From contig NZ_LMDK01000017.1 of the NCBI RefSeq assembly GCF_001425055.1, forward strand, positions 1-64,000: DNA of 64,000 nucleotides. Direction: 5' to 3'. The notes under the pieces are model-generated. The model saw nothing but the letters and a program-made list of their open reading frames with translations, was not told the origin of the DNA and searched no databases. This DNA is from Pelomonas sp. Root1237. Lineage in GTDB: Bacteria; Pseudomonadota; Gammaproteobacteria; Burkholderiales; Burkholderiaceae_C. Position numbers and translations under genes: made by a program. Position 1 is the first letter of the stretch. Each line of letters begins with the position of its first letter. Of the stretch, positions 1-64,000 are shown piece after piece.

Positions 1-100
1 CTCTTCTCCGTCCAGACCATGGGCTTCTTCCGGGGCTTCTAAACCCCGAAAGCGTTACCCATGTCCTGGCACACCCGTTACCTATGTCCCCGGTCTATAC
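1..100 (+). mobile_element. Probable right end of an insertion sequence (IS481-like?)
   Basis: An open frame enters from the left edge and stops with TAA at 40-42 (last residues GFFRGF), which would be the C-terminus of a transposase. Directly after it lie two copies of CGTTACCYATGTCC, at 53-66 and 76-89, about 23 bp apart in the same orientation. Short subterminal direct repeats of this kind are typical of transposase binding sites at IS ends, and this wording resembles termini I associate with IS481-type elements. The family is recalled, not verified. The rest of the element lies outside the window. Confidence 0.45.
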
Positions 101-117
101 AGTCGCTCAAAAAGAAG

Positions 118-260
118 GTCGCCCGCCGGGGCGACGTCCCGGCATGGGCCTCACCCGGAGGCCAAATGGCTAATCAGCAAGAGCCCGTTGGCTGACGTGA
201 CCTCGCGGCTCCGTCGCGTTGCGAGGCGGGATTTGTTGGGATTCACTGCGTTCACCCAAC
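118..260. repeat. Intergenic inverted repeats between IS end and first gene
   Basis: Two hairpins are visible. One is at 118-135, with arms GTCGCCC and GGGCGAC around a 4-nt loop. The other is at 235-260, with outer arms GTTGGG and CCCAAC around the inner sequence ATTCACTGCGTTCA. The second resembles a short dispersed palindrome common in proteobacterial intergenic DNA. It lies just downstream of the minus-strand gene at 276-725 and could end its transcript, but no T-tract follows. No gene was seen in 101-275. Confidence 0.4.
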
Positions 261-275
261 CTACCCACTGCGAGG

Positions 276-725
276 TCAGTCGTGCCATCCAAACTGCAAC
301 AGCCAACGACGGCTGCCACTACAGAAGATGAATCCTTGCCAGACTACCGCCCATCCCAACGCGATAGCCTCTCCTCCGACTTCGAACACATCGGCATTAC
401 CCACAACGTGGCTCAGATGCTCTAGAAAGCCAATAACGACGTTCCGCTGAACAAGGTCTCCTTGGGTCGACGGCGAATACGCCTGCACGAAGAACCACTG
501 AAAAACGGCCGCTTCGACCGCACCGCGCCAAGGCGCCGCAACCGGCAGCAGTTCGATCTTCTTTGCTAAGTCTGATCGGTCAGAACCAAAGATTTCCCGA
601 GCAATTGCCTCTTTCAGTTCCGCAGATTCCTCAAGGGCAGCGAGCGTGTATTGGCAAGCGTGATCACTGCCCTCGTTGAGGGCTGCGACTACCGCCAAAT
701 ACCCGTTGCATGTCTCAATAGTCAT
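276..725 (-). CDS. Hypothetical protein, 149 aa
   Basis: I do not recognise this protein. The frame is open for 149 codons and starts with ATG at 725 (MTIETCNGY). The N-terminal half is acidic and looks helical (residues about 20-60, rich in Ala, Glu and Leu). The C-terminal half is hydrophobic and aromatic and ends in a Trp-rich tail (WLLQFGWHD). No signal peptide or clear membrane helix is seen. It sits alone between the IS-like sequence and proA, a typical place for strain-specific accessory genes. The base composition is somewhat less GC-rich than proA next to it, which fits acquired DNA. Coding status is likely but not certain. Confidence 0.5.
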   Translation of the reverse strand: MTIETCNGYLAVVAALNEGSDHACQYTLAALEESAELKEAIAREIFGSDRSDLAKKIELLPVAAPWRGAVEAAVFQWFFVQAYSPSTQGDLVQRNVVIGFLEHLSHVVGNADVFEVGGEAIALGWAVVWQGFIFCSGSRRWLLQFGWHD

Positions 726-825
726 CGCGCTTTCCTGGAGAAACCGCTGCCTTCAACACCAGTGCTTGTTCGGGGGCGCGGGCCGACAACAGCTGGCAAA
801 CGCGGCGCCACTAAGAGTTCAGGCC

Positions 826-2085
826 TCAGCCCCTCACCTCACCCTGCCCCAACACCACCCACTTCATCGACGTCAGCCCCTCCAGCCCCACCGGCCCGCG
901 AGCGTGGAACTTGTCGGTGGAAATGCCGATCTCGGCACCCAGCCCATACTCAAAGCCATCCGCAAAGCGCGTGCTGGCATTGACCATCACGCTGGCCGAA
1001 TCCACCTCGCGCAGGAATCGCATCGCGTTGGGATGATTCGTCGTCAGGATCGCATCCGTGTGATGCGAGCCATAGCGATTGATGTGGGCAATGGCTTCGT
1101 CAAGTGAATCGACCACCTTGATGCTGATGATGGGGGCGAGGTATTCGGTGGACCAGTCTTCCTCCGTCGCCGGCACCGCACCAGGCACCAAAGCCAAAGT
1201 CCGCAGGCAGCCGCGCATCTCCACGCCCTTGGCCTTGAAGATGGCCGCGATGCGCGGCAGGAAGGCTGGCGCCTGGGCCGCATGCACCAGCAGCGACTCG
1301 GTCGCGTTGCAGGGGCTGTACTTCTGCGTCTTGGCGTTGTCGACGACCTTGAGGGCCTGCTCCAGGTCCACCTCGGCGTCGACATAGCTGTGGCAGTTGC
1401 CGTCCAGATGCTTGATGACGGGCACCTTGGCCTCGGCAGAGATTCGCTCGATCAGCCCCTTGCCGCCGCGCGGAATGATGACGTCCACCCATTGCGGCGA
1501 GCTGATCAACAGTCCCACGGCGGCGCGGTCCGTCGTGTTGACGAGCTGCACGGCCGCGCGCGGCAGCCCGGCTTCCTCCAGTGATGCGGCCACCAGCTCG
1601 GCCAGGGCCAGGTTGGAGTGAATCGCCTCCGACCCGCCGCGCAGGATGCAGGCGTTGCCGCTCTTGATGGCCAGCGAAGCGGCCTCGATGGTCACGTTGG
1701 GTCGGCTCTCGTAGATCATGCCGAACACGCCCAGCGGCACGCGCATGTGGCCGACGCTGATGCCGGTCGGGCGGCGCTTCACGCCGGTGATCTCGCCGAT
1801 GGGGTCGGGCATGGCGGCGATCTGCTCGCAGCCTTCGGCGACCGTCGCCAGCGTCTTGGCGTCGAGTTTCAGGCGGTCGCGCAACGGGCCGCTGAGCTCG
1901 GCGGCGCCAGCCAGGTCGCGGGCATTGGCGTCGGCGAGCGCCGGGCCGGCCTCGCGAAGGCGGCGGGCCAGGGCCAGCAGTGCGGCGTTCTTGGCGGCCG
2001 TCGGGGCGGCGGCCATTGCGGTGGCGGCGGCGCGGGCGGCGCGGCCGAGGTCGTCCATGTAGGCAGGCAGGCTCATGGCCGCCAT
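826..2085 (-). CDS. proA: Gamma-glutamyl phosphate reductase (glutamate-5-semialdehyde dehydrogenase)
   Basis: This enzyme catalyses the second step of proline synthesis: NADPH-dependent reduction of gamma-glutamyl phosphate to glutamate-5-semialdehyde in the cytosol. The 419-residue length matches the family. Recognisable ProA segments include [14 protein letters not shown], the nucleotide-site stretch LKSGNA-like [15 protein letters not shown], the IPRGGKGLI loop, the catalytic-cysteine region [13 protein letters not shown] and the C-terminal [14 protein letters not shown]. The frame is open further upstream, but the start was set at MAAMSLP (2085) because homology begins there. A second ATG three codons later (2076) is also possible. 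The preceding gene on the strand ends only 20 bp upstream, so co-transcription with it is likely. No proB lies in this window. Confidence 0.95.
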
Positions 2086-2105
2086 TTTCGTCGACGACCC
2101 TCGAC

Positions 2106-3911
2106 CTACAGCTTCGTAAGGTCTGGGCCGCCCTCCGCGCCGAACCAAGCCTTGCTCAACGCCTGGCGAGCGCTGTTCTCGGCGGCCGTGTCGCCGCGCT
2201 TCCTGTAGACCTCGGCCAGGGCCGCCAGCGCCCAGCCGTTGTTGCGCACGCGGGCCAGCGATTCCCGCAGGGCTTTCTCGGCCTCGTCCAGCCGGCCCTG
2301 GCGCAGGCGCACGGCGCCCAGGGACTGGCGCACCGGGTAGTACCAATAGGCCGGCTCGGTGTAGGCCAGGCCCTCCTCGATGGCGACGGCCTGCTCCAGT
2401 GCGGCGGCCGCGCCCGCCAGGTCGCCCTGGGCGTCGGCCAGGCGGGCCGTGGCGACGAGGCGGGCCGTCTGCGCGATGGCTTGAGCCGGAATGCCCCAGG
2501 CGTCGAAGGGTTTGAAGTCGGCGCCCTTCTCCAATGCCGTGATGGCGTCGATTTCAAGCCGGGCCGCGGCCGCATCGTGGCGGGCCGCCTGGGCCAGCGC
2601 GCGGGCGTAGTGGTACATGACGCGCACCAGCACCAGGTCGTCGGGCGGTGCGGCCAGCTTCAGGATGACGTCGGGCGGGCTGAACTGGGCGTGCGTCGTG
2701 TAAGGCGCGGCCTTGACGGGCTGCATGATGGGGAAGGCCTTGACGACGTCGACGGGCATGGACGCGTCGAGCTTGGCCGCCGCGTCGATGGCTGTCTTGG
2801 CCGCACCACCCATCTGGGCCGACACCATCAGGAAATGGATGTTGTGCGGGTAGTAGGCCGAGCGGTAGAGCGGGTCGGACGGCGAGCTCTTGAAATAGGC
2901 CTCGTCGACGGCGATGGCCTGGCGGTTGGCATCCAGTGACTCGCGGTACAGGCCGACGCGGTAGTAGATGTGGGCCGGCATGTGCACGATGTGGCCGGCA
3001 CCGGGCATCTGCGCGACCAGGCGGCGCGCGGGCTCCAGCGCGCGCTCGGGCCGCGTCGAGGCCTCGACGGCATGGATGTAGAGGTGGATGGCGGCGGCAT
3101 GGTTGGGGCGGCGCTTGAGCACGGTCTCCAGCGCCGCCACGATGTCGGCGGTGCGACCCTTGGGCTTTGCGCCGGCGGCCTCCCAGTAGTCCCAGGGCTG
3201 GGTGTCCATGGCGGCCTCGGCGTAGAGCACCTGCATCAGGTCCTCGCCGGGGAACTGGGCGACGACGCGCTTCATCGCGTCGGCATAGGCGGCGTCCAGC
3301 GCGCTGCGATCGGCCGGCGGCTCGGCCGCATAGCGCTTTTGCAGGGCTTCGACGAGGACGCGTTCGCGCGGCGGCAGCTTGTCCTTCAGCGCGACGGCGC
3401 GGGCGAGCGCAGCCCAGGCGGGCGCATTGGCCTCGGCCTGCATGGGCACGTTGATGTTGGGGCCCAGCACCAGCGCCTCGCCCCAGAAGCACAGGGCGCA
3501 GCCGGGGTCGAGCTTCTGCGCGGCCTGGAAGGCACGCTGCGCCTCGGCATGGTTGAAGGCAAAGGCCAGGCGCAGGCCCTGGTCGAAATAGGCCTGCACC
3601 TTGGGCGACGCATGCTCGAGCTTGAAGCTCATGCGCCCCAGATCCTTGTAGAGCGGCACGTCGCCCGGCGCAGCCTTCATGGGCGCGGGCTGGAAGGGCG
3701 CGGTCTCCGTCCTGGGCGTTGTGGTGGCTGAGGCCAGCAGGGCCTGCAGCAGCACGGGCCGACCGGCCACTGACGGGGCGCAGACGCCGCCGGGGCTGCT
3801 CAGCAGCGGGTCAAAGGCGGCGGCCGTATCGGCGCTGCCGGTCAGGGCAACGAGGCCCAGCGCGGCAAGGGCCTGCAGCAGGCGGGTGGCGGGGTGATGG
3901 CGTGACGGCAT
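2106..3911 (-). CDS. Secreted tetratricopeptide-repeat protein
   Basis: This is a 601-residue exported protein built mostly of TPR-like helical repeats. The start at 3911 ([12 protein letters not shown]) was chosen because GGAGG lies five bases before it. A hydrophobic segment (about residues 10-30) follows, ending near ADTAAAF, so it is probably exported to the periplasm. Conserved stretches include [21 protein letters not shown] and [17 protein letters not shown] (two cysteines, CALC), IHLYIHAVE and [11 protein letters not shown], which are characteristic of a bacterial TPR family annotated only as 'tetratricopeptide repeat protein'. The C-terminal half has further TPR units ([18 protein letters not shown]). 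It probably acts as a protein-binding scaffold, with unknown partners. It precedes proA with a 20-bp gap. Confidence 0.8.
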
Positions 3912-3985
3912 GCGACCTCCAGGCCCGGCAGGGGCCAGGAGGGGCATGCTCGCACCAGCGCCGCGCGGCCGCAATCAGGGCCGGG

Positions 3986-6823
3986 TCAGGGCAGTGGTTT
4001 GCCCTCGGCGTCGCGAACCTCGGGCTTGCGGCCAATCGCTTCCAGCTGCGGCACGATCTTGGCCTTGTCGCCCACCGCCACGACGATGAGCTGGGCTGGG
4101 TCGAGGTGCTGCTGGGCGGCCTTCAGCGCGGTGGCAGCGGTGACGGCACCGACCTTCTTCGGCAGCTCGGTGATCGCGTCCAGCGGCCGGCCCGCGGACC
4201 AATTGCCCGAGTAGCCGGCCACGACCGCGAGGTTGGTGTCGAACAGGCCGGGCAGCGACAGCAGCTGGGCGTTGCGCACGCGGCCCAGCTCGGCCGCGCC
4301 CATGGGCTTGGCGCGCATGCCCTCGATCTCCTTCCACATGTCGACCAGGGCCGGGCCGGTCACGTCGGTGCGCACGCTGCCGCGGATGCCGAACTGGCCG
4401 CGCTCGCGGCCCATGGTGTAGCCGGAATGGATGCCATAGGTGTAGCCCTTGACCTCGCGCAGCTGGTTGTTGATGCGCGACGTGAAGAGGCCACCCAGGG
4501 CCGCATTCATGACATTGATGGCGGCTGCATCGGGCGCGGCGGCGAAGGGGCCGGGCGAGACGACGGCCAGTGCGGTCTGCGGCGCGCCGGGCTTGTCGAC
4601 GACGACGGTGCGCGCGGCGATGGGCCTGGACGCGGGCAGCGGCGCGGCGGCTGCAGCGGCGCCCTCGCCCTTCCAGGCGCCGAACAGCGGTTCGATCAGT
4701 GCCCGCAGCTCGGTCTCGGTCAGGTCACCGGCAACCACCAGGGCCGCGCGCTCGGGGCGGTAATGGGCCTGCCAGAAGGCACGCAGCGCAGCGCCATCCA
4801 CGGCCTTGATGCTGGCCTCGGTGCCCAGCGCATTGGTGCTGAGCGGGTGGCCCTCGCCATAGGTCACGCGGTTGCCGACTGCATTGGCCAGCAGCGGTGC
4901 CTGCTCGCGCATCTGGGCCAGGGCGGCCAGGCGCTGCGCCTTCTGGCGCTCGATCTCGGGCGCCGCAAAGGCGGGGTTCAGGGCCAGGTCGGCCAGCAGC
5001 CCCAGGCCTTCCTTGGCACTGGCCTTGAGGCCGGAGAAGTCGATGCGCGCCTCCTCGCTGCCGGCCTGGGCGTTCAGCGTGGCGCCCAGGACCGCGGCAG
5101 CTTCGGCAATCTGCTGGGCGCTGCGCGTCTTGGTGCCCTCGGGCAGCATGGCGGCGGTGAAGCCGGCCAGGCCAGGCTTGTCCGCCGGGTTGGCGCCCTG
5201 GCCGGCACGCACCACCAGGGCGGCGCTCACCAGCGGCAGGCCGGGCTTGGGCGAGTAGATGACGGTCAGGCCGTTGGCCAGCGTGAAGCTCTGCGCGGCC
5301 GGCAGCGTCAGCGCCTTGGCCTTGGCGGCACCCGGCGGCTTGGCGCGCCAAGCCTCTGCCGCGTTCAGCGACTCGCGCTCACCCTTGGCGGCCTTGGTGG
5401 GCGCCGGCGGCGTGGCCACCTCGGGCGGCAGCACCTGCTCGCCAGGCTTCGCTTGCACGACGACGCGGTGGTCCTTCTTGAGCCATTGCGTGACGGTGGC
5501 ACTGACGTTGGCCTGGCCCAGTTGCCCATAGCGCGCCAGGTCCTTGCCGACAAAGCCGGGGTCGCCGGCCATCTGGTTGTAGTGGTTGATGAGGTCGGCC
5601 AGCGACGTCACCTTTTCCATGCGCTGCAGCAGCTGGGTCTGGATGGTGGCGCGGGCCTGGCCCAGTTCGGCCTCCGTGGGCGGCGTGGTGGCCAGTTTGG
5701 CGATCTCCGCGTCGACCAGCTTCTCGATCTCGTCCAGCGACGCGCCAGGGCGGGCGACGATCTCGATGTTGAAGATCGAGCTCAGCGACTGCGAGTCCTG
5801 CCCCACCTGCACGCTCTGGGCGAGCTGCTTGTCGCGCACCAGCAGGCCGTACAGGCGGCTGGCCTTGCCACCACCCAGCACATGAGCAGCGACGTCCAGC
5901 TCGGCGTCACCGGCGGCGAACATGGGCGGCGTGTGCCAGGCGAGGTTCAGGCGCGACAGCTCGATGCGGTCGGTCACGACGAGGCGGCGCTCCTTCGTGA
6001 TCTCGGGCATGGCGACCTTGACCTCGGGCACCTTGGCGCCGGCCTTCAGCGAGCCGAAATACTTCTGCACCAGGGCCTTGGCCTGCTTGGGGTCGAAGTC
6101 GCCGGCCAGCACCAGGGTGGCGTTGTTGGGCCGGTAGTAGGTGCGGGCAAAGTCCTTGACGTCCTTGAGCTGGATGCCCTGGATGTCGGCATGCGAGCCG
6201 ATGACGGCGGCGCGGTAGGGGTGGCCTTCGGGGTAGAGGGCCTGGTACATCGCCTCCTCGACGATGCCGTAGGGCCGGTTCTCGAAGCTCTGGCGGCGCT
6301 CGTTGCGCACCACGTCCTGCTGGTTGGCCAGGGACACCGAATCGACCTCGTCGATCATGTAGCCCAGCATGTCGGCCTTCAGCCACAGGCCGAGTTCGAG
6401 CTGGTTGGACGGCAGCGTGAAGAAGTAGTTGGTGCGGTCGAAGTTGGTCGAGCCATTGCTGTCGGTGCCGCCGGCGGCGTCGACGAATTTGTCGAATTCG
6501 CCGCGCGGGATGTGCTTGCTGCCGGCGAACATCAGGTGCTCGAATAGGTGGGCAAAGCCGGTCTGGCCTTTGGCCTCGTTGCGCGGGCCGGCATGCACCC
6601 ACAGGTTGAAGGCCACCAGCGGCAGGCGGTGGTCCTCGACGAGGATGACCTCGAAGCCATTGGCCAGGGTGAGCTTCTCCTGGCGCACGGCGAGCTGGCC
6701 GGCCTCGGTGTTGACCGCACCCTTCATCGCGGATTCAGGGGCGGCGCCCGCGGGCAGGGCGGCCGAGAGGGCGCCGGCCAGGGCCAGCAGCGCGACGAGA
6801 CGGCGGGGGGCGGGAGCTTTCAT
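3986..6823 (-). CDS. Periplasmic M16-family zinc peptidase, two fused domains
   Basis: A 945-residue member of the pitrilysin/insulinase family. An N-terminal signal peptide (about residues 1-27, ending PAGAAPE) indicates export. The first M16 module carries the inverted zinc motif HLFEH (H92, E95, H96) and the downstream glutamate of NERR (E175). The second module (from about residue 515) keeps the fold (TLANGLTVIYSPKPGLPLVSAA) but has LPEGT where the zinc site would be, so it is catalytically inactive and should form the other half of the clamshell. Many bacteria encode these halves as two genes; here one polypeptide carries both. The family degrades peptides or processes small proteins. 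It resembles PqqL-type peptidases, though there is no PQQ gene context here. Confidence 0.9.
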   Translation of the reverse strand: MKAPAPRRLVALLALAGALSAALPAGAAPESAMKGAVNTEAGQLAVRQEKLTLANGFEVILVEDHRLPLVAFNLWVHAGPRNEAKGQTGFAHLFEHLMFAGSKHIPRGEFDKFVDAAGGTDSNGSTNFDRTNYFFTLPSNQLELGLWLKADMLGYMIDEVDSVSLANQQDVVRNERRQSFENRPYGIVEEAMYQALYPEGHPYRAAVIGSHADIQGIQLKDVKDFARTYYRPNNATLVLAGDFDPKQAKALVQKYFGSLKAGAKVPEVKVAMPEITKERRLVVTDRIELSRLNLAWHTPPMFAAGDAELDVAAHVLGGGKASRLYGLLVRDKQLAQSVQVGQDSQSLSSIFNIEIVARPGASLDEIEKLVDAEIAKLATTPPTEAELGQARATIQTQLLQRMEKVTSLADLINHYNQMAGDPGFVGKDLARYGQLGQANVSATVTQWLKKDHRVVVQAKPGEQVLPPEVATPPAPTKAAKGERESLNAAEAWRAKPPGAAKAKALTLPAAQSFTLANGLTVIYSPKPGLPLVSAALVVRAGQGANPADKPGLAGFTAAMLPEGTKTRSAQQIAEAAAVLGATLNAQAGSEEARIDFSGLKASAKEGLGLLADLALNPAFAAPEIERQKAQRLAALAQMREQAPLLANAVGNRVTYGEGHPLSTNALGTEASIKAVDGAALRAFWQAHYRPERAALVVAGDLTETELRALIEPLFGAWKGEGAAAAAAPLPASRPIAARTVVVDKPGAPQTALAVVSPGPFAAAPDAAAINVMNAALGGLFTSRINNQLREVKGYTYGIHSGYTMGRERGQFGIRGSVRTDVTGPALVDMWKEIEGMRAKPMGAAELGRVRNAQLLSLPGLFDTNLAVVAGYSGNWSAGRPLDAITELPKKVGAVTAATALKAAQQHLDPAQLIVVAVGDKAKIVPQLEAIGRKPEVRDAEGKPLP

Positions 6824-6903
6824 TCGTATCGGTCCTCGAAGGGCAATGCGGGATTGGGCGACGTGTTCAACGCGGTGCGGAAGTGCCGGGAGTCACCATG
6901 AGC

Positions 6904-7887
6904 CTACCAAGGCGACAGCCAGGCGAGCAGTGCCAGCCAAAGTGGCGCCGTGGCGACGTAAAGGATGGTGGAAACGACGGTGGCGGCCGTGACCTCGGCC
7001 TCCAGCGCCCGGTAGCGCTGCGCGAAGATCAGCGCGTTGGAGCCGGTCGGCAGCGCCGCAATCATGACGATGACGGCCAGCGGCATGCCGTTCAGCCCCA
7101 GGCCCCAATGCGCGACGCCCAGCACCACGGCCGGCATCAGCAGCAGCTTGGCCAGCACCAGCCCGGCCAGGCCGCGCCAGGTGCGTGGCCAGCCGTAATA
7201 GGCCAGCGACATGCCGATCAGCGTCAGGCACAGCGGCACGACGGCCGTGCCCAGGCTTTGCAGCGCCTCATCGGCCACGGCGGGCAGGGTGAGGCCGGTC
7301 GCGTTCCAGGCCAGGCCGGCCAGCACCGGCAGCACGACGGGATGGATGACGGTGTTGCGCACGGTCTGCAGCAGCGTGCCGGCCAGGTTCCCGCTGCTGC
7401 GCTCGCGCGCCAGGTCGAGCTCGACGATGGCGGTCAGCAGCGTGAGTATCGACAGCGCATGCAGGCTCACCACGGCGATGTGGATGGCCAGGCCCTTCTC
7501 GCCGAACACGCCGGCCGCGACCGGCAGGCCCACCTGCAGCGTGTTGCCAAAGCCTGCGGTGATGGCCCTGACACTGGGCGCGACGACGTTCTCACCCGGC
7601 TTGCGCAGGCCGCGGTACAGCACGTAGAGCAGCGCGATCAGCACCAGCACCGGCACGAAGAAGGCGAACAGGAAGGCCCAGGGCAGCGCCGCCGTATCCA
7701 GCCGCGCCGTGGTACGGAACAGCAGGGCCGGCACGAAGATGTAGAAGGCCGCATTGGCCAGCACGCGGGCCGGGTCGCTGTCACTGCCCGCCTCGCCACC
7801 GCCCAGCCAGCGCATGCGGCCGACGGCCCAGCCGATGGCCACCGCAACCAATATCGCCAGCAGCTTCGCCGCAATTGCCCAGGTCAT
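6904..7887 (-). CDS. AEC-family (auxin efflux carrier-like) transporter
   Basis: A 327-residue integral membrane protein with about ten hydrophobic segments arranged as two halves. Family hallmarks are the N-terminal LLAILVAVAIGWAVGR helix, FYIFVPALLF, GFGNTLQVGLPVAAG in the middle (inverted-repeat crossover helix) and AALPTGSNALIFAQRY near the end (second crossover). In bacteria these carriers are linked to export or uptake of small carboxylates such as malonate or malate. The substrate cannot be told from sequence. It lies 80 bp downstream in genome order from the M16 gene start, on the same strand, and follows the hairpin-rich spacer 7888-8126. Confidence 0.85.
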   Translation of the reverse strand: MTWAIAAKLLAILVAVAIGWAVGRMRWLGGGEAGSDSDPARVLANAAFYIFVPALLFRTTARLDTAALPWAFLFAFFVPVLVLIALLYVLYRGLRKPGENVVAPSVRAITAGFGNTLQVGLPVAAGVFGEKGLAIHIAVVSLHALSILTLLTAIVELDLARERSSGNLAGTLLQTVRNTVIHPVVLPVLAGLAWNATGLTLPAVADEALQSLGTAVVPLCLTLIGMSLAYYGWPRTWRGLAGLVLAKLLLMPAVVLGVAHWGLGLNGMPLAVIVMIAALPTGSNALIFAQRYRALEAEVTAATVVSTILYVATAPLWLALLAWLSPW

Positions 7888-7935
7888 TCAGGCCCCTCGC
7901 CTGGTCTCGCCGCGCTGAACGCCGGCGCGCCCAAT

Positions 7936-8009
7936 CGGTCTTGCAGACCGCGCTGCGGCAAATGCCGCAGCTCTTCGGCAGGCACATCGCGTCCACTGGA
8001 CGCAATGTG
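7936..8009. repeat. Tandem hairpins in the spacer upstream of the AEC gene
   Basis: Three separate inverted repeats follow each other. The first, 7936-7950, is CGGTC-ttgca-GACCG. The second, 7952-7971, is GCTGCGGC-aaat-GCCGCAGC (8 perfect pairs). The third, 7983-8009, has CACAT and GCGTCC on the left pairing with GGACGC and ATGTG on the right around ACT, with one mismatch. They run straight into the structured repeat at 8022-8109, so roughly 175 bp of this 239-bp spacer is foldable. The cluster could act as a terminator for the kinase gene upstream on the minus strand, as a leader for the AEC gene, or as a REP-like cluster. Confidence 0.6.
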
Positions 8010-8021
8010 TCCGGCCAAAGC

Positions 8022-8109
8022 CCCCGAGGGGACGGTGATGCTTGCCGGATCGACCGGCAAGCACATCGCCAAGGCGGGCCGGCTCGGGAGCGGCCCAGCG
8101 CTCGGCCCG
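8022..8109 (+). repeat. Structured dispersed repeat, copy A
   Basis: This 88-bp element recurs on the other strand at 12690-12784. In order it holds the palindrome CCCCGAGGGG, then an outer stem GGTGAT/ATCGCC enclosing an inner stem TGCTTGCCGG/CCGGCAAGCA with loop ATCGA, then the hairpin arms GGGCCG/CGGCCC, and ends in GCGCTCGGCCCG. The flanking parts are nearly identical in both copies, while the inner stem differs in sequence but stays paired. No coding frame is credible here. It may be a REP-like mobile palindromic element or part of an untranslated RNA. Confidence 0.7.
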
Positions 8110-8126
8110 AAATGCGTCAAAGAAGC

Positions 8127-9989
8127 TCACGCCAGAGGAAGACGAAGTTCGAACACAAAGCTGCTGCCCTGCCCCGCCGTGCTCTGCACCAGGATCTGGC
8201 TGCCCATCAGGCGCACCAGCTGCTGGCTGATGGACAGGCCCAGGCCCGTGCCGCCGAGGTGGCGCGAGGCGTCGGACACCTGCTCGAAGGCCTGGAAGAG
8301 CCGCGCCTGCTGGGCCGGTGTCATGCCGATGCCGGTGTCGCTGACCTCGAAGCGCAGCCGCGTGTGCCTGGCATCGAGCTCGACGACGCGCGCGTCGAGC
8401 TGCACGCTGCCGCTGTCGGTGAACTTGACGGCGTTGGACAGTAGGTTGAGCAGCACCTGGCGCAGGCGCTGGCCGTCGGCGATGACCTGGGTCGGCAGGC
8501 GGGCGTCGATGTCCAGCCAGAAGGCCAGGCCCTTCTGCTCGGCGCGCAGGCGCACGCTGTCGCAGGCCATGTCGACGAGGGCGCGCAGGTCCACGGACGC
8601 CGGCTTGAGCGAGACCTTGCCGGCCTCGATGCTGGCCATGTCCAGCACGTCGTTGATGAGCTCCAGCAGATGCAGGCCGGAGTCACGCATCAACTGCAGC
8701 TTGGCCTGCTGGCCGGCGGGAATGGCGGCATCCATCTGCATCAGCTGCGTGAAGCCCAGGATGGCATTCAGCGGCGTGCGGAACTCGTGGCTCATGGTCG
8801 CCAGGAAACGGCCCTTGGCCTGGTTGGCGCTTTCGGCGCGCAGCTTGGCCTCGCTGAGTTCGGCGGTGCGCTCGTTGACGAGTTCTTCGAGGTGGTCGCG
8901 GTGGCGGGTCAACTCGGCCTCGGCCTGGCGGCGCAGCGAGATGTCGCTGACCATGCCCTCGATGCGACGCTGGCCGCTCTCGCCCTCAACCCAATGCGCG
9001 TTCAGCTCGACCCACAACGGCCGGCCACCCGCGCCGCGGAGCTGCAGCTGGCATTGCTGGATCTTGCCCTGCTCGTTCATGACGGCGGCGACGCGCTGCA
9101 TCTCATGCCGGTCAATGCCGGACAGCTCGCGCAGCCGCCGCCCGACGGGGCTTTGCGAACCCAGGCCCAGCATCTGCGTGAAGGCGCGGTTCATGCTGAG
9201 CACGCGGCCATCGGCGTCGGCCTGGAAGACGCCCTCGGTCGCGTTCTCGAACAGGCTGCGGTAGCGCGCCTCGCTGGCGCGCAGGCCTTCGGAGCTGAGC
9301 TGCACCTGGTCGGCCGCGCTGCGCAGCTTCAGGCTCATGGCGTTGAAGCGCATCGTCAGCTCGCCGATCTCGTCGCCGCGCTCCACGGTCTCCTGCGCCC
9401 CGAGGTCGCCCTTGGCAACGCGCTGGGCCAGCGCGCCCAGCTTCAGCACCGGCCGGCGCACCAGCCATTGCACGAGCAGGGAGCTGGCGATGACGATGCC
9501 GATGACGACGACGGCCAGCAGCTCGACGACGAAGAGGCGGGTGCGGCTGATCTGCTCGTCGATGAGATCACGCGTGACGGTGAGAACGGCCGAGGCGACC
9601 TGGGTGCCGGCCGTGTCAGCCGCGGGCTGGTAGGTGATGGCGAACTCGCGTCGCAGCGGCCCCACGGCCGGGGTGTCGCGGCCGCGCCGCGCCTGGCCGC
9701 CGCGCAGGCCCAGGCCCTTGAGCTCGATGGCATGCACCTCGGGGTCGGCCATGACGGCGTCGAGCAGGTTCTCGATGGCGACATGGTCTAGGTTCCAGAT
9801 CGGGCCCGCGAAACCGCGCTCGATGAGGCCAGCCATGCGCGCCTCGCGCTGGCGCAGGCCGGCCATCAGCTCGGCCTCTTCATGTGTCGTCCAGTACCAG
9901 CCCACCGCCAGCACCAGCAGGCTCGCAACCAGCGCAATGCCGGCCGTCAGGCGCGTCTGTATGCCGATGCTGATCGGTGCCAACGCCAT
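8127..9989 (-). CDS. Membrane sensor histidine kinase (HAMP-PAS-HisKA-HATPase)
   Basis: A 620-residue sensor kinase. A first membrane helix lies at about residues 13-30 and a second at about 165-190 (ELLAVVVIGIVIASSLLVQW), enclosing a periplasmic sensory domain of about 130 residues. A HAMP linker follows (VLKLGALAQRVAKGDLG), then a PAS domain (about 255-375, beginning RYRSLFENATEGVFQAD), a short coiled coil and the HisKA dimerisation domain with phospho-acceptor H401 in FLATMSHEFRTPLNAI. The HATPase domain has LLNLLSNAVKFT (N-box), DTGIGM (G1) and GGTGLGLSIS (G2). There is no receiver domain and no response-regulator gene nearby, so the partner and signal are unknown. The gene starts 76 bp after the topB stop on the same strand. 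Confidence 0.9.
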   Translation of the reverse strand: MALAPISIGIQTRLTAGIALVASLLVLAVGWYWTTHEEAELMAGLRQREARMAGLIERGFAGPIWNLDHVAIENLLDAVMADPEVHAIELKGLGLRGGQARRGRDTPAVGPLRREFAITYQPAADTAGTQVASAVLTVTRDLIDEQISRTRLFVVELLAVVVIGIVIASSLLVQWLVRRPVLKLGALAQRVAKGDLGAQETVERGDEIGELTMRFNAMSLKLRSAADQVQLSSEGLRASEARYRSLFENATEGVFQADADGRVLSMNRAFTQMLGLGSQSPVGRRLRELSGIDRHEMQRVAAVMNEQGKIQQCQLQLRGAGGRPLWVELNAHWVEGESGQRRIEGMVSDISLRRQAEAELTRHRDHLEELVNERTAELSEAKLRAESANQAKGRFLATMSHEFRTPLNAILGFTQLMQMDAAIPAGQQAKLQLMRDSGLHLLELINDVLDMASIEAGKVSLKPASVDLRALVDMACDSVRLRAEQKGLAFWLDIDARLPTQVIADGQRLRQVLLNLLSNAVKFTDSGSVQLDARVVELDARHTRLRFEVSDTGIGMTPAQQARLFQAFEQVSDASRHLGGTGLGLSISQQLVRLMGSQILVQSTAGQGSSFVFELRLPLA

Positions 9990-10065
9990 CCCCTCTCCCC
10001 CGGTGCAGCCTTGTCAGGCCATGCGGCGAGCATAAATGCTGTGGCGCCGCGAATTTCCTGCCCGC

Positions 10066-12657
10066 TCAGCTCTTGGCCGCCGTCTTCTTGGCTGCCACCT
10101 TCTTGGCAGCAGGCGCCTTGGCAGCGCGCGGCTCGAACTCGAAGATGACCTTGCCTTCCTTCTTGTCATAGGCCAGGAAGGCCTTGAACTTGCGGCGCGT
10201 CTTGTTGGAGACGAAGTTTTCCAGCAGGTCGGTCTTGCCGTTGGCCAGCAGCTTGTGCACCTGGGCCGGCTCGATGGGCTGGGTCAGGATGACCTTGCCG
10301 GTCTTGAAGTCGCAGGTGACGGTGGCACCGACCGAATGCTCACAGACGTAGTTGGCGCCGTGCTCGTAGACGTGGCCCTTGCACTTGGGGCAGGCCCCGA
10401 GCGAGTTCTGGCCGGAAAAGTCCACCGGTTCGCCATCGCCCTCGGCCTTCTTGGCGTCCTCGCCGAAGTCGAATTCCAGCTTCCAGTTGGCGATCTCCTC
10501 GTCATAGACCAGCGCCAGCTCGGCCGTGAAGGGCCAGCCCGCCTTGGAGCGGAAGCCTTCCAGCGGGCCGATCTTCTTGTTCGCCAGGAAGGTCTCGACC
10601 TCGTTCAGCTCAAAGCTGCGGCCGCCCGGGATCTTGCCGATGGAGAAGCCGCAGGCGTCCTCACCCGTGCCGCTCTTGCCGGTGCAGGTGAAGCGCCGAT
10701 AGTTCTCTTTCACGATGCCGCCGCACTTGGGGCAGGGCGTCTTCAGCGTCGCATAGTCGCCGGGGATGGTGTCGCGGTCATAGCCCTTGGCCTTGGCGAC
10801 CATCTTCTCGGTCATGGCCGCGATCTCGGCCATGAAGACCTCGCGCTTCAGGCGCCCCTTCTCCATCTCGGCCAGCTTGTATTCCCAGTCGCCGGTCAGT
10901 TCGGGCTTGGTCAGGTCCTCCACGTCCAGGCCGCGCAGCAGCGTCATCAGCTGGAAGGCCTTGGCGGTCGGGATCAGCTCGCGGCCCTCGCGCAGCATGT
11001 ACTTCTCGCTGATCAGGCCTTCGATGGTGGCCGCGCGCGTGGCTGGCGTGCCCAGGCCCTTCTCGGCCATGGCCTCGCGCAGCTCGTCGTCGTCGATGAG
11101 CTTGCCGGCGCCTTCCATGGCGGACAGCAGCGTCGCTTCGGTGTAGCGCGCCGGCGGCTTGGTCTGCAGCGCCTTCACGTCCACGCTCTCGGTGCGCACG
11201 ACTTCGTTGGCCTGCACCGGCACGAGGTTAGCGTCCTCGTCGTCCACGTCCTTGCCGTAGACGGCCAGCCAGCCCGGCTTGACCAGCACCTTGCCGTTGG
11301 TCTGGAAATGGTGCTTGTTGTCGATTTTCGAGATACGCGTCGTGACCAGGAACTCGGCCGGCGGGAAGAACACCGCCAGGAAGCGCTTGACGACCATGTC
11401 GTAGAGCTTGGCCTCGATCTCGGTCAGGGCCTTGGGCGCCTGCAGCGTCGGGATGATGGCGAAGTGATCCGACACCTTGGCGTTGTCGAAGACCTTCTTC
11501 GTCGGCTTGATATAGCCCTCCTTCAGCGACGTGGCGGCATGCTGGGACAGCGCGGCCAGCGGGCCGGGCAGGTCCTCGGTCGCCAGCATCTTGGCCGTGT
11601 CCTTGGCCACGGCCACGTAGTCCTCGGGCAGGAAGCGCGAGTCCGTCCGCGGGTAGGTCAGCACCTTGTGCTTCTCGTACAGCGCCTGGGCGATGGACAG
11701 CGTCGTCTTGGCCGAGAAGCCGAAGCGCGAATTGGCCTCGCGCTGCAGCGTCGTCAGGTCGTAGAGGCCGCCGCAGCTCGTGGTGCTGGGCTTGCTTTCC
11801 TCGGTGACGACGGCGGGCTTGCCGAGCACCGCCTTGGCGATCTCGTCGGCCTCTCCTTGAGTCCAGAGCCGGTCGGCCCGGCGCTCCAGGTCGTCGTTCT
11901 TCTTCCACGCGGGGTCGAACCACTTGCCTTCGTACTGGCCGGCCTGGGCGTCGAAGTTGGCGCGCAGCTCCCAGTAGTCGCGGGCGACGTGCTTGCGGAT
12001 CTTTTCCTCGCGCTCGACAACGACCGACAGCGTCGGCGTCTGCACGCGGCCCACCGTGGTCAGGAAGAAGCCGCCGTCGCGCGAGTTGAAGGCCGTCATG
12101 GCCCGCGTGCCGTTGATGCCCACCAGCCAGTCGGCCTCGGAGCGGCAGCGCGCCGCGTCGGCCAGCGGCAGCATCTGCGCGTCGCTGCGCAGCTTCTCGA
12201 AGCCCTCGCGGATGGCGGCGGGCGTCATGGACTGCAGCCACAGCCGCTCGATGGGCTTGTTGAGCTTGCCCTTGGCCGGCTGGGCGTACTGCTCGATAAG
12301 CCGGAAGATCAGCTCACCCTCGCGGCCCGCGTCGCAGGCGTTGATCAGCGCCGTCACGTCCTTGCGGCGGATCAGCTTGGCCAGCGCGTTGAGCCGACCC
12401 TTGTTCTTGTCGATCGGGTTGAGGTCGAAATGCGGCGGGATGACGGGGAGGTTGTTGAAGCTCCACTTGCCGCGCTTGACGTCGAACTCCTCGGGCGCCG
12501 CGATCTCCACCAGGTGGCCGACGGCCGAGCTGACGACGTACTGCTCGTTCTCGAAGTGGTCGTCGTGCTTGTCGAACTTGCCCGCCACGGGTGTCAGCGC
12601 GCGGACGATGTCCTGCGCGACGGAGGGCTTCTCGGCAATGATCAGAGTCTTGCTCAT
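10066..12657 (-). CDS. topB: DNA topoisomerase III
   Basis: A type IA topoisomerase of 863 residues that relaxes and decatenates single-stranded or nicked DNA, working with RecQ-type helicases in E. coli. The N-terminal TOPRIM domain starts MSKTLIIAEKPSVAQDI and carries DAGREGELIF (metal-binding acidic residues). The active-site tyrosine is Y335 in LTYPRTDSRFLP. The C-terminal part contains two zinc-ribbon units, CPKCGG...C...C near residue 640 and CPKCKG...C...C near residue 755. It ends with a Lys/Ala-rich tail (APAAKKVAAKKTAAKS) likely to bind DNA. It is longer than E. coli TopB (about 650 residues) because of these zinc units. A copy of the structured repeat lies directly upstream. Confidence 0.95.
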   Translation of the reverse strand: MSKTLIIAEKPSVAQDIVRALTPVAGKFDKHDDHFENEQYVVSSAVGHLVEIAAPEEFDVKRGKWSFNNLPVIPPHFDLNPIDKNKGRLNALAKLIRRKDVTALINACDAGREGELIFRLIEQYAQPAKGKLNKPIERLWLQSMTPAAIREGFEKLRSDAQMLPLADAARCRSEADWLVGINGTRAMTAFNSRDGGFFLTTVGRVQTPTLSVVVEREEKIRKHVARDYWELRANFDAQAGQYEGKWFDPAWKKNDDLERRADRLWTQGEADEIAKAVLGKPAVVTEESKPSTTSCGGLYDLTTLQREANSRFGFSAKTTLSIAQALYEKHKVLTYPRTDSRFLPEDYVAVAKDTAKMLATEDLPGPLAALSQHAATSLKEGYIKPTKKVFDNAKVSDHFAIIPTLQAPKALTEIEAKLYDMVVKRFLAVFFPPAEFLVTTRISKIDNKHHFQTNGKVLVKPGWLAVYGKDVDDEDANLVPVQANEVVRTESVDVKALQTKPPARYTEATLLSAMEGAGKLIDDDELREAMAEKGLGTPATRAATIEGLISEKYMLREGRELIPTAKAFQLMTLLRGLDVEDLTKPELTGDWEYKLAEMEKGRLKREVFMAEIAAMTEKMVAKAKGYDRDTIPGDYATLKTPCPKCGGIVKENYRRFTCTGKSGTGEDACGFSIGKIPGGRSFELNEVETFLANKKIGPLEGFRSKAGWPFTAELALVYDEEIANWKLEFDFGEDAKKAEGDGEPVDFSGQNSLGACPKCKGHVYEHGANYVCEHSVGATVTCDFKTGKVILTQPIEPAQVHKLLANGKTDLLENFVSNKTRRKFKAFLAYDKKEGKVIFEFEPRAAKAPAAKKVAAKKTAAKS

Positions 12658-12689
12658 CGGTCTTTCAATCAGTTGTCAGTTCGTCTTCC

Positions 12690-12784
12690 CGGGCCGAGCG
12701 CCGGGCCGTTCCCAAGCCGGCCCGCCGGGCGATGTGCACGCGGCTCGAAGCCGCGTGTATCGCCGTCCCCTCGGGGGACCGGCC
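12690..12784 (-). repeat. Structured dispersed repeat, copy B
   Basis: Read on the minus strand this matches copy A at 8022-8109: CCCCGAGGGGACGG, then outer stem GGCGAT/ATCGCC, inner stem CACGCGGC/GCCGCGTG with loop TTCGA, then GCGGGCCGGCT, CGGCCC and GCGCTCGGCCCG. The inner stem differs from copy A at four of eight positions, each matched by a change on the other arm. It lies in the spacer between topB (33 bp from its start codon) and the SET-domain gene. A separate small palindrome, CCAAGG-tagt-CCTTGG, follows at 12783-12798. Confidence 0.7.
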
Positions 12785-12890
12785 AAGGTAGTCCTTGGAC
12801 GAGGGGTCTCATTCTTGCTGCCTACAATCCGGGCCTCGCGCGCACGCCTACGCACACGCGCACCCATGAAATCACCGTACCACAGCGCCG

Positions 12891-13379
12891 ATGACCGCCA
12901 AATCCCCGCGTCCTGCCCCGCGCCGCAAGATCGAAGTCCGTGATTCCGGCGTGCATGGCCGGGGGGTTTATGCAGCAGCTCCCATCGCCGCCGGTGCCCG
13001 CATCATCGAGTACACCGGCGAGCGCATCACCTGGGAGCAGGCGGTTGACCGCCATCCGCACGACCCGGCCCAGCCCAACCACACCTTCTACTTCCACCTC
13101 GACGGCGGCCTCGTCATCGATGCGCTGTATGGCGGCAATGACGCGCGCTGGATCAACCACGCCTGCGAGCCCAACTGCGAAGCCGACGAGGTCGATGGCC
13201 GCGTCTTCATCCAGGCCCTGCGCGATCTGGAGCCCGGCGAGGAGCTGTTCTATGACTACGGCCTGGTGCTGGACGACCGCCACACGGCCAAGGTCAAGAA
13301 ACAGTTCGCCTGCTGGTGCGGCGCGCTGACCTGCCGCGGCACCATGCTCGCCCCCAAAACCCGCAAGTCGGGGCGCTGA
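12891..13379 (+). CDS. SET-domain protein (putative lysine methyltransferase)
   Basis: A 162-residue, single-domain SET protein that should transfer a methyl group from S-adenosylmethionine to a protein lysine. The SAM site is GVHGRGVYAAAPIAAG. The pseudoknot motif is RWINHACEPNC (N89, H90, CxPNC) and the catalytic tyrosine region is GEELFYDYG (Y123). A post-SET zinc motif follows, with C141, C143 and C148 plus the Cys of the pseudoknot. Everything needed for activity is present. Bacterial substrates are largely unknown; ribosomal or nucleoid proteins are possibilities. A TACAAT hexamer at 12823-12828 could be a -10 element. birA begins 4 bp after its stop, so the two are probably co-transcribed. 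Confidence 0.85.
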   Translation: MTAKSPRPAPRRKIEVRDSGVHGRGVYAAAPIAAGARIIEYTGERITWEQAVDRHPHDPAQPNHTFYFHLDGGLVIDALYGGNDARWINHACEPNCEADEVDGRVFIQALRDLEPGEELFYDYGLVLDDRHTAKVKKQFACWCGALTCRGTMLAPKTRKSGR

Positions 13380-13383
13380 CCTG

Positions 13384-14115
13384 ATGGAACGGCGCCACCT
13401 CGCCGAATGCGGCTCGACCAACACCGAGGCGCTGGCGCATCTGCGTGAGGGCGGCGGGGCGCTGCTGGTTTCGGCCTCGCGCCAGACCGCGGGTCGTGGG
13501 CGCCTGGGCCGGGCTTGGCTGACTGAACAGGGGGGGGATGACGCCGCGCTGACTTTCTCCATCGCCTTGCCACTGCCGGCCGCGCTTCACCTGAGCGGCC
13601 TGTCCCTCGCCGTGGGTTGCACGGTGGCCGATGCGCTGGACCCGGCGGGCCGGCACATCCAGCTCAAATGGCCCAACGACCTCTTCCTGGATGGCGCCAA
13701 GCTCGGCGGCATCCTCATCGAAACCGTGCCGTTGCCGGCGGACCAGCGCGGCGTCGTCATCGGCATCGGCCTCAACCTGCGGCCCTTGCCCGAAGGCGCC
13801 GACCGCGCCGCCTTTGCCAGCGGCCACGCGGCGCTGCAGACGCTGGACCCGGCCGCCACCACGCATGCCACGCTGGACCGTCTGGCTCCTGCGCTGCGTG
13901 GCATGCTGGCTGATTTTGAAACTCTGGGCTTTGCGCCCTGGCAGGCGGCATTCGCGCGCCGCGACCTCGCGGGCGGCCAGCGTGTGCGCGTCGGCGAGCA
14001 GGCCGGCACCGCACGCGGCGTCAGCGAGCGTGGTGAACTGCTGCTGGAAACCGCCGCTGGCCTGCTGCCGATCAGCGGAGGCGAACTGAGTCTCAGATTG
14101 GAGAAATCGCTGTGA
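13384..14115 (+). CDS. birA: Biotin--[acetyl-CoA-carboxylase] ligase
   Basis: A 243-residue enzyme that activates biotin to biotinyl-5'-AMP and attaches it to the biotin carboxyl carrier protein. It has the catalytic loop GRGRLGR (residues 37-43), KWPNDL (95-100) for biotin/lysine contact, GILIET and a C-terminal SH3-like cap (VRVGEQAGTARGVSERGELLLET). It lacks the N-terminal helix-turn-helix of E. coli BirA, so it is a monofunctional ligase and not a biotin-operon repressor. The next gene begins within its stop codon (TGATG), indicating coupled translation. Confidence 0.93.
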   Translation: MERRHLAECGSTNTEALAHLREGGGALLVSASRQTAGRGRLGRAWLTEQGGDDAALTFSIALPLPAALHLSGLSLAVGCTVADALDPAGRHIQLKWPNDLFLDGAKLGGILIETVPLPADQRGVVIGIGLNLRPLPEGADRAAFASGHAALQTLDPAATTHATLDRLAPALRGMLADFETLGFAPWQAAFARRDLAGGQRVRVGEQAGTARGVSERGELLLETAAGLLPISGGELSLRLEKSL

Positions 14116-14786
14116 TGCGCGTGGTCGTGCTGGTACTGCTGGCGGTGAACGCCCTCTTCCTTATCTGGTCGCGAGGCTGGCTGGACACCGTCACGGGCCT
14201 GCCGGCCGAGGGCGGCCGCGAGCCGCAGCGCGTCAAGGCCCAGCAGCATCCCGAACGCATCCAGCCCCTGGCCGCCAGTGCGGCCGCCGTCGCCGCCCAG
14301 CGCAGCTGCCTGGAACTGGGCCCGCTCGATGGCGATGCGGCCCTCGCCGCCGCCCAGGCCGCTTTGAAGGCTGCCGGTGCTGAGGCCCAGGTGCGCAGCA
14401 GCGAGCAGCCGGGCGTGTGGGTGGTGGCGACCATCAAGCTCGCCGACCCCGAGTTCCGCGCCCGCAAGGAAGCCACCTACAAGCAGCTGCGCATCAACTT
14501 CGAACCGCTGGACGGCCTGCCCGCCGAGCAACCGGCCTTCGTGCTCAGCAAGCACCCCAGCCAGGCCGAGGCGAACGCCCAGGCCGAGAACTTCGACAAA
14601 CGCGGCCTCAAGGGCCTGCGCGTGCTGACGCTGAAGGCGCCGCTGGCTCGCCACAGCCTGGTCATCAATCAGGCCGACGGCCTGCTCGCGGCCCGGCTCA
14701 AGGCGTCCAAGGACGCGGCCCTGGCCGTCGGTTTCAAGGCCTGCAGTGCGGCGCCCGCCGCAGCCGCATCAGCGGCCAGCAGCTGA
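14115..14786 (+). CDS. Membrane-anchored SPOR-like protein
   Basis: This is a 223-residue protein with an N-terminal membrane anchor (MRVVVLVLLAVNALFLIW) followed by a periplasmic region. The segment from SCLELGPLDGDAALAAAQAALKAA to GVWVV, and a second similar one with FVLSKHPSQAEANAQAENF and LKGLRVLTL, have the spacing of SPOR-type beta-alpha-beta units that bind denuded peptidoglycan, though the match is loose. Its start ATG shares bases with the birA stop; a GTG one codon earlier is also possible. The C-terminus is a low-complexity Ala/Ser tail whose codons overlap the end of the convergent protease gene by 18 bp. A role in cell-envelope biology is inferred. Confidence 0.65.
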   Translation: MRVVVLVLLAVNALFLIWSRGWLDTVTGLPAEGGREPQRVKAQQHPERIQPLAASAAAVAAQRSCLELGPLDGDAALAAAQAALKAAGAEAQVRSSEQPGVWVVATIKLADPEFRARKEATYKQLRINFEPLDGLPAEQPAFVLSKHPSQAEANAQAENFDKRGLKGLRVLTLKAPLARHSLVINQADGLLAARLKASKDAALAVGFKACSAAPAAAASAASS

Positions 14787-16814
14787 GCGTCGCAGCGCCA
14801 ACGCCGCCAGCAACAGACCAGCCAGCCAGGCCGCGCTGGCTGCGCCGCCGCCGCCACCACCCGACGAGCCGCTCGACGAAGACGCTGCCGCGACGCTGAT
14901 CGTCGCCGACTGGCTATAGACGACACCGGCGTTGTCGGTCAGGTCGGCGCGCACCGTGAAGCTGCCGGCCGCCGTCGGCGTGATCGTCGCCGTGGCCGTG
15001 CTGGCACCGGAGGCAAAGGCCGTCACGATGCCGCCGCCATCGACCAGCACCCAGGCCGTGGAGGCGACCGAGCGGTCCCCGGGCAGGCCGGTGGCCGTGG
15101 CGGTCAGTGTCAGCGTCTGGCCAGCGGTCAGGCCGCTCGCCGGGCTTGGCGTGATGGTCACCGTCGTGCCGTTCAGCGCCTGGGTCGCGGCCACGGCCGC
15201 AGCGGCGTCCACCATGCCGGCGCCGCAGGTGCTGGTCGTGCAGTAGCACTCGTCCTGCGCCGTGGCACTGGGTGCCTTGCATTGCGGCGGGTTGCCATCC
15301 GCGGCGCTGCCGCCCCCGCTTGTCGGGAAGGGGCGCGCCGTGCTCTTGAGGATCTGCGTCGCCTCGGCCGAGGTCAGACCCGGCCGAACCGAGGCCATCA
15401 GCCCGACGATGCCACTGACGATGGGTGCCGAGAAGCTCGTGCCCACCGAGGCGCCGCTGCCGGTGTAGGTGTCTGCGCCCGCCACCGGCGTCGTCGTGCC
15501 CGAGTTGGTCGTGCTGACCATGGGATAGAGGCAGGCTTGGTTGGTCAGCGTGTTGATGCAGTTGCCGCCCGGCGCGGCGATCGTCACTTCGGAGCCTAGG
15601 CTGGAGAAGCCGACCTTGGTGCCGACATGACGCAGCGCCGCCACCGTGATGACGCCGAGGCAGTTGCCCGGCAGGCCGACGGCCTGGCCTTCGGAATTGC
15701 CGGCCGCGACGACGATGGTGGCGCCGGCCGCGTTGACCTGGCTGATGACGTCGCGGTAGAGGGCGCCCGTGCCCGTGGCGCCACAGGTCCCGCTGCCGCC
15801 CAGGCTCATATTGAGCACCTTGGCCTTGTTCGCATTGGCCGGCAAGCCCGGCACGGCAATGCCGGCAGCCCACTTCATGCCAGCCATGATGTCGCTGTCA
15901 TAACCGCCGCATTTGCCCAGCACACGCACGGGCAGGATCTTCAGGCCCCAGCCGACGCCGGCCATGCCCAAGCCATTGTTGCTGCTGGCAGCGATCAGGC
16001 CGGACACACGGGTGCCGTGCCAGGAGCTGTTGCCGATGTCGCTGCTGTCGCAGCCACTGCCCAGGGCGCCGCCGTTGATATCGGTCTGGCTGACCCAGTC
16101 GCCCGGGTCGGACGGGTCGTTGTCAGCACCGCCACCATCATTGGCGATGGCAATCGACGTCGCTTGCTGGCTGTTGCCGGCGCTGCCGAAGCCGATCATG
16201 TCGTAGCCGCTGACGAATTGACCCGACAGGTCGGGGTGATCCAGGCGCACGCCGGTGTCCAGCACGGCGACTATCGTTGTGGCGGTGCCGGTCGTGGTGT
16301 CCCACGCTGCCGGCGCATTGATGCTGGAGACAACCTGGCCCGGCGTGGCGCTGGGCTTCTTCAAATACCACTGGTCGATGGTGCGGGCCTGCACACCACC
16401 GACGGTCGATTCAGGGTTCACGTCCGCGCCACCGAACAGCGGGTCGTTGGGGAGGCGGGCATGCTTGCGGCGTTGGTCGACGACCACCAGCTCGACCTCG
16501 GCATCGGTGGCCAGCTTCTTTGCCAGCGCGGCACCGGTCATGCCCTTGGCGATGACCACATGGGTGCGCTCGTCCAGGCTGATGCCGGCCGCCAGCCGCT
16601 GGCCGCTGCGCAGGCCCAGGGCCGTCGCGCGCGTCTGCGCCACCTCGCGCGCCTCGGCCCGGGTGGCCCGCAAGGCCAGGGCCTTGGCGCGCACGCTGTC
16701 GGCCTGGGGCTTGAAGCGCACGATGACGCGGGCTTCGGTGTCTGGCGTCTGGGCCAGCACGGGCGCGGCCATCACGGTCAGGGCGGCGATCAGCAGCGGA
16801 CGCAAGGACTTCAT
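14769..16814 (-). CDS. Secreted subtilisin-family (S8) protease with GlyGly-CTERM-like tail
   Basis: A 681-residue exported serine protease. The signal peptide is residues 1-21 (MKSLRPLLIAALTV...VLAQ); the start at 16814 was chosen because of it. An inhibitor-like propeptide (about 22-115) precedes the peptidase domain. The catalytic triad is D186 (VLDTGVRLDHPDL), H266 (SSWHGTRVSG) and S460 (GTSFSAPIVSG), with oxyanion N372 (AAGNSEG). After the catalytic domain comes a Cys-rich stretch (C in QCKAP, DECYCTTSTCG) and one Ig/PKD-like beta domain (about 565-645). The extreme C-terminus is SSSSGSSGGGGGG, a hydrophobic helix (AAWLAGLLLAALAL) and RRSAAGR. That is the architecture of GlyGly-CTERM sorting signals cut by rhombosortase, and a rhombosortase-like gene is present at 51050-51613. 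Confidence 0.92.
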   Translation of the reverse strand: MKSLRPLLIAALTVMAAPVLAQTPDTEARVIVRFKPQADSVRAKALALRATRAEAREVAQTRATALGLRSGQRLAAGISLDERTHVVIAKGMTGAALAKKLATDAEVELVVVDQRRKHARLPNDPLFGGADVNPESTVGGVQARTIDQWYLKKPSATPGQVVSSINAPAAWDTTTGTATTIVAVLDTGVRLDHPDLSGQFVSGYDMIGFGSAGNSQQATSIAIANDGGGADNDPSDPGDWVSQTDINGGALGSGCDSSDIGNSSWHGTRVSGLIAASSNNGLGMAGVGWGLKILPVRVLGKCGGYDSDIMAGMKWAAGIAVPGLPANANKAKVLNMSLGGSGTCGATGTGALYRDVISQVNAAGATIVVAAGNSEGQAVGLPGNCLGVITVAALRHVGTKVGFSSLGSEVTIAAPGGNCINTLTNQACLYPMVSTTNSGTTTPVAGADTYTGSGASVGTSFSAPIVSGIVGLMASVRPGLTSAEATQILKSTARPFPTSGGGSAADGNPPQCKAPSATAQDECYCTTSTCGAGMVDAAAAVAATQALNGTTVTITPSPASGLTAGQTLTLTATATGLPGDRSVASTAWVLVDGGGIVTAFASGASTATATITPTAAGSFTVRADLTDNAGVVYSQSATISVAAASSSSGSSGGGGGGAASAAWLAGLLLAALALRRSAAGR

Positions 16815-16901
16815 GACGGCGAGCTCGAACGGGCGGGGCGGCCAGTTTAGGCGCGCCCTTGTGAAGCAATCGCAAACAAGTGTGGGGCGCAAGAAAGCAG
16901 A

Positions 16902-16933
16902 AAGGCCAGCCGATCGCGAGATCGACTGGCCTT
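16902..16933 (-). terminator. Rho-independent terminator of gapA
   Basis: Arms AAGGCCAG at 16902-16909 and CTGGCCTT at 16926-16933 pair perfectly, and the stem continues inward through CGATC/GATCG with one mismatch around a short loop. On the minus strand the hairpin is followed by TCTGCTTTCTT. It lies 51 bp past the gapA stop and before the protease gene, so it should end the gapA transcript. Confidence 0.75.
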
Positions 16934-16984
16934 CATCAAAGCTCTGGCCCGCGTTCAGCGCGGCCAGACTGTGCGAGCGGCTCG

Positions 16985-19064
<2,080 letters not shown>

Positions 19065-19112
19065 TGCATCTCCTGCCGCCATGACCGGAGGTTTTACCGC
19101 AAGACCGCCGCG

Positions 19113-19265
19113 TTATTCCTTCTTCAGCACCGCCTTGACGGTCGCGGCCACGTTCTCCGGCGTGAAGCCGAAGTGCTTGAACAGCACACCGGCCGGCGCG
19201 GTCTCGTCGAAGGTGTCGATACCAACGACGGCGTCGACACCGTATTACCACCAGAAATCGCTGAC
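19113..19265 (-). pseudogene. Truncated 3' end of a second transketolase gene
   Basis: The last 51 codons of a transketolase gene, including its stop, survive here. Read on the minus strand they give VSDFWW, then TAA, then [12 protein letters not shown] and so on to KAVLKKE and TAA. The intact tkt at 24034-26061 ends in the same way ([14 protein letters not shown]... KKK). By hand alignment the two stretches differ at about 18 of 153 bases, mostly synonymous third positions, so each evolved as part of a working gene before this one was cut. One lysine codon has become TAA and there is no start. Similarity stops at 19265, two bases from the stop codon of the hybrid kinase gene. Confidence 0.85.
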
Positions 19266-19266
19266 T

Positions 19267-23904
<4,638 letters not shown>

Positions 23905-24033
23905 TGGATGTCTGTCCGGGAACCCCGGCTATCGGCATTCACCCGCTGCGCCGGGCAGGCCCGCGGCGGCGCCCCCGAGCCCCTGATGTCCATCGCCACC
24001 CCCTGACCGCACATGGCCCGGGGCGCGACGGCA

Positions 24034-26061
24034 TCACTTCTTCTTCAGCACCGCCTTGACGGTCGCCGCGACGTTCTCGGGCGTGAAGCCGAAGTGCTTG
24101 AACAGCACGCCGGCCGGGGCGGACTCGCCGAAGGTGTCAATGCCGACAACCGCGTCGACACCGTACTTCCACCAGAAGTCGCTGACGCCCATCTCGACGG
24201 CGACGCGCGGCAGGCCCTTGGGCAGCACGCTCTTCTTGTAGTCCTTGTCCTGGCGGTCGAAAACGCTGGTCGACGGCATGGAAACCACGCGCACCTTGAT
24301 GCCCTCGTCGGCCAGCAGCGCCTTGGCGGCCATGGCCAGCTGCACCTCGGAGCCGGTGGCGATGATGACGGCCTCGGCCTTGCTGTTGCCCTTGGCGCTC
24401 ACGGGGTCGAACAGCACATAGGCGCCCTTGGCGATCTCGTCGACGTTGGTCTTGGGCGAGTAGGTCAGGTTCTGGCGGGAGAGGGCCAGCAGGCTCGGGC
24501 GCTGGGCGTTGCCGATGGCCATGGTCCAGGCGACCACCGTTTCGGTCGTGTCGGCCGGGCGCCAGACGTCCAGGCCCGGGATCAGGCGCAGCGACGCGAC
24601 ATGCTCGATGGACTGGTGGGTCGGGCCGTCTTCGCCCAGGCCGATGGAGTCGTGCGTCATCACGTGGATGACGCGGGCCTTCATCAGTGCGGCCATGCGG
24701 ATGGCGTTGCGGCTGTAGTCGCTGAAGGTCAGGAAGGTGCCGCCGTAAGGGATGAAGCCGCCGTGCAGCGCGACGCCGTTCATGATGGCCGCCATGCCGA
24801 ACTCGCGCACGCCGTAGTTGATGTGGCGGCCGTTGTTGGGCGTGCCGTCGGCGGCGATGCGCAGGGCCGGCGTGCTGCTGGTGTTGGTCAGGTTGGAGCC
24901 GGTCAGGTCGGCGCTGCCGCCGAGCAGCTCGGGCAGGGCGAGCGTGAAGGCTTCCAGCGCCAGTTGGCTGGCCTTGCGGCTGGCGACGGTCTGCGCTTCG
25001 GCATGGGCCTTGACGACGGCGTCGACGGCGATCTGCGCGAAGTTGGCGGGCAGCACGCCGGCCATGCGGCGCTGGAACTCGGCGGCCAGCTCGGGGTGGG
25101 CTTCGGCATAGGCGTCGAAGCGGCTGTCCCACTCGGCCTCAACCTTGTCGCCCCGTTCCTTGGCATCCCAGGCGGCATAGACCTCGGCCGGCACGGCGAA
25201 GGGCTCGTGTTCCCAGGCGAGGGCCGCGCGGGTCAGCTTGATCTCTTCGGCGCCGAGCGGTTCGCCGTGGGCCTTGCTGGTGTTGGCACGGTTGGGCGAG
25301 CCCTTGCCGATGGCCGTCTTGGCGATGATCAGCGTGGGCTTGTCCTGGCTCTCCTTGGCCTTGCCGATGGCGTCGTCCAGGGCGTCGACGTCATGGCCGT
25401 CCACCGGGCCGATGACGTGCCAGCCATAGGCCTGGAAGCGCTTGGCGGTGTCGTCGGCGAACCAGGGCGCAACCTGGCCGTCGATGGAGATGCCGTTGTC
25501 GTCGTAGATGGCGATCAGCTTGTTCAGCTTCCAGGCGCCGGCCAGCGACGCGGCCTCGTGGCTGATGCCTTCCATCAGGCAGCCGTCGCCCAGGAAGGCG
25601 TAGGTGTGGTGGTCGACGATCTCGTGACCTTCGCGGTTGAAATCGCGCGCCAGCAGCTTCTCGGCCAGGGCCAGGCCCACGGCGTTGGTCACGCCCTGGC
25701 CCAGCGGGCCGGTGGTCGTCTCGATGCCCGGGGTGATGCCCACTTCGGGGTGGCCCGGCGTCTTGCTGTGCATCTGGCGGAAATTGCGCAGCTCGTCGAT
25801 CGGCAGGTCATAGCCCGTCAGGTGCAGCAGCGCGTAGATCAGCATCGAGCCGTGGCCGTTGGACAGCACGAAGCGGTCGCGGTTGGCCCAGTGCGGGTTG
25901 GCCGGGTTGTGCTGCAGATGGTGGCCCCACAACGCGACGGCGATGTCGGCCATGCCCATGGGTGCGCCCGGGTGGCCGGAGTTGGCCGCCTGCACCGCGT
26001 CCATCGCGAGGGCGCGGATCGCGTTGGCCATGAGGGTGGGGGAAGCGGTCGATGCAGTCAT
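24034..26061 (-). CDS. tkt: Transketolase
   Basis: A 675-residue thiamine-diphosphate enzyme of the pentose phosphate and Calvin-type pathways that moves two-carbon units between sugar phosphates. N-terminal landmarks are [31 protein letters not shown] and TTGPLGQG. The TPP/metal motif is [13 protein letters not shown] and DDNGISIDG. The pyrimidine domain contains [10 protein letters not shown] and the catalytic-loop region [15 protein letters not shown]. The start [22 protein letters not shown] at 26061 gives the usual length; the open frame extends further upstream without similarity. The C-terminus (KAVLKKK) is intact, unlike the remnant at 19113-19265. A 129-bp gap separates its stop from the hybrid kinase gene downstream. 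Confidence 0.96.
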
Positions 26062-26172
26062 GGCCGGGGCTTTCTTGGGGCTGAAGGGCAAAACCAGGGA
26101 TTTTACGGGGGTGGTTCGATTGACTTGATCCAGCGCAAGACCGCCCGCGCGGCGAAGCGCGACGCTTGGCGC

Positions 26173-26783
26173 ATGACCACGCCCATGCCCCTGGCCGTGC
26201 GCATCATCCGCGCCGAGCACGACGCCCTGGCCGCGATGCTGCGCACCTTGCCCCTGCTGCTCGAAGCCCAGCAGCGCGCCGGCACACCCTGCGACTTCGG
26301 TGCGCTGCGGGCGATGCTGTTCTATGTCGACGAATTTCCAGAACGCTTGCATCACCAAAAAGAAAGCGAGCTGCTGTTCCCCAAGCTGCGCGCGCTGGCG
26401 CCCGAACTGCGCGAGACGCTGGACGAACTCGACGCCGACCATGCCCAGGGCGAACGCGCGGTGCGCGAGCTGCAGCACAGCCTGCTCGCCTGGGAGCACA
26501 TGGGCGAGCCGCGGCGCATGAAGTTCGAGCAGCAGCTCAAGGTCTACACCGCCCGGTACCTGCGCCACATGCGGCGCGAGGAGACCGAGATCCTGCCGCG
26601 CGCGGCACGGCTCCTGAGCGCCGCGGACTGGGCCGACCTGGACGAAGCCTTCAGCAGCCACCAGGACCCGCTGGCCCCGCGCCCGGGCCAGCCGGTGGAC
26701 GAGTCCTATGCGCCGCTCAGGCAGCGCATCCTGGCGGCGCTGCCGGCGCCGCTGGGCTGGGGGCCGGCGCTACCGCCTCCCAC

Positions 26784-26787
<4 letters not shown>
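26173..26787 (+). CDS. Hemerythrin-domain protein
   Basis: A 204-residue cytosolic protein with a four-helix hemerythrin/HHE fold that binds a non-haem di-iron centre. Candidate ligands are H16 (IIRAEHDAL), H60/H61 and E64 ([13 protein letters not shown]), H90 (DADHAQGE) and H132 with E136/E137 ([12 protein letters not shown]). The start ATG at 26173 was chosen because similarity begins with [13 protein letters not shown]; the same frame is open far upstream only as antisense to tkt. Single-domain bacterial hemerythrins are linked to oxygen, nitric-oxide or iron handling; which applies here is unknown. It is divergent from tkt, and its stop interlocks with the stop of the convergent KAP gene in a shared TTAA. 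Confidence 0.88.
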
Positions 26788-29828
<3,041 letters not shown>

Positions 29829-29856
29829 GTCGGATGCTCCGCCTGCCGCGCCGGCC

Positions 29857-32800
29857 TCAGCTGCGACCTGAACGCTGCAGCGTCAGCCGCCCGCTGGCGG
29901 CCCAGCTGTCCAGCGGCCGGCGCATGTCCTGGCGCAGCTCGTCCTCGCCATCGGCTTTGGCGTCCAGCAGGCCGACCCAGGCGTTGCGGCCGGTGTCCTT
30001 GGCGTCGTACAGCGCCGCATCGGCCAGGTCGATGGCGGCATGCCAGTCCAGCGCGCGCGGCAGCCTGGGGCACAGCGGGAAGGCCGAGAAGCCGACCGAG
30101 CAGGTCAGGGTCAGGCGCAGCCCGCCGTCGAGCTCGAAGGGCTGGGCCATGATGGCCTGGCGGGCGCGTTCGGCCAGCTCGGCCGCGCGGCGGCGCGGCG
30201 TGCCGCGGGCGACGATGAGGAACTCCTCGCCGCCCCAGCGCACCAGGTAGTCGGTGGCGCGAAAGACCTGCTCCAGGCGGCCGCGCATCTGCATCAGCAC
30301 GGCGTCGCCGGCCATGTGGCCATGGGCGTCGTTGATGCGCTTGAAGTGGTCGATGTCGATGAGGAAGAACAGCAGGTCCTGGTCGCTGTCGGGGTTGGCG
30401 ACGAGAGCGCCCGAGGTCGGCTCGTAGTGGCGCAGAACCATGGCGACGTCGGCCGGCATCTGGCGGTCCAGGAAGCGGCGGTTGCGCAGGCCGGTCAGCG
30501 GGTCGGTGAGGCTGGCCTCTTCCAGCTCGACGGACTTGGCCGTCAGCGCGGCAGTGGCGGCCTCCAGCGCTTCGGTGCGCTCCTGCACGCGCAGCTCCAG
30601 CACGCGGCGGTGGCGCAGCAGCAGCCGCGTGCGCATGCTGACGATGGCCGCCACCAGCCCCACGGCCGCGATGACGGCCAGGGCCAGGGCCCAGCGCGTC
30701 TGCCACCAGGCGGCGCGCACGTTGACACCGATCTTGATCTCGGTGGGGCTCCAGGCGCCGTCACGATTGCTGCCCTGCACCTGCAGCTGGTAGTGGCCGG
30801 GTGACAGGTTGGTGTAGGCCGCCGTACGGCCCAGCATGCCGGCGTCGATCCAGCCGGCGTCCAGGCCCTGCAGCCGGTAGCGGTAGCGGTTGCGGCTGGG
30901 CTGGCTGTAGTCCAGCGAGGCGAAGGCCAGGCTCAGGCCCCGCTCGCCGGGCGCGAGGACGATGTCGCTGCCGTTGGCCGGCAGCGCGCGCTCCTCGCCA
31001 TCGACGCGCAGTTCCGAAACGACCAGCGGCGGCTTGTACGTCCAGGGCGAGAAACGGTCAGGGTCGATGACGAGCAGGCCGCGTGCGCCGCCGAACAGCA
31101 TGCGGCCGTCGTCGAGCTTGGCGTAGGCGCGGAACCAGCCGGTGCCGAGGTCGGCCCCGTCGGCCGCGCCGAGTTCGCGGCGCTCGCCGCTGCGCGGGTC
31201 GTACATATTGCGCTGCGACCAGATGCGGCCCTGCTTGTCGAACAGCAGGTTGGCGCCGAACGCCCCACCGATGTCGGAGGCGCCGACGACTTCGAAGCGC
31301 GCCTTCTTGCCGTCGCTGTCGATGAGGCGGTGCAGGCCGGTGCCGGTGTCCACCCACAGGCGCCCGGCCAGGTCGACGGCCATGCCCAGTACGGTCTGGC
31401 CGGTCAGGCCCACGGGCTCGACCCATTCGGCCACGGGCTCGTCCGACCCCGGCTTGGCGACGCGGAACAGGCCGGCCGCGCCGCCCGCCCACAGGCTGCC
31501 ATCGGGCAGGCTGGCGAAGGCATTGACCTCACCGGTGCCACCCACCAGGCCGGCGGTCGGGATGGCGCGCATCTGCGGGTGCTCGGGCGTCCAGCGCATC
31601 ACGCCGTCCAGCGTCGCGATCCATAGCGAGCCGTCGTCCAGCGCGTGGAAGCGCCGCGGCACGGCATTGCCGCTGCGCAGGGTTTCCTTCCAGCGGCCCT
31701 GGGTGTCGAAACGAAGCAGCTGGGTGTCGATGGCGACCCAGACGGAGCCGTCCTTGCTCTGCCCCAGTGCATTGACCCGCCCTGACGGCAGGCCGCCATT
31801 GCCCTGGGCGACCACACCCAGCGGCATCAGCTGGCGGTCGCGGCGTTCGATGCCGCCGGCCAGCGTGCCCAGCCAGATCTCGCCGTTGTCCAGCTGCAGG
31901 ATGCTGCGCACGTCCAGGCCGCCCGAGACCGAGCCGATGGCCTCGCGCACCATGGACAGGCCAGGCAGCGACGGCACATGGCGCATCAGGCCGCCACCAT
32001 AGCTGCCGGCCCAGACCGTGCCGGACGGATCGCGCATCAGCGCGCGCACATCGCTGCGCGGCGCGGTGCCGGCACCGGTGGCGGGCAGGCGCTCGATCAG
32101 CGCGCCGTCGACCGCGCGACGGCGCGACACGCCCGAGGCGTCACCGAACCACAGCTCGTCGGCATCGGGCTGGGCCATGGCCATGACGGGCCAGACGCCC
32201 GAGGTGGCGCCTGGCTGGGCGCCGGGGCTGAAGGGCAGCGGCTGGCCATTGGGCGACAGCGCGCGCAGCCGCCCCTGGGCCGTGCCGACGATGATGCGGC
32301 CGTCCTGGGCCTCGCTGATCAGCGTGACGAGCTGGTCGCCGATGCCGACGTCCAGCGCTTCGATGGGGCCGTCGGGCGCCTTGCGTGCCAGGCCCCGCCA
32401 GGTGCCGATCCACAGCGTGCCCTGGCGGTCGACGAGCAGGGTCTGCACGCGCGGGTCGGGCAGGCCGTCCTCCTTGCCGCGGTGGTGGGTGAAGCGCTGG
32501 CTCTTGACGTCAAAGCGGTCCAGGCCGCCGCTGCCGCCAATCCACAGCGTGCCGTCCTTTTCCAGCGCGAAGGTGCGCACGGTATTGGCGGCGGGCGCGG
32601 TCTCGTCGGCCGACTTGCCGTTGCGCGCCCAGCGATCCCAGCGACCGGTGGCCACGTCCAGGCGCACCAGGCCGCTGTTGCCGGCGGCCACCCACATCCA
32701 GCCGCGCGGGTCGGGCAGCATGGCGCGCACGAACTGCTCGGGCAGCAGCTGCCCGTCGGGGCCGCTCAAGGGGTAGCGCCGGAAGGCATAGCCGTCAAAG

Positions 32801-32997
32801 CGCAGCAGCCCCTCGGGCGAGCCGGCCCACAACACGCCGCGGGCATCCAGCGCCAGTGCGGAGACAACGTTGTCCCTTACCGCGCCCGCTTCCCCGATGG
32901 GCTCGAAGCGCGGCACCACCGCCTGTGCCGCGGTGGCCAGCAGCGCCGCGGCGATCAGCAGCGCTGCAGCGCACCCTTTTGTTGTCAAGACCCTCAT
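29857..32997 (-). CDS. Propeller-type diguanylate cyclase (GGDEF)
   Basis: A 1046-residue membrane receptor predicted to make cyclic di-GMP. A signal segment (about 8-27) precedes a periplasmic series of propeller repeats (GVLWAGSPEGLLRFDGY, GTLWIGGSGGLDRFD, GTLWIGTWRGLARK and others) up to about residue 690. A Y_Y_Y domain follows (about 700-765), then a membrane helix (WALALAVIAAVGLVAAIVSM), a short coiled coil (VLELRVQERTEALEAATAAL) and a GGDEF domain with active-site WGGEEF near residue 920 and the preceding DIDHFKRINDAHGH. No EAL domain is present. ATG at 32997 is preferred; a GTG six codons earlier is possible. Its sensory region is of the same type as the kinase at 19267-23904. It lies 28 bp upstream of the KAP gene on the same strand. 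Confidence 0.9.
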   Translation of the reverse strand: MRVLTTKGCAAALLIAAALLATAAQAVVPRFEPIGEAGAVRDNVVSALALDARGVLWAGSPEGLLRFDGYAFRRYPLSGPDGQLLPEQFVRAMLPDPRGWMWVAAGNSGLVRLDVATGRWDRWARNGKSADETAPAANTVRTFALEKDGTLWIGGSGGLDRFDVKSQRFTHHRGKEDGLPDPRVQTLLVDRQGTLWIGTWRGLARKAPDGPIEALDVGIGDQLVTLISEAQDGRIIVGTAQGRLRALSPNGQPLPFSPGAQPGATSGVWPVMAMAQPDADELWFGDASGVSRRRAVDGALIERLPATGAGTAPRSDVRALMRDPSGTVWAGSYGGGLMRHVPSLPGLSMVREAIGSVSGGLDVRSILQLDNGEIWLGTLAGGIERRDRQLMPLGVVAQGNGGLPSGRVNALGQSKDGSVWVAIDTQLLRFDTQGRWKETLRSGNAVPRRFHALDDGSLWIATLDGVMRWTPEHPQMRAIPTAGLVGGTGEVNAFASLPDGSLWAGGAAGLFRVAKPGSDEPVAEWVEPVGLTGQTVLGMAVDLAGRLWVDTGTGLHRLIDSDGKKARFEVVGASDIGGAFGANLLFDKQGRIWSQRNMYDPRSGERRELGAADGADLGTGWFRAYAKLDDGRMLFGGARGLLVIDPDRFSPWTYKPPLVVSELRVDGEERALPANGSDIVLAPGERGLSLAFASLDYSQPSRNRYRYRLQGLDAGWIDAGMLGRTAAYTNLSPGHYQLQVQGSNRDGAWSPTEIKIGVNVRAAWWQTRWALALAVIAAVGLVAAIVSMRTRLLLRHRRVLELRVQERTEALEAATAALTAKSVELEEASLTDPLTGLRNRRFLDRQMPADVAMVLRHYEPTSGALVANPDSDQDLLFFLIDIDHFKRINDAHGHMAGDAVLMQMRGRLEQVFRATDYLVRWGGEEFLIVARGTPRRRAAELAERARQAIMAQPFELDGGLRLTLTCSVGFSAFPLCPRLPRALDWHAAIDLADAALYDAKDTGRNAWVGLLDAKADGEDELRQDMRRPLDSWAASGRLTLQRSGRS

Positions 32998-33062
32998 AAC
33001 GGCATTCTCAGGCACCCAAAGGGCCTGCTTTGCCGGGTCTTGCCCTCAGAGAACGTGAATGA

Positions 33063-34043
33063 TCACTGCGCAAGAGGCTTGGCGATGCTGTCGACGCGTT
33101 CGATGACTTCCGGGGTCAGCTTGGGCGTCACGGCCAGGGCGCCGAGGTTGTCGCGCAGCTGCTCGATGCGGCTGGCGCCCAGGATGACGGTGGACACACG
33201 CGGGTTGCGATTGATCCAGGCGATGGCGAGCTGGGCCATGCTGCAGCCCAGCTCGGCGGCGATCTCGGACAGCTTGCCGACAGCGTCGTTCCTGGCCTTG
33301 TCCTGCAGTTGCTCGCGCATCCAGCTCATGTTCTCCAGCGCGCCGCGGCTGCCGGCGGGGATGCCGCTGCGGTACTTGCCGGTCAGCAGGCCCGAGGCCA
33401 GCGGGCTCCAGGTCGTCAGGCCCAGGCCGATGTCCTCGTACAGGCGGGCGTAGTCCTGCTCGACACGGCGGCGGTGGAAGAGGTGGTACTGCGGCTGCTC
33501 GACGACGGGCTTGTGCAGGTGATGGCGCTCGGCAATTTCCCAGGCGGCGCGGATGTCGGCGGCGCTCCATTCGCTGGTGCCCCAGTACAGCGCCTTGCCC
33601 TGGCGGATGATGTCGCTCATCGCCCAGACGGTTTCCTCGATGGGCGTGTTCGGGTCGGGGCGGTGGCAGTAAATCAGGTCCAGATGCTCGAGCTGGAAGC
33701 GCTTGAGTGACGCGTCGACCGCCTGCATCAGGTATTTGCGGTTCAGCGTGTCCTTGCGGTTGACCGTCACGCCATCACGCTGCAGACCCCAGAAGAACTT
33801 GCTGGAGACGATGTAGTCCAGCCGGTTCCAGCCCAGCGCCTTGAAGGCCTGGCCCATGACGACCTCGCTCTCGCCCTGCGCATAGACCTCGGCGTTGTCG
33901 AAGAAGTTGATGCCGGCGTCGAAGGCGGCGGCCAGCATCTCGGTGGCGGCCTTCGTGCCGACCTGGTTGTGATACGTGACCCAGGAGCCGAGGGAGAGTT
34001 CGGAAACCTGGAGGCCGGCGCGGCCGAGACGGCGGTATTGCAT
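33063..34043 (-). CDS. Aldo/keto reductase (potassium-channel beta-subunit-like)
   Basis: A 326-residue TIM-barrel NADPH-dependent oxidoreductase. The catalytic tetrad is D49 (NFFDNAEVY), Y54, K82 (SSKFFWG) and H127 (YCHRPDP). The nucleotide-site stretch [17 protein letters not shown] is intact. The start [21 protein letters not shown] at 34043 is the family's usual beginning. The sequence resembles the KCNAB/YghZ subgroup that reduces small aldehydes such as methylglyoxal. The physiological substrate is not determined. It is divergent from the UbiH-like gene with a 159-bp spacer. Confidence 0.92.
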
Positions 34044-34202
34044 GGAGCGTTCCTGTGCGGGAGGGGCGGAAAAGCCGCAGCTTATCGGGGCCGCCCGGCC
34101 CGGGCGGTGCATGGCCGCAATGGCCCCGAGCACGCCGGGGGCGAGGCGCCCGACACCCCGAGTCGCCGCGCAGCTGCATCGCCGGCAGTTATCGTTGAGC
34201 CC

Positions 34203-35384
34203 ATGAAGCTCGCCGTCATCGGCGCCGGTCCTGCCGGCCTCGCCCTCGCCCTGCTCGCCGCCGAGCGCCTGGCAGGCGCTGAAATCCATCTTTTCGACAC
34301 CCGGCCGCTGGACCACGACATCAGCGGCGACGCCCGCACGCTGGCGCTCAACCTCGGCAGCATCCGGCTGCTGCAGCGCCTGCACGCCTGGCAGCCCCAA
34401 AGCGCCCAGGCCATCCAGACCGTGCATGTCAGCCAGGCGCCGCCCGCGCCGATTGCCGGCGAGGTGCGCATCAGTGCCACCGAGCAGGGCCTGCCCCAGC
34501 TTGGCGCCGTGCTGCCCTATGGCGCCCTGGTCGCGCCGCTGCAGCAGCGTTGGCTGGAGTTGGCCACCGCCCAGCGCGAGCGCCTGTTCACCCGCTTCGG
34601 GACCGCCGTGCATGCGATTCGCTCGAACCTGGCTGGTGTGGAGCTGGACTGCGGCGAAGGTCCGATCGTCGACAGCTTTGACCTCGCCGTCGTCGCCGAG
34701 GGCGGCGTGTTCGCCGAGCAGGATAGAAAGTCCATCACCAGCGACTACCACCAGAACGCCTGGGTCGGCACGGTGCGCCTGGCGCCGCCCGGCCTGCAGG
34801 GCCTGGCCATCGAGCGCTTCACACGCAACGGGCCCCTGGCCCTGCTGCCCCTGCCCGACGACGCGCAAGGCCCGCGCGCGGCCATCGTCTGGTGCCTGCC
34901 CCAGGCCGAGGACGACATCGCTACCTTGAACGACGCCCAGCGCCTGGTCGTCATCCAACAGCAACTGCCCGCCGTGGCCGGCCGGCTGACCGGCATCTCG
35001 GCGCTGAAGTGCTTTCCGCTCGGGCTGAACGCCGAGACCCGGCTGCTGCAAGGCCGGGCGCTGCGCATCGGCAATGCGGCCCAGACCCTGCACCCGGTCG
35101 CGGGCCAGGGGCTGAACCTGGGCCTGCGCGACGCCCAGGCGCTGATCGATGCATTGCGCGATGCGACGGAAACCGGCCTGGGCCTGGACGCCGTGCTGGC
35201 CCGCGTCGACTGGCAGCGCGCCCCCGACCGGTGGCCCATGATTGCCGCGACCGATTTCCTCGCCCGCAGCTTTGCCTGGCGGCTGCCGGGGCTGCCGGCG
35301 CTGCGTGGCCTGGCCCTGGCCGGCCTGGAGCTGGCCACGCCGCTGAAAAAAGCGCTGGCCCATCGCATGATGTTCGGAGGCTGA
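34203..35384 (+). CDS. UbiH/UbiF/COQ6-family FAD-dependent hydroxylase
   Basis: A 393-residue flavoprotein monooxygenase. The FAD-binding Rossmann motif is [17 protein letters not shown]. The GD-like motif is [26 protein letters not shown], the UbiH-family signature where the flavin pyrophosphate binds. The family hydroxylates ring positions during ubiquinone synthesis; which carbon this one acts on cannot be told from sequence. The active-site loop and length match. The start ATG at 34203 is the only sensible one. The GNAT gene begins two bases after its stop, and the Shine-Dalgarno sequence of that gene lies inside the end of this one. Confidence 0.9.
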
Positions 35385-35385
35385 T

Positions 35386-35781
35386 CTGGAGATCCGACCC
35401 ATCCAGCCTGCCGAGGTCGAAGCCGCGCGCGAGCTGCTGATCGCCAACCACTGGGGACCGCGCGTGGCCGATGCCGACGTCTTTGCGGAACTGGTCCGGC
35501 GCTCCCAGGTGGCCCTGGCTGCCGTGGACGACGACGGCGAGGTCATCGGCTTCCTGCGCGCCATCACCGACGGCCTCTTCAACGGCTATATCTCCATGGT
35601 CGTCGTGGCGGACTCCCACCGCGGCCGCGGCGTCGGCAGCGCCCTCGTCAAGGCGGCCATCGGCGACAACGACGAGATGACCTGGGTGCTGCGCGCCGGC
35701 CGCGACGGCGTGGCCACCTTTTACGAAAAGCTGGGCTTTCAGGTCTCCCAGGTGGCCATGGAACGCAAGCGCAAATCCTGA
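35386..35781 (+). CDS. GNAT-family N-acetyltransferase with probable CTG start
   Basis: A 131-residue acetyl-CoA-dependent acyltransferase. The acetyl-CoA loop is [11 protein letters not shown], preceded by the strand ISMVVVADS; the C-terminal [17 protein letters not shown] is typical of the fold. The first ATG/GTG-type start in frame (GTG 35464) would cut off the first beta strand and helix. Upstream in the same frame the sequence [18 protein letters not shown] is plainly GNAT-like. It begins with CTG at 35386, five bases after GGAGG at 35376-35380 and two bases after the UbiH stop. I therefore call a CTG start, with coupled translation. The substrate is unknown. Confidence 0.8.
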
Positions 35782-35789
35782 AAGCATCG

Positions 35790-36404
35790 ATGCGACACGC
35801 TCTCCTTCTGACCCTGCTGCTGGCCACGACCGTGCCGACCCAGGCCCAGGCCCAGCTCATCCCGCCGGGCAAGGCTATCGCTGGCGCCACGCAGGAGGAA
35901 TGGTCCAAGCGCTGGTGGCACTGGGCCTTGTCCTTCGACGAAGAGGACAGCCCCGTGGCGGACACCGACGGCAGCCTGTGCGCCAGCGGCCAGTCCGGGC
36001 CGGTCTGGTTCCTGGCCGGCACCTATGGCACAAAGCGCACGGTGCGCCGCTGCAGCATCCCGGTGGGCAAGACGCTGTTCTTCCCGCTGATCAACTTCAT
36101 CGCCTTCCCGCCCGACGATGAGCGCGAGGCCTGTGCCTCGCTGATGCTGCGCGCCGAGTCCCTGACCGAGGCGCCCGCGGCCCTGGTGCTGGATCTCAAC
36201 GGCAAACGCTTCGCGGGGCTGGAAGCGCACCGCCAGGCCACCAAGGGCTGCTTCCTCGTCGCGCCTGACGACGACGCGCCGGCTGCCGGCAATGGCTACT
36301 ACGTGGCCCTCGGGCCGCTCAAGCGCGGCCGCTACACGCTGAACTTCGGCGCCATCCTGCCCAGCATGTCGCAGGCCGTGACCTATACGCTTGACGTGAA
36401 GTGA
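35790..36404 (+). CDS. Secreted protein of unknown function (WxxxWWxW family)
   Basis: A 204-residue exported protein. The signal peptide is residues 1-22 (MRHALLLTLLLATTVPTQAQAQ). The mature N-terminus carries W38, W42, W43 and W45 (EEWSKRWWHWALSF). Next comes a conserved-looking block DGSLCASGQSGPVWFLAGTYG and paired cysteines (CSIP, EACAS, KGCFL). I recall unnamed secreted proteins in other bacteria with this Trp cluster and GPVWFLAG block, but no function. It lies 8 bp after the GNAT gene, so the two may share a transcript. No membrane anchor is seen beyond the signal. Confidence 0.7.
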   Translation: MRHALLLTLLLATTVPTQAQAQLIPPGKAIAGATQEEWSKRWWHWALSFDEEDSPVADTDGSLCASGQSGPVWFLAGTYGTKRTVRRCSIPVGKTLFFPLINFIAFPPDDEREACASLMLRAESLTEAPAALVLDLNGKRFAGLEAHRQATKGCFLVAPDDDAPAAGNGYYVALGPLKRGRYTLNFGAILPSMSQAVTYTLDVK

Positions 36405-36407
36405 CCC

Positions 36408-36453
36408 CGTCATGCCGCGGGTGAAAGCTCCCGCCAGCGGCACGGTCATGACG
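36408..36453. repeat. Inverted repeat after the secreted-protein gene
   Basis: Arms CGTCATG (36408-36414) and CATGACG (36447-36453) pair perfectly, and inside them GCCGC (36414-36418) pairs with GCGGC (36437-36441), with a five-base bulge on the right. It begins four bases after the stop codon at 36402-36404. It may act as a transcription terminator, though there is no immediate T-run. A second GC-rich palindrome, AGCGGCCGCT, followed by TTT, lies near 36488. Confidence 0.4.
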
Positions 36454-36544
36454 CACCGGCTGTTTTCCGAGGCCTGAAAAGCCGGGCAGAGCGGCCGCTT
36501 TTGTTGCCCTGCCCAGCCGCGCCTGGGCCTAGCATGGGACACCC

Positions 36545-37099
36545 ATGTCGCGCCCTGCCCTGCTTCCCGCCGCCCTGCTGGCCCTGTTGCTGGCCGGCTG
36601 CGGCACGCCCAGCCAGCCCCTGCCCATGGCGATCAGCCCGGCCGAGGCGCTGCAGATCCGTGGCTGGGTGCCGGATGCGCTCAAGGCCCAGGTCGGCGTC
36701 GCTGCCGTCAAGGGCGGCCAGGAGACCGGCCGCTGGTGGGGCTCCAAGGTCAGTGCGCTGGCACTGCAGCAGGCGCTGGAAGAGTCTCTGCATGCCGTCG
36801 GCATGAAGCCGCTGTCGCCCGAGCCGGCGCCGCGCTTCGAGTTGCAGGCCGAGCTGCTGCAGCTGGACCAGCCCCTGGTGCCCGCCGTCGGCGTGACCGT
36901 CGGCGTGGCGGTGAGCTACACCCTGGTCGACAAGGCCAGTGGCAAGCCGGTCTACCAGCGGCGCGTCGCCAACACCGACGAGGCCCGCTTCAGCGAGGCC
37001 ATCGTGTCGCCCAACGAGCGGCTGCGCATCGCCAACGAGCGCGCGCTGCGGGCCAACATCGACCTGCTGCTGCGCGACCTGGTCACGCTGCGGCCGTGA
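36545..37099 (+). CDS. Lipoprotein (YajG-like)
   Basis: A 184-residue probable lipoprotein. The lipobox LLAGC puts the lipidated cysteine at about residue 19 (MSRPALLPAALLALLLAGC). The rest is soluble: alpha/beta, with the segments GRWWGSKVSALALQQALEESLHAVGM, FELQAELLQLDQP and VTVGVAVSYTLVDKASGKPVY. This order (a short strand, an amphipathic helix, then long strands) resembles the YajG-type lipoprotein family of unknown function; that is a weak assignment. Its 3' end overlaps the convergent MFS gene by 17 bp. Confidence 0.7.
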   Translation: MSRPALLPAALLALLLAGCGTPSQPLPMAISPAEALQIRGWVPDALKAQVGVAAVKGGQETGRWWGSKVSALALQQALEESLHAVGMKPLSPEPAPRFELQAELLQLDQPLVPAVGVTVGVAVSYTLVDKASGKPVYQRRVANTDEARFSEAIVSPNERLRIANERALRANIDLLLRDLVTLRP

Positions 37100-38345
37100 C
37101 CTCGTGCCGGCGCCGACCGGCCGTCAGCCACAGCGCCAGCGCGCACAGTAAGCCCAGCGCGCTCGCGGTGCCGAAGAAGGCCATCATCGGCCCGTAGCCC
37201 GCCGGGTTGGCCGCGCCGGCACCGGCCTGGTCGTTCAACCAGCCGGCCATCAGGTTGGCACCGCTGACACCCGCGTTCTGCGCCACCCACATGAGGCCGA
37301 TGGCCGTGCCGAAGCGCGCCGGGGCAACGAGGCGACTGGTCAGCGGCCACATGACGGCCGGCACCAGCGAGAAGCTGATGCCGATCAGCGCCGTCGACAC
37401 CCACAGGGACCAGTCCGTCAGTGCCATGACGGCCAGCGCCAGCGGCAACAACAGCGCCCCCAGGGCCAGGAAAGGCGCATAGCGGCCAAGCCGGTCGCAC
37501 AGCCAGCCGAAGGCCGGCGTGGCGAACACCGCGGCCAGGAAGACATAGCTGTTCATTTCGCCGGCCGTGGCCAGGTCCAGACCATGCGTGTGCTGGAAAT
37601 ACTTGATCGAGAAGGTGCTGCGAAAGGCCAGGATGACCGAGTACCACAGCACGCACAGCGCCAGCAGATACCAGTAGGCCTTGCCGAAGTACAGCAGGTC
37701 GCGCAGCACGAAGCGCTCAGCCGCAGGCGCGGCCTCGACGGCGGGTACTTCACGCTGGGCATCCCGGTCCACCCACCAATAGGCCAGCGACGCCACGAAC
37801 GACGTCGCAGCGAGGGTGGCGGCGATGACCAGCGGCGGCTGCCAGCCCTGGGCGTAGGCGCTGGCGAACCAGGTCGGCGACATGTCGGCGCCAAAGGAGC
37901 CCAGGCGCCCGATCGCCAGCGCCAGCCCCATCGCGAAGGCGACGGTGCCGCCGGCGAAATACTGCGCGATGGCCGCCAGCGTGGCGATGCCGAAGGTCTC
38001 GGCGCCGATGCCGAACAGCAGCCGGCCGGTCGCCATGCCGGCGAAATTGGGGCTGAAGGCGGTCAAGGCCGCGCCAGCCAGGCAGATGGCCGCCGTCCAC
38101 AGCGTCATGCGCGCGGCGCCGAAGCGGTCCACCAGCACCCCGCCGACAAGGATGAGCACGATATTGGGCAGGCTGTAGATCGCGTTCAGCAGGCCGATCT
38201 GGCTGTCGCTGAAGGCGCGCTGCTGCTGCAGCAGGTCGGCCACCGGGCCGATGGAGTCGTAGACGTAGTAGTTGCCGAACAGCGCCAGCGCCACCAGCGC
38301 ACCCACCAGCCAGGCCGTGGAGCGGCTGGCCATCTTGTCAGTCAT
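37083..38345 (-). CDS. MFS transporter
   Basis: A 420-residue major facilitator with twelve predicted membrane helices. The first cytoplasmic loop between helices 2 and 3 has the family motif in the form GGVLVDRFGAARM. A second copy between helices 8 and 9 reads GWLCDRLGRYAPF, which supports two six-helix halves. The central loop (about 190-220) is hydrophilic (VDRDAQREVPAVEAAP). The substrate is unknown. It resembles nitrate/nitrite-porter- or oxalate-type facilitators only in general architecture. The nitrilase-family gene lies 69 bp upstream on the same strand, so they could be co-expressed. Confidence 0.85.
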   Translation of the reverse strand: MTDKMASRSTAWLVGALVALALFGNYYVYDSIGPVADLLQQQRAFSDSQIGLLNAIYSLPNIVLILVGGVLVDRFGAARMTLWTAAICLAGAALTAFSPNFAGMATGRLLFGIGAETFGIATLAAIAQYFAGGTVAFAMGLALAIGRLGSFGADMSPTWFASAYAQGWQPPLVIAATLAATSFVASLAYWWVDRDAQREVPAVEAAPAAERFVLRDLLYFGKAYWYLLALCVLWYSVILAFRSTFSIKYFQHTHGLDLATAGEMNSYVFLAAVFATPAFGWLCDRLGRYAPFLALGALLLPLALAVMALTDWSLWVSTALIGISFSLVPAVMWPLTSRLVAPARFGTAIGLMWVAQNAGVSGANLMAGWLNDQAGAGAANPAGYGPMMAFFGTASALGLLCALALWLTAGRRRHEVTAAA

Positions 38346-38414
38346 GGGGAATCCTTTGCAGACGCCGCTCGCAGGCCCGGAGCGGCGGAGTGCGCCGATT
38401 CTCGACGCGCCTGC

Positions 38415-39209
38415 TCAGAGCTTGCGGTGGGCCAGGGCCGGCAGCTGCTGGCGCACCTGAGTCAGGCGCGCCGGGTCCACGTCGGCGACGACGACGCCCT
38501 CGCCTTCGGCCAGCACGCTGAGCACCTGGCCCCAGGGGTCGATGACCATGCTGTGGCCCCAGGTGCGGCGGCCGTTGGCATGCTGGCCGCCCTGGGCGGG
38601 GGCGACGACGTAGCACTGGTTCTCGACGGCGCGGGCGCGCAGCAGCAGCTCCCAGTGCGCCTGGCCGGTCGTGTAGGTGAAGGCGGCCGGCACGGCGAGC
38701 AGGTCACAACCGGCATAGGCGCGGTAGAGCTCAGGGAAACGCAGGTCATAGCAGACCGACAGGCCGACCTTGATGCTGCCGGTGTCGAAGCTGGTGGGCT
38801 GGTTGCCAGACTCCAGCACGCGGCCCTCGTCATAGCTCTCGCGGCCGTTGTCGAAGGCGAAGAGGTGGATCTTGTCGTAGCGCGCGACGCGCTCGCCGTC
38901 GGGCGAGAACACCAGTGTCGAGTTGCGCACGCGCTCAGTCGTTGTCGACCTGATCGGCAGCGTGCCGCCGATGAGCCACAGGCCGAGGTCGCGCGCGGCG
39001 CTCGCCAGCATGGCCTGGATGGGGCCTTCGCCCTCGGTCTCGGCCAGGGCCAGCTTGTCGCTGTCGTGCATGCCCATCAGGCAGAAATACTCCGGCAAGG
39101 CCGCGAGCTGGGCGCCGCGGCGGGCGGCGTCCTCCAGCAGGCGGCGCGCCGCGCCGAGGTTGGCGGCCACGTCGGGGCCGGAGACCATCTGGACTGCTGC
39201 GATCTTCAT
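38415..39209 (-). CDS. Carbon-nitrogen hydrolase (Nit1-like amidase)
   Basis: A 264-residue nitrilase-superfamily amidase with the triad E40 (ALPEYFC), K113 (RYDKIHLF) and C153 (SVCYDLRFPELYR). Sequence and length fit the Nit1/YbeM branch, which hydrolyses deaminated glutathione, an aberrant transaminase product, to 2-oxoglutarate and Cys-Gly. That substrate is inferred from family likeness. In many betaproteobacteria such a gene sits next to yhdP; here yhdP is about 5 kb away at 44231. The start ATG at 39209 follows a hairpin in the spacer. Confidence 0.88.
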   Translation of the reverse strand: MKIAAVQMVSGPDVAANLGAARRLLEDAARRGAQLAALPEYFCLMGMHDSDKLALAETEGEGPIQAMLASAARDLGLWLIGGTLPIRSTTTERVRNSTLVFSPDGERVARYDKIHLFAFDNGRESYDEGRVLESGNQPTSFDTGSIKVGLSVCYDLRFPELYRAYAGCDLLAVPAAFTYTTGQAHWELLLRARAVENQCYVVAPAQGGQHANGRRTWGHSMVIDPWGQVLSVLAEGEGVVVADVDPARLTQVRQQLPALAHRKL

Positions 39210-39285
39210 GTCAGCGTCGCCCGGCCGCCCGTAGGCGCTGACGCGCCCCCTCGGGGGGCAGCGAATGAAATGAGCGTGGGGGCAT
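39210..39285 (-). repeat. Intergenic dispersed repeat with hairpins
   Basis: The 76-bp spacer between the aminotransferase stop and the amidase start holds two inverted repeats. Arms GTCAGCGTC (39210-39218) and GGCGCTGAC pair with one G-U pair. The run GCCCCC-tc-GGGGGGC lies at 39244-39259. On the minus strand it reads TGCCCCCACGCTCATTTCATTCG then GCTGCCCCCCGAGGGGGCGCG in two pieces. This wording is familiar as a dispersed intergenic repeat of Comamonadaceae-type genomes and often follows genes like a terminator. The recollection was not checked against a database. Confidence 0.5.
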
Positions 39286-40365
39286 TCATAGCGCTGATGC
39301 TAGCCGCTCGATGTCCGCTGGGTTGTTAAGCCAGGAAAATGAAGCGCGCACGATGCCGTCCAGGCCACGGGCCTGCATGTCCAGCGGCGTGTAGGGCACG
39401 CCGTTGGCGCCGACATGGATGCCTTGCTGAGCCAGGCGCGCGCGGGTCGCCGGGGCTGCCTCGCCTTCGACGGTGAAGCTGACCAGGCCCGAGCGCGTGC
39501 CGTTGCCGAGGTCGTGCACGCGGACGTGGGGCAGCTCGGCCAGGCGTTGGCGCAGCCGGGCAGCCAGGCCCTGCACATGCACGGCGATGGCTTCGATGCC
39601 GATTTCCAGTGCTTCGGTAATGGCCACCTGCAAGGCCAGTCGCAGCGCCACCGGTTGCTCCGCCGTTTCGAAATACCCTCCCGAGACGTCCACCCAAGGC
39701 GGTTCCAGCTGATTCAGGAAGCCTTTGCGCACATACAGCAACGCCGTGCCGCGTGGCCCGCGCAGATGCTTGCGGCCGGCGCTCTTCAGCACATCGCAGC
39801 CCAAGGCCTGCACATCCACCGGCAACTGCCCCACGGCTTGGCCGGCATCGATGAAATACGGCACGCCGGCCGCGCGCGCCACCTGGCCCAGGGCGGCAGC
39901 GCCGTTGATGAGGCCGCCATTGGCGGGCAGCCAGGTCAACGAGATCCAGCGCACGCGCTCGTCAATCAGCGCCGCGCTGGCCTCGGCGTCGACGCTGCCG
40001 TCTTCACGGCAGGGCAGCACCTCGACGCTGGCACCGCTGCGCTGGTAGGTCGCCAGATTGCCGCCCCATTCCTGGCGACCGACCAGGATGCGGTCGCCGT
40101 GGCGCAGCGGCGTCTTGTGCGTGAAGGCCGACCAGGCCGCGCCAAAGGCGGCCGAACCGCTGCTGAGAAAGGCAACCTCGTCCGTGCCAGCGTTCAACAG
40201 CCGTGCGGCGTCCTCGCGCAGGCGCTGCAGTTGGGGCGCGACCGCGTCCCCGGCCTCCATCGGCCCGAGGCGAGATTCCAGCGCCAGATGTGCCTGCAGG
40301 GCCGCGAGTGCCGCCGCCGACATCGGCGAGGCGCCGGCATGGTTGAGCAGCAGGTGCCCGGTCAC
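39286..40365 (-). CDS. Class V aminotransferase / cysteine-desulfurase-like PLP enzyme
   Basis: A 359-residue PLP-dependent enzyme. The cofactor lysine is in KSAGRKHLRGPRGTALLY, the aspartate that holds the pyridine nitrogen is in PYFIDAGQAVGQ, and the N-terminal stretch LLLNHAGASPMSAAAL is typical. The reaction is not defined; it could be an aminotransferase, a desulfurase or a lyase. The start is GTG at 40365, which shares four bases (GTGA) with the RidA stop, with GGAG eight bases upstream. The frame extends upstream but only as overlap with ridA. It is the last gene of a three-gene operon whose members overlap. RidA would remove reactive enamine/imine products that PLP enzymes release. 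Confidence 0.87.
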   Translation of the reverse strand: MTGHLLLNHAGASPMSAAALAALQAHLALESRLGPMEAGDAVAPQLQRLREDAARLLNAGTDEVAFLSSGSAAFGAAWSAFTHKTPLRHGDRILVGRQEWGGNLATYQRSGASVEVLPCREDGSVDAEASAALIDERVRWISLTWLPANGGLINGAAALGQVARAAGVPYFIDAGQAVGQLPVDVQALGCDVLKSAGRKHLRGPRGTALLYVRKGFLNQLEPPWVDVSGGYFETAEQPVALRLALQVAITEALEIGIEAIAVHVQGLAARLRQRLAELPHVRVHDLGNGTRSGLVSFTVEGEAAPATRARLAQQGIHVGANGVPYTPLDMQARGLDGIVRASFSWLNNPADIERLASAL

Positions 40366-40802
40366 GACACCAGCTCCACCAGCGCCTCGACCTCCACCGC
40401 CGCACCCGCCGGCAGGCTGGCCACACCGATGGCCGCGCGCGCATGCCGGCCGCGCTCGCCCAGGGCGGCCACGACAAGGTCGGACGCACCGTCGGCCACG
40501 GTGCTGTGTTCGGTGAAGCCCGGCGACGAAGCGATGAACACGCCCAGGCGCAGCACCTGGCGCACGCGGCCCAGGTCGCCACCGACAGCCGCGTCCAGCA
40601 CGGCCAGCAGCTTCAGCGCGGCGACCTCGGCCTCGGCGCGGCCGGCTGATGCGTCCAGCGCGCCGCGACCGGGCGTACCGATCTGGCCGGCGATGACGAG
40701 CAGGCCTTTGCCTTCGCGGTGGTGCAGATAGTTCGCAGCAGGTTCGCCGAGGTCGGGCAGGGTGTGGCCGAGGCTGGCCAGGCGGTCTTGCAAGGTGGTC
40801 AT
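40362..40802 (-). CDS. RidA-family enamine/imine deaminase
   Basis: A 146-residue member of the RidA/YjgF/YER057c family, which hydrolyses reactive enamines and imines such as 2-aminoacrylate to keto acids. Recognisable parts are LLVIAGQIGTPGRG near the N-terminus, GFTEHSTVADGASDL and the C-terminal RAAIGVASLPAGAAVEVEALVEL, which holds the key arginine and glutamate. It overlaps the qor gene by 4 bp (ATGA) upstream and the PLP-enzyme gene by 4 bp (GTGA) downstream, so all three should be translationally coupled. Confidence 0.88.
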   Translation of the reverse strand: MTTLQDRLASLGHTLPDLGEPAANYLHHREGKGLLVIAGQIGTPGRGALDASAGRAEAEVAALKLLAVLDAAVGGDLGRVRQVLRLGVFIASSPGFTEHSTVADGASDLVVAALGERGRHARAAIGVASLPAGAAVEVEALVELVS

Positions 40803-41749
40803 GGCTTGAGCAGCAATTTGCCCTGCGTCGCACGCGACGCGAGCAGTTCATGGGCGCTGGCCGCGTCGGCCAGCGGGAATTCGGCATGGATGCGCAGCTG
40901 CACGGCGCCGCTGAGCAGCGCATCGAACACGGTTGCCGCACGCGCGCGGCGCTTGGCCGCATCGGGCAGGAAGTGGGGCAGCACGGGCCGCGTCAGCGTC
41001 AGGCTCTTCTTCTGCAGCGCCAGCACGTCGACCGGCTCGGGCTGGCCGCTGGCCGCGCCGAAAAGCACGAGATGGCCGCCCATGCGCAGCACATCCAGGC
41101 TGCCGGCGAAGGTCGAGCGGCCGACCGAATCAAAGACGACGGCGACGCCGCGGGCGGCGGACACCCAGTCGCTGTCCACCAGCAGCGGCGCGGCGCCCAG
41201 GCCGCGCAGCCAGTCGGCCTTGGCAGCGTTGGACACCGTGCCGAAGACCGGATGGCCGCGTGCAATCAGCCACTGCACCAGCCAGCCGCCCACGCCACCG
41301 GCCGCGGCATGCACGAGGACGGGCTCGCGCGCCGGCAGCCGCGCGACGTCGTCGAGCAGCATCGCCGCCGTCAGGCCATGCTCCAGCGCCGCAGCGGCGT
41401 CACGCAACGACAGCGCATCGGGCACACGCACCAGATGCTCCAGCGGCACGGCGAGATGGCTGGCATAGGCACCTTGCACGCCGGTCGTGAAGGCGACGCG
41501 ATCACCGAGCTGGAACTCGGCGCCTGGCGTGACGTCGACGATCTCGCCCGCCCCCTCCAGGCCGAGGCGCCAGGGCAGGCTGATGTTGGGATAGCGGCCT
41601 TCGCGCTGGTAGAGGTCGACAAAGTTGATGCCGGCGTAGTCGATGCGCACGACCGCCTGGCCGGGCATGGCCTCCGGCATCGGCAGCTGCTGCAATTCCA
41701 GCACCTCGGAGCCACCGAACCGGTGGACAAGAATGGCTTGTGCGGGCAT
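40799..41749 (-). CDS. Quinone oxidoreductase (zinc-less MDR family)
   Basis: A 316-residue NADPH-dependent enzyme of the medium-chain dehydrogenase/reductase superfamily, quinone-oxidoreductase (QOR) branch. Landmarks are YAGINFVDLYQREGRY, LGLEGAGEIVDV, the cofactor loop VHAAAGGVGGWLVQW and DSVGRSTFAGSLDVLRMGGHLVLFG. It lacks zinc-binding cysteines. The start at MPAQAILVHRFGG (41749) follows GGAG nine bases upstream. It heads the operon with ridA and the PLP enzyme, and is divergent from the LysR regulator at 41850, which probably controls it. Confidence 0.9.
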   Translation of the reverse strand: MPAQAILVHRFGGSEVLELQQLPMPEAMPGQAVVRIDYAGINFVDLYQREGRYPNISLPWRLGLEGAGEIVDVTPGAEFQLGDRVAFTTGVQGAYASHLAVPLEHLVRVPDALSLRDAAAALEHGLTAAMLLDDVARLPAREPVLVHAAAGGVGGWLVQWLIARGHPVFGTVSNAAKADWLRGLGAAPLLVDSDWVSAARGVAVVFDSVGRSTFAGSLDVLRMGGHLVLFGAASGQPEPVDVLALQKKSLTLTRPVLPHFLPDAAKRRARAATVFDALLSGAVQLRIHAEFPLADAASAHELLASRATQGKLLLKP

Positions 41750-41818
41750 GGCTTTGATCTCCAGCGTTAACGTCGCGCCACTGTCGGCCCCACCCGCCCG
41801 CCACACCAGCGAGGCTTT

Positions 41819-41835
41819 GGCACACCGGCTGTGCC
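41819..41835. promoter_or_regulatory. Possible LysR operator palindrome
   Basis: GGCACA at 41819-41824 and TGTGCC at 41830-41835 form an inverted repeat around CCGGC, in the 100-bp spacer between qor and lysR, about 15 bp before the lysR start codon. LysR regulators often bind an imperfect dyad in the spacer with a divergent target gene. The dyad is seen; its role is inferred. Confidence 0.35.
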
Positions 41836-41849
41836 GATTTCTCAACACC

Positions 41850-42740
41850 ATGCGCGAACGCCTGCCACCCCTGTTTTCCCTGCAAGCCTTCGAGGCCGCC
41901 GCCCGCCTGGGCAATTTCAGCCGCGCCGCCGCCGAGCTGCATCTGACGCCCGGCGCCATCAGCCGCCAGGTGCGCCAGCTGGAAGACTGGTGCGGCCAGA
42001 CCCTGTTCGAGCGCGTGGGCAACCAGATGCGGCTGACGGCCGAAGGCCGCGAGCTGCTGGCGCGCCTGGGTGGGCCGCTCGCGGCCCTGCACGACGCCGT
42101 CTACCCCGAGCCAGAAGAGGCACGCACGACGCTGCAGATCGCCACTCTCGGTTCTCTCGCTCGCGCCTGGCTGCTGCCGCGGTTGCACGGCTTCATCGCG
42201 GCCGCGCCGACGGTGCGCCTCATCGTGCAGACCGACTACGCGCTGGTGCGCCCGCCGCCGCGCGTGGCCCTGGTGGCACTGCGCCACGGCCGGCCCGAGG
42301 ATGGCGGCGAGCTGCTGTTCGAGGACAGCCTGCTGGCGGTCGCCGCGCCAGCGGTGGCCCACGCGCTCGGGCCGGATGCCATGCGCTGGCCTGCAGCGCA
42401 GATGCTCAGCCATGTGACCGGCGACGCGCCGCTGTGGCAGGCCGCGGCCGGTGCCACCGCTCAAGCCGAAGGGCCGGCCTTCAACGATGCCGGCGTCACG
42501 CTGGACGCGGCCGAGGCCGGCCTGGGTGTGGCGGTCACGCGCCTGTCGCTGGCGCTGCCGCGGCTGCGCGTGGGCACGCTGGTGCAGGCGCACGCGCTGC
42601 TGCTGCCGTCGCCGCGCGCCAACCTGCTCGTTGTGCGCGAGGACGCCGCCGCCCTGCCCGTCGTGAAGCGCTTCGCGGCCTGGTTGCGCCAGGAGGCTGC
42701 ACAAACGGCCGCCGACTTGAAAGCCTACGCACCGGCCTGA
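41850..42740 (+). CDS. LysR-family transcriptional regulator (GcvA-like)
   Basis: A 296-residue DNA-binding regulator. The winged helix-turn-helix is at about residues 7-62 (LQAFEAAARLGNFSRAAAELHLTPGAISRQVRQLE), followed by TLFERVGNQMRLTAEGRELL. The effector-binding domain follows (TLQIATLGSLARAWLLPRL, HPRVALVALRHGRPEDG-like VRPPPRVALVALRHG). Length and sequence fit the GcvA/AmpR-like branch. The start ATG at 41850 is chosen because MRERLPPLFSLQAFE is the usual N-terminus. It is divergent from qor and likely regulates the qor-ridA-PLP operon and itself. The AlkB-like gene follows after 10 bp. Confidence 0.9.
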   Translation: MRERLPPLFSLQAFEAAARLGNFSRAAAELHLTPGAISRQVRQLEDWCGQTLFERVGNQMRLTAEGRELLARLGGPLAALHDAVYPEPEEARTTLQIATLGSLARAWLLPRLHGFIAAAPTVRLIVQTDYALVRPPPRVALVALRHGRPEDGGELLFEDSLLAVAAPAVAHALGPDAMRWPAAQMLSHVTGDAPLWQAAAGATAQAEGPAFNDAGVTLDAAEAGLGVAVTRLSLALPRLRVGTLVQAHALLLPSPRANLLVVREDAAALPVVKRFAAWLRQEAAQTAADLKAYAPA

Positions 42741-42750
42741 ACTGACCTCG

Positions 42751-43356
42751 ATGAGCCAGGCCGGACTGTTCGACGATCTTGCGCCGTCGCCGGGCGCACT
42801 GCCCGCCGGCTTGCGCTACGACGCAGGCTTTCTGTCCGCCAGCGAAGAAGCGACCCTCATCGCCATCGTGCAGGCGCTGCCGCTGCAGGAAGCGAAGTAC
42901 AAGAGCTATACCGCACGCCGCCGCGTCGTCAGCTTCGGCGGCCAGTTCGATTACGACAGCAACGAACTGCGGCCGTCGTCACCCCTTATCGCCGAGCTGC
43001 ACCCGCTGCGCGAGCGGGTCGCCCGCTGGGCTGGTGTCGACGCACAAGCCCTCGTGCATGTCCTCGTGGCCGAGTACGCGCCCGGCGCGCCACTGGGCTG
43101 GCATCGCGACGTGCCGGATTTCGAGGACGTCTTTGGCGTGTCGCTGGGCAGTGAGGCGCTGCTGCGTTTCAGGCCCTATCCGCCACACAACCCGAAGCGC
43201 GAGGACATCATCAAGCTGAACGTCGAACCGCGCTCCGTCTACGCACTGCAGGGCGCGGCGCGCTGGGGCCGGCAGCACAGCGTGGCGCCGGTGGACGCCC
43301 TGCGCTGGTCGATCACGTTCAGGACTGCGCGGCAGAAGTCACGCCCGCCGGCATGA
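42751..43356 (+). CDS. AlkB-like Fe(II)/2-oxoglutarate dioxygenase
   Basis: A 201-residue dioxygenase related to AlkB, which repairs alkylated DNA or RNA bases by oxidative demethylation. Iron ligands are the His and Asp of GWHRDVPDF and the distal His of WGRQHSVAPV; the 2-oxoglutarate arginine lies in RWSITFRTARQ. The substrate loop FGGQFDYDSNEL is of the AlkB-homologue type. It belongs to the shorter bacterial AlkB-homologue group, so the exact substrate is open. It lies 10 bp after lysR, and its stop overlaps an ATG of the next gene (ATGA). A LysR-controlled or stress-linked expression is possible but not shown. Confidence 0.9.
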   Translation: MSQAGLFDDLAPSPGALPAGLRYDAGFLSASEEATLIAIVQALPLQEAKYKSYTARRRVVSFGGQFDYDSNELRPSSPLIAELHPLRERVARWAGVDAQALVHVLVAEYAPGAPLGWHRDVPDFEDVFGVSLGSEALLRFRPYPPHNPKREDIIKLNVEPRSVYALQGAARWGRQHSVAPVDALRWSITFRTARQKSRPPA

Positions 43357-43391
43357 CGCCCCAGGGGCTGCGGCATGAGAATCGAGCGGAC

Positions 43392-44234
43392 ATGCAGCTT
43401 CCCTCCCGCCTGCGGCGCCAACTGCTGGCGCTTCCCCTCGCCGCCGCGCTACCCGCCGCGCTGTCGCCAGCCCATGGTGCCGGCACGCCGCTGACGCTGC
43501 GACTGCCCGACCCCAATGCCTACAGCGCCCACGGTGACTTCTTCATCGAGGCGTTGAAGCTGGCCCTGAGCAAGACGGGCGACGGCGAGCCGGCGCCCGT
43601 CCTGGTTCACGCGGCACCTGACCTGCCACGGCCGCGCATGCGCCAGATGCTGCAGGACGGCCTGCTGGACCTGATGTGGAGCACGACGACACCCGAGCGC
43701 GAGGCGCAGGCGCTGCCGGTGCGCTTCAACCTGCTCAAGGGCATCAACGAGCTGCGCTTCCTGCTCGTGCGGGCCGCCGACCTCTCCCCCCTGCGATCGG
43801 TGCGCACGCTGGAGGCGCTGCGCCGCTTTCGCGCCGGCGCGGGCACCTACTGGAGCGACGCGCAGATCCTGCGGGCCAATGGCTTCATCGTCGAGACGGC
43901 GACCAAATCCGAGCTGCTGTTCCGCATGCTCAAGGCCGGCCGCTTCGACTTCATCCCGCGCACCCGCGAAGAAATCGACGCCGAGCTGCTGCAATTCACC
44001 GACCAGGGCTTCGCCGAGCTGCCGGGCGTGGCGCTGCAATACAAACAGCCGCTCTACTTCTTCGTGGCGCGCGACAAGCCGCAGCTGGCCGAGCGGCTGA
44101 TGCGCGGGTTGAGCCTGGCGGCGGCCGATGGCAGCTTCGACACCCTCTTCATGGCCGAACCCGGGCTGAAGACCGCGCTGATGCAGCTGCGCGGCTACAC
44201 GGGGCTGCGGCTGCAGCTGAAGGCGCTGGATTAG
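43392..44234 (+). CDS. Periplasmic substrate-binding-like protein
   Basis: A 280-residue exported protein. From MQLPSRLRRQLLALPLAAALPAALSPAHGA it has a signal peptide, then a soluble domain with the pattern of a type-2 periplasmic binding fold: LTLRLPDPNAYSAHGDFFIEALKLAL, MLQDGLLDLMWSTTTPERE, INELRFLLVR, FRAGAGTYWSD, LLFRMLKAGRFDFIPRTREE and YKQPLYFFVARDKPQLA. It resembles bacterial extracellular solute-binding family 3-type proteins annotated as hypothetical. No transporter genes are adjacent, so it may sense or scavenge rather than feed a permease. An in-frame ATG at 43353 overlapping the alkB-like stop is an alternative start. Its stop interlocks with the yhdP stop in TTAG. Confidence 0.7.
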   Translation: MQLPSRLRRQLLALPLAAALPAALSPAHGAGTPLTLRLPDPNAYSAHGDFFIEALKLALSKTGDGEPAPVLVHAAPDLPRPRMRQMLQDGLLDLMWSTTTPEREAQALPVRFNLLKGINELRFLLVRAADLSPLRSVRTLEALRRFRAGAGTYWSDAQILRANGFIVETATKSELLFRMLKAGRFDFIPRTREEIDAELLQFTDQGFAELPGVALQYKQPLYFFVARDKPQLAERLMRGLSLAAADGSFDTLFMAEPGLKTALMQLRGYTGLRLQLKALD

Positions 44235-47200
44235 GGCGCGCTCGCCGCCTTGGCCGGCAACGCTTCGACCTTCTCCACCTTGGGATCGTCCCAGGTCCCG
44301 GTGATGTGGAACTCGCGCGTGTTGGCCGCGGCCACCGGGCGGCTGAGGATGAGCTGGGCCAGGAAGGCACCGAGCGCAATGGCCGGGTTGATGGCCGCAT
44401 AAGCCAGCGATGCACCGCCGGCCGACACCTCGGGCACCACGACGACGCGCAGCTTCTGCGTCTCGGCCGCCAGGTCGGTGCTGCCGTCCACCAGCACGGC
44501 CGCCTGCAGGCCGCGGATGCGGATGTTGTCGCTGCGGGCCACGCCGGCGGTGATCTTGACGTCGCCGGTCACGCCGTCGAATGTGAAGCCCTCGGCAAAG
44601 ACGTCGCGGAAGTCCAGCAGGAAGCGGCGCGGCAATGATTGCAGGCTCAGCACGCCCAGCAGCCGCCCGACGCCGGGCTCGGCCTTCAGGAAAGTGCCCG
44701 TGTCGAGCTGGATGTTCAAGGCGCCCGCCATGCTGGCGTAGTGCGGCGCCAGCGGCGAGCCGTCCCAGCCGACCTGGCCGGCCAGCACGCCCTTGCCGCC
44801 GCGCAGCACGGGGGCGTCCTTCTGGCCTTGGCCGAGGCGCTCCAGCAGCTTGCCGGCGTCGGCGATGTCGAGCTTCCAGTCGAGCTGGGTGCGGCGCCGG
44901 GCGTTGCCGTCGCCACCCCAGTGGCCGGTGGCCATCAGCGTCGCCTCGGGAGAGTGGATCTGCAGCTTCTCCAGCTTCCAGTCACGCGCGGCGGCCGGCG
45001 CGTGGGCCAGCACCTCCAGCCGGCCCAGACGCTTGCCGCGCAGCTCGAAGTCGTCGACCGCGATGTCCAGCGACGGCAGCGGGCCGCTTCCCGCGTCGGT
45101 CTTGCCCGGATCGATGAGCTCGCTGACCGACTCGGCTTCCTGGCGCGGCAGCGATAGCCGGGTCAGCCGTGCCTGCACGGCGTCGATCTGGCCGCCCTTG
45201 ACGCCCTTCAGGTCGATGCGGCCGGAGAGCTGCTCGGCGTCGATGTTGACGCGCCAATTGGCGCCCTCGCGCGCCACCACCGCGGACGCGTGGCCGAGCT
45301 GGCGGCCACCGACCTTCAGCGCCTGGCTGCGCAGCGAGATCTGGCTGGGCAGCAAGCCCGCGTCGTCAGCACCCTCGCCGCCGCTGCCGCCGCTGCCACC
45401 ACCCGCCAACCCGCCCAGGCGCTGCTGCCAGGCGTCCAGGTCCAGGGCCGCGACATTGACCTGCAGCAGCACGCCGGTGGCCGGCAAGGCCGGCAACTTG
45501 TCCTGCACGGCCAGGGCGCCACGCAGCACCTGGGAGCTGGGGCCGGAGATATCGCGCTGCAGCTGGGCCTGCAACAGCGGCGCTGCGGGGGTGCCGACTT
45601 CGAGGCGCAGTTCGTCGCGGCCGGCGGCGGTTGGCGTCATCAACAGGCGCAGCGGCAGCACCGCATCGGCCTCCTTGTGGCCGGGCGCGGGCAGGTCCAG
45701 GGCCAGGCCCTGCAGATTGCTGGTGACGCTGAGCTCGCTCTGGCCGTCCCGGGGAATAGCGAGCTGGAAGCGGTAGGCGGCCTGGCCGCTGGCCGCCTGC
45801 GCCAGGCGGGTGACGGCGCCCAGCTCCGTGGCGCGGCGCAGGCCCTCGGCCGTGGCCTGGCCCTGCACGGCGAAGCGCATGCCGCCGTCGCGCTGGGTAC
45901 CGCCCTCGATGCCGGCGTCGCCGCCGAGCAGGCGGGCCGTCATGCCGGTCAGCTGCAGGCCCTTGCGGTCGAAGTCGACCCGGCCACGTGCGCCGCTGAG
46001 CGCCGGCAGCTCGGGGCGCAGCTTGAGGTCGACGCCACCGAGCTGGAGCTGGCCTTTGACCGCCGTCTGGTGGGTGTCGTCCAGCGGGATGGTGATGCCA
46101 AGCTTGAGCCCGACCGGGCCCTGGGCTGTCGTGGTGCTCAGCGCATGGCCCAGCCACTCGTCCAGCGGCGAAGCACGCACGAAGCGCAGCAGGTCGGCGC
46201 CGGCGCCGCGGCCGTTGCCGTCCAGCTGCAGCACGCGGGCATGGTGCAGGTCCTTGATACCACCGTTGACACCACTGAGTTCATAGCCCAGCACCTTGGC
46301 ATGGCCGTCCTTGATCTCCATGCCGGCGCGCTCGAAGATCAGCTCGGCATCCACGCCCTCCATGGCCGGCCAGTTGCCGCCGTTGTCGCTCGGCGGCACA
46401 TAGGCCAGCGTGACGTTCTGGGCCTGGGTGGCCACACGGAAGATGCCGGGGGATCTGGGGGCCGCGAAAGGGAAGTCGCTCAGCTCGCCCTTGAGCCGCA
46501 CGCTGACGTTGCGCGCCTCGCCGCCGAGGATGGCACGCGACACATAGCTGCGCGTGGCCGGCAGGCGCTGCGGGATGTAGCGGGCCACGCGCGTGGCCTC
46601 CACGCGCTGCACGCGGCCGCTGAGGTCCAGGAAGCCCGGCGTGGTGGCACCGGCCGCGCGCCGCCAGGTGACATCGAACTCGCCGCTCAGATCGGGCGTC
46701 TGCAGTTGCAGCTCGCGCAGCTTCAGCTCGACCTCGCCGGGCGGCTTGCCCTTGCCTTGTCCGTCCGGCTGGGGCAGCTTCCAGGTTAGCTGTGTGGACA
46801 GCCGCGTGATCGGCAGGTGCGGGTCCTCGAACAGGCCCGGCAGCTCGACCTCGCCCTGGTGCACGGCCAGCTTGGCGGTGCCGCCACGCTCGTTGGCGTC
46901 GAGTTCCAGGCTGGCGCCGTGCAGGCCGGGGCGGCCGAGGTGGTCCTCCTGCGCGCCGGCCTTGGCGGCCACAGCCAGGCCGTCGATCTGCGCCTTGACA
47001 CGGTAGCTGCGCGGCGCGTCCAGTGCGCCCTGCCATTGGCCGCTGAGGGCCGTCAGCACGCCGCGCGGCTCCAGCTCGTCGAGCAGCTGGTGCGCGCGCT
47101 CGCCAAGAGGCAGGCGCTGAGCAATCTGGGCCATCAGCGCAAAGTCCAGGCGCTGGGCGTTGACCTCGCCACCCAGCACCTCGTCGGCCTTGCCGAGCTG

Positions 47201-48313
47201 CAGGGCCACGCCCCAGTCCGAGCGCGGCCAGACCACGACGCTGCCGTCGTTGTCCCGGCTGACAAAGCCGAGCTGACGGGCCTGAACGCTCAACGCGCCC
47301 TTGGCGCGGGCCAGGTCCAGCCGGCCTTCGATGTGGTCCAGGTCCAGCTCGGGCGCCGATTCCAGCAGTCTCAGGCGTACCGAGCGCAATGCCAGGTCCA
47401 GCGTCGCCGCCACCGGCTGGCCGTCCTTGATCTGGCCCCAGGCGCGCACGGCACCGTCGCCCTCGCTGAGCTGAAAGGGCAGGTCGACATGGCGCTTCAA
47501 CTGGCTCAGGTCGGCACGCGGCAGCTCGGCATAGAGCTGGCCACTCCAATGCTGGAATTCGCCCGGGCGCTTCAGCAGGCTCTGAGTGAACTGGCCACGC
47601 AGCGTGAAGCGCCGACCCCAGTCGGCGGGCGGCGTGGCGTCCAGGCGCAGGTCGTGGCGGCGCAGGCCGTTGCGCATGACGAAGTTCAGCGCCGACAGCT
47701 CCAGCGGCCGGGTGTCGGCGCGCTTCTCGTCCACCCAGCGCACCCGGCCGTTGACGATGGCCAGCTCGGGCTGGCTGAACAGCCAGTCCATGCCGGCTTC
47801 GGTGGTGCCGGCGTCGGTCTTCTCGGCCTCGTCCAGGCCCAGCCCGGCGATGAAGATGCGGCCCTGGGCGTCGCGGCGGATGATCAGTTCGGGCGCGTCG
47901 ACCAGCAGTTGCGAGAAGCGCGGCTCCAGCGCGAGCAGGGACTGGGCCGACAGCACGGCCGCGACGCGCGGCAAGCGCAGGGCCGGCCGGCCGGCAGCGT
48001 CCAGCACCTGCACATCACCCAATTCCATGCGCGGCAGCCAGCCACTGGATTCGACGCTGATGCGGCCGATGCGCAGCTCTACCCCCAAAGCCTTTGAGGC
48101 TTCCTTTTCCAGCCAGGGGCGCCAGTCATTGGCGTGCGGGAGAATGGCCCAGTGCAATACAGCCCAGGCCATCACCCCCAAAGCCCACAACAGGGCCAGC
48201 ACCAGCACGGCCCAGCGCAGGCTGTGCCAGCACAGGCGCAAAGGCCAGCGCGAGGCGCGTGTACAGCGGTGGAGGGCGGCCGAGAAGAAGTCAGACACGG
48301 TGTCTTGGGGCAC
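44231..48313 (-). CDS. yhdP: YhdP-family AsmA-like envelope protein
   Basis: A very large (1360-residue) protein with one N-terminal membrane helix (about 32-56: LRWAVLVLALLWALGVMAWAVL) and a long periplasmic body of beta-rich repeats. YhdP and its AsmA-like relatives bridge the envelope and help carry phospholipids to the outer membrane in E. coli. Landmarks are KALGVELRIGRISVESSGWLPRMELGDV near the start and FRDVFAEGFTFDGVTGDVKI, NIRIRGLQAAVLVDGSTDL and KLRVVVVPEVSAGGASLAYAAINPAIALGAFLAQ at the end, the conserved DUF3971/AsmA C-terminal signature. The start codon is GTG at 48313, without an obvious ribosome site; a second GTG five codons later is possible. It is divergent from glnE with a 37-bp spacer, a pairing common in Burkholderiales. 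Confidence 0.92.
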   Translation of the reverse strand: MPQDTVSDFFSAALHRCTRASRWPLRLCWHSLRWAVLVLALLWALGVMAWAVLHWAILPHANDWRPWLEKEASKALGVELRIGRISVESSGWLPRMELGDVQVLDAAGRPALRLPRVAAVLSAQSLLALEPRFSQLLVDAPELIIRRDAQGRIFIAGLGLDEAEKTDAGTTEAGMDWLFSQPELAIVNGRVRWVDEKRADTRPLELSALNFVMRNGLRRHDLRLDATPPADWGRRFTLRGQFTQSLLKRPGEFQHWSGQLYAELPRADLSQLKRHVDLPFQLSEGDGAVRAWGQIKDGQPVAATLDLALRSVRLRLLESAPELDLDHIEGRLDLARAKGALSVQARQLGFVSRDNDGSVVVWPRSDWGVALQLGKADEVLGGEVNAQRLDFALMAQIAQRLPLGERAHQLLDELEPRGVLTALSGQWQGALDAPRSYRVKAQIDGLAVAAKAGAQEDHLGRPGLHGASLELDANERGGTAKLAVHQGEVELPGLFEDPHLPITRLSTQLTWKLPQPDGQGKGKPPGEVELKLRELQLQTPDLSGEFDVTWRRAAGATTPGFLDLSGRVQRVEATRVARYIPQRLPATRSYVSRAILGGEARNVSVRLKGELSDFPFAAPRSPGIFRVATQAQNVTLAYVPPSDNGGNWPAMEGVDAELIFERAGMEIKDGHAKVLGYELSGVNGGIKDLHHARVLQLDGNGRGAGADLLRFVRASPLDEWLGHALSTTTAQGPVGLKLGITIPLDDTHQTAVKGQLQLGGVDLKLRPELPALSGARGRVDFDRKGLQLTGMTARLLGGDAGIEGGTQRDGGMRFAVQGQATAEGLRRATELGAVTRLAQAASGQAAYRFQLAIPRDGQSELSVTSNLQGLALDLPAPGHKEADAVLPLRLLMTPTAAGRDELRLEVGTPAAPLLQAQLQRDISGPSSQVLRGALAVQDKLPALPATGVLLQVNVAALDLDAWQQRLGGLAGGGSGGSGGEGADDAGLLPSQISLRSQALKVGGRQLGHASAVVAREGANWRVNIDAEQLSGRIDLKGVKGGQIDAVQARLTRLSLPRQEAESVSELIDPGKTDAGSGPLPSLDIAVDDFELRGKRLGRLEVLAHAPAAARDWKLEKLQIHSPEATLMATGHWGGDGNARRRTQLDWKLDIADAGKLLERLGQGQKDAPVLRGGKGVLAGQVGWDGSPLAPHYASMAGALNIQLDTGTFLKAEPGVGRLLGVLSLQSLPRRFLLDFRDVFAEGFTFDGVTGDVKITAGVARSDNIRIRGLQAAVLVDGSTDLAAETQKLRVVVVPEVSAGGASLAYAAINPAIALGAFLAQLILSRPVAAANTREFHITGTWDDPKVEKVEALPAKAASAP

Positions 48314-48350
48314 GTGAAATGTCGGCCGGCAGTCAATCTAGCACAGGGTC

Positions 48351-51071
48351 ATGAGCGCACTGTTTCCCGTTCTTGCTGAGCACAGCCGCTATGTGCAGCG
48401 GGTTCGCCGCCGATATGCGGCGGAGTTGCCACTGTTGCAACCGGGCCTGCCCGACCGGGGCGTCATTGCTGCGCTGATCGAGACTTTGGCCACGAACCGG
48501 TCGCTGGCCAGCAGCCTGCGCGTGGCCCGCCACCTGGTGCTGGAGCGCCTGGCGGTGCTGGACATCGAACAGGGCGCCACTGTGGAAGATGTCACGCTGG
48601 CCATGACGCACCTGGCCGAGGTGACGCTGGACAAGGCGCTTGCCGACGCGCGCACCGAGCTGGATGCCATCCACGGCGAGCCGCGCACCGCGGAGGGCGG
48701 CGACATCGCCTTCTGGGTGCTGGGCATGGGCAAGCTCGGCGCCCGCGAGCTGAATGTCTCGTCCGACATCGACCTGATCTACGTTTACGAAGACGACGGC
48801 CAGACGCAAGGTTCACGGCCTGTCAGTGCCCACGAATACTTCTCCAGCGTGGCCAAACGGCTCTACACGCTGATCGGCGACGTGACCGACGACGGCCAGG
48901 TCTTTCGCGTCGACCTGGCGCTGCGCCCCAACGGCAAGAGCGGCCCGCCGGTCGTCAGCCTGGGCATGCTGGAGGAGTATTTCCTCGTGCAGGGCCGCGA
49001 GTGGGAGCGCTTTGCCTGGCTGAAGAGCCGCGTTGTCGCGCCGCTGTCGGGCATGGGCGCGCCGGGCGACGCCCGCACCCTGCAGTTGCGCAACCTCGTC
49101 ACGCCCTTTGTCTACCGCCGCTACCTGGACTACGGCGTCTTCGAAGGCCTGCGCCAGCTGCACGGCAAGATCCGCAGCGAGGCCAAGGCCCGCGCGGCCG
49201 GCCGGCCCGAGCGCGCCAACGACGTCAAGCTGTCGCGCGGCGGCATCCGCGAGATCGAGTTCATCGTGCAGCTGCTGCAGGTGGTGCGCGGCGGCCAGTT
49301 CCCGGAGATCCGCACCCGCTCCACCGTCAAGGCGCTGGCCCAGCTGGCGGCCGGCGGGCTGATGAAGGCCGAGACGGCGCACAAACTCAGCGAGGCCTAT
49401 GTCTTCCTGCGCCGCGTCGAGCACCGCATTCAGTTCCTGGACGACCAGCAGACCCATTGCCTGCCGCAGGGCGATGCCGACCTGGCGTGGATTGCCGCGT
49501 CGCTCGGATTGAAATGTTCGCGCGAGGCCTGCGAGCTGTTTGAAATGCTCGGCGAGGTGCGCGAGCTGGTCGCGACCGAGTTCGACGCGCTGCTGCACGA
49601 AGGCGGCAAGCCCAAGGGCGGCTGCAAGGGCGGCCAGTGCGGCGGGCCCAAGCCAGCCGTCGATGGCGAGGACTTCCTGGCCGGCCTGCAGCCGGAGCTG
49701 GCCACGGCCGTGCGCGCACTGGCCGACACGCCGCGCGTGCAGGGCCTGCGCGAGGAATCGCGCCAGCGCCTGGCCAAGCTCTTCCACCGCGCGGCGCAAG
49801 CCGTGGCGGCCGACGAATGCTCGCTGGACGCGGCGCTGCGCTTTGTCGACTGGGTCGGCCCGCTGCTGCGCCGCGAGAGTTACCTGGCCCTGCTCGTCGA
49901 ACGCCCGGCCGTGCAGCAACGCCTGCTGCGCCTGCTGGGCCTGGCGCGCTGGCCGATGCGCTACCTGATGCAGCACCCCGGCGTCATCGACGAACTCGCC
50001 GACCCGCTGCTGCTGACCGCCCGCTTCGACCGCGAGGCCTTCATCACCGACCTGCTGGAACGCGAGCAGGGCTGGGAGCGCAGCGGCGAGGCCGACGAGG
50101 AGGCCCTGCTGGACACGCTGCGCCGCGCCCACCATGCGGAAGTCTTTCGCACGCTGGTGCGCGACGTCGAGGGCCGCATCACGGTCGAGCAGGTGGCCGA
50201 CGATCTGTCGCTGCTGGCCGACGCGGTGCTGCAGATCGCCATTACCTGGGCCTGGGCGCGTTTTGGCAAGGCGCATCGCCCGCAGCCGCGCCTGGCCGTC
50301 ATCGCCTACGGCAAGCTGGGTGGCAAGGAGCTGGGCTATGGCGGCGACCTGGACGTCGTGTTCGTCTTCGATGACGAGGACGAGAACGCGGCCGAGATTT
50401 ACGGTGCCTTCGTGCGCCGCCTCATCACCTGGCTGACGCTGCGCACCGCTGCCGGCGAGTTGTTCGACATCGACACCGCCCTGCGGCCCAATGGCAATTC
50501 GGGGCTGCTGGTCACGTCGCTGGCGCACTTCGAGGCCTACCAGACCGGCCGGGGCAGCAACACGGCGTGGACCTGGGAACACCAGGCCATCACGCGGGCG
50601 CGCTTTTGCGCCGGCAATGCCGAGCTGGCCGAGCGCTGCGAAGGCGTGCGCCGCCAGGTGCTGACGGCGCCGCGCGACGCGCAGGCGCTGAAGACCGAGG
50701 TGCAGGCCATGCGCGAGAAGGTGCGCGCGGCGCGGCCCGTGAAAGACGGTCTCTTCGACGTCAAGCACAGCGAGGGCGGCATGATGGACGCCGAGTTCGC
50801 CGTGCAGTTCCTGGTGCTGGCGCATTCGGCGACGCACCCTCAGCTGCAGGACGACCTTGGCAACATCGCGCTGCTGCGCATTGCGGAGTCAGCCGGTCTG
50901 CTGCCGGCCGGCGTGGGTGTCGCGGCGGCCAACGCCTACCGCGAGCTGCGCCGCGTGCAGCACAAGGCGAGGCTGGATGAGCAGTCCACGGCGCTGGACG
51001 CCGAAGCCGCCGACCCGCTGGCCGCGCACCGGGACGCCGTGCGCGCGCTATGGCAAGCCGTGTTTGGCTGA
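48351..51071 (+). CDS. glnE: Bifunctional glutamine synthetase adenylyltransferase/deadenylase
   Basis: A 906-residue enzyme that adenylylates (turns off) or deadenylylates (turns on) glutamine synthetase in response to PII and glutamine. Two nucleotidyltransferase domains are present. The N-terminal deadenylase has GMGKLGARELNVSSDIDLIYVYE (D near 137), and the C-terminal adenylyltransferase has AYGKLGGKELGYGGDLDVVFVFD (near 653-675). Both G-K-L-G motifs and paired aspartates are intact. The interdomain linker contains a short glycine/cysteine insert (GGKPKGGCKGGQCGG, near 420). The gene overlaps the downstream rhombosortase gene by 22 bp. The start ATG at 48351 has AGGG upstream. Confidence 0.95.
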   Translation: MSALFPVLAEHSRYVQRVRRRYAAELPLLQPGLPDRGVIAALIETLATNRSLASSLRVARHLVLERLAVLDIEQGATVEDVTLAMTHLAEVTLDKALADARTELDAIHGEPRTAEGGDIAFWVLGMGKLGARELNVSSDIDLIYVYEDDGQTQGSRPVSAHEYFSSVAKRLYTLIGDVTDDGQVFRVDLALRPNGKSGPPVVSLGMLEEYFLVQGREWERFAWLKSRVVAPLSGMGAPGDARTLQLRNLVTPFVYRRYLDYGVFEGLRQLHGKIRSEAKARAAGRPERANDVKLSRGGIREIEFIVQLLQVVRGGQFPEIRTRSTVKALAQLAAGGLMKAETAHKLSEAYVFLRRVEHRIQFLDDQQTHCLPQGDADLAWIAASLGLKCSREACELFEMLGEVRELVATEFDALLHEGGKPKGGCKGGQCGGPKPAVDGEDFLAGLQPELATAVRALADTPRVQGLREESRQRLAKLFHRAAQAVAADECSLDAALRFVDWVGPLLRRESYLALLVERPAVQQRLLRLLGLARWPMRYLMQHPGVIDELADPLLLTARFDREAFITDLLEREQGWERSGEADEEALLDTLRRAHHAEVFRTLVRDVEGRITVEQVADDLSLLADAVLQIAITWAWARFGKAHRPQPRLAVIAYGKLGGKELGYGGDLDVVFVFDDEDENAAEIYGAFVRRLITWLTLRTAAGELFDIDTALRPNGNSGLLVTSLAHFEAYQTGRGSNTAWTWEHQAITRARFCAGNAELAERCEGVRRQVLTAPRDAQALKTEVQAMREKVRAARPVKDGLFDVKHSEGGMMDAEFAVQFLVLAHSATHPQLQDDLGNIALLRIAESAGLLPAGVGVAAANAYRELRRVQHKARLDEQSTALDAEAADPLAAHRDAVRALWQAVFG

Positions 51072-51613
51072 TGCTGTGCGCGGCGCTGGCCGCGCTGTCC
51101 CTGCTGGCCTGGCCGCTGCCGCGCGAGGCGCTGGACTGGCAGCCAGCCCTGGCCGGCGCACAGCCCTGGCGCGCTGTCACAGCCGCCTTTGTTCACTGGA
51201 CGCCTATTCACCTGGGCGCCAATCTCGCCGGCTGTGCCGTCCTGGCCCTGCTCGGCTGGCGTGCCACGATGGGATCGAGCGAAGCCCTGGCCGCCCTGAT
51301 CGCCCTGCCGCTGACCCAACTCGGCCTGCTGCTGCGCCCCGAGTTGCTGCACTACGGCGGGCTGTCCGGCGAACTGCACGCGCTGGCGGCCATCGCGGCG
51401 ATGGCTTTGCTCACGCGCGGGGGTCGCGAACGCTGGGTTGGCGCCGGCATTGCGCTCGGTCTTGTCATCAAGCTCTTCCTTGAACACCCGCTCGGCCCCG
51501 TGCTGCGCGACACGCCGGGATTCGACTTTCCCGTGGCGCCATTTGCTCACCTGACGGGCGCTGTCGCCGGCGCGCTGGCCTGGCGGCTGACAATGCGCCG
51601 ATCTGACAAATAA
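51050..51613 (+). CDS. rrtA: Rhombosortase (rhomboid-type intramembrane protease)
   Basis: A 187-residue membrane protein of the rhomboid superfamily. Six hydrophobic helices are visible. Helix 4 carries YGGLSGELHAL (catalytic Ser S106 in GLSG), and the last helix has FAHLTGAVAGALA (H167), forming the Ser-His dyad. HW...HLGANLAG earlier matches the rhomboid asparagine/histidine region. The small size and the GLSG-x-LH pattern match rhombosortase, a subclass that cleaves GlyGly-CTERM tails of secreted proteins. The only such tail seen here is on the S8 protease at 14769-16814. It overlaps glnE by 22 bp from 51050; an in-frame ATG at 51071 is an alternative start. Confidence 0.82.
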   Translation: MASRVWLMLCAALAALSLLAWPLPREALDWQPALAGAQPWRAVTAAFVHWTPIHLGANLAGCAVLALLGWRATMGSSEALAALIALPLTQLGLLLRPELLHYGGLSGELHALAAIAAMALLTRGGRERWVGAGIALGLVIKLFLEHPLGPVLRDTPGFDFPVAPFAHLTGAVAGALAWRLTMRRSDK

Positions 51614-51629
51614 AACCTGAGGACGCCCC

Positions 51630-52271
51630 ATGGGACGTGAAGCCAGTTGTACCGCCCGCGTCGGCGCCGAGACCGAAGAGGTCACCGCCCTGCTCGAATC
51701 CACCACCGTCGTGCTGCGCGGCGCCATCAAGCGCAAGTGGGATATTGCCGCCCTGCAGAACCTGCGCGTCGAAGGCGAGGAACTGCGCTTCGAAGCGGAC
51801 GAAAACGGGGAAGAGGCCGTCGCCCTGGTGCTGGGCGAAAAGGAGAGCGCCAAGTGGTTGAAGAAGCTGCAGACGCCGCCGCCCACGCTGGCCGCCAAGC
51901 TCGGCGTCAGCGCCGACAACCCCGCCCTGCTGATCGGGCCCACCGTCGGCACGCTGGACCCGGCCCTGGCCGAGGCCCTGGCCGGCGGCATCACCACCAA
52001 TCTGCGCGAGGCGCGCATGCTGGTGGCCGTGCTGAGCAACCCGTCCGAACTTCCGCGCATGGCGGAGTTCCATGCCGACATGATCTGCAAGACGGTCTGG
52101 GTCGTGCACCCCAAGGGCCCGGAAGCCAGCCCGTCGGACACCGAGGTGCGCCTGGCCATGCGCAACTGGGGCTATGTGGACAACAAGACCAGCGCGGTAT
52201 CGGACAAGCTGACGGCGACGCGCTATGTGCTGACCCAGCCGCCCGCCAAGAAGCGCGTGCGCAACAGGTAG
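51630..52271 (+). CDS. Conserved hypothetical protein, 213 aa
   Basis: I do not recognise a named domain. The 213-residue product has no signal or membrane segment and is acidic in its N-terminal third (ETEEVTALLESTTVVLRGAIKRK, DENGEEAVALVLGEKESAKWL) and basic at its extreme C-terminus (PPAKKRVRNR). The C-terminal part (MICKTVWVVHPKGPEASPSDTEVR) contains one cysteine. Translation is well supported: TGAGGA lies six bases before the ATG at 51630. It follows the rhombosortase gene by 16 bp, so co-transcription is likely. A functional link to sorting is not shown. Confidence 0.6.
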   Translation: MGREASCTARVGAETEEVTALLESTTVVLRGAIKRKWDIAALQNLRVEGEELRFEADENGEEAVALVLGEKESAKWLKKLQTPPPTLAAKLGVSADNPALLIGPTVGTLDPALAEALAGGITTNLREARMLVAVLSNPSELPRMAEFHADMICKTVWVVHPKGPEASPSDTEVRLAMRNWGYVDNKTSAVSDKLTATRYVLTQPPAKKRVRNR

Positions 52272-52278
52272 ACCGGCG

Positions 52279-53436
52279 CTAGATGACGTTGGCCTCGATC
52301 AGAGGCCGTCCGTCCAGCAGCCGCTGCGGCGTCAATGCATCGATCAAAGGCGCATCCAGGCCCGCGATCAGCCGGGCCATCGAATGGCCTACCGCCGGCG
52401 ACTGCTGCATGCCGTGGCCCGAGAAGCCGCAGGCCGTGAAGGCATTCGCATAACCCGGCAATCGGCCGGCCAGGCCGTTGTGGTCGAAGGCGTTCATCTC
52501 GTAGTAGCCGGCCCAGGCCGAGCGCACGCGCAGCGCCTCGAGCGCCGGCACGCGGGCGGCCAGCGTCGGCCACAACAGTTCATCGAAGAGGCCATGGTCG
52601 ATGTCGTGCAGCGGCGCTTCGTCGGCGTCGTCCCCGCGCGGCGGGCCACCGGCCAGGATCAATGAACCCTCCGTGCGGAACCAGAAGCCGCTGGGGTCGA
52701 TGACCAAGGGGCAGCCGGGCAAGGTGGCCGGCGTTTCCAGCACGAAGACATCGCGCTTCTTGGCGCTGACCGGCAGCGTGAAGCCGAGGGCCGCGCCCAG
52801 CGGCGCACTCCAGGCGCCGGCCGTGATGACAAAGGCTTCGCCACCCACACGCGAGCCGTCTGAGCAGCGCACCGCGGTGACGTGGTCGCCAGTGGCGTCG
52901 AAGCCCACCGCCTCCGCTTCGACAAAGCGCACACCGCAGGCCTTGGCCTTGCGCCGGAAGGCACGATGCAGAGCCGGTCCGTCGAACCAGCCCTCGCCGC
53001 TCAGGCCCAGCGATCCGAGCACGATGTCGTCGACGGCCAGCCAGGGGAAGCGCGCAGCAAGCTCGGCCGGGCTCAGCAGCGCGACATCCACGTTCTGGGC
53101 ACGCTGCAGCGCATGCACCTCGCGCAGCGTCGCGGCACCTGCCTCGGTCGCGAGATAGAGATAGCCCGGCTCGACCAGGCCGATGGCGGGCCTGTCGTCC
53201 GCCGTCGCCAGCTCGTCCGCTGCGCGGCGCAGGAAGTCGATGCTCCACCTCGACAGCGCCATGTTGACCGGCTGCGAGAACTGCTGGCGGATGGAACTCA
53301 GCGACAGCGAGCTGGAAGCCTGCGCATAGGAGGCATCGCGCTCGACGACGGTCACCGCCGCGCCATGGTCGCGGGCCAGGAAGCAGGCCGTGGCGGCGCC
53401 CATGATTCCCCCGCCAATGATGGTCACCTTGAACAT
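52279..53436 (-). CDS. FAD-dependent oxidoreductase (DAO family)
   Basis: A 385-residue flavoprotein of the D-amino-acid/sarcosine-oxidase type. The N-terminal FAD motif is VTIIGGGIMGAATACFLARDHGAAVTVVERD. The middle contains RFVEAEAVGFDATGDHVTAVRCSDG and FVITAGAWSAPLGAALGF, and the C-terminus AFTACGFSGHGMQQSPAVGHSMARLIAG, which closes the flavin site. Members oxidise amino acids or small N-methyl amines using oxygen or an electron carrier. The exact substrate is not defined. The start at MFKVTIIGGG (53436) is the family N-terminus. It is divergent from the EamA transporter with 18 bp between, so a shared promoter region must be within the genes. Confidence 0.88.
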   Translation of the reverse strand: MFKVTIIGGGIMGAATACFLARDHGAAVTVVERDASYAQASSSLSLSSIRQQFSQPVNMALSRWSIDFLRRAADELATADDRPAIGLVEPGYLYLATEAGAATLREVHALQRAQNVDVALLSPAELAARFPWLAVDDIVLGSLGLSGEGWFDGPALHRAFRRKAKACGVRFVEAEAVGFDATGDHVTAVRCSDGSRVGGEAFVITAGAWSAPLGAALGFTLPVSAKKRDVFVLETPATLPGCPLVIDPSGFWFRTEGSLILAGGPPRGDDADEAPLHDIDHGLFDELLWPTLAARVPALEALRVRSAWAGYYEMNAFDHNGLAGRLPGYANAFTACGFSGHGMQQSPAVGHSMARLIAGLDAPLIDALTPQRLLDGRPLIEANVI

Positions 53437-53454
53437 GCTGGCAGCATAGGGGCC

Positions 53455-54351
53455 ATGAGCTCTCCGATCAGCCGCCAGACCCATCTCGATCCCCGCGCCG
53501 TTTCATTGCTGCTGTTGTGCTGCTTCCTGTGGGGCATCAACCAGGTGGCCGCCAAGGCCGCACTGACCGAGATCTCGCCGCTCTGGCAGGCGGGGCTGCG
53601 CTCGGCCGTGGCGGGCCTGCTGGTGTGGCTGTGGTCGATGTCGCGCGGCATCCGCCTGTTCGAGCGCGACGGCAGCTTGGGCGGCGGCCTGCTGGCCGGC
53701 CTGCTGTTTGCGGCCGAGTTCGGCTGCATCTTTGTCGGCTTGCAGTACACCAGCGCCTCGCGCATGGTGGTCTTCATCTATCTGGCGCCCTTCGTCGTCG
53801 CCCTGGGCATGCCGTGGATCGCGCGCGGTGAGGCGCTGTCGGCGCGGCAGTGGCTGGGTCTGGTGCTGGCCTTCGGCGCCATGGCTTTCGCGTTCGCGGA
53901 AGGCTTCTCGGCGCCGGGCACGCCGATGCAATGGTGGGGCGACGCCCTCGGCGTGGCGGCCGCCGTGCTGTGGGGCGGCACGACGCTGGCCATCCGCGCC
54001 ACCAAGCTGAGTTCGGCGCCGGCCGAGAAGACCCTGCTCTACCAGCTCGGCGTTTCAGCCCTGACGCTGTGCGCCGCGGCTCTGGTCGCCGGCGAACCCC
54101 TGCCCCTGCACTGGTCACCGCGCCTGCTGGGTCTGTTCGGCTTCCAGGCCATCATCGTCACCTTTGCCAGCTATCTGGTCTGGTTCTGGCTGATCCGCCA
54201 TTACGCGGCCACCAAGCTGTCCGTCTTCACCTTGAGCACGCCGCTGTTCGGCCTGCTGGCGGGCGCCCTGCTGCTGGGCGAGGGCATCAGCGCCCGCCTC
54301 GTCGCGGCCCTGGCGGCGTTGGCGGTGGGCATCGTGCTGGTGAATCGATAG
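53455..54351 (+). CDS. EamA/DMT-family transporter
   Basis: A 298-residue membrane protein with ten predicted helices in two five-helix EamA halves. Landmarks are LLCCFLWGINQVAAKAALTEISPLW at the start of the first half, ASRMVVFIYLAPFVVAL, VAAAVLWGGTTLAIRATKLSSAPAEKTLLYQL at the second and TLSTPLFGLLAGALLLGE at the end. The family exports amino acids or small metabolites. The neighbouring DAO-type oxidase, opposite strand, could act on the same compound class, but that is a guess. The ATG at 53455 is the clear start. Confidence 0.88.
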   Translation: MSSPISRQTHLDPRAVSLLLLCCFLWGINQVAAKAALTEISPLWQAGLRSAVAGLLVWLWSMSRGIRLFERDGSLGGGLLAGLLFAAEFGCIFVGLQYTSASRMVVFIYLAPFVVALGMPWIARGEALSARQWLGLVLAFGAMAFAFAEGFSAPGTPMQWWGDALGVAAAVLWGGTTLAIRATKLSSAPAEKTLLYQLGVSALTLCAAALVAGEPLPLHWSPRLLGLFGFQAIIVTFASYLVWFWLIRHYAATKLSVFTLSTPLFGLLAGALLLGEGISARLVAALAALAVGIVLVNR

Positions 54352-54445
54352 GGAAGTGCTGAGCAAGCCCTTCCCGCTGTCGCCACCGCGCTAGAGCCGC
54401 AGCGCCGCTCTGCATAGACTGCGGCATTCACCAGGAGACCTCCCC

Positions 54446-55108
54446 ATGATCACCCTCTGCGGCATCCCGCTCTCGAACTACTACAACAAGGTCAAGCTGG
54501 CCCTGCTGGAAAAGGACATCCCCTTCAGCGAGGAATACATCAAGACGCATTCCCATGCCGAGGACGTGCTGAGCTGCTCGCCGCTGGGCAAGGTGCCTTT
54601 CATCAAGACGCCGCATGGCCCGCTGTGCGAAAGCCAGGCCATCGTGGAATACCTGGAGGCGGCCTATCCCGAGACGCCCCGGCTGATCCCCGCCCATCCC
54701 TACGAGGCGGCCAAGGTGCGCGAGCTCATCACCTACGTCGAGCTGCACCTGGAGCTGGTCGCGCGCGAGCTGTATGCCGAGGCCTTCTTCGGCGGCGAGG
54801 TCAGCGACGGCACCAAGAAGCGCGTGGCCCGCGTGCTGCCCGAGAACATCGCCGCCTTCAAGCGCCTGGCCAGGTTCGGCCCCTATCTGGCCGGTGACAG
54901 CTTCACGCTGGCCGACTGCGCCGGCTGGGTCAGCCTGCCATTGGTGGGCATGGCGACCAAGATCATCTATGGCGAAGACCTGCTGCAGGCCGGCGGTGTG
55001 GACTGGAAGCCCTATGCCAAGCTGATCGGCGAGCGCCCGCATGCCATCAAGGTGGCGGCCGACCGCAAGGCCGACCAGGACCGCTCACTGGCGGCCAATC
55101 GAGCCTGA
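54446..55108 (+). CDS. Glutathione S-transferase family protein
   Basis: A 220-residue enzyme with the two GST domains. The N-terminal thioredoxin-like domain starts ITLCGIPLSNYYNKVKLALLEKDIPF, with the catalytic Tyr/Ser position in the SNYYNK loop, and has the cis-Pro/glutathione stretch GKVPFIKTPHGPLCESQAIVEYLE. The C-terminal all-helical domain runs from EAAKVRELITYVELHLELVAREL to the substrate-side DSFTLADCAGWVSLPL. An AGGAG-type ribosome site (CAGGAGACC) lies upstream of the ATG at 54446. The substrate and role are not known; detoxification is the general family role. Confidence 0.9.
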   Translation: MITLCGIPLSNYYNKVKLALLEKDIPFSEEYIKTHSHAEDVLSCSPLGKVPFIKTPHGPLCESQAIVEYLEAAYPETPRLIPAHPYEAAKVRELITYVELHLELVARELYAEAFFGGEVSDGTKKRVARVLPENIAAFKRLARFGPYLAGDSFTLADCAGWVSLPLVGMATKIIYGEDLLQAGGVDWKPYAKLIGERPHAIKVAADRKADQDRSLAANRA

Positions 55109-55121
55109 ACACGCCCCTGCC

Positions 55122-56600
55122 TTGACCGCCGCGCACATCGAGATCGAACTGATGTTCCTCGTGCCGGCGTCGTCCCGCGCGGCGCTGGCGGCCGAGCTTG
55201 GCGCACGCGGCGCGGCGCGGCGCGTCTCGCTGATCGACGCCTATTTCGACACGCCCGACCGGCGCCTCGCTCGCGCCGGGCTGGCTTGGCGCATGCGCCG
55301 TGAAGGCCGGCGCTGGGTGCAAGGGCTGAAGGCCGCGCGCGGTGGTGCGCTGGAGCGCTTCGAGCACGAGGTCACTCGCCCCGACGCCAGCCCCGACCCG
55401 CAAGCCCATGCCGCGACGGCGCCTGGCCAGCAATTGATCGAGTTGCTGGCACAGGCCAAGGCCGAGGGCCAGGATGCCCTGGAACGCTTCCAGATCCAGC
55501 AGCGCCGCCTGATGCGCCGCGTGCGCACACGCGGCGCTGTCGTCGACATCGCGCTGGACGAGGGCCGGCTGACGGCCGGCGCCGCAGTGCAGAAGTTTCG
55601 CGAGATCGAGTTCGAACTGGTGTCGGGCTCGCCGGTCGCGATGCTGGATCTGGTTGAGCGTTGGCGGCAGCGCTTCGGCCTCGTCCACGACCCGCGCAAC
55701 AAGGCCGAGCGCGGCCACGGCCTCGCGGCCGGTTCGCCTCATCCGCCGTTGCGCAAGGCCAAGTCGCCGCGCTACGACCAGGACGCGGGCGCACTGGACG
55801 CATTCGGTGCGGTGTTCGATGAATGCCTGGCCCACCTCAACCGCAATGCCATCGGCCTGACCGAGGGCGCCCCCGAGCTGCGCGCCGAGCATGTGCACCA
55901 GGCCCGCGTCGGCATCCGCCGCCTGCGTAGCGCGCTGCGGGCCTTCCGTGGCTGGGTGGCCGAGCCACCGGCCGGGCTGGTGGACGGCCTGCGCCGGCTG
56001 TTCGCCGAACTCGGCAAGGCGCGCGACAGCGATGTGCTGGGCAGCGGCGTCGTCGCCGAACTCAAGCAGGCCGGTGCGCCGCCGCTGTCCCTTCCCGCCG
56101 ACAGCGCCCTGCCCGACCTCGCCGCGCTGATCCGCAGCGACGAGACGCAGCACCAGCTGCTGGCCTGGATCTCGTGGCGCGCCGGCCTTCAGCCCCTCGC
56201 CGAGCCGCAGGATTCGCTGCAGCGCCTGGCGCGCAAGCGGCTGCGCCGCTGGCACAAGAGGCTGGTGGACGGCTGCCGCCGCTTCGACGAGCTCGAGCCC
56301 ACGGCCCTGCATGCGCTGCGCAAGCACGCCAAGCGCCAGCGCTATGCGCTCGAGTTCTTCGCTCCGCTGCTGCCGCACAAACGCGCCACCCGTCATCTGC
56401 AGGCCCTGGCCGCGGCCCAGCAGGCACTGGGTGAGATCAACGACCTCGTTGTCGCGCGCGATCGCTACCAGGCCCTGGTGACCGCCGACCCTGCCGCCTG
56501 GTTCGCCGTCGGCTGGCTGACCGCGCGCCTGGCCGAGGCCCGCGAGCGGGCGCGCGACGAACTGGGCCATCTGGCCGCCGTCGAGCCGCTGCCGCGCTGA
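55122..56600 (+). CDS. CYTH-CHAD domain protein with altered ExExK motif
   Basis: A 492-residue protein. The N-terminal CYTH domain (about 1-200) belongs to the triphosphate-tunnel family and keeps most charged residues (YFDTPDRRLARAGLAWRMRREG, KAARGGALERFEHE, DEGRLTAGAAVQKFREIEFELVSG). The entry motif, however, reads EIELM instead of the usual E-x-E-x-K, so the lysine is a methionine. The C-terminal CHAD domain (about 255-490) is a histidine-rich helical bundle (EHVHQARVGIRRLRSALRAFRG, LHALRKHAKRQRYALEF) that binds polyphosphate. TTG at 55122 is chosen as start because later ATGs would remove the EIEL strand. YgiF of E. coli, the same arrangement, is an inorganic triphosphatase. The activity of this copy is uncertain. 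Confidence 0.83.
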   Translation: MTAAHIEIELMFLVPASSRAALAAELGARGAARRVSLIDAYFDTPDRRLARAGLAWRMRREGRRWVQGLKAARGGALERFEHEVTRPDASPDPQAHAATAPGQQLIELLAQAKAEGQDALERFQIQQRRLMRRVRTRGAVVDIALDEGRLTAGAAVQKFREIEFELVSGSPVAMLDLVERWRQRFGLVHDPRNKAERGHGLAAGSPHPPLRKAKSPRYDQDAGALDAFGAVFDECLAHLNRNAIGLTEGAPELRAEHVHQARVGIRRLRSALRAFRGWVAEPPAGLVDGLRRLFAELGKARDSDVLGSGVVAELKQAGAPPLSLPADSALPDLAALIRSDETQHQLLAWISWRAGLQPLAEPQDSLQRLARKRLRRWHKRLVDGCRRFDELEPTALHALRKHAKRQRYALEFFAPLLPHKRATRHLQALAAAQQALGEINDLVVARDRYQALVTADPAAWFAVGWLTARLAEARERARDELGHLAAVEPLPR

Positions 56601-56703
56601 TGCCACAGCCGCGGGAGCGCTCGGTCAGCACGCTCTCGCGCCGTCCTACACACAAGAACCGCAACGCGGCGAAAACTGGGCCTTCGCCACCAAGGAGCCG
56701 ACC

Positions 56704-56853
56704 ATGATTCGCAAGCTCGGCAGCGGCCAGTACCGCCTTTACTCTCGCAAGCCCGATCCACAGACCGGCAAGCGCAGGAACCTGGGCACGTTTGACACAC
56801 GCGAACAGGCCGAAAAACACGAGCGCGAGGTGCAGTACTTCAAGCGGCATTGA
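56704..56853 (+). CDS. Small basic conserved protein, 49 aa
   Basis: A 49-residue basic protein beginning MIRKLGSGQYRLYSRK, with PQTGKRRNLGTFDTREQAEKH and ending VQYFKRH. It is preceded by AAGGAG, seven bases before ATG, a strong site. The pattern (charged, beta-strand then helix, with TGKRRNLGTF) resembles an integrase-type arm-binding DNA domain in miniature. It is widespread in proteobacteria as an uncharacterised small protein (from memory). Too short for most gene callers. The next small gene follows after 14 bp. Confidence 0.75.
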   Translation: MIRKLGSGQYRLYSRKPDPQTGKRRNLGTFDTREQAEKHEREVQYFKRH

Positions 56854-56867
56854 CTGCAGGAGAAACC

Positions 56868-57074
56868 ATGGAACCCTTGCAAACTGACGCCGGAAACACC
56901 GGCTGGGTCACAGGCTGGATGGTGCTGCGGGTGAAGCAGGAGCTTCCCGGCGATTTCGTCAGCATCCATGCGCACGCCGCCGAGGCGCAAGCCGCGGCCC
57001 ACCAGCGCGGCCCCGGCCATCAGGTCTTTCACGGCAGGTATCACGCGGCGGGCGGCGAGTTCTTCGTTGACTAG
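56868..57074 (+). CDS. Small hypothetical protein, 68 aa
   Basis: A 68-residue soluble protein of unknown function. It starts at MEPLQTDAG (56868) with AGGAG seven bases before; an upstream GTG-like alternative lacks such a site. Residues include [25 protein letters not shown] and [18 protein letters not shown]: a short alpha/beta protein with six histidines, one pair in HAH. It sits 14 bp after the 49-aa gene and its stop interlocks with that of sugE (CTAG). Confidence 0.6.
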
Positions 57075-57391
57075 CCCGGCGACGACAGCTTGAGCCCGGC
57101 GATGCCGGCCACGATCAGTGCGATGCTGAACAGCCGCGCCGGGTTGGCCGGCTCACCGAGCAGGAAGATGCCCAGGATCACGGTGCCGACCGCACCGACG
57201 CCCACCCAGACGCCATAGGCCGTGCCCACTGGCAGCGACTTCATCGCGATGCCCAGCAACCAGAGGCTGGCCACCATGCAGGCCGCCGTTGCCACGCTGG
57301 GCCAGGGCTTGGTGAAGCCGTCGGTGTATTTCAGGCCGATGGCCCAACCGACCTCGAACAGGCCGGCGATGACGAGAATGATCCAGGCCAT
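57071..57391 (-). CDS. sugE: SugE/Gdx guanidinium exporter (SMR family)
   Basis: A 106-residue, four-helix small multidrug-resistance protein. The invariant glutamate is E14 ([19 protein letters not shown]). The sequence [35 protein letters not shown] matches the SugE/Gdx branch, which exports guanidinium ions against protons, more than the EmrE branch. I looked for a guanidine riboswitch in the 85-bp leader and did not find one. An imperfect hairpin (CGCGG-loop-CCGCG, 57416-57432) is the only structure. The selU gene is divergent on the other side. Confidence 0.92.
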
Positions 57392-57476
57392 CCGTTTTCC
57401 TCTGGAGAGATGCGCCGCGGATTCTGGCCGCGCTTGAATCCCCGGGGCCGCGTGGGGTTGCCTTAACCTAGCAGCA

Positions 57477-58523
57477 ATGAGTCACAAGCCCACCACCGTC
57501 AATGACCTGGGCGAGTTCACCGTCCTCATCGACGTGCGCTCGCCGGCCGAATACGCCCTCGACCACATTCCCGACGCCATCAACTGCCCCGTGCTGGATG
57601 ACGAGGAGCGTCGCATCGTCGGCACCACCTATGTCCAGGTCTCGGCCTTCGAGGCGCGCAAGATCGGTGGGGCCATGGTGGCGCGCAACATCGCAAGCCA
57701 CCTGGACCAGTTGTTCAGGGACAAGCCCAGGGAATGGCGGCCGCTGGTCTATTGCTGGCGCGGCGGCATGCGCAGCGGCAGCTTCGTCAACTGGCTGAGG
57801 CTGGTGGGCTGGGATGCACAGCAGCTCAAGGGCGGCTACAAGGCCTGGCGCGCCCATGTCATCGAGCAGATTGCGCTGCTGGCGCCGCGGCTCGACCTGC
57901 GCGTGCTGTGCGGCCCCACCGGCAGCGCCAAGACGCGGGTGCTGCAGGCGCTCGCCGCTCAAGGAGAGCAAGTCCTCGACCTCGAAGATCTGGCGGCCCA
58001 CCGGGGTTCGGTGCTGGGCGCCATGCCCGGCCGGCCTCAGCCGTCGCAGAAGGGTTTCGAGACGCAGTTGATGCAGGCCCTGGCCGGCCTGGACCTGAGC
58101 CGGCGCGTCTGGGTCGAAGCGGAGAGCCGGCGCATCGGCCGCATCACGGTGCCGGAGCCGCTGCTGCAGCGACTGCGCGAGAGCCCGGTCGTCGAGATTG
58201 ATGCGTCACCCCAGGCCCGGCTCGACTACCTGCTGCGCGACTACGCCTGGCTGGGTGACGACCCGCAGGGCCTGGCCGACAAGCTAGGCACGCTGCGCGA
58301 ACTGCTGCCCAAGGAAGTGCTGGCCGAGTGGCAGGCCTGGGCGCTGGAAGGCGCCCTGCCGCCGCTCTTCGAAGCCCTGATGGCCCGGCACTACGACCCT
58401 CTGTATGCCCGTTCGCAGGGCCGCCATCTGGCGGGCCTGCCCGACGCCCAGCGCCTGCAATGCGAGGATCTGTCGGATGCCGGCATCCAGGCCCTGGCCA
58501 GCCGCATCGCCTCATTGCCCTAG
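57477..58523 (+). CDS. selU: tRNA 2-selenouridine synthase
   Basis: A 348-residue enzyme that replaces sulfur of 2-thiouridine at tRNA wobble position 34 by selenium via a geranylated intermediate. The rhodanese domain has the catalytic cysteine C93 ([12 protein letters not shown]). The C-terminal P-loop domain carries CGPTGSAKT (145-153) and GFETQLMQ. The start [23 protein letters not shown] is canonical. selD follows after 9 bp, which supplies selenophosphate. No selA, selB or selenocysteine tRNA is seen in this window, so only the tRNA use of selenium is supported. Confidence 0.95.
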
Positions 58524-58532
58524 ATTCCAACC

Positions 58533-59603
58533 ATGACCCAAACGCCCGCCACGCCACCCGTGCCCCGCCTGACCTCCCTGTCCCACGGTGGCGGCTGCGG
58601 CTGCAAGATCGCCCCGGGCGTGCTGAGCGAGATCCTGAAGAGCACGCGCCACTTTCCGGCGCCGCCGGAACTGCTGGTGGGCATAGAGACCGCCGACGAC
58701 GCGGCGGTCTACCAGCTGACCGACGAGATCGCGCTGATCGCCACCACCGACTTCTTCATGCCCATCGTCGACGACCCCTTCGACTTCGGCCGGATCGCGG
58801 CGACGAATGCCATCAGCGACGTCTACGCCATGGGTGGCAAACCCATCATGGCGCTGGCCCTGGTGGGCATGCCCATCAACGTGCTGCCGGTCGACGTGAT
58901 CGGCAAGATCCTGGCGGGCGGTGAATCGGTCTGCGCTGCCGCCGGCATCCCGATCGCGGGCGGTCACACCATCGATTCGGTCGAGCCGATCTACGGGCTG
59001 GTCGCACTGGGCGTGGTGCACCCCCAGCGCGTCAAGCGCAATGCGGACGCACGCCCCGGCGACCGGCTCGTGCTGGGCAAACCTCTGGGCGTAGGCATCC
59101 TCTCCGCGGCCCTCAAGAAGGAGTCGCTCTCGCCCGAGGGCTACGCGCGGATGATCGCCACCACGACACAGCTCAACACCCCGGGGCCGGACCTGGCGGC
59201 GCTGGACGGCGTCCATGCGATGACCGATGTGACGGGTTTTGGCCTGGCCGGCCATGCGCTGGAACTGGCGCGCGGTGCCCAGGCCAGTGTCGAGCTCGAC
59301 TGGGCGCGGGTGCCCTTGCTGGCGCAGGTGCGCGAGCTCGCCGAGCGCGGGATGGTCACCGGCGCCTCGGGGCGCAACTGGGCCGGCTACGGCTCGGACG
59401 TGCAGCTGCCGCAGGGCTTCCCGGCCATCGATCAGGCGCTGTTGAGCGACCCCCAGACCAGCGGCGGCCTGCTGGTGTCTTGCGACGCCAGCGCGGTTGA
59501 CGCCGTGCTGGACGTGTTTCGCCGCCATGGGTTCGGTGCGGCGGCGGAGATCGGCAGGGTCGTGGCAAACGGGCCGCAAGGCAGCCGCCTGCGCTTGAAC
59601 TGA
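58533..59603 (+). CDS. selD: Selenide, water dikinase (selenophosphate synthase)
   Basis: A 356-residue enzyme that makes selenophosphate from selenide and ATP. The catalytic loop is HGGGCGCK (C22, C24, K25), with cysteine where some organisms have selenocysteine. ATP-binding and metal residues appear in TADDAAVY, TTDFFMPIVDDPFDFGRIAA and TNAISDVYAMGG; the C-terminal half contains GGHTIDSVEPIYG, MTDVTGFGLAGHALEL and LLSDPQTSGGLLVS. It is the second gene of a selU-selD pair with a 9-bp gap. Confidence 0.96.
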   Translation: MTQTPATPPVPRLTSLSHGGGCGCKIAPGVLSEILKSTRHFPAPPELLVGIETADDAAVYQLTDEIALIATTDFFMPIVDDPFDFGRIAATNAISDVYAMGGKPIMALALVGMPINVLPVDVIGKILAGGESVCAAAGIPIAGGHTIDSVEPIYGLVALGVVHPQRVKRNADARPGDRLVLGKPLGVGILSAALKKESLSPEGYARMIATTTQLNTPGPDLAALDGVHAMTDVTGFGLAGHALELARGAQASVELDWARVPLLAQVRELAERGMVTGASGRNWAGYGSDVQLPQGFPAIDQALLSDPQTSGGLLVSCDASAVDAVLDVFRRHGFGAAAEIGRVVANGPQGSRLRLN

Positions 59604-59757
59604 GCCGCCCCACGGCGGGTCCGACCGCCTATCCCCTCCCGGCAACAGAGGTATGCCCGGCCGGGGGGGTGTAAGGTCGGGCTACTTTGGAGCCCCTCAT
59701 GACGTCCCGTTCTGGATCCGCATTGCTGGCAGCAGGTCGCACTCCTGCGTGCCAAAC

Positions 59758-60621
59758 ATGATCCGCCTCGAGATCGCGCTTGAACTCGACTACGTCATTG
59801 CCGACCCGGGCTGTGATTTCATCTTCAACATCCACGCGGCCAGCACGCCCCGCCAGCTGGTGGTGGCGGAGTCGCTGACGCTGAGCCAGCCCTTGCTGGC
59901 CCGCGTCGAGACGGAGCCGGTCACCCGCAACCGCTACCTGCGCCTGCAGGCCCAGGCCGGGCCGCTGAAGGTGGCCTACCGCGCCACGGTCGACCTGATG
60001 CATCACTTCGCCCCGCCGGGCGACGTGGGCGAGGTGCCCGTCGCGCGGCTGCCCGCTGAGGTGCTGGGCTATATCTACCCGAGCCGCTACTGCCAGTCCG
60101 ACCGGCTGCACCGCATGGCCATGCGCGAGTTCGGCCAGCGCTGGCAGGGCTATGGCCGCGTGCAGGCCATCCGCGATTGGGTGCTGGAGCGCACGACCTT
60201 CACGTCCAACACCTCGGACTCCAACACCTCCGCCATCGACACCCTGCTCGATCAAGTGGGCGTGTGCCGCGACTTTGCCCACCTGATGATCGCGTTGTGC
60301 CGCGCCATCAACATCCCGGCGCGCTTCGCCACGGGCATCGACTATGGTGCCGACCCCGCGCTCGGGCCGACCGACTTCCATGCCTACGTGGAGGCCTACG
60401 TCGGCGACCGCTGGTACATCTTCGACCCTTCAGGCACCGCGATCCCGATGGGCTTCGTGCGCTTTGGCACCGGGCGTGATGCCGCCGACGTCGCCTTCGC
60501 CACCATCTTCGGCACGGTCAACTCCAGCGCCCCGGTCATCAACATCCAGGCCGTGGCCGGTGCCGACGGTCGCCTGCAGCTGCCCTACCACTGCACCGAC
60601 GCCATCTCGACGGACGGATAA
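59758..60621 (+). CDS. Transglutaminase-like cysteine protease
   Basis: A 287-residue protein with an N-terminal bacterial transglutaminase beta domain and a C-terminal papain-like domain. The catalytic triad is C170 (QVGVCRDFAHL), H208 (DFHAYVEAYV) and D223 (YIFDPSG), the pattern of bacterial transglutaminase-like proteases; crosslinking activity is not implied. The start at MIRLEIALELDYV (59758) is chosen because it opens the N-terminal beta domain and gives the expected domain order. The following kinase gene starts 1 bp after its stop, suggesting a shared operon. Such proteins often act in cell-wall or signalling contexts. The role here is open. Confidence 0.88.
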   Translation: MIRLEIALELDYVIADPGCDFIFNIHAASTPRQLVVAESLTLSQPLLARVETEPVTRNRYLRLQAQAGPLKVAYRATVDLMHHFAPPGDVGEVPVARLPAEVLGYIYPSRYCQSDRLHRMAMREFGQRWQGYGRVQAIRDWVLERTTFTSNTSDSNTSAIDTLLDQVGVCRDFAHLMIALCRAINIPARFATGIDYGADPALGPTDFHAYVEAYVGDRWYIFDPSGTAIPMGFVRFGTGRDAADVAFATIFGTVNSSAPVINIQAVAGADGRLQLPYHCTDAISTDG

Positions 60622-60622
60622 C

Positions 60623-61768
60623 GTGGCCGTGAAGATTCTCTCGGTTCTAGCCCGGCATCCCATCCTGGTTCCCCTGGCCTGCGCCGCAGCGTTGACCGTG
60701 GTGCTGGTGGGCGAGAGTTCCTACTGGCAGTCTGAAGACGTGCTGGGTGAACTCAGCGCCCTGCGCGCCGGCACCGCCAGGCTGGAGGAACTGCGCGCCG
60801 CCCCCACCGATCAGCAGACCGACATCCACCGCACGCTGCTGCTCAACCGCCTGGGCGTGGCGCTGCTGAGCGTGGCCAGCCTCGCTGCGTTGTTCCTGTA
60901 CCTGCGCCAGGGGCTCGCGCTGGAAGACCAGCGCGAGCGCGAAAAGCAGGAACGCCAGCGCCTGGTGCAGATCGAGCGTGAGCGGCTGGAGGTCGAGGTG
61001 GCGCGCCGCACCGCGCAGCTCGTCAAGCTGGCGCATCACATCGAAACGGCGCGCGAGCAGGAGCGGGCCCGGCTGGCGCGCGACCTGCACGACGAGATGG
61101 GCTCGCTGCTGACGTCCGCCAAGCTTGATGCCGCGCGCATCAAGACCCGCGTCGCGAGCCTCGCACCCGAGGCGCTGGAGCCGCTGACGCGGCTGATCGA
61201 GAAGCTCAACAGCGGCATCGCGCTGAAGCAGGACATCATCGAGAACCTGCGCCCGTCCACCCTCGACACCCTGGGCCTGGCCGTCACGCTGGACATCCTG
61301 GCCGGCGATTTCGCGAAGCGCTCCGGCGTGCTGGTGCATTGCGAGCTGGCGCCCGTGCGGCTCGCCGAGGCCGCCGAACTCGTCGTCTATCGCGTCGTTC
61401 AGGAAGCCATCACCAACGTCAGCAAATATGCGCGCGCGCGCCAGCTGTGGCTGAACCTGGGCATCATCCAGGGGCAGGCCGAACTGACGGTGCGGGACGA
61501 CGGCGTCGGCTTCGACGCCAACGCAGCAACGAACTCGAGCTACGGCCTGCTGGGCATGCGATTCAGGGTCGAAGCCGAGCACGGCAGCTTGTCGGTGACC
61601 TCGGCGCCGAATCAGGGCACGCTGATCCGGGTCAGGCTGCCAGCGTCGACCGAAGCCCCCGTTCCCTCCGAATACCTCAGCATCGCCGCCGCCACATCTC
61701 CGCCGGATAGTCCTCAAGGCCGAGTGAACGGTACAGCCCGCGACCTTCCGGTGTTGCGCCAAGGCTGA
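60623..61768 (+). CDS. NarL-type sensor histidine kinase (HisKA_3)
   Basis: A 381-residue membrane histidine kinase. Two membrane helices flank a short periplasmic part of about 50 residues (helix 1 about 13-30, helix 2 about 78-95). A coiled coil follows (about 100-145), then the HisKA_3 dimerisation domain with phospho-acceptor H156 (RLARDLHDEMGSLLTSAK) and a HATPase domain (VQEAITNVSKYARA, VRDDGVGFD, YGLLGMRFRVEAEHGSL). The start is GTG at 60623, one base after the transglutaminase stop; a second GTG two codons later is possible. No LuxR-type response regulator lies next to it, so the partner is encoded elsewhere. The C-terminal tail beyond the ATPase is short. Confidence 0.88.
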   Translation: MAVKILSVLARHPILVPLACAAALTVVLVGESSYWQSEDVLGELSALRAGTARLEELRAAPTDQQTDIHRTLLLNRLGVALLSVASLAALFLYLRQGLALEDQREREKQERQRLVQIERERLEVEVARRTAQLVKLAHHIETAREQERARLARDLHDEMGSLLTSAKLDAARIKTRVASLAPEALEPLTRLIEKLNSGIALKQDIIENLRPSTLDTLGLAVTLDILAGDFAKRSGVLVHCELAPVRLAEAAELVVYRVVQEAITNVSKYARARQLWLNLGIIQGQAELTVRDDGVGFDANAATNSSYGLLGMRFRVEAEHGSLSVTSAPNQGTLIRVRLPASTEAPVPSEYLSIAAATSPPDSPQGRVNGTARDLPVLRQG

Positions 61769-61804
61769 ACTCTCGCCAGCCTGGTTGGCGCATGGTGCAC
61801 ACGC

Positions 61805-61820
61805 CGGCAGCGGGCTGCCG
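61805..61820 (+). terminator. Possible terminator after the sensor kinase gene
   Basis: CGGCAG (61805-61810) and CTGCCG (61815-61820) pair perfectly around CGGG, followed by CGATCTTTATACGTTCTTT. A T-rich stretch after a short GC stem fits a weak intrinsic terminator for the upstream operon. It also lies just before the kup leader hairpin. Confidence 0.4.
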
Positions 61821-61848
61821 CGATCTTTATACGTTCTTTACACCGCCT

Positions 61849-61883
61849 ACGGGAAACTGGCTCCATCCCACCCAGTTTCCCGT
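61849..61883 (+). promoter_or_regulatory. Perfect hairpin directly before the kup start codon
   Basis: ACGGGAAACTGG (61849-61860) and CCAGTTTCCCGT (61872-61883) are perfect reverse complements of 12 bases with an 11-base loop. The right arm ends two bases before ATG at 61886. No purine-rich ribosome site is present between the hairpin and the start, so the structure must include or replace it. Regulation of kup translation by this fold, by RNA or protein binding, is a plausible reading but not shown. Confidence 0.6.
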
Positions 61884-61885
61884 TC

Positions 61886-63763
61886 ATGAGCCTTGAGACC
61901 CAACGCAGCGGCCTGGCCGCACTGACGCTCGGCGCAATCGGTGTCGTCTATGGCGACATCGGCACCAGCCCCCTCTACACGCTCAAGGAAGTATTCCTGC
62001 CCGCTACCGGCGTCACGCTGGACACCCACAACCTGGTGGGCGCGGTCTCGGTGATCGTCTGGGCGCTGATGTTCGTCGTCACGCTCAAGTACGTGATCCT
62101 GATCCTGCGCGCCGACAACCGCGGTGAAGGCGGTGCACTCGCGTTGACGGCCCTGGCCGCCCATGCCGTGCAGCAGCGGCCCAGGCTGCGTGGCGCGCTG
62201 CTGTTGCTGGGCCTGTTCGGGGCGACGCTGTTCTATGGCGACAGCGTCATCACGCCCGCGATCTCGGTGATGGGCGCCATCGAAGGCCTGGAGGTCGTGA
62301 CGCCGACCTTGAAGCCCTATGTGCTGCCGATCTCGGTGGCCATCCTGGTGGGGCTGTTTCTGGTGCAGCGCCATGGCACGGCGGCGGTGGGCAAGGTGTT
62401 CGGGCCTGTGATCGTGCTGTGGTTCGCCGTGCTCGGCGCCATCGGCGTCATGCACATCACCCAGCATCCCGAGATCCTGGCTGCACTCAACCCGCTGGAG
62501 GCCTGGGCCTTCCTCAGCACGCGGGGATGGCATCTGTTCGCTGCCGTCGGCGCCATCGTGCTGGCATTGACGGGCGCCGAGGCCCTCTACGCCGACATGG
62601 GCCATTTCGGCGTGAGGCCGATCCGCCTGGCCTGGACGGGGCTGGTGTTTCCCGCGCTGGCGCTCAACTACCTGGGCCAGGGCGCGCTGCTGATCGGAGA
62701 CGCCACGGCCATCGAGAACCCGTTCTTCCGCCTCTTCCCCAGCGCCTTGGTGCTGCCCATGGTCGGCCTCGCTGCGATGGCCGCCGTGATCGCCTCGCAG
62801 GCCGTGATTTCCGGGGCCTACTCGATGACCAAGCAGGCCATCCTGCTCGGCTTCCTGCCGCGCCTCACCTTGCGCCATACCTCCGCCAGCGAGTCCGGGC
62901 AGATCTACGTGCCGGCGGCCAATTGGGCACTGCTGGCCGGCGTCATCGGTGCGGTGCTGATGTTCGGCAGCTCATCGGCGCTGGCGGGGGCCTACGGCAT
63001 CGCGGTGACGCTGACGATGCTGATCACGACCGTGCTGACCTTCTTCGTCATTCGCGACGGCTGGAAGCTCCCCGCGCCGCTGGCGATCGGCGCCACGGTG
63101 TTCTTCCTGGCCGTGGACATGCTGCTGGTTGCCGGTTGCGCGATCAAGTTCTTCGACGGCGGGTGGTTTCCGCTGGCGCTGGGCCTGATGCTGTTTGTCT
63201 TGATGAGCACCTGGGCGCGCGGCCGTCAGCTGCTGATGGCCGGCCTGCGCAGCGAAGGCATCGAACTCCAGCCCTTCATTGAGAGCCTCGCCCTGGGCGA
63301 AGCCCATCGTGCACGGCGCACGGCGGTCTATGCAGTCGCCGACCCGAACCTCGTGCCGCAGGCCCTGTTGCACAACCTCAAGCACAACCAGGTCCTGCAC
63401 GAAACGAACGTCATCCTGAACGTCATGTTCCACGACCGTCCGATGGTCGACGCAGCCGACCGCCTCGAATTGACGTCATTGGCGCCAGGCTTCTGGCGCG
63501 TGCTCGTCCACTACGGGTTCATGGAGGAACCCGACGTTCCCCTGGCACTGGCGCTGTGCGAGGCCAAGGGCTTGCGCATCGAGCCCTTCGAGACCAGCTA
63601 CTTCCTCAGCCGCGAGACGGTGGTGCCGACTCCCGGTGGCGGCATGGCGAACTGGCGTGAGCGCCTGTTTGCAGCATTGAGCCGCAACTCCAGCGGGGTC
63701 GCCAGGTTCTTCCGGTTGCCGGACAACGCGGTGGTCGAACTGGGCACACGCGTGCAGATATAG
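61886..63763 (+). CDS. kup: Low-affinity potassium transporter Kup
   Basis: A 625-residue potassium:proton symporter of the KUP/HAK/KT family, with about twelve membrane helices and a cytoplasmic C-terminal domain. The conserved N-terminus [22 protein letters not shown] and [25 protein letters not shown] [19 protein letters not shown] are intact, as are ADMGHFG and [15 protein letters not shown]. The C-terminal part ([30 protein letters not shown]) is the usual regulatory region. The ATG at 61886 follows a perfect 12-bp hairpin. It is probably monocistronic, since the upstream gene ends with a possible terminator. Confidence 0.95.
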
Positions 63764-63858
63764 CCAGGCGCGTCGCGCCGTCTTGCGAACAGTTCGGCCC
63801 GCGGGGGCAGTCCGGCAGCGTCGAGGCGCTCAACCACGGCAGCAACGACGTGCTCGCA

Positions 63859-64000
63859 CTACAACCCCGGCGTTCCCTTGTCGAACGCCGGTATCCCCTC
63901 GATGGCGTGGTGAGCGGCCTCGGTGGCATAGGTCAATGCTTCCTGCTCCGTAGCCCACAGGTTGTCGGTTGCCGGGCGGTAGCTGTCATCCGTGCCAACC
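63859..64000 (-). CDS. Partial hypothetical protein, C-terminus only
   Basis: A reading frame enters from the right edge on the minus strand and stops at TAG (63861-63859). The visible 46 residues begin VGTDDSYRPATDNLWATEQ and end FDKGTPGL. The segment EQEALTYATEAAHHAIEG is a probable amphipathic helix. I do not recognise the family. The gene is convergent with kup (95-bp spacer). Confidence 0.5.
   Translation of the reverse strand, partial: VGTDDSYRPATDNLWATEQEALTYATEAAHHAIEGIPAFDKGTPGL

Follow-up and report, generated by a model that had tools for sequence, protein, structure and literature searches.

A window of 64,000 nucleotides from Pelomonas sp. Root1237 (positions 1 to 64,000 of contig NZ_LMDK01000017.1) holds two short intergenic segments that a first-pass annotation described as copies of one folded element. 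The question raised by this locus is what such an element is: a structured RNA, a palindrome recognised by a protein, or something else. Sequence inspection found both copies where they had been placed. The inner stems, CTTGCCGG/CCGGCAAG in copy A and CACGCGGC/GCCGCGTG in copy B, differ at 4 of 8 positions with every change compensated, the loop follows NTCGA (ATCGA and TTCGA, respectively), and the outer stem shows a single GC to GU-type change, all as had been claimed. The boundaries had been drawn too short. The true start of the element is the CCCCTCG motif, so that copy A measures 217 nt and copy B 117 nt. Without mismatches, CCCCGAGGGGACGG occurs exactly twice in the window, at 8022-8035 (+) and 12763-12776 (-). 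With up to 2 mismatches it has 4 matches, and since 15 of 100 shuffles reach 4, CCCCGAGGGGACGG alone is little proof. The parts of the two copies, and one possible remnant, are as follows.

7893-8109, plus strand: copy A, whole element, long form, 217 nt, on the strand read in the first-pass annotation
7893-7899, plus strand: terminal CCCCTCG of copy A, the gene-border end, from a motif search
7900-7936, plus strand: P2 hairpin of copy A, medium type with CGCTGAACGC tip, from sequence and family comparison
7940-8020, plus strand: optional domain D2 of copy A, 81 nt, CTTGCAGACC...GGCCAAAG, carried by long copies
8021-8031, plus strand: C4/G4 hairpin (HpC) of copy A
8034-8070, plus strand: H1 of copy A, outer GGTGAT/ATCGCC, inner CTTGCCGG/CCGGCAAG, loop ATCGA
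8075-8109, plus strand: 3' module D3 of copy A, CGGGCCGGCT...GCTCGGCCCG
12690-12806, minus strand: copy B, whole element, short form, 117 nt
12800-12806, minus strand: terminal CCCCTCG of copy B
12782-12799, minus strand: short P2 hairpin of copy B, CCAAGG/CCTTGG
12767-12777, minus strand: C4/G4 hairpin (HpC) of copy B
12728-12764, minus strand: H1 of copy B, outer GGCGAT/ATCGCC, inner CACGCGGC/GCCGCGTG, loop TTCGA
12690-12724, minus strand: 3' module D3 of copy B
16944-16983, minus strand: possible decayed remnant, a P2-like hairpin TGGCCGCGCTGAACGCGGGCCA directly 3' of a stop codon, from weak matches (16 and 22 bits)

A minus-strand membrane-transport gene (PF03547) has its start codon (CAT 7885-7887) 5 nt from the CCCCTCG end of copy A. 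Copy B occupies the space between a DNA topoisomerase gene (PF01131), whose start codon follows at 32 nt, and a divergent SET-domain gene (PF00856).

The pair is a sample of a large family. From 43 copies of the own genome a covariance model was built, and it recovers 146 copies there at E<=0.001, from which it follows that the earlier pair was not chance. A pattern of the 3' module with up to 3 mismatches finds 121 copies, against 0 for the reversed control pattern. The two-copy element first proposed is therefore real and was conceived too narrowly, A and B being 2 of about 146 members. The copies analysed with their flanks below are the 128 of these 146 that lie in loci fetched by core matches. 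All 19 other genomes of the genus match (16 to at least 102 matches each), and none of the 20 genomes outside the genus, 4 of which share the host's family and 16 of which do not, does so in the same survey. When the host's family was sampled more widely, matches were obtained in at least 73 of 299 genomes and at least 39 of 141 genera, own genus included; these figures are lower bounds, obtained with stricter filters and 13 candidates scored per genome. Among the matches listed are Pelomonas, Roseateles, Piscinibacter, Rhizobacter, Methylibium, Aquabacterium, Ideonella, Rubrivivax, Sphaerotilus, Rivibacter, and Paucibacter. The exact 3' module was not found in viral contigs, nor was any match to copy B found in plasmid records, and carriage by viruses or plasmids was rejected on these grounds.

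The members share a fixed order of modules, namely CCCCTCG, the 5' hairpin P2, an optional domain of ~80 nt, the C4/G4 hairpin, H1, and a 3' hairpin whose module finishes in a GCTCGGCCCG-like end. P2, between CCCCTCG and the CCCC..GGGG hairpin, is either short (CCAAGG/CCTTGG type) or medium (CGCTGAACGC tip), and the extra domain of long copies, ~80 nt, carries a GGCACAn..nTGTGTCC hairpin. Three size classes of ~118, ~135, and 193-218 nt are seen in the own genome. They comprise about 28 short, 70 medium, and 29 long copies and 1 odd copy among the 128, as counted by script after correction by eye of five misplaced ends (the start of L009 and the ends of L194 +, L253, L257, and L254); a looser motif recount flagged some more. 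CCCCTCG stands at the start of 123 of the 128 copies, a conservation that is partly built in, since the starts were themselves defined by a search for CCCCTCG that allowed 1 change. In one relative (G002), both mapped copies that are present have a further insert within the 3' module, and one of them has a quite different yet complementary H1. Many copies of other genera are a 77-nt form without H1, which in some loci stands in tandem at 90-nt spacing. With its three size classes, module differences at the same site, and the 77-nt form elsewhere, the family is a composite repeat of dispersed copies with optional or exchangeable modules.

Close relatives differ in the presence of these copies. 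At site A, among 16 genomes including the own, 5 carry the element (one reversed, one truncated), a different palindromic repeat, of the CACAGAGGCACAGAG type, is found in 6, and 5 have neither; relative G002 has the other palindromic repeat at this site, where the protein is 99% identical. At site B, 18 informative genomes including the own, a set that leaves out a duplicate fragment, a contig edge, and a paralogue, comprise 6 with a version of the element, 2 with the other palindromic repeat, and 10 with neither. The states at both sites were read by eye. For 7 own copies, both flanks lie on one stretch of G002, and there the element is absent in 4 and built of other modules in 2, and 1 site is rearranged; the pairing of L213 is less sure, with a flank identity of 71.9%. 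D2 is also present or absent at the same site among relatives. Some insertions are common to several species and are therefore old. No target-site duplication was detected in the flanks, where the longest shared words average 5.33 against 5.07 in shuffled pairs (range 4.85-5.35), nor in a start-codon test, in which 76 of 500 shuffles reach the observed value. As a separate observation, TGAAATG is frequent in the flanks of the element.

The position of the copies relative to genes is far from even. Genes were called by codon position with a home-made program whose training set was the fetched loci and whose starts are less sure than its stops. Called genes cover 86.5% of the fetched DNA, and only 3 of the 128 copies overlap them by >30 nt. 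On the CCCCTCG side a co-directional gene is found in 108 of 128 copies, and in 103 the CCCCTCG end lies 0-12 nt past its stop codon. Where convergent genes enclose the element (38 copies), its CCCCTCG end has a median distance of 4 nt to the stop and its other end one of 19.5 nt. Another 70 copies lie between co-directional genes, and in 50 of these the next called start is 10-60 nt away. The adjoining stops are TGA in 83 cases, TAG in 12, and TAA in 8, close to the usage in all called genes (293, 60, and 49), so there is no clear preference for TGA and it was rejected as the target. In 6 of the 20 remaining copies, copy A included, a CAT, which is a start codon on the opposite strand, lies 4-8 nt from the end, and the gene call agrees in 4 of them. 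Other genera contribute 72 forms shorter than 100 nt. Among those <82 nt, a gene on the opposite strand faces the CCCC side in 54, with a distance to its start of exactly 5 nt by gene call in 29, and a co-directional gene is there in 9. Ahead of CCCC these short forms have the consensus TCATG(A/T)C(A/T)G, and on the bottom strand this reads GAGGGG, five nucleotides, ATG. The CCCCTCG end thus lies mostly past stops in the own genus and mostly before starts in the shorter relative of other genera.

That the fold rather than the sequence is maintained, as proposed from two copies, can be seen across the family. In 87 distinct copies from named genomes, aligned by fitting to the covariance model, double changes occur in 18 of 29 pairs, against 6.0 (sd 1.4) in shuffles, 0 of 500 of which reach this value. 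In the same copies 97.5% of cells are paired (91.8 when shuffled), and there are 71 double-changed cells against 12.7, again reached by 0 of 500 shuffles. Sliding the partners on this alignment abolishes the pairing signal. For P2, 56 distinct medium copies with the 34-nt core contain 57 double-changed cells, where shuffles have a mean of 16.9 and a maximum of 27. Among 156 copies matched by one pattern, H1 arms such as GCTTGCCGG, GCTTGCGGC, GCTCGCGGC, GCATGACGG, and TGACCGGGC each have their complement opposite. Covariation of the inner stem, which had been predicted to vanish genome-wide if the first idea was wrong, is thus strong in both H1 and P2. In the own genome, H1 has two main linked alleles (28 of 43 and 15 of 43 copies), so the differences between A and B do not represent four independent events.

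Mismatches permit some judgment as to which strand folds. Folding of the strand first read would tolerate G.T, and folding of the opposite strand would tolerate A.C as seen on the strand first read. In H1, A.C on that strand exceeds G.T by 19 to 1 in a first count, by 26 to 4 over all groups in the 156 pattern-matched copies, and by 18 to 3 in 50 distinct arm pairs. In P2 the values are 53 and 12 in a first count of 97 copies and 50 and 12 in a second of the 56 distinct 34-nt cores; pair by pair, A.C leads in 8 of 13 pairs, trails in 4, and ties in 1. The short P2 of named loci has 8 A.C and 0 G.T. The ratio is 15 to 1 beside stops (86 copies) and 6 to 0 elsewhere (22 copies). At the base of P2, 25 of the 56 cores have T.C and 26 have C.T (31 and 7 of 57 in named loci), which corresponds to G.A or A.G on the opposite strand. 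Shuffled columns also tilt to A.C about 2 to 1 (82.6 against 42.1 in P2, 29.4 against 16.2 in H1), so column composition explains part of the asymmetry, and because the copies are related the mismatch counts are not independent. The folding strand is probably the one opposite to that first read, which would then be the wrong one.

Known families were then compared. No Rfam family reaches its gathering cut-off in the window, in agreement with the earlier impression that no named family fits. At a lax threshold, 3 other loci yielded an SrbA match to the minus strand of one copy, with 27.6 bits (E 0.00067) where the cut-off is 69, and a match outside the element to an unrelated miRNA model. The Burkholderiales-1 candidate RNA motif, a table entry without Rfam accession in PMC2864571, is likewise a candidate of Burkholderiales only. 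The ends CCCCTCG and GCTCGGCCCG are by eye not inverted repeats, and flank duplication does not exceed shuffles, which distinguishes the element from MITEs. HEARO, the omega RNA of IscB elements (RF02033), has a preference for ATGA targets, and the present copies resemble it as structured mobile copies near ATGA-type junctions. RF02033 has no match in 40 genomes and IscB (PF14239) none in the own genome, and in both cases the control genomes are silent too; TnpB (PF07282) has no match in the own genome with a working control, so that only an origin from TnpB is excluded in this way.

The closest parallels are found among dispersed palindromic and composite repeats. In PMC2817692, REP/BIME sequences are described as palindromic, extragenic, and mosaic, with >100 per genome, and REPs flanking rayt genes as able to follow the rayt stop codon directly. 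The present family shares with them the high copy number, palindromic and mosaic build, extragenic location, and placement after stops; it differs in having no GTAG tag, in being an asymmetric element of 77-310 nt, and in that Y1 genes are not regularly flanked by it. Rather than a short palindrome with GTAG at one end, copies of 117-218 nt have CCCCTCG and GCTCGGCCCG-like ends, and a RAYT gene between two copies is not a regular arrangement. Each of the 20 genomes of the genus has at least one Y1-transposase match. In the 1.5-kb flanks of 31 Y1 loci (3 own and 28 from the other genomes of the genus, scanned out of 40 matches in those genomes plus the own), copies lie on both sides at 1 locus and on one side at 2, and none lies within 1.5 kb of the 3 own loci. 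The locus with copies on both sides of the Y1 gene (L346) and one with a partial copy downstream (L344) were taken as chance in view of ~100-150 copies per genome. An own Y1 gene, on L050, comes with its own GTAGG-type repeats. Partnership with RAYT was therefore rejected, and no dedicated enzyme was found among the 31 Y1 loci.

Two further repeat families invite comparison. According to PMC3049150, BOX elements of Streptococcus pneumoniae consist of boxA, boxB, and boxC, with one module absent or multiple, have strong predicted folds, are read as likely mobile and parasitic, and are over-represented between convergent genes. The likeness consists in small interspersed composite repeats with optional modules and strong predicted folds. 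The difference is that the present element has one end set against a stop, in a single orientation, or against a start, also between co-directional genes. The CGTC-tagged REPs, according to PMC3733652, are palindromes of 20-40 bp, many-copy and apparently without a dedicated transposase, two traits that are seen here too; the first two positions of their stems are complementary A/T, and most have a CCA tail. In the present element, inspected by eye, CGTC on the bottom strand precedes the C4/G4 hairpin in the own genus, the stem starts with C, and there is no CCA tail; CGTC is missing in many copies of other genera. As for BOX, its sequence looks, to our knowledge, unrelated to the present element.

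Interspersed copies, modular build, module differences at the same site, presence and absence in relatives, covarying hairpins, and placement at gene borders are all observed. On balance it is somewhat more likely than not that the family is a small, non-autonomous, mobile mosaic repeat, like REP/BIME or BOX, whose travelling form is a single folded strand. Recognition of this strand, most probably in the form of single-stranded DNA, and its insertion at gene borders would be the work of an enzyme acting in trans, such as a Y1/RAYT-like transposase. The Y1/RAYT class and IS200/IS605 use single-strand chemistry, and single-stranded DNA handled in trans, as for REP and IS200/IS605, would by analogy be the most economical model. 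Border insertions may be tolerated since they leave the genes on either side unbroken, and where a start codon adjoins, the bottom strand's terminal GAGGGG could act as a ribosome-binding site. We infer that selection on a mobile intermediate accounts better for the strand-specific fold than a shared role as transcribed RNA.

Such a role is the first alternative to be weighed, and we consider it unlikely, if the least so of the rivals. The bottom strand would be a structured RNA acting in cis, an intercistronic or 5'-leader element that carries its own ribosome-binding site (GAGGGG) and regulates or insulates the next gene. The strand asymmetry points to the bottom strand, this strand is mostly sense before a start in the ~77-nt relative of other genera, with the 5-nt spacing in 29 of 54, and GAGG is enriched before called ATG starts (35 of 306, against 14 of 306 in a control stretch). 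However, GAGGGG itself is not enriched there (4 of 306 in both), and in the own genome 108 of 128 copies have a bottom strand that is antisense to the gene at the CCCCTCG end, 70 of them one that is antisense to the other neighbour as well, so that no common transcript is expected; within the genus, a shared role as transcribed RNA is unlikely. Nor is the CCCCTCG/CGAGGGG pairing that would hide the site kept: the middle loop is CGA in 63 of 128 copies, and this pairing was rejected as a switch.

Less probable still is a combined view, in which a travelling folded single strand, possibly reverse-transcribed RNA, would home to gene borders, be nearly harmless there, and bring its own ribosome-binding site before starts, while its hairpins, the purine-purine pair included, would be selected on the intermediate and exchanged between copies. 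We give a rather low probability to a bacterial analogue of SINEs, in which a structured bottom-strand RNA would move by reverse transcription at a nick near a gene border. The excess of A.C over G.T, the lack of target duplication above shuffles, and one end tight to the gene border with the other loose would fit this. Against it, the element has no known promoter and systematic truncation of the far end is not seen, with 128 of 129 matches in the fetched own loci spanning the core, a weak test since these loci were picked by core matches. A palindrome bound as double-stranded DNA by a protein, at a nucleoid or gyrase-type site, and spread by recombination would account for palindromic hairpins in many intergenic copies, but is very unlikely: mismatches differ between the strands, which weakens the double-stranded form of the palindrome first suggested, arm sequences vary yet stay complementary, and the base of P2 retains a pair that is not Watson-Crick. 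Ordinary intrinsic terminators alike by chance or descent, as hairpins close past stop codons might suggest and as the first-pass annotation had allowed for, can be dismissed almost entirely, since the GC hairpin is not followed by a T run (TTTT within 15 nt in 0 of 128 copies after the end of the strand first read and in 5 of 128 after the other, TTT in 5 and 40 of 128), 70 copies lie between co-directional genes, 50 of them with a called start 10-60 nt on, and the common sequence extends over several modules.

A mobile mosaic repeat remains the favoured reading, and its border rule raises the question of how so small an element finds stop or start codons, or why only such insertions survive. 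A search of the open-access literature found no description of these repeats in the host's bacterial family, to which the present results would add them as a large repeat family. Annotators of such genomes should expect a shared structured insert at many 3' ends and in many 5' leaders. Additionally, the copies form a strongly covarying natural data set that can be read strand by strand, and it may serve to separate single-stranded DNA or RNA intermediates from double-strand sites.

In G016, a compared genome of the same genus, a Y1-transposase gene is flanked on both sides by copies of the element in the same orientation, and one of these copies begins a few nucleotides 3' of the transposase stop codon. 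At least one Y1 match per genome was found in all 20 of the 20 genomes of the genus. The genes at three loci are as follows:

L346, 1-2400 (G016): Y1-transposase gene with element copies
L050, 1340-2010: Y1-transposase gene, PF01797 match of 26.4 bits
L048, 1459-2184: Y1-transposase gene, 241 aa

The L050 enzyme presumably resembles YafM, and the inverted repeats of the GTAGGTTGGGGT type near its gene are the gene's own and unrelated to the element. The L048 gene lies between genes for an HD-domain phosphohydrolase and a class-II glutamine amidotransferase.

One further hairpin in the window resembles P2, the 5' hairpin of the element:

16944-16983, minus strand: lone P2-like hairpin, immediately 3' of a stop codon

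It is followed by a terminator-like GGCCAG hairpin, and is possibly a decayed copy of the element.

Other genomes of the genus carry a second family of palindromic intergenic repeats, of the CACAGAGGCACAGAG ... CTCTGTGCCTCTGTG type. It lies 5' of the matched genes, at intergenic sites that the element also uses:

Site A (site of copy A, next to the PF03547 transport gene): L285, L289, L290, L291, L294, L296
Site B (site of copy B, before the PF01131 topoisomerase gene): L263, L279/L281

Additionally, part of D2, the optional domain of the element, is present apart from the element at L301 (9540-9640, minus strand), adjoining a C5/G5 hairpin. Therefore, the D2 module may be common to the element and other mosaic repeats.
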